DNA of 64,000 nt from NCBI GenBank assembly GCA_039707465.1, contig CM077643.1, positions 329,037,419 to 329,101,418 of the forward strand, read 5' to 3'. The stretch comes from Rhabdophis nuchalis (taxonomy: Eukaryota; Chordata; Lepidosauria; Squamata; Natricidae). This document shows, piece by piece, positions 1 to 64,000 of the stretch (position 1 is its first letter; every line of letters begins with the position of its first letter). The notes beneath the pieces were generated by a model. That model had not been told where the DNA came from, searched no databases, and worked only from the letters and a program-made list of their open reading frames with translations. A program made the position numbers and the translations under genes.

Positions 1-61
1 GACTTATTCACTCTTTCTTTTTAGATTTGTTTTTCAATTTAAGTCTTCTTAATTCTCTCTA

Positions 62-257
62 CATCAGGGATGTCACTCGATTTCATTGATGGCCACATCA
101 GGGTTAGTTTGACCTTGGGGGGATGGGAGGGCGTGGCCAGGTGGAGATGGCCAGGGTGTGCATTGGCCAGATTGATGTCACTCGTGTCTGGGGCACCTAT
201 GGTGGCCAGGGTGGGGAGCCCCAGGCTCCATTTTTGGCTGGGACAGCACTCTACCAG
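62..257. mobile_element. hAT-like element fragment
   Basis: It contains gtcactcgatttcattgatggccacatcagggtt and a GC-rich interior like the element at 6033-6365 (caatttcattgaggaccacatcacagtt). The terminal repeats are not intact. Confidence 0.5.
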
Positions 258-1386
258 CAAAAATCACTCCAACAAACTTCTTACATACTTGTCAGTTATT
301 CTTATGTTTCATTCAGATTCATTCAGCACCCATTCATTCTTGCTTTATCACCCACACATCTTTGGCTGCATTTCAGTTTAACATTTGTTTCTACCATACC
401 CAATTTTCATTCCATGTCCCAAAGAGGGCAGAAAATTCTTATAAACAGCTACTTTAAAAAACAACAACACATTTCCAATTACTTTTCTACCGGCATTTCC
501 ATATCTTAAAATTTCTACATCTATTTTCCTATTTTTAGGAAACACTCTACTAAGTTCACAAACTCATTTATTGGCTCCAGTGTTTCAAATTTATACTTAA
601 CTTAAAGTAGCTCATTCCATTTTCTCTCTCAGACAAAATTACCTTGGCCTTTGATGCATTAGTTTTCAGATATATATCCCTTTGGTATCATATAATCTGC
701 CTAACATTCATTGCAAATAATTTCTCAGGCTCTCAGAAAACAACATGGTATTATATGTATATAAAAACATATGGATGTCCATCTCCATGATCAACACAGT
801 TCCAAAGTCCAATAAGGATTCTTTATACAGTTATGTATAAATCTCAGTGAAAGGAACAACACATCTCTATCTTATTTCCCATTCGGTATTGAACCATTCT
901 CTAAGTATACAGTAAATCTCAATATACAATCAATTTTATTTCTCATGTACACTTCTTCATCAATTATTAACTAAAGAACAAAACCATTCTGCACATCCTA
1001 TGATAGACATGAACCTGCATGACAAATCTCAGCTTTTGTTCACTTTTTACATCCTTTCTATCTACCATCAAACACCTTTCCTGTTTAATTTACAGTCCAG
1101 ATATATGCATCTGAGATTGTCACTAGTATTACTCAAATTCTGAATGATTAAAATAATGATTAAAATAATTCCCCTTTCACTCCAAATATTTGCTGTTTTA
1201 TACTGGTTTTAAAAAAAACTTTTAGAAACCCACCATTCTGACTTTAGAACAAACCTTTGTGGTAGGTTTATTGGGAGAAAAAAAATCCAAGCAAGCCAAA
1301 GTAGACTATACGATGGATAATATATTCTTAAGAATATTCTCGATATTTTCAGACACTGAGCCTTCTGGATTTTATTTTCCATGCAG
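258..1386. other. WDR64 intron, AT-rich, no feature seen
   Basis: Low-GC intronic sequence. The short open frames lack splice context or recognisable motifs. Confidence 0.6.
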
Positions 1387-29487
<28,101 letters not shown>

Positions 29488-29521
29488 AACAGTAAGAAGT
29501 GTTGCAGTGAACAAAGATGAA

Positions 29522-29527
29522 AATAAA
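29522..29527 (+). terminator. WDR64: Poly(A) signal AATAAA, probable WDR64 3' end
   Basis: AATAAA lies 35 bases after the proposed stop codon and before intergenic repeats begin. The motif is common by chance in AT-rich DNA, so its use is inferred. Confidence 0.45.
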
Positions 29528-30543
29528 AAAGACTGGCAACCAAACATATACACATGATGTTAATTGAACCTTGTATCAACCAACTAGGTATATACAAACC
29601 TGTGCCCATTTAAATTCACCAGCTTATGTCAATAGCATAAAGTATATGATTCTATTTATTTACGTTTAGGTTTAGGTTTAGGTTTATTGGTTTTTTATAC
29701 CGCCCTACTCCCGAAGGACTCAGGGCAGTGTACAACAAAAATAAAACAAATATTAAAAGGCATAATTAAAAGACATCATTAAAATCATTAAAATCTTGGC
29801 CAAAACATGGGGAAAAAACCCAAACTAATCCTAATTAAAATAATAAAAATTTAAATTTAAAAATTTAAATTTTAAATTTTAAAAACATGCATTATGCTAG
29901 CCCGGCTTGTTGAAAGAGAAAGGTTTTGAGACCACGGCGGAAGGTGCGTAGGTCAGGGATAGTTCTTAATTCCGGGGGCAATTCGTTCCAGAGGGCAGGT
30001 GCTCCCACGGAGAAGGTTCTCCCCCTGGGTGTCGCTAGTCGACATTGTCTAGCTGACAGCACCATGAGGAGACCCTCTCTATGGGAGCGTACTGGCCATT
30101 GGGAGGCTCTCGGTGGCAGAAGGAGATCTCGTAGGTACCCAGGTCCTAAGCCATGGAGCGCTTTAAAGATGGTAACCAACACCTTGAATCGCATCCGAAA
30201 AACCACCGGAAGCCAGAACAGCTCACTCAGGAGGAGTGTTACATGGGAGCGTCACGTCGCCCGCATAATTACCAGTGCGGCCGCATTCTGGACCAGTTGA
30301 AGCCTCTGGGTGCTCTTCAAGGGGAGCCCCATGTAGAGAGCATTGCAGTAGTCCAGACGGGAAGAGATAACGGCGTAAGTGACTGTACGTAGGGCATCCC
30401 GATCTTGGAAGGGACGCAACTGGTAAATCAGGCGAACCTGATAAAAAGCCCCCCTGGCGACAGCCATCATATGATCTTCCAAGGACAGCTGTGCATCCAG
30501 GAGGACACCCAAGTTGCGAGCCCTTCCTGTGGGGGCTAAGGTC

Positions 30544-31377
30544 TCACCCCCCCATAGCCAGCGATGGAACCAGCTGACTGTAACGGGATGCCGGGAACCA
30601 CAGCCACTCGGTCTTGGAGGGGTTGAGCCTGAGCCTGTTCCTCCCCATCCAGATCCGCACAGCCTCCAGGCACTGGGACATCACATCAAGGGCAACATTG
30701 GGGTGGTCTGGGGACGAAATGTACAGCTGCATATCATCAGCGTACTGATGGAACTTTACCCCAAAACCCCAGATGATGTCGCCCAGTGGCTTCACATAAA
30801 TGTTGAACAGAAGGGGCGAGGGGACTGACCCCTGGGGCACTCCACAAGTGAGGCACCTTGAAGATGACCTCTGCCCCCCCGTCAACACAAACTGCAAACG
30901 GTCAGAGAGGAAGGAGGAGAACCACCGAAGTACAGTGCCCCCAACCCCTAACTCCTCCAACCACCACAGCATGATACCATGGTCGATGGTATCAAAAGCC
31001 ACTGAGAGGTCTAATAGGACCAGGACAGAGGAGCAACCCCTGTCCCGAGCCCTCCAGAGATCATCGACCAATGCAACCAATGCCGTTTCCGTGCTGTACC
31101 CAGGCCTGAAACCCGACTGGTACGGATCAAGATAGACCGCTTCATCCAGGTACCTGGGAAGCTGTTGCGCCACCACACTATCAACAACCTTTGCCACAAA
31201 GCGAAGGTTGGAGACTGGATGATAGTTTGCTAAAAGCGCCGGGTCCAGGGAAGGCTTCTTAAGGAGGGGCCTCACCACCAGCTTTTTCAACGCAGTGAGG
31301 AAGAAACCCTCTCTCAAAGAAGCGTTGATAATACCCTGGAGCCAGCCTTGTGTAACCTCCCGAGTGGCCAGCACCAA
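30544..31377 (-). pseudogene. L2 reverse transcriptase, broken
   Basis: RT domain of the minus-strand L2, 277 open codons with GVPQGSV and YADD motifs. Both ends are cut by frame breaks relative to the endonuclease and C-terminal pieces. Confidence 0.85.
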
Positions 31378-31451
31378 CTATGAGGGACACAGGTCCAGTA
31401 AGCATGTGGCAGCACTAAGCTTACCCAAAATCCTGTCTACGTCCTCAGGAG

Positions 31452-32432
31452 TCACAGGGTCAAACTCCTCCCAGATAACTGTCTCAAGACAGTTATCACC
31501 CCATCTAGCCCTACCCAGTCAGAGTCCAGCCCTTCCCGAATCTGTGCAATTTTATCTTGCAGGTATTGTACAAAATCCTCAGCTTTACCCTGCAAGGGGT
31601 CCTCCCGCGCTTCCATATGTAAGAGGGAGCGGGTCACCCTAAACAGGGCGGCTGGGCGATTTTCTGCAGACGCAATAAGAGCGGAAAAGTAATTAAACTT
31701 TGCCGCTTTTATCGCCACTAGGTAGGTCTTGATATAAGACCTCACCAGTGTCTGATCAGATTCGGAACAGCTGGCCCTCCCACTGCTCTCTAGGCATCTT
31801 TTCTGGTGCTTCATCTGCCTCAGCTTCTCAGAAAACCAAGGAGCCAACGGGGTTCGGCACCAGATCAGAGGCTGCAAAGGCACGACATGGTCCAGAGTCC
31901 CAGCAGCCGCCCTGTCCCATGCGGCCACCAGTTCTCCAGCTGAGTCGTGAGCCATAGCCTCAGGGAGTGGCCCACGCTCTGTCAGGAACCTATCAGGGTC
32001 CATCAGGCGCCTGGGGCGGAACCACCTAGTGGGTTCCGCCTCCCTGCAGGGGGGGGTAGCGGATTGGAAGTCCACCTGAAGAAGCGAGGGATCTGACCAT
32101 GACAAGGGTTCAATGGTTATATCCCCTCTTCCCAGATCCTTCAACCACTGACCAGAGACAAAAATCAAATCCAGGGTGTGTCCCCCGATGTGCATGAGGC
32201 CTTGAACTAATTGGGTCAGGTCCATGGCTGTCATGGAGGCCATGAACTCCCAAGCTGCCTCTGATGCTTCGCTGGCAGATGGCAGGTTGAAGTCCCCCAT
32301 GACGATAAGCCTAGGGGTACTAACCGCCACCCCGGCAATCACGTTGAGCAGCTCGGGCAGGGCCGCTGCCACGCAGCCAGGAGCCAGGTACATGACCAGC
32401 AAGCGCATCTGTACCCCTCGACCCCACTTCAC
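31452..32432 (-). pseudogene. L2 AP-endonuclease plus linker, broken
   Basis: 326 open codons with GDFNLP, HTLDLIF and a W-S-D motif where a S-D-H is expected. The N-terminal part of the domain is missing. The frame ends before the RT. Confidence 0.8.
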
Positions 32433-32457
32433 AAGGAGGGACTCACATCCTACTGTC

Positions 32458-32493
32458 TGAGGTACAGTGCCCTCACTCGGGCACTGTACCTCA
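32458..32493. repeat. Perfect 15-bp hairpin inside L2
   Basis: TGAGGTACAGTGCCC is followed by a 6-base loop and its exact reverse complement. The expected L2 sequence has this segment once, so it is a local inverted duplication. Confidence 0.85.
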
Positions 32494-32626
32494 GTGCCTC
32501 ACTCCTTTATAATGACCGCCACCCCCCCACCCCTACCCTGAGCCCTAGGCTGATGAAATGCACAGAAACCTGGTGGGCACAATTCCATGAGGGGAACCCC
32601 CTCCCCTCCTGGCCCAACCAGGTATT

Positions 32627-32717
32627 TATTTATTTGTTTGTTTGTTTGTTTGTTTGTTTGTTTGTTTGCTTGCTTGCTTGTTTGATTGATTTCTTTGTTT
32701 GTTTGTTTGTTTGTTTA
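32627..32717. repeat. (TTTG)n microsatellite
   Basis: tttg units with some cttg and gattg variants. Confidence 0.95.
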
Positions 32718-33312
32718 TGTTGTGGCCCACCAGTGGAACTGATGGCAGACTCAGACAATGAGGAGATTGGGGGGAAACATGGATCAGTCCTGGAGTCTGG
32801 GGAAGGCTCTGACAAGTGCTCTGTGTCGGAGGCAAAGATGAGGCCAAGGCCATCTGTCAGTTATCAGCTGCCTTCGGAGTTGGACATCAGTGGCACAGAA
32901 GAACAGCTGGAGCCTGTTCCCAGTGTGTGCATGCACAGAGCTGCCAGGAGAAGGGCACAGCTAAGGAACAAGGGTCAACTCAGGAGTAAAGGCACAGGTG
33001 GACGGTGAATGGCTGCTCCCATAGGGAATAAAGAGGAGCAAAAGAGGAATGGAGTTTGCAGGAGACAATTAATTCAAGTCATTAGGGTGAAGATGTGTTC
33101 CTGACTTCTTGCCAAGTGTTGTCTGCTACAGAGTGGCATTTGGAAGATATCGTCCTGGCAGCTCTTGAAGCTTGATAAAGGTCTGTAGTTATGAAATCTC
33201 TGTTGGCTGGGATTTTGCTGAAGAGGAATTCAATTTAAACTAAATAAAAGGGGTTTCATCGAGGAGGGACGAGGAGTCGGCTTTGTGCTTTTGGGAAGCC
33301 TAGGTCAGAACA
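32718..33312 (+). mobile_element. LTR-like repeat, second copy
   Basis: Begins TGTTGTGGCCC and ends GGTCAGAACA, as in the shorter copy at 9640-10003. It contains an acidic open stretch (ELMADSDNEEIGG) and an aataaaag signal about 70 bp from the end. No matching target duplication, because the left edge lies in a TTTG array. No internal retroviral genes. Confidence 0.5.
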
Positions 33313-33560
33313 ATTAAGATTATTTATATGGATACCCAACTCACACACGATGACTCCAAGTGGTGCACAACATTAAAAATCAACACTATAAAAACTCCAG
33401 AACCCACCCCCCACACCCCATGGCAGTGATGCTTGATTGGCTTTGAATCAACCTGGAGTCTCTAGACCCATTGATAAAACCATCTTTTCAAGAATTTCCA
33501 GAAAAGTAGCAAAGAGTAGGCCAACCTTATTTCCAAAGGAGTGATATTCCAAACGGTCCC
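33313..33560 (-). repeat. LINE 3'-end-like fragment
   Basis: gattatttatatggatacccaactc...gactccaagtggtgcacaac resembles the reverse of an L2/CR1-type 3' tail (tgcaccacttgg...tatataaataa). The inner part is uncharacterised. Confidence 0.35.
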
Positions 33561-33659
33561 ATCAGTTGTACTTCCTTAACAGATGGGAACAGTAACATAT
33601 CCTACGTTCCCATTCTGGTGATCTGGGTAGATGTAACCAAGGAGAGGTGATCCTTCAAA

Positions 33660-33755
33660 TACAAGTAGACTTTGACTTACAACCATTCATTTAGTGACTG
33701 TTTGAAGCTACAGCGACACTGAAAAGTGACTGATGGTTTTATGAGCCGAAGGAGA
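33660..33755. repeat. Fragment of the 390-bp TIR miniature family
   Basis: caagtagactttgacttacaaccattcatttagtgactg matches the left end of the copies at 37.8 and 59.2 kb. Confidence 0.6.
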
Positions 33756-33793
33756 CCACAGTCCCTCAGACAACCGGGTGTGAATCTCTCTGC

Positions 33794-34285
33794 GTGAGAT
33801 GGGGCCTAGGGAGGCAGTTGGGCGTGTTAGTTGTATACCTGGCTCCTCGCTATGCAACAACAGCCCTGCCCGAGCTCCTAGAGGTGATAGCCGAGGCGGC
33901 AGTTGAGACCCCCAGACTGGTAGTCATGGGGGACTTTAACTTGCTGTCGGCAGGCGAAGCCTCTGGAGCAGCTCGGGAGTTCATGGCCTCCATGACGGCC
34001 ATGGACCTGACCCAGGTAGTTTTAGGCCCCACTCATGAGGGGGGAAACACACTGGATCTCATCTTTGTCTCGGGACAGTGGAGTTGTGATCTGGGAATAG
34101 GGGACTTAGCCATCACTCCCTTGTCATGGACAGATCACGCTCTCCTTCGGCTGGACTTTCCAATCGCTACACCTCACCGCGGGGAAGCGGAACCGGATAT
34201 TCCTATATGGTTCCGCCCCAGGCTTCTAATGGACCCGGAAAGGTTCCAGAGGGAGCTTGGGCCAATTCCTCGACTGAGGACCTAG
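33794..34285 (+). pseudogene. L2 endonuclease domain, partial
   Basis: Contains VVMGDFNLLSAGEA, NTLDLIFVSGQWS and SWTDHALLRLDF (T-D-H where S-D-H is usual). It leaves frame near 34270, before the linker. Confidence 0.85.
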
Positions 34286-35919
34286 TGGCCGCATGGTTAA
34301 GTGCGGCCGTGGGGGCCTTGGACCGAGTCGCGCCCTTGCGGCCTCTCTTGCGGCGACGAATCACCCAGGCTCCTTGGTTTACCGAGGAGCTTCGGGGGAT
34401 GAAACGCCACAAGAGACGCCTAGAGAGCAGATGGAGATCCTCTCGCTCCGAAGCCGACCGAACACTAGTGAGAACCCATATTAGGGCTTACTTAGTGGCG
34501 ATAAGGGTGGCCAAACGTGAGTATTGTGCCACCCTTATTGCATCCGCAGATAACCGCCCTGCCGCCCTGTTTGGGGTGACCCGCTCCCTCCTTCATCAGA
34601 GGCCGCGGGAAGCCCCTCTGCAAGGGCGAGCAGAGGAATTTGGGATTTATCTGCAGGAGAAAATCACTCGGATTCGGAATGAGCTACCCTCCATCGACAG
34701 TGGTCCTGTGGGACTGTCCAAGACTAGTCTTGAGGTTCCTTCTTGGGAGGAGTTTGACTTTGTTACCACCGAGGATATGGACAGGTTGTCAAAGAAACTT
34801 AGGGCGACCACATGTTTATTGGACCCGTGTCCCTCCTGGCTTGTACTGGCATCCTGGGAGACGACACGAGGCTGGCTCCAGGGCATTGTCAACGCATCTT
34901 TGAGTGAGGGGTCCTTGCCTGCCGTCTTGAAAGAGGCGGTAGTGAGGCCCCTCCTCAAAAAGCCGTCCCTGGACCCAGCTTTATTAGAGAACTATCGTCC
35001 GGTCTCCAACCTTCACTTTTTGGTGAAGGTTGTCGAGAGTGTGGTAGCCCAACAGTTTCCGCGACACCTGGAGGAAGTTGATTATCTAGACCCGCGCCAG
35101 TCCGGCTTCCGACCCGGTCACAGCACCGAGACGGCATTGGTCGCGTTGGTTAATGATCTCTGGAGGGCGCGGGATAGAGGTTATTCCTCTATCCTAGTCC
35201 TATTAGACCTCTCGGCGGCTTTTGATACCATCGACCATGGTATCCTATTGCACCGACTGGGGGGGTTGGGGCTGGGAGGCACCGTTTTGCGGTGGTTCTC
35301 ATCCTACCTCTCTGGTCGGTCGCAATATGTGTTGACGGGAGGGCAGAGGTCGACCTCGAGGCCTCTCTTATGTGGGGTTCCTCAGGGGTCAGTTCTCTCG
35401 CCCCTCCTTTTCAACACATATATGAAGCCGCTGGGTGAGATCATCCATGGTTTTGGGGTGGAGTACCACCTGTACGCTGATGACACCCAGCTGTACATAT
35501 CCACCCCAAACCACCCCAACGATGCCGCCGAAGTGCTGTCCCGGTGTTTGGAGGCCGTACGGATCTGGATGGGTGGTAACAAACTCAAGCTCAACCCTGC
35601 CAAGACTGAGTGGCTGTGGTTTCCGGCACCCCAGTTCAGCCAGATTACTCCAACTCTGGCCATTGGGGGCGAAACACTGGCCCCCGTGGAGAGGGCGCGC
35701 AATTTGGGTGTCCTCCTGGATTCCCGGCTGTCCATGGAGGACCATGTGGCGGCCGTGGCCAGGGGGGCATTTCATCAGGTACGCCTGATGCGCCAATTGC
35801 GCCCCTTACTGGACCGGGCTGCCCTTCGCACAGTCACTCAAGCTCTTGTGATGTCCCGACTCGACTACTGTAATGCTCTCTACATGGGGCTTCCCTTGAG
35901 GTGCACTCAAAAGCTATAG
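34262..35919 (+). pseudogene. L2 reverse transcriptase with premature stop
   Basis: Meaningful L2 coding starts near 34262 (the open frame itself begins at 34126). It has [84 protein letters not shown] and catalytic [10 protein letters not shown]. It stops at TAG 35917-35919 where the family continues, and the C-terminal block resumes at about 36000 in another frame. Confidence 0.88.
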
Positions 35920-35999
35920 CTAGTCCAAAACGCAGCCGCGCGGGTGATTATGGGAGCCACTAGATACTACCACATAACACCGATCCTGCGCGAGCTGCA

Positions 36000-36305
36000 T
36001 TGCTTCCTGTGGTTTTTCGAGTGCGCTTCAAGGTTTTGACAACTATCTTTAAAGCGCTCCATGGCTCGGGGCCTAGTTATATGCGAGACCGCCTCCTGCC
36101 CCATACATCCCTTAGACCGATACGCTCCCACAGAGAGGGCCTTCTCAGGGTGCCGTCGGCCGGACAATGCCGACTGGTGACACCCAGGGGAAGAGCCTTC
36201 TCTGTGGCGGGGCCAGCCCTCTGGAATGACCTACCCCCTGAATTACGTACCATCACCTCTTCCGCCAATGTCTTAAGACATATTTGTTTCAACAAGCCGG
36301 CCTAG
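36000..36305 (+). pseudogene. L2 ORF C-terminal block
   Basis: Reads [52 protein letters not shown] and stops at the natural L2 end. It is separated from the RT by a frameshift. Confidence 0.85.
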
Positions 36306-36534
36306 CCTAACTTCCCATGGGGACTTTTAGGTAGTTTTAAATTGGGTTTTTAAAATTTGGTTTTAGCGCAGGATAGGTTTATTTAATAGTTTTTTAAATT
36401 ATATTTATTGTATTTTGTATGTTTTTAAATTTCCTGTGCGCCGCCCTGGGTCCTTTGTGGAGAAGGGCGGGATATAAATTTAAATAAATAAATAAATTTA
36501 AATAAATAAATAACACTTTTAATTTTATAATAAT

Positions 36535-37003
36535 TAATAATAATAATAATTTATTAAATTTGTTGACCGCTCCCTCTCCCCGAAGGGACTCGGAGCGGTG
36601 CACAGGGCTAATAAAACAATAAATACATACATATAGTTAAAAACAAATTAAATATTTCCCTGCGCTAAAAATTCCAATTAAAAAACTAAAATCCCCATCT
36701 AAAATTTCTGGCAACCCCATCGAAGAGAGACTATCCTAGGCTGGCCAAGCAGAACAGATATGTTTTTAGTTTTAGACGGAAGGAGCGGAGGTCCGTGGTA
36801 GTTCTAATGTCGGGGGGAAGGTCGTTCCAGAGGGCTGGGCCCGCCACAGAGAGAGCCCTTCCCCTGGGCGTCGCCCGCTGACAAAGTCTAGTGGACGGCA
36901 CCCGGAGAAGTCCCTCTCTGTGGGAGCGAATCGGCCGTGTGGATGTGTGCGGCAGGATCCGATCCTGCAAATAGCTAAGTCCCGAGCCATGGAGCGCTTT
37001 TGC
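36535..37003 (-). mobile_element. L2 LINE 3' end
   Basis: Same 3' UTR (ctctccccgaagggactcggagcggtgcacagg on plus) and C-terminal block (ALHGSGLSYLQDRILPHT, WNDLPPDIRTTTDL) as the 14.3-kb copy. Its 3' tail abuts the tail of the plus-strand L2 at 36.5 kb. Confidence 0.85.
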
Positions 37004-37075
37004 CCATTGCAACATCCCCCTGGTGATGTGATCAAAATTTGGGTACTTAGCAACAGGCATGTATTTATGACATAA
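37003..37075. repeat. Fragment of the 390-bp TIR miniature family
   Basis: ttgcaacatccccctggtgatgtgatcaaaattt...gcatgtatttatgac matches the middle of that family. Confidence 0.6.
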
Positions 37076-37839
37076 TACATCCATAGCAAACAGAACTCCG
37101 AGGGAGGGTGATTCCTCAAAGAATAGTTTTATTGGATATATCATATTGGCACAGGCTGCTGAAAACCAACTCTGAATGTTCCTGTGGTTTTCACCTAATT
37201 AAAAGTAAAAGATTTTCCCTTCCCCAAACAATCAGTCACATGGTCCAATGAAGGTGCTGTCCAGTTGCCTGATAACTTCATTCCTCCTCTCTCTGGCCAT
37301 CTGTGGGAATATCCTTGGTTCCCAGGAGGAAGTATTTTGTTTTGGCTACAAAACCCCAGCTATCTCTACACCCCCCCCCCCCCATTCCTCAGTTCCAGTG
37401 TGGCAACACTGAAGTCTCAAAATGGCCTCAGTCAGGTCAGTTTCAGGGTTGACACTTGCACTTTCTTGAGGGTCTTCCCAACTGCATTACTGCATTATTG
37501 GATTTTACTGAGCTTCACTATTGATAGCAATGAAATAATATTGTGCTACATGAAGGAATGCACACATTAATCACAATTTTGCCTGAAGGTCCCTGGTTCA
37601 TATGAGCAATTTAGTCTATTCCAAATCTAAACCATTCTTATCAGCATAATTATGGTTTGCAAGAATGTAGGATGCTTTGTCATTTTCAATATTTTTATTA
37701 ATCATGTTTGTTTTTATTTAATTGTGTATGCTTAACAAATACATATGGTCTTCCTCAGGGGCTATCTGTGGATTATGTTTGAAGGCCATTAGCAGTTGGT
37801 GTGGATGTTTTAAATTTTGGCTCTGAGGAACCAGCATTA
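37076..37839. other. Intergenic, no strong feature
   Basis: Unassigned sequence with a C-run at 37371-37383. No gene or repeat edges seen. Confidence 0.5.
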
Positions 37840-38231
37840 CAGGTAGTCTTCGACTTACAGCAGTTCACTTAGTGACCATTCAAAGTTGAAACAGGACCAA
37901 AAAAATGACTTAGGACCATTTTTCACACTTCAACCATTGTAGCATGCCCTTGGTCACGTGATCAAAATTCAAATGCTGGGCAATTGACTCATATTTATCC
38001 TGGGGTCAAGTGATCCTCTTTTGTGACCTTCTGAGAAACAAAGTCAATAGGGAAGCCAGATTCACTTTACAACCATGTTACGAATGTAACAATTGCAATT
38101 ATTCACTTAACAACTGTGGCAAGAAAGGGTGTAAAATGGTGCTAAACTCACTTAACAAATGTCTCAGCAATAGAAGTTCTTAGCACCAGAAATGTGGGGC
38201 TCAACTGTGGTTGTAAGTTGAGGACTACCTG
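37840..38231. repeat. Squamate TIR miniature element, copy 2 (392 bp)
   Basis: Starts CAGGTAGTCTTCGACTTACA and ends TGTAAGTTGAGGACTACCTG, near-perfect inverted repeats. The interior contains cacgtgatcaaaattcaaat and several cacttaacaa motifs. Confidence 0.85.
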
Positions 38232-38308
38232 CATTTAGGAATGGTCAGATTGTTTTATGGGCTTTGTGGATTGTGTCATTATCAGCTGATAAGCTTGTAT
38301 GGAAAAAT

Positions 38309-38515
38309 CTAGTGGTGAAATTCAGCTGGTTCGATCTGGTTTGGGTGAACCAGTAGCGCTGGCAGCAGGCGGCTCCGCCCACTCACCCGGACGTCATCAC
38401 ATCCCGCTTTTGACACTCTGCGCATATGCGGAAGGTCCTGCGCATGCACGGAAGTGGCATGTGCATTCATATTTGCAAAACAGTAGCGAAGGTAAATTGA
38501 TTTCACCCCTGGAAG
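38309..38515. mobile_element. hAT-type miniature element
   Basis: Ends agtggtgaaattcagctggttcg and gatttcacccctgg. The interior has gggtgaaccagtagcg, ggcggctccgcccac and gcgcatgcacgg. Related to the 1.9- and 11.6-kb copies. The target duplication is not clear. Confidence 0.6.
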
Positions 38516-39965
38516 CATCATATTAAAACATTTGGCAATACTGCTATATTTTGTGAAAGACTAGAATACAACAACTAACCCAAATAAATCAAATAAAACT
38601 AAACTAAACCCAGTTCAGCTGTATGGGATAGAAGAACTGTTTTCATATCTTTTTAGGAGATTCATAAACAGACTTGCAAGTTTCCTGAAAGCAGAAACAC
38701 ATTTTGTTTTAATCCAAGTATGGAATCAAGGATCCAGTGACCAGAACCAGGCTGCAGAAATTCAGAGGGTCATAATGACATTGCAGTAACATCTTGAGTG
38801 TTAACTTTGTAGGCAGCAATTTGACTAAAATTCTGTAACTGATGCTCTAAATAGCACAGAAGCAGCGGGTGATATATTAAAACTATTATTTCTTTGTTTG
38901 AACTAACGTATTTGCCTACTTTCCAATTGCTGTTTGACTCATTGCTCTTTTTATCTCAGTGATAATGAAGAGATAACTGTGAATATATTTTTGTCCCCAG
39001 GATGGGTGTGCTACTTGACACTTCCAAAAAAAGAAATCATTTTGCAAGAATGGCAACGTACAAATTGCTCACAAATAATAAGGTGGAAAAAATGAATCCT
39101 CACCAGATCTGTCTTTTCAATAAAATATACTGTACAAAGCACTAAACTCTTTCAAAATTGTTCCACCTTTAAGCCTAATTCATAGCTGCAAAGCTTATTG
39201 AGTAGACAGTAAATTTAAATTAACAGGCTGCAGTGCTGCACAATGTGTAATATTATTTTCGGAGCAAGATGGAAATTAGTTTCAGAATGACTGTATGACT
39301 CATTTGCAAGTAGTAAAATACTTAGGTTCAGAATAAATGCATGCAAGCATTCTACCTAGATAACGTATCAACCTTTTGATTTATTAATATGGTAACTGTT
39401 ATGTTGCGGTACCTTACATTTGGAGGAAAGTATTTGGAAAGGCAGCAAAGCATTTTTAAAGGATTTTTTTTTCTTGTAACTGAAATAGTCCTACCATAAG
39501 GCAGAATTTAAACTTAATAAATAACTAAATGAAAGACATTAATTGGGTCTGAGTTACAACTGTCTACTTTATTTCCTGTATGAATAAGGCATCATTCAGC
39601 TTAATTATATGACCGTAGATGACCCTCATTAAGAAAGGGGGAAAGCCCTCTTTATTTTTATCACACCAGGAATAAGTAGTAGCATGGTATCATCTTTTAC
39701 TCATTTTGTTCTTTTCAAACCTAAAAAAATCATTAAAACTTTTTTTCTATTGTGCTCCCTAATTCTTTTATTTCTTCATCCTGCAGTTTTTCCAGATACA
39801 AAATCCTTTTGGAAATCCATGCAATTCATGTTTAAAGTTGTGCACATATATACCTTTCTTTGCTGAATTAACCCAACTGCCAGTGTTCACACAAGATAAA
39901 CCATAAACTAAGCTAGATTCCAGTCATACCAACCTATTAACGTGACAACTGCATTTAATTTATTG
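38516..39965. other. Intergenic, no feature seen
   Basis: AT-rich unassigned sequence upstream of EXO1. Short frames lack recognisable domains. Confidence 0.5.
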
Positions 39966-39973
39966 TTCTAACC

Positions 39974-40098
39974 CAGTGTTTCTCAACCTTGGCCTACCGG
40001 AAGATGCGTGGACTTCAACTCCCAGAACCCCCCAGCCAGCAGACTTCTGGGAGTTGAAGTCCATGCATCTTCAGGTAGGCCAAGGTTGAGAAATCCTG
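39974..40098. mobile_element. 125-bp hAT miniature element
   Basis: Ends CAGTGTTTCTCAACCTTGG and CCAAGGTTGAGAAATCCTG. Flanks TTCTAACC and TTCTAACT (7/8). The interior is a second inverted pair around acttcaactcccagaa. Confidence 0.85.
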
Positions 40099-40149
40099 TT
40101 CTAACTGAACGCATATAGCCCAACACAAAACACAACTCCAGCAACACCT

Positions 40150-40310
40150 GCTGCTGTGGCCTAGAGGTGGATCTCTCTCCTCACAATCAGGAGGTTGTGA
40201 GTTCAATCCTAGGTAGAGGCAGATGTAAGGTCTCCTGCTTGGGCAGTGGGGTTGGACTAGATGACCTGCAAGATCCCTTCCAACTCTTGTTAATCTGTTA
40301 GCAACAAACG
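40150..40310 (+). mobile_element. tRNA-derived SINE with CR1-like tail
   Basis: The tRNA-like head has gctgtggcctagaggtggat (A box) and ggttgtgagttcaatcctag (B box region). The 3' half, ggttggactagatgacctgcaagatcccttccaactc, is the conserved CR1 3' end, so CR1 enzymes probably moved it. It ends about 70-100 bp upstream of the CpG-rich EXO1 promoter. Confidence 0.8.
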
Positions 40311-40379
40311 CTATAACTTTAAATACAGACTCCAGCCTTCGCGCAAAGAAAAAGCTTCTACTACAACACCCAAGATGCA

Positions 40380-40660
40380 GAGCGGTGAGCACCAAGGTCG
40401 GCTTCGGGCCGCACGGCATCCTGGGCGTTGTGGTCTACATGGGTTCCTGGACTTTCCTTCGTTCTCGCGAGGTGGGCGGGGTCGAGGTGGGGGCTTGGGA
40501 AGCGCGCGCGGCTTGTAGACTTGGCGCGCTGTTTTGGTTTTGCGGCGAATGGTCAAAAGTGTCTGTCGCCGGGTGACGGTTCGGCGCTGCCCCAGTTCCC
40601 AGCAGTTGCGCTCCTGGATCAGGTACTGGGGAGTTGGGGGGGGGGGGGGCACACATTTTT
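40380..40660 (+). promoter_or_regulatory. EXO1: CpG-rich EXO1 promoter and probable non-coding first exon
   Basis: The only dense CpG cluster near EXO1. It contains ttcgttctcgcgaggtggg, gcgcgcgcggc and TTGGCGCGC at 40521-40529, which resembles an E2F site and would fit an S-phase repair gene. A candidate donor ctggatcag|gtactg at 40622/40623 could join a non-coding exon to the acceptor at 41721. The start site is not determined. A G-run follows at 40635-40648. Confidence 0.6.
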
Positions 40661-41721
40661 TATTCACAGGCTTTGAGAATTCAGGAGCTGGACGAGAGAG
40701 AGTCCCTACATTAAAAGGATGTTTCCGACCCAAACTGCTATAGAGGTTATGCGTAGAGCACACACTGCCTGTGTTTTTAGTAAAATAAAACACGTTGCGG
40801 CTTTGTCTCTTTCGCCAATTGAATGCAAAGTGATTAAAGCGCGGGTTGTCCTTTGAATTCAATGGCGCGAGTGTAAGAATGCTGATGGAGAAAAAGAAAA
40901 AAGAAAACTTCGCAATCTTTATCTAGTGATCTAAGGTCTTTATTAAATCCATTGTTTTCAGTGCCACTTGGAGTGCGTGGCTTGCTGCTTCAGCATCTGC
41001 AGCTCTGCTTAAAACTTTTACTTGCAGAGGATATGTGCTTCAAAGGAAAGAATTTTCTCTACTTGAATACATTTTTCCTCCCCATCACCTTCCTATGAAA
41101 GGATTGTTCATTTGTATTGTTTTAGAGATTTCGTTGAAGCTTGCACAGGATTCTTCTAGAACTAGGTGCTCGTGGGGTAAGAATGGGAAGCAGGGAGAAG
41201 CAGCAACTTCGACCTGAAAAAGTAATTCAGCAGCTTTCCAAATAAAATGAATAGCTGTCCCTTTTTCTTAGATGTGGTATTACTGCTAACACCCCCCCCC
41301 CCCAAATACTATCAAAGGATTTGATGGATTTTGGAGAGCAGGAAAAGAAAGAAAGGCCTGAACTAGAGATGAGAATATGTCTTGCACCTGTGGCAATCTA
41401 TTCCTGAAAGTTGATCCTAATGTCATAACATCCTCATGTATCAAAATCAATTCTCAGTACAAGTAAATGTGAAAGCAGGTTCTGTTGGTAGGCATGCTAC
41501 AACTTGCCAGTTACTAATATTTTATATGTTATCTCATTGATTAACAATTTCTCAGGTTAATCAAATTAATACATCTTGGTGAGGGTGTAATAGAGTCTCT
41601 TTTGCACTAGAGGTCTATTGTAACTGTGGAAATCTTATCGATGTGTCTTGTAAAGTTTCCTGGCCCAGCTCAGGAGCAATTATGAATCTGTTGGCTTTGT
41701 GTTTCTTTGCTTTGGTTTCAG
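40661..41721. other. EXO1 first intron, no feature seen
   Basis: Unassigned intron sequence with a C-run at 41291-41303. Confidence 0.5.
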
Positions 41722-41902
41722 AATTCAACTGATACGATACAATGGGAATCCAAGGGTTGCTCCAGTTTATCAAAGAGGCAGCTGAACCAACTCATGTAAA
41801 GAAGTACAAAGGACAAGTAGTTGCTGTAGACACTTATTGCTGGCTGCACAAAGGAGCCTATGCATGTGCAGAAAAACTAGCAAAAGGAGAAGCCACAGAC
41901 CA
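41722..41902 (+). CDS. EXO1: EXO1 exon with start codon
   Basis: Acceptor gctttggtttcag, 20 nt of leader, ATG at 41742 in acaATGGG, donor ACCA|gtatgt. Encodes [17 protein letters not shown]30 in [10 protein letters not shown] and the [15 protein letters not shown] helix. The start matches the invariant FEN1/XPG-family N-terminus. Confidence 0.96.
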
Positions 41903-44900
41903 GTATGTGCAAAACTATTTGACTGGTAGAGTGGGTAAATTAGTTACGGATGTGGTGGGGGTGCCTGTAACCATTTTTAGCCTTCAGACTTTAACAGGCT
42001 TCTAGGCTAACTGGAAGGCTGCAGAAGGCTTCTTTTTGGTGACATTGCAGGGGAGACAGGACCCATTTTCAAAGATTTGGGGATATTTAAAGCTGGATCT
42101 TTCTGCATTTTAGCACTTCACATGAAAATTCACGTTTCCGACCTTTAGTGATGTTGCTGCCAAATGTCAGTGATATGCTTTTAACTGTTCTTACCAGCTT
42201 TAAAAAGTAGAAATTAAACTTTTTTTTGCACCCCTCGAAGTTTTCATGCTTATTAATGTATTCTCATGCCAAAAATTGTGGTAGCAAAAAAAAAAACCCA
42301 ACCTGTCATTTTATCACCAAATTTTGGCTGCAAACTTAAGAGTGCTTGGATTAGAAATGACAGATGCATATGGGTTGAAGGTGCACAGCCATATAACCCC
42401 TTTAAGCATTTGAATGGATTTGATGGCCTCTTCTGGGGCTGATAGGCTGTGAATTTTAATCCTAAATTTGAAATAGTTCACTGTACAGGAAAGATGGTCT
42501 CATTCTGAAAACGTAAAAAACTAATGTATTCCATCAGTAAGAAAGATGGGGAAGTTGAGCATATTAAGTATGTTGTTCAATACATGAACTCAGAAAAATA
42601 ACACAACTTAATTTCTTTTTCATGTTAATTGCTAGTGAAAATTTTAAACAAATGATTTCTTAAATCCCATTTAAAAATAGTAATAGTAAATAGTCATGAT
42701 TAGTCGGGGCGTAGGATTACAGCCCAAATTAAAAAAAATATTTGGAAAAGAAGATAATCTTTTTAAATCCATACGCTTTTCTTAATATACAAGCTGAAAT
42801 ATTTTTCTCTTGTAGAATGTGTTTACTACAGTTAATTAATTCAGATGATATTCTTCATTTACTTCTGTAAGCTAAGTATTTGACTAAGCACAAAATATAG
42901 ATTCAGCTACATTGATACAAACTGCAATCACGGCTGATCATGTTGCTATCCTAATCTAATGACAATTTTGTTGTTGCAAGTGGAAGTTGGCCTTGTTATG
43001 CAAACCATATGTTATGTTTCAAGATGTCATGACAAATGTATGAGGCTGGTGTTTCTTTTCACAGATATGTAGTTTATTGCATGAAACTTGTTGATATGCT
43101 TTTATCATTTGGAGTTAAACCAATTCTGATATTTGATGGATGCACTCTGCCTTCAAAAAAAGAAGTTGAAAAAACAAGAAGAGAGTAAGTTATGTTTGTG
43201 TATACGAAGAAGCTGGAGATGTTCCTTTTTTTTAATCTTCCCAACTCAGCAGAATATTGGGGGGGAAATTGGGATTCTGCTTTCTAGCAGAATAATACTT
43301 CAAAAACAAAGTTGGACCAAATTCGGTAAGAAGGTGCAAATCAGCAAAAGAAAGATTGAAATCAAAATGGACTGGAGCTGACTGGGCATTACAGAGAGAG
43401 AGAGAGAAAATCCCCAATGAGTTGGGGAACATGCATATATCTCCCTACTATTATTAAGTAATAGCAATGAACAAGAGCTGTGGTGACTCAGTGGCTTAAT
43501 GACACTGGAGATGGTCTCTGCTCCAACAGTTCAAATCTTAGCATTTCATGTCAGGATGAGCTCCCATCACTCATCTCAGTTTCTGTTCACCTAATTGTTC
43601 AAAAGCCTCTTCTATGTGAGTAGATAAATACTGTAGGTACCATATTGGTAGGGAGACAAGAGCTCCATTCAGGCAGTCAAATTCCTGCCCACTCTGGACC
43701 TTCTTGATTGCGGCGTTTATTTGTGAGGTGACTCCGGAAGGGGCTGTGGGTGTTGCTGCAGGAAAAGCTCCTCATCTTTCTTTCTGCTACATAGCCCTTT
43801 ATGGTGTACCTTGTCCTACAACAGAACTGTTAAATTGCCAACCGAACTATTACTTTGCAATAGCATTATGCTCTTCTGGCTAATGTAACAATGCCACATG
43901 CTAATAACAATAATAGTAATGAACAGATTATTATTGGACTTTATATTGTTGATTATTGTTATCTTTTATATCTGATTCTTAAGCTTTTATATGTAAATCT
44001 CAAAAATGTAAGGATAGTTTTGGGGAGAATAGCACAATATTCTACTGATTTGTTATGAATGTGAGACTCTTAGACAATGTATTTGTTATGTTATTTTGAA
44101 GAAAACGACAAACAAATCTCCTAAAAGGGAAACAGCTGCTCCGTGAAGGAAAGTTATCAGAAGCAAGAGAATGCTTTGCTCGCAGCATTAATGTTACACA
44201 CGCAATGGCTTGTGAAGTGATTAAAGTAAGTGTTATTAGTGTTTATATTAGCAGGTTCCCTACTATGAATTTCACTTTTCATTGTCTTGATAATCAATGT
44301 CTTGATTATGACATTTGCCTTTGCTATCAATCTTAAGCTTGCATAACTTAGTTTAGAGGAAAACAACGAATTGTGCTTATTTTAGTGTAACCTTTAGTGG
44401 TGTATTTATAATAAAAGATATCATTTGAGAGAGAAGCATTTTCCCACAATTACTAAATTAAAAAGCTGGGGGAAATATCTGTCTCCAACCCCTCCTCCGC
44501 CCCATTTTTTTCCTATCTAGAATACATATAAACCTAATACTGATCTGATTGCAAGATTTGTGAGGACTGTGTAGATTGCGATATAAAAATTTATGGACCA
44601 TCAGTAATCTGGTATGACTTGGTTCTTTTAGAACTGGAAGTGTATTTAGGTTTACAAGGATGGCAATTGATAACAGCCTTTGTACAGTCTCTTCATTTCT
44701 CCTTTACTTCTCTTCCCTCCTCCCATGTGGGTTAGACCGGCAACATGTTCCCCCAGCAAGGAAGTGTGTGTCTCCAAGTTTCTATGGGCCAAGTGTGTGG
44801 GAAGAAAATATTTCTGTAACTAAATAATAAAAGCTGGTTCAAGAACTAGAAAAGTCCAAGTAGTCCTTGTCTTAAAACAGTTCGAAGTTACAACAGCACT

Positions 44901-47900
44901 GAAAAAAATGACTTATTACCATTTTTCACACTTATGACCAATGCAGCCTCCCCGCAGTCACTTGATCAAAATTCAGATATTTGGCAACTAATATTTATCA
45001 CGGTTGCAGTGTCCCAAGATAATGTAATCCCCATTTGCAGCCTTCTGACAAGCAAAATCAATGGAGAAGCCAGATCCACTTAGCAACTGTCACTAACTTA
45101 ACAACTACAACGATTCTCTTAACGATTGTGGCAGGAAAGGTTATAAAATGGGGCAAAACTCACTTAACAAATGTTTCACTTAACAGCAGAAATGTTGGAC
45201 TCAATTGTGGTTGTAAGTTGAGGACTACCTGTATAGAGTGTGTAATTCATGAATTCAAGAAAGTGGAGCAAAAGCAGCTGGATTTCATTAGATGAGATCA
45301 GATGAGATTAGATCAGATGAGATTAGATTAGATTAGATTAGATTAGATTAGATCAGTGGTAGTCAACCTGGTCCCTACCGCCCACTAGTGGGCGTTCCAG
45401 CTTTCAAGGTGGGCGGTAGGGTTTTTGTCTGATACTGAAGCACTTTCCTTTTTTAATTTAATTGACTTCCCTACTTTATAAATCACCATTACTGTGGAAC
45501 CGGTGGGCGGTTAGAAAATTTTACTACTAACAGAGATACAAAAGTGGGTGGTAGGTATAAAAAGGTTGACTACCCCTGGATTAGATTATAGAAAGTTCCA
45601 CTTTGAGCATGTGATTTATTGAAGGAGATACAACGTGAATATTGCGACTAAAGTCCCAAAGAGCTAGTTTTCTTTGTCCTAAACTCAAATACTAGCTTTC
45701 TAGGATCTCAGTCGCAATATTCAAGTTGTATCTAGCAGTTGAACTGTTTGTTTATTAAAAAAGTAAATAGTGTTAATGTGTGGTATTATGATGAGCATTT
45801 TGAATGATGCATTGTTTTTGTTTATTTGTTTGCAGGCTGCCCGAGCCCAAGGAATAGATTGTCTTGTTGCGCCTTATGAAGCTGATGCTCAATTAGCTTA
45901 TCTGAACAAATCTGGCATGGTCCAAGCTATAATTACGGAGGATTCTGATCTCCTTGCTTTTGGATGCAAAAAGGTAGGAAGTCTACATGGAAAATCACTC
46001 CCTTATCCTGTTTGGTCCAGTGCAGGGTCTTCACTTGCTCCCCTGCCTTTGCAGTCCCTTCCCTTGCCAGCGTTAAATATAGCAAAATGTCATATCTTCA
46101 ATTAGTTAAGGCAGACTTGAACAACCAGCCTAAAAAGAACAAGCAATATGGTTTAGAAATTGGTAGTGTGCAATTTATACAAACAAGCACGGATGCTTAG
46201 ACTTCATTTTTTTCCATATGAGGGAGAATTGGCTTTCATATGCTTAGATCCGAAACTTGATATTTCTAAAGATAAATCAAAATTTTGTGTCTTGTAAAAA
46301 TATGTATGTGTGTACCCTGGAAATATTTAATGTTGATGTTATCCTTACAAGAAGGTAGGTGACTATTAGGTTGAAAAAGCATAATTTATTAAGAGCATTT
46401 AGGGAGTTCATGGCAGAAGTGAGAATAAAACTCGGGACTTTTGATTTGTGGTGCATCTCTTTGCCACTACTTCGTCATCATCTCTGCTCTGAACTTAGAA
46501 GTATTTGTGATAAGGGCATGTAAAATAGAATGTTCTGCTAGTTGCTATATAATTCATTTCTCGTTAGGCTTAAAATTAAAATAACATTGTACAGTAGGAC
46601 TCTATTTTTTTATTTATTCCAACTATAAAATCCTTCAAAGTCTTGCATCAATTCACTTAATGTTTCCTTACATCAAAAATATGCCAATAGCTTTTCCAGT
46701 GTGCAGTGCCAACAGTACAAACTGTGACCCATCAAGTCACATGAAATATGTATTTTTGTTCTTAGCCCTCCTTCTGCCATCTGTGGCATGAGGCATCAAC
46801 AGTATTGTATACTATGTATAATATATGCAAAGTTTTCAAAACACTACAAAAGTGATATATAAGCATGGTTGATATTTGTCGATATCCCTTGGCAGGCATT
46901 TGACAAAATGGTTTTCAAGAAATATTTTTACTACATCTGAGGTGAGTGAGATTAGATTTTTGGCTGTAGCAAAAAGAGAAAGAAAAGTTTACTATATGTG
47001 GCTGCACTCACCCTTAATTTAGATAAATGTTGAGTATATTGATACTAGATAAATACTGTGGGAGTAAGACACCCCTAACACTCCCTTGGAGTGTGTGTTC
47101 TGTTAAGGTACAGCTTATTGTGCATTGAAATGGCTTCTACTGTACTGTTGTAAAATGGATTCTACTGTACAGCGCAGTGGAATTGCCATAGTAATGGCTT
47201 CACAGTACTCCACAAGGGGGCTCCCTCTGGAAAGGGGGAAAATCCAACATTAGAAGTTACATTTGGTCTGGACATTTTCCCCTATAAATAAATACCGTAT
47301 TTTTTGGAGTATAAAACGCACCTTTTTCCCTCAAAAAAGAGGCTGAAAATCTGGGTTGTTCTTATACACTGAATACAGCAATTTTTTCCTCCCAAAACCC
47401 CTCCCCCTTCACCAAAATGGCCGTGCATAGACTTTAGGAGCCTTTCAGAGTGCTCCTGGGGGCTGGGGAGGGCAGAGGTGAGTGCAAAACAGGCTGTTTT
47501 TAGCTCATTTGGGGGGGTGCGGAGCACTCTCTAAGCCTCCTAAAGGCTATGCATGCCCTTTTTTTGAGGAAAAACAAACGCCCGTTTTCATGAAAACCTT
47601 TTTTAAATTTGCCTCTTCAAAACCTTGGTGCATCTTATACTCTGAAAAATACGGTATCTCGGCAATGCTGGGTTATCAGCTAGTACTAGATAAAATTAGT
47701 AATGTTCAATAGCATCAAAATCATGAGTGGGTTTTAGGGCAATCAAAGCCCCTTCCCTTTTTGCCTGCACATTGAAATGAGGCCGAAGTTTGAAGACCTG
47801 ATCTTACCTACCATTTTGATGCTGTTGATACATCTGGTGGATGTTCCTTGAATATACATATTCATTCATGATTTTCTTTGCATTTCAAGGTGTTTCTTAA

Positions 47901-50900
47901 AATTGACAAATTTGGAAATGGCTTAGAAATTGATCAAGCTCGCCTCGGAATGTGCAAACAGCTTGGGGATGTCTTTACAGAAGAGAAATTTCGCTACATG
48001 TGTATTCTTTCTGGTTGTGACTACCTTCCATCCATTCATGGTATTGGCTTAGGCAAGTCTTGCAAATTGTTAAAGATAGCCAATAACCCCGATATTATAA
48101 AGGTAATGTGTTTTCTGCATCTTGATTTATCTTGTATTTTCAAAAATCTGTATGGATGAGGAAAATCTGCTCTAGAACTTCAAAATGGTGCTTTCTTCTG
48201 TTGAGCATTAAGGAAGAGACATCCCCTTGAAGCTGCTTTACGAAACAATAGGGTTCCCTGGATTCAAATGATGAAGCTTCAATGGGGAAATGGTGTTCAA
48301 CCAAGAAAAACTTTCGATTTGGGTTTAATGTCATGAATTCTCCCTCCAGTAGTTCTTCCTGTTTCAGAATCATATTTTAAATTCCATCTCATGCTAACAT
48401 TTTCAAAACTTAGTTTTCTCACTTGGCTCTTGACAGCAAAAGTAACTCTACTATTCTTGGTTCTAAATAGGTAATGCATTAGCAGGGAAGCAATCAAGGT
48501 GAAAAGTGAAAGTGGTTAGAATGGGGGAGAGAGTTAGACCAATTGTTGGTAGCCCACTTAAAGTGCTACCAAATCTCTGCCTAAGAACTTTCTATACATA
48601 CTTTTAATTACTGCCACATCTGCTTTGTCTTCAGCAGACCATCCTTGACTTTTTATGTATTATAGCTGTTACCAACACCAAGTTATTCAGAGGGTCTATG
48701 TTGGCTAATTTGCCATACATTCTCGGGTAGGAGTGGGCAACCTGTGGCTCCTATTGATCTATAGCTGCATCCTATATCTCATATAATTAACCATGTAGCT
48801 GTGCCTGCTAGAAGTTGTAGTTCTAGCTTCATCTGGCATACAGCTGGTTGCCTACCAGCATTCTGTGGCATAAAAGCATCTTAGATAATAGATGTACCGT
48901 ATTTTTCAGAGTATAAGATGTACCTTTTTTCCTCTAAAAAGAGGCTGAAAATCTGGGTGCATCTTATACATCAAATACAGCATTTTTTTGCCTCCTGAAA
49001 ACCCACCCCTTCACCAAAATGGCCACGTGCATACCCTTATGGAGGCTTCCAGAGAGCTCCTGGAGCTGGGGAGGGCAGAAATGAGCAAAAACCAGGACAT
49101 TTTTGCCCCCCCCCCAGCCCCCAGCAGCACTCTATAAGCCTCCATAAGGCTATGCATGCTATTTTTTGACCAAAAAACATCCCGTTTTCACGAAAAAGGG
49201 CCGTTTTTCCTTGTTTTGCGCCCCCCCCCAGGAGCACTCTGCAAGCCCCCCCCCCCCCAAAGCTATTCATGCCTTTTATTTGAAAAAAACAGGCCCATTT
49301 TCGTGAAAAACAAGCCGTTTGGGGGAGGTTTGCACAGTGCAAAAGGGGGGGGGGTGTTCCCTTTCGGAAAGCTGTTTAGTTAGAGTGGCTGATGAGAATT
49401 ACATTGGTCAAGTACTGTGCCTGCAGAAACAAAGATTTGTTCCAAAGGTGGTCAGTGATTTCTTTTCCAGCACATGGGTAAATACACCTGGAAACATCTA
49501 CCTACCTACCTACTCTCTCTCTCCCTACCTATCTACTGTATTTCTCTCTCTATTTTTCTCTCTCCCTCTACCTACCTACCTATCTACACTCTCTCCCCCT
49601 ACCTATCTACTGTATTTCTCTCTATTTTTCTCTATCCCTCTACCTACCTACCTATCTACACTCTCTCCCCCTACCTATCTACTGTATTTCTCTCTCTCTA
49701 TCCCTCTACCTACTTATCTATCTACACACACTCTCTCTCCCTACTTACCTACCTACTCTATTTCTCTCTCTCTCTATCCCTTTATCTATCTACTTACCTA
49801 ACTACACACTCTGTCTACCTACCTACATACTGTATTTCTCTCTCCCTCTCTCTCTCTCTCTTCCCCTCTACCTACCTACTCTCTCTCCCTACCTACTGTA
49901 TTTCTCTCTCTTTCTCTCTCTCTCTATCCCTCTATCTACCTACTTACTTTTTAAAAAATTTACCTCTTCAAAACCTGGGTGCGTCTTATATTCCGGTGTG
50001 TCTTATACTCCCAAAAATACAGTAGTTCTGCTGCCTTTTCAGAATTCTTTTAGGCCAGTTGTCACTTAATAAACTAATAGATCAAATAAAAAAGGCCTAA
50101 TTTCCCCCCTTTTTTTATCAGGACCCCTAAAATAGGAGAAGCGGCTCATTAAACTTAGGAGGCTGCCCTTTCTCCATAACCCTAGATGCTATCATTCTAC
50201 AGGAGAATCTGTAGCTACAATTGATCAATATATTTGTCATAGGCTGGCAACACTTTGGATACAAAGGGACAAGGATGCTTAGATGATAAGTAGGTTGTAC
50301 TTGTTGGCATTTCCTTAAGCAGCTGAGTCATTTCATAGCATGTCATGCAACACAATTCCAGGAAAAGATGTGGCAGATAGACACTACATGCACATTCTCA
50401 CACGCTCTAAAGCACCTTTCCCCCCTACAACTCAGAAGTGTTGCACAATCAGCAGCTAAGAATTTCCCTCTGAGGAGTTCAAAGTCTCCCGTGACGGATG
50501 TCCCTGTTGCTGTGCATGCAATCTAACTCATTATAAGTCATTAAGTTGGGATGGGTGGATTTTTTATTTATCGGGTGTTCGGGCCTTTGACTTTAAACAT
50601 TTCAGAATTCGCCTCTCAACAATATGTGATGATCTGTAAGAGAGGCATATGGTTCTGTGTTAGGTAGTAATTAGTGATGGTCTTTGGCTTTCACAGCAAA
50701 TTCAAGAGTAGTCAACACAGTGTCATCTGCTTGTTTCTTGTCACAGGATAGTAGACATTAAAATAGTGACATGTGAAGTGATCTGGAACTAACTTTCCTT
50801 CTTCCCCACTTTACCCTCCTTTTTTCATTTTTTCTTTTTCTTTCTGTGTTTTGTTTGTTTTGAGCAGGGCAGCATAAATATATCTAAGGGTTTTAAAAAA

Positions 50901-53900
50901 AATATTTTAATATAATTTGACAATTATAATGTATTTTGGGATAAGTTGCTATCGCCGACAATGATTTCATAGTCAAGGAAGTTAATGTCAAATTTGCTAC
51001 TGCTTGATACACACACACATAACACAAATACATACACATACATAAACATATAGATAGACACACAAACACAAATACACATACGTAAACATATAGATACACA
51101 CACACACTTGCCTGTTAAAAATTCTGAGTCAAATTAAATAGTCCCTCCTTTCATTTATGTATGTGCTAGATTTCTCCTTAAAAACCCTCTTTAGTGATAC
51201 CTGTAGAAAGACAATTATATTACACATTGGCTCAAAACCCAGTTGTGCATCAATTTTAGTTGTCCTTATTGAAAAAAAGAGGAACACTTCTGTCTTTAGG
51301 ATACTCTGTACAATACGAAATAACCTTTCTCATAACCCAGATGTTCTAGATTTTCTTCATGCAAAGTCCAAAGCACTGATATGTAGATTCATAAAGGTTT
51401 TGGCTTGGATATTAACTTTCTTTCTGAACATCTGTTTCTAAGATCATTAGGGAATGATACAATAGAAGGACAGATGATTATGGAAATTGTCCCCTGATGT
51501 GACTAAAGGGATTATTTATAAGCTAAGCACTTGTGTTTGCTATTACTCATGAACACTGATTGCTTTCCTAACAGATCATTGGAAAAATGGGACAATATTT
51601 AAAAATGAATATTTCAGTATCTGAAGAATACATACAAGGATTTATTCGGGCTAATAATACTTTCCTCTATCAGTTGGTTTTTGACCCAGTCAGAAGGAAA
51701 CTTGTTCCTCTGAATGCTTACGAAGATGATATTGAGCCAGAAACTCTAGTTTACGCTGGAAAGTATCCTTTATCAAATAAAAATGTAATATACTTAGAGG
51801 GCATAAAAATGTCACCATCAACTTGTTTCTATGTTAGTTCTTAAAATCCTTAAGCACTGGTATTGCAAAAAAGGAATTGTTTCTAGATCAATTGCTATTT
51901 AGTTTATGTTGATCCCCTTCAGAATAGTATTAAGCTTGAATAAATAGTAATTTTTTTCAAATAATATAAGCCATTGGAGGAGGCCTCACTTTTCATAATC
52001 TCATTGAAACCTCCTGGAAAATGAAGTTGGGATTAGGCTACATGCAGCCTTAATCCCTCAGATAGCTATTAAGTTATTTAAGTTTATATCTACTTAAAAC
52101 AAAGGGCAAATTTTGTATTTCATATGTTGTAAAACTGCATGAACATTTTTATGTGAACTGTGCAGAGTTATGAACTCCATAAAATGAAACTATATACAAA
52201 AGAAAGTTCTAATTAAAAGTGGCACTTTTTCTGAGATTGATTCATTTAGATACTTTGATGATCGGACTGCTTTTCAAATTGCACTTGGAAATAAAGATAT
52301 TTTCACAATGGAGCGAATTGATGACTATGATCCTGATGTATCACCGGTAATACTTTGTATCTAAAAAATATTTTAATTATCAAGAACATTTTTGTCCTTG
52401 TGTTTTTGCTTGAGTTTGAACTCAGATTTAGATAAATCTGAAGTATATAGTTATACATTTTATGCCAGGATTTGATACATTATACTAAAAATCCTGTATC
52501 AAAACTACAATTATAGCTGATATATTAGTTAACAACCACTCGGAGGCACTACAAACTAATTTTGTCCTATTGAGTCTCTTCAGGCATATGCTAAATATTC
52601 TGTATTCAACACTTTAATATGATTTGAATTGACAGGACTTGCTTGTTACATTAGATTTGACTTCATAAGTATCTTGTATTGGCTATCAACAACTTGTAGG
52701 GAAGGAAGTTTTATAGATGCTATGCTGATAAGCCTCCGCCCCTTTTTTAAAGTCTTATATTGGATAATTTTCTGATTTTGTTGGATTAGTCCTCATGATT
52801 TTTCAGAAATCATGGAAGATTAACTTAGTGGCATAGAGAATTGAAGAAGGACATTTGTTCCTATTTTAAAAAATAGGAAAAAGACTCACAATTTCAGTCA
52901 ATTTATATTGATACAAGCAAAACTCCAAGAGAGATAATTAAGCAGTCAGTTTAGAAAATTGTTTTGAAAAAAACTGTGACTTTATTAGGAATAATTATGT
53001 CAAGCCAACTTGATTTCCTTTTTATTTATAATATCAGGGGGTAGCTCATTCCAGAGGGTTGGGCCCACCACAGAGAAGGCCCTTCCCCTGGACGTCGCCC
53101 GCTGGCATTGCCTGGTGGACGGCACCCGGAGAAGTCCCTCTCTGTGGGAGCGAATCGGTCGAAGGGATGTATGGGGCAGGATGCGATCCCGCAGATAGCT
53201 AGGTCCCGTGCCATGGAGCGCTTTAAAGATGGTAACCAATACCTTGAAGCGCACCCGAAAGGCCACAGGCAGCCAGTGCAGCTCACGCAGGAGTGGTGTT
53301 ACGTGGGAAAACCTAGAGGTTTCCAAAACTACCCGCGCGGCTGCATTCTGGACAAGCTGTAGTCTTCGGGTGCACCTCAAGGGGAGCCCCATGTAGAGAG
53401 CATTGCAGTAGTCCAGACGGGATGTCACGAGTGCATGAGTGACTGTGCGCAAGGCGTCCCGGTCCAATAAGGGCCGCAACTGATGTACCAGGCGAACCTG
53501 GTAGAACGCCCCCCTGTCCTCGGCTGTCACTTGCTCTTCCATGGACAGGCGGGTATCAAGGAGGACGCCCAAGTTGCGTGCCCTATCCACGGGGCTAGAT
53601 TTTCGCCCCCTATGGCCAGCGATGGAACAAACTGGTTGAACCGAGGCGCCGGAAACCACAGCCACTCGGTCTTGGACGGGTTGAGTCTGAGTCTGTTCCT
53701 TCCCATCCAGACCCGCACGGCTTCCAGACATCCGGACATCACTTCGACGGCATCGTTGGGGTGGTTTGGGGTGGATATGTACAGCTGAGTGTCGTCAGCG
53801 TACAGATGGTACTCCACCCCAAAACCACGGATGATCTCACCCAGCGGCTTCATATATGTGTTGAACAGGAGCGGCGAGAGGACCAACCCCTGAGGCACCC

Positions 53901-55059
53901 CACAAGTACATCATCTGGCCAGTACATCATCTGGAAAAATTAAAGCTATTGCATAAGTAAAGTCATTATCACATAGGCAGCTGCATTTCAAGAGTTCCCA
54001 ACCAGAAAGGTGTTAAAGCATATATGAGTTGAAAAAATTATAACAGTCAATCTTTTCAATAGGCTTGATCACTGTTCTAGGTTCCTTTTGTTCAGTATCC
54101 AATAGCAAGGTACCAAAACATGATTGAGAAAATTCTAAAATGGTAATAAAATTAACTTCAGTGTAATTTGGAAAAACAGAGTAATATAACTTTATGTTTT
54201 TCTTTCTGTTCTTTTGGTATAGCCTGTACTACCAAGAAGCCGCAGCTGGGATGCCACTTGTACTCATGAGAAATCACCGTATTTAAAGAGCATTTGGAGC
54301 AGGGACTACAAACCCTGTGTTACTGCAAAAATTGTCACAAATTCAACACCTTTGCTAGAGAAATCCCCTACCCGAGGAGTTGAGCAGCTAATTAACTTAA
54401 AAGGACTCAAATTTCCTAGCAAAATGCTAGTGGCAAAAAGACCAAGGCATGGTATGATTGCTACATTTTTAAACACGCACGCACACGCACACACACTGTA
54501 TGTGACCAGAACCTACACACACACACACACACACACAAATATATATATATACATACATACATACATACATACATACATACATACATACACATACATATAT
54601 ATATATATAGAGAGAGAGAGAGAGGGAGGGAGGGGGGCGGGTAGGTTCTGGTTTACACATACATACATATATATATGTAATTGTTTCCACAACAACCTGT
54701 TAATAGGTCCCAATTAAGGGAGGAGACATACTGTTTCCTTTCCTGCCTTTCGGCTCATCACCAGAGACCATCTAGACAGCAAGCCAAGAATTACGTTGTG
54801 TAATATATATTTTTTTAGATATGTGTGTTAGTTTTTATGAGCTGATCAATAAATTAAATTAGAGAGACCAGGATAGATCTATTTCGAGCTTATTAGCTCT
54901 CATCAGCTGGCCATACCCTTTACTGGGATTCGAACCGGGGCTGTATTGCATGCCAGGCAAGGAGCCTAGCACTTCAGCCAAGCCCCTTACTGCATCAGCT
55001 GAGACAGGGTATATTTAGATACAGTATGTGTCTTAGTTTTTATGAGCTGATCAATAAAT

Positions 55060-55090
<31 letters not shown>

Positions 55091-55741
55091 TAGTTTTATG
55101 AGCTGATCAATAAATTAAATTAGAAGAGACCAGGATAGATCTATTTCGAGCTTGTTAGCTCTCATCAGCTGTGAAACAATTACATATATATGTTAGATTT
55201 TAAGGGCTGAAAATAAAGAGACCAGGATGGATCCATTTCAGGCTTATTAGCCTTCTTCAGCTGGCCATACTCCTTCTACTGGGATTTGAACCAGGGCTTT
55301 AACAAGGAGTATGGCCAGCTGAAGAAGGCTAATAAGCCTGAAATGGATCCATCCTGGTCTCTTTATTTTCAGCCCTTAAAAATCTAACACATATCTAAAA
55401 AATGTCACACAGCAGTAATCTAATTTGGTTCTCTGTCTGGATGACTCTGGGTTGAGTCGAAGGGCAGAGAGGGATGACGTTGAGTCTCCTCCCCTTAAAG
55501 GGACCTCTGAACAGGAGCTGTGATAATTATTCTTCATATATATATATACGTTTCGACAAGATCTCACTTGTCATCATCAGGCAGGCTTGTGTCTGTGAGT
55601 GACACTCACAGACACAAGCCTGCCTGATGATGACAAGTGAGATCTTGTCGAAACGTTGCAACAACTTTTCTATGCCTTATACACGGGAAAATCCCCGAAG
55701 CCAGCTATGCCAGCATACCTACACCCGTGAAAATCTACGAA

Positions 55742-55773
<32 letters not shown>

Positions 55774-58700
55774 ATTAAGGGAGGAGACATGCTGTTTCCC
55801 TCTCTGCCTGTCGGCTCATCATCAGAGACCATCTAGACAGAGAACCATTTTTTAGTTACATTGTGTAATATTTTTAGATATGTGTTAGTTTTTATGAGCT
55901 GATCAATTAATTTAAATTTTGAGAGACCAAGATAGTTCTATTTCGAGCTTATTAGCTCTCATCAGTTGGCCACACCCCACTGGGATTCGAACCGGGGCTG
56001 TAATGAATCCAAGGCAGAAGCCTAGTACTCCAGCCTAATCGGTTCTACCCTGTTTCATCAGCTAATCCAGGAGTATTTAGTATAGATAATTGTTTCCACA
56101 TATTCCCCATATTCCACATATATATGTAAATCTTGAATGCTCAATACAATGGTTAGGAAATATAAGCATTTACCCACAGCCTCTTTCTTAATTCCTTATA
56201 TTTCTTTTCTATATATCACCCAAAGGTATTACTAACAGAACACATGTTAAAACAAACATAATTTGTTTATTTCTTTTAACTTTTCCATATACAACTATAG
56301 TATTTGTCTACTCTATTAATATCAATATATTAAAAATGCTGATGTAGATCTAGTATAATTGAACTTAATTCATCTTTTATATATTTAGAAGAAGCATCAG
56401 AAGAACAACTGTTAAGCCAGTATTTTTCTGACTCAAAAAAAAACAAAACAGAAATATGTGATGAGAAGCAGCAACTTTTTAGTGGAACATCTGCAGTCTG
56501 TACTTCCCAGGACTCATGCAAAAATAAGGATAATTCTTGTATTCAGCCCAGGCTTAGAAATAAATTTGCCACTATTTTTCAAAAGGAAAATGAAAACAAT
56601 GGTGCAGTGGTTGTTCCGGGAACTAGAAGCAGGTATGTGTCTTTAAATTGCATTCCTACAATTTTAGTATTTTTTTTTAAAAAAACAGCAAAGCAATATT
56701 TTTTTTAAAAAAAACCTTAAACACTATCAGTAGAATCAGATAGTATAATTTGGACTACCCAATATATTGTAATATATAATTAATATCACAACTACTTTAT
56801 TCAATATAGAGCTTTCCAGGTGAGACTGCTGGCTGATAATTCTGGGAATTGCAGTGTCTACATCAGTGTTTCTCTACCTTGGCAACTTTAAGGTGTGTAG
56901 ATTTCACCTCCCAAAATTCTCTAGCCAGTAAGCTGGGGAATTCTGGGAATTGATGTCCACAAACCTTAAAGTTGCCAAATTTGAAGAACATTCGTCTACA
57001 TAATTAGACTTATAGGGTGTTTTTTTGCCCTCCAGAGCCTTCAGGGAAGCCTCCTGAAGGCTCCGTCGGGCTAAAATCTGCCCTACGAGCAAACCAGAAG
57101 TCCGTTCCCAAACTTCCAGCTGTACAGCTGGTTTTTTGGCGCCCTGTAGGCTTCAGGGAAGCTCCAGAGGCCTCTGGGGGTACAGGGGAGGCTGTTTTCG
57201 CCTCCTCGTGCTCCTATAAAGCCTCTGCAGCCCGGGAAGGATGAAAAAAGCATTCCAAAAATGGGGAGCACTGGTCATGTGCGCATGCGTGCTGGGGTCG
57301 TGTGCATAGCATTATGGGTGTGGCATTCCCGTGCACGACCCCCCCCTGGGCTCCCCCCTCTTGGCACGCGAACCGAAAAAGTTTCGCCATCACTGGTCTA
57401 GAGGTTGTTATAATTCACTTCTAATTATTTCAGCATATGTCCAGAATTTTAACATACAGTCATAATTTCTTTTCAGTAATACTGCAACATTTTAACATGA
57501 TCAGATTAATGCACACATCTTTTTATATTATCTCTCATTTCCTCCTGTACTCACTCAATGTATGTTAGGTTTTTCTGCAACATTGGAGATCTGCCTGAGA
57601 CTATATCAAAGAACAAAACTGACCCGCCTCTACGGGACAATGAGGCGGATAGTCCAACCAAGGATATAAAGAAATTATCAGAAGACCACAGTCCCTGTTC
57701 ATCGGAGACTGGAGAAATAGAAAGAAATGTCTCAACCACACCTGGAGTAGGACAGTCCAGCTGTTTCACTTGGTCTAGAAGCTTTGCAGAAAAATCTTCA
57801 ACTCCTAGCCTATCACAATGCATAGCACTGCTAAAGCAGTATCAAAGACCCAGTAAAGACACAGGGAAAGACTATAGTGGGCCTGGCTCACAAATAACCT
57901 CACCAGCAAATAAAGAGTCTGATGGAGAGTCATCACCTTTAAAAGAACAGCGGTGTTCATCAAAACAGAATCTTGACAAGCTGTTGCAAAGCAAGGAGGA
58001 TATCTCAGAAGAGTCCCCAGTGAGCAAGAAAAATGCTGCTCCTGCCAAAGTAAGATTATTCTATGTTTTAGTTAAGCAGTTTATTAAATTGTCATGGCAT
58101 TCTCAAGGGATTGTCCAAATCTGTTCTTATGTGTTGCAATACTTATTATTATTATTATTATTTATTATTTATAAAATTTATATAACCGCACCCTCTCCCC
58201 GAAGGGACCCGGGGCGGTGCACAGGAAATTTAAAACAACACAAATACAAAGTATAAATAATTAATATCGAATTAAATAGTTTATCCCTGTGCTAAAATTT
58301 AAATAGTTAAGACATAATCCCTTACAAACCCAATTAACAATTTATAATACAGACTGCAGACTAGGTAAATAACTTAGGCCAAACCGGCCTGATGGAACAG
58401 GAGTGTCTTTAATTTCTGGCGGAAGGTGCGGAGGTCCGTGGTTGTTCTGAGGTCGGAGGGTAGGTCGTTCCAGAGGGTTGGGCCCACCACAGAGAAGGCT
58501 CTCCATTTATAAAATAACTTCTGTGTATGAAACCTCAAAGTCTGCCTGCCTGCCTGCCTGATAATCTGTGTATTGCTGTAAACTAATACATTTTAATTTG
58601 ATTAACTGTTAAGAGTGTCGGAACGTGTTAAGCTATGAGATATCTTCATTTTCTAATAGACATTCCAATATATATCATCATTGTTTTTAATAGGGCTGAT

Positions 58701-60748
58701 GTTCATGAAAGCTGGTACAGGATAATAACTGTTGTGTCACTTTGCTAATTATTGGAAATTAATTCTAATCTCACTTTTAAGGAGCATACTGGATTTTAAA
58801 AAGCGTAACTGTTTTACTGTACTTCACTTAGGCATAGCTTCAGCCATTTTACTTTTAAAAATAACAGAGTTCACATTTAAGGTAAAGTAATGCCTGTCTT
58901 TTTTTAATGGCAGGAAACTGACAGTAGTCCAGAACCAGATGATAATCTGAATTCTCAGATCCGTCCATTTTCAGAATGTAGAGATAATAAGAACACAGTT
59001 TCCAAAAATATGGTATATCTTTTTCCTCTTTTTCATTTTAAGTTCTTGTTTTCTATCTAAATACTAAAGTATGACTTGCAGACAGGACCTGTTTTAATAT
59101 GTATGGATTAATTATAACATATTCTAGATATTTATGATCAGCATCCTCCTGTGATATAACTAAAATATTACTCCTCCCCTCTGTTACCTCAGAGTTATTC
59201 TAGTACTTTGAAAGTACAGGTAGTCCTTGATTTACAGCAGTTCAATTAGTGACCGTTTGAAGTTACAATGGCTCTGAAAAATGTGATTTAGTACTGTTTT
59301 TCACACTTAACGTCCCTTGCAGCCTCCCCATGGTCATCTGATCAACATTCAGATGCTTGGCCACTGCCTCATATTTATGACAGTCCCAGGGTCATGTGAT
59401 CCCGTTTTGCAACTTTCTGACAAGTAAAATCACTGGGGAAGCCAGACTGACTTAACAACCTTTTACAGTCTTAACCACTTCAGTGATTCGCTTAACAACA
59501 TGGCAAGAAAGATGGCACTATGGGACAAAACTCGCTTAACAAATTTGTCACTTAGCAACTTATGTGGTCAAAAGTTGAGGACTCCCTGTATACATAGGGT
59601 TGCCGTATTACTCACATTAGGGCTCCAATAGCTTCTTGCAAGGGATGTAGGCCTCTTTTCAAATAGCTAAAACTACAACTGAGCTATTTGATGTGAGCTT
59701 CAGACTTCAGGCTCTATCTTCTTTCACCTTTATTTTAAACGGGAATAGTTTGGCATCATATGAAAATTCTGTGAGGTTGTTTCAACCAAAGTAAGCCTTA
59801 AATGAAACCTGGAAATCTTTGATTTGACCCTCACATCTGTCATAAAATTATTAAGTTGCCTAAGGCAACCCAGCTCAAGCTGCCAAATGCAGTACAATGA
59901 ATAAGGCTTATTTATTTAAGCATGTATGGAGTGCTTAAATCATGCAAATCTTATTATTTCAGATCATGTTATTTCTTTCACCTCTTGCGCAAACAGGAAA
60001 GAGAGAATAAGGAATGGTCTCCTCAAGCACACCACAGTTATCTATATCATGGTTTCAGTCAAAATTGTGCAGCATTTTTTAAACTGAGTAATTATTTTAT
60101 ATGCTAGAACCATTTAAAATACTGTATTTGATTTCATTTTAAAATCAGATTTGCTTAAGGGAAGTACAAGTTATATATATTAATTATGTTCCACTCTGAT
60201 CATAAGATTTTGGATTAGGCTGAACATAGGTGGTTTCAATAGTTCATTAAACATGGTAACATTGGGTTTTTTTTTTTGTTTCTTTAATTTAGCTTCCTTA
60301 CTGGGAGAATATTGTTAATTTTCCTTCTGGAGATTAATCAAATGATTACTCATTTTATCCCTGTTGAGTAAAAACTCTGATACTCTATCAGGAGAGAATG
60401 AACACTGAGCAATAAAGCCTCACATATAGATACACTGAAAAGTTTATAATTGCTGATATATGTTATTTTAGCTTTTCTTTTGGTGATTTTTTGTTTTTTT
60501 TATTCTCTGCTGTAAGCCATTTTTAATAAGCTTTGCCTATAGAAACCTCAAAATGTCATTAGTTGATTAAATATTCTTCAGAATTATACTGACATCTTGT
60601 GGTTAGTTCTCTTTTTCTCATTCTTGAGGTTTACGTATATTAACCGTTGTTTGCGTAGTTGTATTTATATTTTAACAACAACATGGTTTGAATGATTGTT
60701 TTCAGTGTGTTTTAATACTGGTTAACATTGGAAAAAAATAGCATGATG

Positions 60749-60779
<31 letters not shown>

Positions 60780-61566
60780 CCCCCCCCCCCTCTCACACAC
60801 ACACATACACATGATCCTTAGATTTTAATATAAGTGAAACTATTTCAGAAATATTTTGGGGGGAGTTTGCATAACAATTAGATTAAATGGAATTGTTTCT
60901 GGTTATTATATTATTATACATGTGCTCCCACTAACCCAGTTTGTTTCGAAGTAGCATCAAATGAAAATCCAGTTGTGCATTGCTAATTTAAGTTTAGAGT
61001 TAAGTGTGCTTTACAAATACAGTCTTTAAGTGTTTGCAATGATATCCATGTTCAACTATAAAAATGTTTTTAGTCCTTGATGCTCTCTGAGCTGGGCAGT
61101 TTCCTTGCAGTGGTTTCATTGCCAAACTAGGTAATGTGGCTGGACTGATGATGTTATCTAGTTTGGTAATGAAACGTCTACAAGGAAACCACCTAGCTCA
61201 GAGAACACCAAGGATCCCACAATTCATCCCTGAAGTTACAAATATTTTCTTCTATCAATGTCTACTCTTTACAGAGACAATTTGTAAGACTTCACTGAAA
61301 CAAAATAATCCATCTCTCTCTCTCCCTCCTTCTCTCTCTCTCTCTTCCTCCCTCCCTCCCTCTCTTTTCAGATTCCTGCATTATATAGAACAAATTCTCT
61401 GAAATCTCCTATGGTGGAAAAACATAAATTATTGATGCCTGCCAAAGTTAGTGGCTTAAGCAAGAAAATAACAAGTATAAAGAAAAAACATCACGATATT
61501 GAAAACAAGTCAGGACAGCAGGTGAAAATTAATGATCTCTGGAAGAGCTTCCAGTTCAAAAGGTGA
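41742..61566 (+). CDS. EXO1: EXO1 (exonuclease 1), complete coding sequence in 12 exons
   Basis: Exons 41742-41902, 43065-43184, 44102-44225, 45836-45973, 47890-48102, 51575-51762, 52250-52346, 54223-54451, 56389-56632, 57569-58049, 58914-59012 and 61372-61566 splice in frame to 762 residues (human 846). EXO1 is the nuclear 5'-3' exonuclease and flap nuclease of mismatch repair, end resection and meiotic recombination. The N- and I-domains (1-99, 129-230) keep D30, D78, K85, R92, E150, D152, D171, D173 and D225. The less conserved tail keeps NKFATIF, the SRFF MLH1-binding box (about 504-507) and a C-terminal [13 protein letters not shown] motif that in human contacts MSH2/MLH1. All junctions are GT-AG. 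It lies directly downstream of WDR64 as in mammals. No lesion was found, so it should be functional. Confidence 0.97.
41903..43064. other. EXO1 intron, no feature seen
   Basis: No repeat edges recognised. Confidence 0.5.
43065..43184 (+). CDS. EXO1: EXO1 exon, N-domain
   Basis: Encodes [23 protein letters not shown] (D78), and [15 protein letters not shown] with K85 and R92, the helical-gateway residues. Confidence 0.96.
43476..43700 (+). mobile_element. Degraded tRNA-derived SINE, plus strand
   Basis: gctgtggtgactcagtggctta (A box) and aacagttcaaatctta (B box remnant), then cagtttctgttcacctaattgttcaaaagc and taggtaccatattggtaggg, matching the SINE body at 15.9-16.3 kb in the opposite direction. 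Confidence 0.6.
44102..44225 (+). CDS. EXO1: EXO1 exon, helical arch
   Basis: Encodes [20 protein letters not shown] and [21 protein letters not shown], the arch between the two nuclease halves. Donor AAA|gtaagt. Confidence 0.96.
44857..45231. repeat. Squamate TIR miniature element, copy 3
   Basis: Starts caagtagtccttgtctta and ends ttgtaagttgaggactacctg. Internal cttgatcaaaattcagat and acttaacaactac motifs match the other copies. Confidence 0.82.
45288..45353. repeat. (GATTA)n microsatellite
   Basis: gatgagatcagatgagattagatc units grading into pure gatta repeats. The hAT element at 45354 inserted in it; the repeat resumes on the far side (gattagatta). Confidence 0.92.
45354..45578. mobile_element. 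hAT-type miniature element inside a microsatellite
   Basis: Ends CAGTGGTAGTCAACCTGG and AAGGTTGACTACCCCTG. GATTAGAT lies on both sides, though the flank is itself a GATTA repeat. Inner arms ctaccgcccactagtgggcg and gtgggtggtagg. Confidence 0.85.
45836..45973 (+). CDS. EXO1: EXO1 exon, I-domain
   Basis: 46 codons including [16 protein letters not shown] (E150, D152) and [14 protein letters not shown] (D171, D173). Confidence 0.97.
45974..47294. other. EXO1 intron, no strong feature
   Basis: Unassigned AT-rich sequence up to the TIR element at 47,295. Confidence 0.5.
47295..47654. mobile_element. TIR DNA transposon (MITE) with TA duplication, copy A
   Basis: Left end CCGTATTTTTTGGAGTATAA and right end TTATACTCTGAAAAATACGG are about 28-bp inverted repeats flanked by TA on both sides. 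The interior includes aaaagaggctgaaaatctgg and caccaaaatggcc. No transposase. Superfamily not determined (TA duplication). Confidence 0.85.
47890..48102 (+). CDS. EXO1: EXO1 exon, I-domain and helix-two-turn-helix
   Basis: 71 codons. [22 protein letters not shown] (D225), then [19 protein letters not shown], the K+-binding DNA-contact H2TH motif. Confidence 0.97.
48103..48896. other. EXO1 intron, no feature seen
   Basis: Unassigned intron. Confidence 0.45.
48897..50022. mobile_element. Same TIR transposon family, copy B, expanded
   Basis: Left end ccgtatttttcagagtataag and right end cttatactcccaaaaatacag, TA on both sides. Internal blocks match copy A. A CTAC/CTAT array (about 49495-49950) and poly-C/poly-G runs (49223-49258, 49346-49353) swell it to 1.1 kb. 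Confidence 0.8.
49495..49950. repeat. CTAC/CTAT variable tandem array
   Basis: Irregular units ctacctacctac + ctgtatttctctctct + ctatccctctac. The same mixed unit as in the unrelated element at 6.5-7.2 kb. Confidence 0.92.
50023..51574. other. EXO1 intron with (CA)n patches
   Basis: Contains mixed ACAC/ATAC repeats at 51008-51110. Otherwise unassigned. Confidence 0.55.
51575..51762 (+). CDS. EXO1: EXO1 exon
   Basis: Encodes [20 protein letters not shown] and [20 protein letters not shown], then [18 protein letters not shown]. Donor GGAAA|gtatcc. Confidence 0.96.
52250..52346 (+). CDS. EXO1: EXO1 exon
   Basis: Acceptor gattcatttag. Encodes [20 protein letters not shown] and [12 protein letters not shown]. 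Confidence 0.95.
53030..53915 (-). mobile_element. L2 LINE fragment lacking its 3' tail
   Basis: The minus strand shows [21 protein letters not shown], a frameshift, then [51 protein letters not shown] and WNELPPDI, where it stops abruptly. The 3' UTR and tail present in all other L2 copies here are missing, so it is truncated at both ends. It lies in the EXO1 intron 52,347-54,222. Confidence 0.88.
54223..54451 (+). CDS. EXO1: EXO1 exon, start of C-terminal tail
   Basis: Acceptor cttttggtatag, donor CATG|gtatga. Encodes [35 protein letters not shown] and VAKRPRH. The KRPR patch matches the region of the human nuclear localisation signal. Confidence 0.94.
54476..54640. repeat. Compound microsatellite (CA)n-(AT)n-(ATAC)n-(GA)n
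   Basis: acac runs, then atatat, about 12 atac units, tatata and gaga, starting 25 bp after an EXO1 donor. It borders the hammerhead-element cluster. Confidence 0.95.
54866..54912 (-). ncRNA. Hammerhead ribozyme motif H1
   Basis: Read on the minus strand: stem I 5' strand GGCCAG, core CUGAUGA, stem II GAGCU-AAUA-AGCUC, GAAA, stem III (AUAG-AU-CUAU), C17, stem I 3' strand CUGGUC. Every invariant position of a type I hammerhead is present, with G10.1-C11.1 pairing. Predicted self-cleavage is after position 54872. It starts 9 nt downstream of a tRNA-like segment on the same strand. Confidence 0.82.
54922..54988 (-). other. tRNA-like Pol III promoter segment preceding H1
   Basis: The minus strand has an A-box-like TGGCTGAAGTGC (54969-54980) and a perfect B box GGTTCGAATCC (54926-54936), about 32 nt apart, flanked by GGGGCTTGG and CCCAGT. 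It resembles a tRNA but is not a proper cloverleaf, so it is a SINE head rather than a tRNA gene. Pol III transcription would run straight into hammerhead H1. Confidence 0.65.
55128..55174 (-). ncRNA. Hammerhead ribozyme motif H2
   Basis: Same core as H1 with stem II loop AACA. Stem III and the C17 site are intact. Stem I is weakened: the 5' strand reads CACAG, so only three pairs form. No tRNA-like segment adjoins it. It lies 262 bp upstream of H1 on the same strand, a tandem arrangement. Confidence 0.72.
55220..55266 (-). ncRNA. Hammerhead ribozyme motif H3
   Basis: Stem I GGCCAG/CUGGUC, core CUGAAGA (position 7 is free in the consensus), stem II AGGCU-AAUA-AGCCU, GAAA, stem III AUGG-AU-CCAU, C17. 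Stems II and III differ from H1 by paired substitutions that keep pairing. A B-box relic lies upstream. Confidence 0.78.
55313..55359 (+). ncRNA. Hammerhead ribozyme motif H4
   Basis: Plus-strand mirror of H3 in the right arm of the inverted repeat. Same core and stems. Predicted cleavage is after C55353. Not independent evidence from H3. Confidence 0.78.
55548..55656. repeat. Perfect 109-bp palindrome with hammerhead-like ends
   Basis: 54-bp arms are exact reverse complements around a single central base at 55602. The arm contains CTGATGA (55624-55630), a GACAAG...CTTGTC hairpin and GAAAC (55650-55654) then GTT, a minimal hammerhead-like order with an unpaired base at 10.1. Such ends resemble Penelope-like elements. 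Confidence 0.92.
55788..55822 (-). other. Second, weaker hammerhead-like motif
   Basis: The minus strand reads CTGATGA, a GCC-GACA-GGC hairpin, then GAAACAGC, inside the conserved ctctgcctgtcggctcatcatcagagacc block. Linkers between stem and core are too long for a canonical hammerhead. The related block near 54,750 has CTGGTGA. Confidence 0.3.
55925..55971 (-). ncRNA. Hammerhead ribozyme motif H5
   Basis: Stem I GGCCAA/UUGGUC, core CUGAUGA, stem II GAGCU-AAUA-AGCUC, GAAA, stem III AUAG-AA-CUAU, C17 at 55931. The stem I closing pair is A-U instead of G-C, changed on both sides. The tRNA-like segment at 55978-56040 precedes it. Confidence 0.82.
55978..56040 (-). other. tRNA-like Pol III promoter segment preceding H5
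   Basis: The minus strand has a perfect B box GGTTCGAATCC (55983-55993) and an A-box-like TAGGCTGGAGTACTAGG (56021-56037). The spacing to the hammerhead matches the H1 copy, so the tRNA-hammerhead junction is a shared family feature. Confidence 0.62.
56389..56632 (+). CDS. EXO1: EXO1 exon, tail
   Basis: Acceptor ttatatatttag. Encodes [15 protein letters not shown], then [20 protein letters not shown] and VVPGTRSR. The final Arg is split and precedes FF in the next exon. Confidence 0.95.
56864..56993. mobile_element. 130-bp hAT miniature element, perfect 8-bp duplication
   Basis: Flanked on both sides by GTCTACAT. Starts CAGTGTTTCTCTACCTTGG and ends with ccaaatttgaagaacattc. Inner arms aactttaaggtgtgtagatt and accttaaagttgcc. 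Confidence 0.85.
57014..57395. mobile_element. hAT-like element fragment, GC-rich
   Basis: A CpG-richer block of gccttcagggaagcctcc-type direct repeats, ending ggcacgcgaaccgaaaaagtttcgccatcactg, a hAT-type right end. No intact left end. Confidence 0.5.
57569..58049 (+). CDS. EXO1: EXO1 large tail exon, MLH1-binding box
   Basis: Acceptor caatgtatgttag. Begins FFCNIGD, completing SRFF, the MLH1-interacting box. The rest is Ser/Thr/Pro-rich with [20 protein letters not shown], matching the vertebrate SCFSWSG...RTPSPS region with its SP/TP sites. 481 nt. Confidence 0.94.
58145..58500 (-). mobile_element. L2 LINE 3' end
   Basis: (ATT)n, then ataaccgcaccctctccccgaagggacccggggcggtgcacagg, then a degraded C-terminus ending in gggcccaccacagagaaggct. 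It lies 95 bp after an EXO1 donor. Confidence 0.82.
58501..58913. other. EXO1 intron, no feature seen
   Basis: Unassigned, with a short (TGCC)n near 58541. Confidence 0.45.
58914..59012 (+). CDS. EXO1: EXO1 exon, tail
   Basis: Acceptor tttaatggcag, donor ATG|gtatat. 33 codons, acidic ([15 protein letters not shown]). Confidence 0.88.
59217..59588. repeat. Squamate TIR miniature element, copy 4
   Basis: Starts CAGGTAGTCCTTGATTTACA and ends gttgaggactccctg. TA on each side. Interior matches copies 1-3. Confidence 0.82.
59589..61075. other. EXO1 last intron, mostly featureless
   Basis: Contains a (TC)n/poly-C/(CA)n run at 60752-60810. Otherwise unassigned. Confidence 0.55.
61076..61223. repeat. 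Penelope-like inverted repeat with hammerhead-like core
   Basis: About 65-bp imperfect inverted arms (ttgatgctctctgagctggg... and ...cctagctcagagaacaccaa). The right arm contains CTGATGA (61145-61151), a TTATC-TAGTTT-GGTAA hairpin, GAAAC (61171-61175) and GTC. Such palindromic aatgaaacgtctgcaagga-type ends are typical of Penelope-like elements in vertebrates. Confidence 0.65.
61312..61366 (+). repeat. Pyrimidine microsatellite at EXO1 last acceptor
   Basis: (TC)n with cct/ccct interruptions runs directly into the ttttcag acceptor, so the splice-site pyrimidine tract is itself a length-variable microsatellite. Confidence 0.85.
61372..61566 (+). CDS. EXO1: EXO1 terminal coding exon
   Basis: Acceptor ctcttttcag after an unusually long pyrimidine microsatellite. 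Encodes [20 protein letters not shown] and the C-terminal [13 protein letters not shown], stop TGA 61564-61566. The stop overlaps an AG|gtgaat donor-like site. Confidence 0.94.
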   Translation: MPALYRTNSLKSPMVEKHKLLMPAKVSGLSKKITSIKKKHHDIENKSGQQVKINDLWKSFQFKR

Positions 61567-61874
61567 ATCTCTTTTAATCTAAATGTTTATTTCTTTTATT
61601 TTAATCTTCTGTGGAGAAAGGGAAGTATTGATGAAACAATACATAGTCCTAAAACATGGCATTAGCTTAATGACTTTTCAACAGAATAGTGCATTTATAA
61701 TCCTTAAAGTAACCATTTGAATCCCCAGAGAATTAAGTTTGTCTGCTGATGGAGGCTGCAAAGAGTGGCTCACTTTAGATAAGGGAGGGGGAGACCATAA
61801 ATATTTAAAAGAATTCATTTTCCCTCTAATTTTAGGAATATTTGTTGAATTCCATCCTCTTTTAAAAGATTACG

Positions 61875-61880
61875 AATAAA
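61875..61880 (+). terminator. EXO1: Candidate EXO1 poly(A) signal AATAAA
   Basis: About 310 bases after the stop, the first AATAAA in the 3' flank. Another lies near 62247. Confidence 0.45.
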
Positions 61881-62769
61881 ACATATTCCAAGGAAACTTT
61901 TATCTCCTGTGGTTATAGCTGTCAGGCTTGGAAGCCATCTTTGCATAGGGCCTCAAGCCTGCCACATCTTCAAACATATTCTTCTGTGGGAAACTGGCAG
62001 GGGGCATTGTATGGAGCAGGGGAGATATAGAGCCAAAATAACATTCCTTCTCAGAGAGTCACGGTCGCCTCGTCCCTGCACATGGACGGTTGTGGATGGA
62101 AGGAATCTTCCTTCGTGCCAATGACTGTTTGGACCATATGATGGACCATATGGTGGGTGTTGGGACAGGGTCTTGAACATTCAACTGGGTGGGGAAAACT
62201 TTGAAGTTTCAGATTCGGGTTTTTCTGATGTGCCAATATGTCTCTTAAAATAAATTGAAACTTTGAGGAATCTCTAACCTTGGACTCTTACTGGATTGAC
62301 AATGCTATTTAGAACCCTCACATTAGCTTTATTAACTGCAGAAATCTTCCATTGGCTTAATGTTTGCATTTATCTGTGGATAATGGATTTAACTCTGGTT
62401 TCTTTATATATTTCTTTACTCATAACAAAATATACATGTTCTAAGGGTTATTTTTAAAGCCGGAGCAAAACCGAACTATCAGTTATCTTCTTACCAATTC
62501 CTCTTCTATGTCTGCTAAAGTATTAATTTTTTATCTCAGAGGCAGTTTTCAGAAACAAGTTTTCATTCCTTCTAGCATCATTATTTTCCCATAAAGCAGT
62601 TTCTCCTTGGCTTTGCTGGTACCTCCTGCTGCTTGGGAATAAAAAGCTTGCAGCTTCTTCAGACAAAAGCAGTGTATCTTTTTCCCATCTTGGGTAACTG
62701 ATTTTGGCAGGATTTATTTTCCAAAAGTAGTGGGGAGGTAATGGAGAGAAAGAGAAAAATCGAATAGGT
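61881..62769. other. EXO1 downstream flank, no strong feature
   Basis: A short imperfect repeat gaccatatgatggaccatatgg at 62131-62152. Nothing else recognised. Confidence 0.5.
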
Positions 62770-63535
62770 TTCCGGTTTCTGAAGACGACGGATGTGCTTT
62801 GTGCTTTGTCCGCCGCTTGCTGTACCGGTAGACTTCTTCGGAAGCACAGAAGACCTGGGGGGGGGGGCTTCTGCTGTAGGAGCGACTCACTGGGATCCCC
62901 CAGCCTGGCGGCGGCCAGTGAAATGCCCCCAGCCTCGCTCTAGGAGCTGGTGAGCAAAAAGGGGGGGCAAACTTTGCCTCTTCGCCGGATGGAACTCGTG
63001 AGCAATGAGCAGAATAAGAAGAGTAGCTGAAATGCCGGAGGTGAAAGACGCTCCCTAATCTCTTGAATTGCAGATGAAGGATAAGCGATAAATCACTGTA
63101 AGTGCTAGTTCAATCAACTTAGAATGGAGATTGGAGGGGGGAGTTTTCAACCCCCCCCCCTCGGACGAAGCGGCAATTAAGCGATCCTTCTCCATTGAAA
63201 TGGAGAGAGGAAGGATTAACTTGCTATTTGAACAAACTATGGGAAAGATACGATTGTATTGTATCGCATCTGCAACAGTCTTTCACGAAGCTCTTTTAAA
63301 AAAAGAAAGTAAATGGAACTTTCACTTTTCTTCCTGTCAGAAGGCGGGGCAAGATGGCTCCTCTTTGTTCTCTGCTTATAACTCCTCTACAGTGGTGAAG
63401 CTTTTCCCTCCATAATTACCAAAGAAGGATTATAAACTTTTTACTTCAGACATTCCTCCCAGAGGCTCTCAAGTCTCTCCCAATATGTGGACTCCTGGTT
63501 GTGGACTGTAAGATTTCCTTTTTCTAAAGTGAACT
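62770..63535 (+). mobile_element. L1 5' UTR-like block
   Basis: From 63123, ggagattggaggggggagttttcaacccccccccctcgg...agcggc parallels the start of the HAL1-like element at 19,049 (gaggggggtgtttgttggttaaaccccccctcgg...agcggc). Both run through gtaagc/ctc-rich leaders typical of a 5' UTR. An L2 tail interrupts it at about 63,538, before any ORF1. The GC-rich 62,770-63,060 part may belong to the same leader. The left edge is uncertain. Confidence 0.5.
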
Positions 63536-63537
63536 CT

Positions 63538-64000
63538 TAATTTAATTTAATTTAATTTATTTAGACTTATAAACCGCAACCTATCTCCCCGAAGGGACTG
63601 AGGGCAGTGCACAGGAAGTTAAAAGAGTTATAAATATAAATCGATAAATATAACCATATAAAATATACCAACAATAAAAACTAATTAAATTTGACAAGCC
63701 CTGTGCTAAAAATTTAATAAAACCCCCTAATTAAAACATCACCCAGTTTAACACAGTCGATATACAATGGGCCCAAGGACTAGGCCAAGCCGGCTAGATG
63801 GAATAAGTGCGGAAGAGACGGAGGTCCGAGATGGTCCGGAGATTGGGGGGAAGGTCGTTCCAGAGGGCTGGGCCCGCCACAGAGAAGGCCCTTTCCCTAG
63901 GGGTCGCCAACTGGCATTGCCCGGCTGGCGGCACCCGGAGAAGGCCCACTTTATGGGAGTGAACCGGTTGAAGGGATGTATGAGGCAGGAGACGGTCTCA
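63538..64000 (-). mobile_element. L2 LINE 3' end, cut by window edge
   Basis: (TTTAA)n, aaccgcaacctatctccccgaagggactgagggcagtgcacagg, then the C-terminal block (ccagagggctgggcccgccacagagaaggccc). It continues past the window. Confidence 0.85.

Follow-up and report, generated by a model that had tools for sequence, protein, structure and literature searches.

Hammerhead ribozyme motifs behind a tRNA-like head in a candidate retroelement nested in an EXO1 intron of Rhabdophis nuchalis

The question raised by this locus is which kind of mobile element could have placed several hammerhead ribozyme motifs, some of them behind a tRNA-like segment, within one intron of a snake gene. In the window, i.e., the whole 64-kb stretch of DNA analysed here (64,000 nucleotides), the locus is formed by insertions nested in an intron of EXO1, and their main component is an element that we call E. 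The identification of the host gene in an earlier note on this DNA was confirmed by 57 aa of the first exon, which match PDB Exonuclease 1 chains with an E-value of 1e-29. Elsewhere in the window, at 16.2 kb, there is presumably a Sauria-like SINE. We think it probable, taking the element together with the whole cycle proposed below, that E is a non-autonomous and non-coding retroelement of about 310–345 nt, composed of a tRNA-like Pol III head, a hammerhead and an AT-rich tail.

The hammerheads were detected with a strict type I descriptor that requires CTGANGA, a stem II of at least 4 bp, GAAA, a stem III of at least 3 bp including the A15.1-U16.1 pair, H17, and a stem I of at least 3 bp. 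Exactly five matches were obtained on the two strands of the 64-kb window, and none in 60 dinucleotide shuffles:

54866..54912, minus strand: H1, hammerhead of 47 nt; descriptor match, 15 of 15 pairs; Rfam HH9 32.8 bits, below the gathering score
55128..55174, minus strand: H2, hammerhead of 47 nt; descriptor match, 12 of 15 pairs; Rfam HH9 33.2 bits, below the gathering score
55220..55266, minus strand: H3, hammerhead of 47 nt; descriptor match, without Rfam hammerhead match
55313..55359, plus strand: H4, hammerhead of 47 nt, identical to H3; descriptor match, without Rfam hammerhead match
55925..55971, minus strand: H5, hammerhead of 47 nt; descriptor match, 15 of 15 pairs; Rfam HH9 28.5 bits, below the gathering score

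H4 is in sense orientation with respect to EXO1 and the other four are antisense. The missing pairs of H2 are due to a stem I reduced to 3 bp. All five are complete type I cores, as had been claimed, whereas the claim of five independent motifs does not hold: H3 and H4 have the same sequence and sit in the two arms of a perfect palindrome, so that there are at most four. The HH9 (RF02275) scores stand against a gathering score of 52 bits, which is a curation threshold and does not define the chemistry; the corresponding E-values in a search of 2201 bases were 5.8e-6 (H2), 7.5e-6 (H1) and 1.9e-4 (H5). H3 and H4 gave no match to the Rfam hammerhead models with E up to 10, and the whole window contains no Rfam match at any gathering score. 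A model built from the E hammerheads found no extra copy across the 64 kb, the next match having 15.7 bits and an E-value of 0.068.

The motifs belong to copies of E that are all confined to about 1.4 kb, only four of them distinct:

54675..55018, minus strand: E1, with tRNA-like head, H1 and AT-rich tail running into a TA/TG-rich tract; 80% identity to E5 over 321 columns
54926..54980, minus strand: Pol III-like promoter in the E1 head, with TGGCTGAAGTG as A box and GGTTCGAATCC as B box, 44 nt from start to start
55065..55174, minus strand: E2, which carries H2 and is truncated 3 nt upstream of the CUGANGA core (self-comparison and descriptor)
55185..55303, minus strand: E3, with B-box relic and H3, left arm of the palindrome (inverted repeat and descriptor)
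55304..55547, plus strand: E4, fold-back copy of E3, with H4 and then a longer tail (inverted repeat)
55772..56080, minus strand: E5, with exact B box, degenerate A box and H5, its tail cut at AATT (self-comparison)

As delimited, with the ends of E1 chosen by the analyst, E1 has 344 nt and E5 309 nt, with GC contents of 0.419 and 0.41, respectively. E2 and E1 lie head-to-tail with a partial unit between them and the remaining copies are truncated or inverted; E3 and E4 form an inverted repeat of 78 nt that is 100% complementary (55198–55275 and 55304–55381). The stop-to-stop frames across the copies are mostly of 56–77 aa, and the longest one, of 164 aa, runs through neighbouring microsatellites and overlaps just the end of E1. 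The sense strands of E1 and E5 have no TTTT run. The tail letters CTGATGATGAGCC..GAAAC (55825, minus strand) were rejected by eye as a further hammerhead, because stem II is not closed next to GAAA. A degenerate 28-base hammerhead pattern had no matches in viral and prokaryotic contig collections, a result that is uninformative on the size of the E family.

In the head of E1, the 44 nt between the starts of the two boxes equal the spacing of positions 8 and 52 in a tRNA. Boxes A and B at this spacing match once in the window, at E1, and never in 100 shuffles, while the exact B box alone has three matches against 0.05 expected. The earlier note had placed both boxes before H1 and H5: this is correct for H1, whereas H5 is preceded by an exact B box and a degenerate A box, which we rejected as a consensus match. 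The B-box relic described before H3 is present with one mismatch, by reading of the sequence. With the relaxed B-box pattern GWTCRANNC, 20 matches are obtained in the window and, therefore, loose boxes carry little meaning. At this locus, the claimed linkage between head and hammerhead is found in E1, E5 and, partly, E3, the three copies whose sequence continues upstream of the hammerhead. Neither ARAGORN nor Rfam reported a tRNA, and a fully tRNA-like fold of the E1 head was rejected, since its minimum free energy (MFE) structure is a different, long hairpin; the tRNA pairs present are 0/7 in the acceptor, 2/4 in the D, 4/5 in the anticodon and 3/5 in the T stem.

The comparison between copies supports the view that the hammerheads are under structural constraint. 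Comparing pairs bears out the stem I change from G-C to A-U proposed for H1 and H5, and equally the compensation proposed for H1 and H3, which affects two pairs of stem II and one of stem III. H1 and H3 differ at seven sites, six of which make up these three compensated pairs, the seventh being N7, a free position where the sole core difference among copies is located. All 15 pairs and the core would survive seven random changes (H1/H3) with a probability of 0.0003, three (H1/H5) with 0.026 and ten (H5/H3) with 0.00002. Pairs changed on both sides number four among the four distinct copies, which is a small sample; one of 500 shuffles equals this count and six slid versions give 0. The count of further pair types as a measure of constraint was equalled in 500 of 500 shuffles. 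Between E1 and E5 the hammerhead is conserved better than the head and the tail: identity is 44/47 in the hammerhead, 85/99 aligned positions in the head (17 gap columns) and 132/145 in the tail (54 gap columns).

Helix III of these hammerheads is very short, and in H1–H3, unlike in H5, it is palindromic. According to fold prediction, the MFE structure of the H1, H2, H3 and H5 monomers is not a hammerhead, and the same applies to 70-nt versions of H1, H3 and H5. The predicted MFE structure of the H1 and H3 homodimers is a double hammerhead, which is not the case for the homodimers of H2 and H5; in the H1/H3 heterodimer the double hammerhead lies 1 kcal/mol above the MFE. As a control, the double-hammerhead dimer was also the MFE structure in 71 of 300 hammerheads with random helices. 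The double-hammerhead energies of pairs containing H5 were set aside, as they fell below the MFE with unpairable letters forced to pair. Self-cleavage as dimers is, in our view, likely.

A second kind of hammerhead element adjoins the tail end (AATT) of E5:

55548..55745, plus strand: Poseidon-like Penelope terminus, right copy up to the AC-rich end (palindrome; text description of PAc in PMC11167929)

This fragment contains a perfect head-to-head palindrome of 54 nt with one minimal hammerhead core, CTGATGATGACAAG..CTTGTCGAAACGT, in each arm. The two cores had been missed in the earlier note, and they escape the strict descriptor because their helix III is too short. There is an ATG at A9, and the terminus ends at +111 to +118 of that frame; the same ATG and end position are reported for PAc of Anolis, as compared by text description (PMC11167929). 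A 65-nt fold of the core gave no complete hammerhead as monomer or dimer. Both this palindrome and the one of 78 nt were rejected as microRNA precursors (Rfam mir-600, MIR7533 and others, all below gathering), because long perfect hairpins can score without kinship. In a self-comparison, E and the Poseidon-like fragment share only simple repeats. No Penelope reverse transcriptase (RT plus GIY-YIG) was recognised among seven ORFs scanned in the window, and two RVT_1 matches were found in scanned ORFs at 30–36 kb. We take the ORFs bearing them to be CR1/L2-like LINEs. A Poseidon-like Penelope element is a candidate for mobilizing E.

What is directly observed comprises the motifs with their compensatory changes, the arrangement of the parts, the Poseidon-like terminus nearby and the head-to-head palindromes shared by both kinds of element. 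Our preferred explanation, to which we give a good chance as a whole, is that E is driven by Pol III, cleaves as hammerhead dimers and is mobilized in trans, the leading candidate for the helper being a Poseidon-type Penelope-like element. Pol III would initiate at the tRNA-like head and read through the hammerhead into the tail. The transcripts, probably from tandem or partially tandem copies, would form dimers through their palindromic helix III and be cleaved in that state. The units released in this way, perhaps circularized by a host ligase, would then be templates for reverse transcription and insertion in trans by the helper, which may be the Poseidon-like element. Penelope elements have been named as the likely helper of animal retrozymes (PMC7229834), and at AT-rich DNA PAc of Anolis cleaves both strands and extends them (PMC11167929). 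The same source reports that insertion by PAc in vitro was unaffected by hammerhead mutants, that cleavage required added protein, and that no RNA-seq reads start or end at the cut site. A bolder version, in which E would be a living amniote retrozyme that is driven by Pol III, cleaves as dimers and is mobilized by a Poseidon-type Penelope element, and in which such elements would be the mobile source of domesticated intronic hammerheads such as HH9, seems unlikely to us.

Other explanations place the hammerhead differently. E might belong, as its pseudo-LTR, to another Penelope-like element that is autonomous, in which case the tRNA-like letters would be due to chance or to a captured promoter and the hammerhead would serve the Penelope cycle directly. 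Minimal type I hammerheads are indeed present in Penelope elements, in tandem in axolotl (PMC7229834), and these elements make tandem pseudo-LTRs (PMC11167929), while the E copies show truncation, inversion and a partly tandem order. Nevertheless, no Penelope reverse transcriptase was recognised in the seven scanned ORFs, an ATG at A9 is present in the Poseidon-like hammerhead and absent from that of E, and the unit size and the A and B boxes at tRNA spacing suit a SINE-like element; we regard the pseudo-LTR explanation as doubtful.

It is very improbable, in our opinion, that E is an ordinary tRNA SINE moved by a LINE, its hammerhead being a functionless passenger relic. A tRNA-related head and a simple-repeat tail are usual in squamate SINEs (PMC10702118) and LINE-like reverse transcriptase fragments are present in the window, but in 47 nt H1 and H3 differ only at compensated pairs and at N7, a pattern that speaks for selection to maintain the fold during the active life of the lineages. 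The copies might also descend from one insertion duplicated locally, so that they would not be independent and the family would perhaps be limited to this locus. The grouping within about 1.4 kb, with none elsewhere in the window, and the plainly local fold-back of H3 and H4 point in this direction; yet 9–17% of aligned sites differ among the tails of these copies (E1, E4, E5) while the hammerheads keep 15/15 pairs, and separate active lineages therefore fit better than decay after duplication. We consider local duplication improbable.

The combination of a tRNA-like start and a self-cutting RNA, which E appears to carry, is known in blood flukes and, according to the open-licence literature searched, not in reptiles. 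In that literature we found no paper on a hammerhead ribozyme in Squamata and, for Anolis, PAc alone; titles and abstract starts on retrozymes and reptiles describe no squamate retrozyme. The layout itself has a precedent in Sm-alpha of Schistosoma. The Squam1-3 SINEs resemble E in their tRNA-related head and simple-repeat tail and differ in having a LINE-derived 3' region (PMC10702118); the words ribozyme and hammerhead are absent from the main text of that paper. The minimal hammerheads of Penelope elements (Poseidon, PAc) are of type I, with a tiny helix III, and stand beside the pseudo-LTR (PMC11167929). The second hammerhead pair of the window fits the layout described for PAc in that source, a likeness by description, whereas E lacks an ORF start at A9, and no RT was detected for it.

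Intronic hammerheads have been reported in amniotes, including DTNB of birds and reptiles, and their origin from retroelements by domestication has already been proposed (PMC6155905); those of human and mammals are isolated, non-tandem motifs (PMC7229834). HH9 and H1, H2 and H5 have CAGCUGAUGAG, CGAAA and UCCUG in common. However, the amniote intronic hammerheads are conserved single copies, whereas E is repeated, bears a tRNA-like head and matches HH9 below gathering. Animal retrozymes have been reported so far from invertebrates and amphibians, and reptile, snake and Anolis are all absent from PMC7229834 according to a term search. An amniote SINE with a ribozyme, if true, would provide a system for studying the mobilizing enzyme of retrozymes, the role of Pol III and the origin of intronic hammerheads. 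Moreover, the Penelope-helper idea is directly testable because this nest contains hammerhead elements of two kinds, both with a perfect head-to-head palindrome.

E has the size (170–400 nt), the low GC content and the lack of a protein-coding region that characterize retrozyme units. The metazoan retrozymes of coral, mussel and axolotl are likewise of about 170–400 nt, with low GC and a type I hammerhead, and HHR_Amex1 of axolotl shares with E a weak helix III and a palindromic tetraloop; cleavage of the salamander retrozyme hammerhead is far better in dimers (PMC7229834). They occur as tandem copies, whereas the E copies of this locus are truncated or inverted and do not form a clean tandem array, and, unlike for E, neither a tRNA-like head nor a promoter for Pol III is mentioned in the excerpted text of PMC7229834. 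In Schistosoma, Sm-alpha is a SINE derived from tRNA-Gln that carries a hammerhead (PMC2770079), and Sm-alpha and Sj-alpha are, like E, short SINE-like retroposons with a type I hammerhead (PMC2770079, PMC8490949), although they belong to another host phylum and are likened here by description. We read the animal non-LTR retrozymes and the Sm-alpha SINE of Schistosoma as the nearest relatives of E.

Within an EXO1 intron, a nest of kindred repeats lies on the minus strand, from about 54.68 to 56.08 kb. The first exon of this host gene (57 aa) matches Exonuclease 1 of the PDB with E 1e-29, and the exon downstream of the nest, read at about 56390, is presumably of EXO1 too. We ascribe the repeats to a proposed non-autonomous retroelement, E, each copy with a 47-nt type I hammerhead segment (H1 to H5):

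54675..55018, minus strand, E1
55065..55174, minus strand, E2
55185..55303, minus strand, E3
55304..55547, plus strand, E4
55772..56080, minus strand, E5

The longest copies, E1 and E5 (344 and 309 nt as delimited, with outer ends of our choosing; GC 0.42 and 0.41), are 80% identical across 321 columns of a self-comparison, and both run 5' to 3' from a tRNA-like head through the hammerhead to an AT-rich tail. E2 is a truncated copy that begins 3 nt upstream of the hammerhead core, E3 is a shorter one, and E4 is a plus-strand fold-back copy of E3. Relative to EXO1, H4 alone is in sense orientation, the other four hammerheads being antisense; in the pre-mRNA, H4 would pair with the adjoining palindrome arm over 78 nt, so that masking of this ribozyme would be expected. 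Near the 5' end of both longest elements (54993-55000 and 56055-56063, minus strand) stands AGCTGATG(A), the opening half of a hammerhead core, which looks as though the unit had formerly been attached to a further hammerhead.

Five places in the 64 kb match a strict type I descriptor, against none in 60 dinucleotide shuffles. The earlier note had counted five motifs; all five satisfy the descriptor, but H3 and H4 are identical and must be counted once. Searching Rfam at gathering thresholds gave zero matches. The Rfam hammerhead model HH9 (RF02275) matches H2, H1 and H5 (E 5.8e-6, 7.5e-6 and 1.9e-4, respectively, for 2201 bases searched, all under the gathering score), and H3 and H4 have no Rfam hammerhead match with E up to 10. 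A model made from the four distinct copies recovers the five known hammerheads in the window and no convincing sixth, the next match having 15.7 bits and E 0.068.

The compensatory stem changes that the same note had described are borne out by the comparison of copies. Of the 47 sites, 7 separate H1 from H3: six of them form three compensated pairs, and the seventh is N7, the sole free core position of the hammerhead. Between H1 and H5 there are three differences, two of them making up a compensated pair and the third lying in a loop; the four between H1 and H2 are one loop site and three uncompensated stem I sites, located at the H2 truncation. If the same number of changes were placed randomly, all 15 pairs and the core would be kept with a probability of 0.0003 for H1/H3, 0.026 for H1/H5 and 0.00002 for H5/H3. 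The covariation sample is small (n=4, H3 and H4 being counted once): pairing is present in 95% of cells of the alignment, and 4 pairs are altered on both sides, a number equalled by 1/500 shuffles and 0/6 slid versions. The count of further pair types in these four sequences is not above that of shuffles.

Regarding the putative promoter, the window contains three exact B boxes against 0.05 expected: one in E1, one in E5 and one in a SINE at 16.2 kb. This SINE has a tRNA head (about 16100-16300, minus strand; B box 16216-16226) and a body that we take to resemble the squamate Sauria/Squam1 kind. An A box spaced 44 nt from a B box, as in a tRNA, is found only once, in E1, and in 0/100 shuffles. 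Both boxes do precede H1, as had been claimed, but H5 has the exact B box and no A and B pair at tRNA spacing; the B-box relic ahead of H3 is retained in E3. In tRNA numbering, the E1 head presents T8, T33, anticodon GGC and A37, with 4/5 pairs in the anticodon stem, 0/7 in the acceptor, 2/4 in D and 3/5 in T. Its predicted MFE structure is a different, long hairpin, and neither ARAGORN nor Rfam calls a tRNA. On these grounds we regard the head as tRNA-like and promoter-like, and not as a tRNA. The sense strand of E1 and E5 contains no TTTT, so a Pol III transcript could run on, as our proposal has it, through the ribozyme into the tail; in E3 and E4 a single TTTT follows directly after the hammerhead.

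Helix III of the E hammerheads comprises A15.1-U16.1 and a further two or three pairs around GAUC or AU; the arm is fully palindromic in H1, H2 and H3, and one change disrupts the palindrome in H5. In no copy is the hammerhead the predicted best monomer fold. A double hammerhead is the predicted MFE for the homodimers of H1 (-35.0 kcal/mol) and H3 (-39.2 kcal/mol), and not for those of H2 and H5 nor for the H1/H3 heterodimer. Since 71/300 random-helix hammerheads do likewise, these folds are only suggestive of H1 and H3 working as dimers. An axolotl retrozyme hammerhead has a single-pair helix III with a palindromic tetraloop, and its dimeric constructs cleave far better, according to PMC7229834. 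A tail segment conserved in E5 (55825, minus strand) and E1 is hammerhead-like, CTGATGATGAGCC..GAAAC in E5 letters; its stems do not close, and it is possibly a decayed second ribozyme.

Besides E, the following elements were delimited:

55548-55745, Poseidon-like Penelope terminus, two further hammerhead cores CTGATGATGACAAG..CTTGTCGAAACGT on the arms of a perfect 54-nt palindrome
30547-31377, minus strand, LINE-like fragment, RVT_1, E 1.2e-31
34093-35916, plus strand, LINE-like fragment, RVT_1, E 6.8e-36
53003-53794, minus strand, LINE-like fragment, no Pfam match, similar by eye

We take the LINE-like fragments to be CR1/L2-like. The Poseidon-like terminus, absent from the earlier note, is not detected by the strict descriptor; its 65-nt core fold forms stem II and no complete hammerhead, as monomer or dimer. 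In its plus-strand copy an ATG begins at A9 of the core and, at +111 to +118 counted in the ATG frame, the unique sequence turns into a CA repeat. On text-described features this is a close fit to PAc, the Poseidon element of Anolis carolinensis, whose ORF begins at stem II, after G8, and in which an AC-rich stem loop, 111-118 nt into the ORF, is the starting point of reverse transcription (PMC11167929). In our numbering U16.1 is the last base of the palindrome arm, so that the arm stops a single base before the predicted cut site.

Both E and the Poseidon-like element show perfect head-to-head inverted duplications (78 and 54 nt), terminate in AT- or CA-rich tracts and, read by eye, have in common a type I core whose helix III is tiny and palindromic. 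PAc targets are AT-rich, and its enzyme cuts and extends both strands (PMC11167929). One enzyme extending both strands would account for the palindromes of both element types, and we infer that a common enzyme may lie behind them. Counting against this link, the self-comparison finds no sequence in common apart from simple repeats; so do the PAc results, in which hammerhead mutants still inserted, cleavage depended on protein and no ends at the cut site turned up in RNA-seq (PMC11167929).

Elements of this kind have precedents: Schistosoma is already known to have a tRNA-derived SINE that carries a hammerhead (PMC2770079, PMC8490949), retrozymes are reported in animals, amphibians included (PMC7229834), a review says that one could class them as a novel SINE family (PMC7761336), and intronic hammerheads of amniotes, including reptiles, with domestication from retroelements, have been proposed (PMC6155905). 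In the open-access literature searched, we found no retrozyme of squamates or other amniotes. Therefore, we think that the tRNA-headed hammerhead element of a squamate is a variant new to the open literature searched, within a kind that is itself known.
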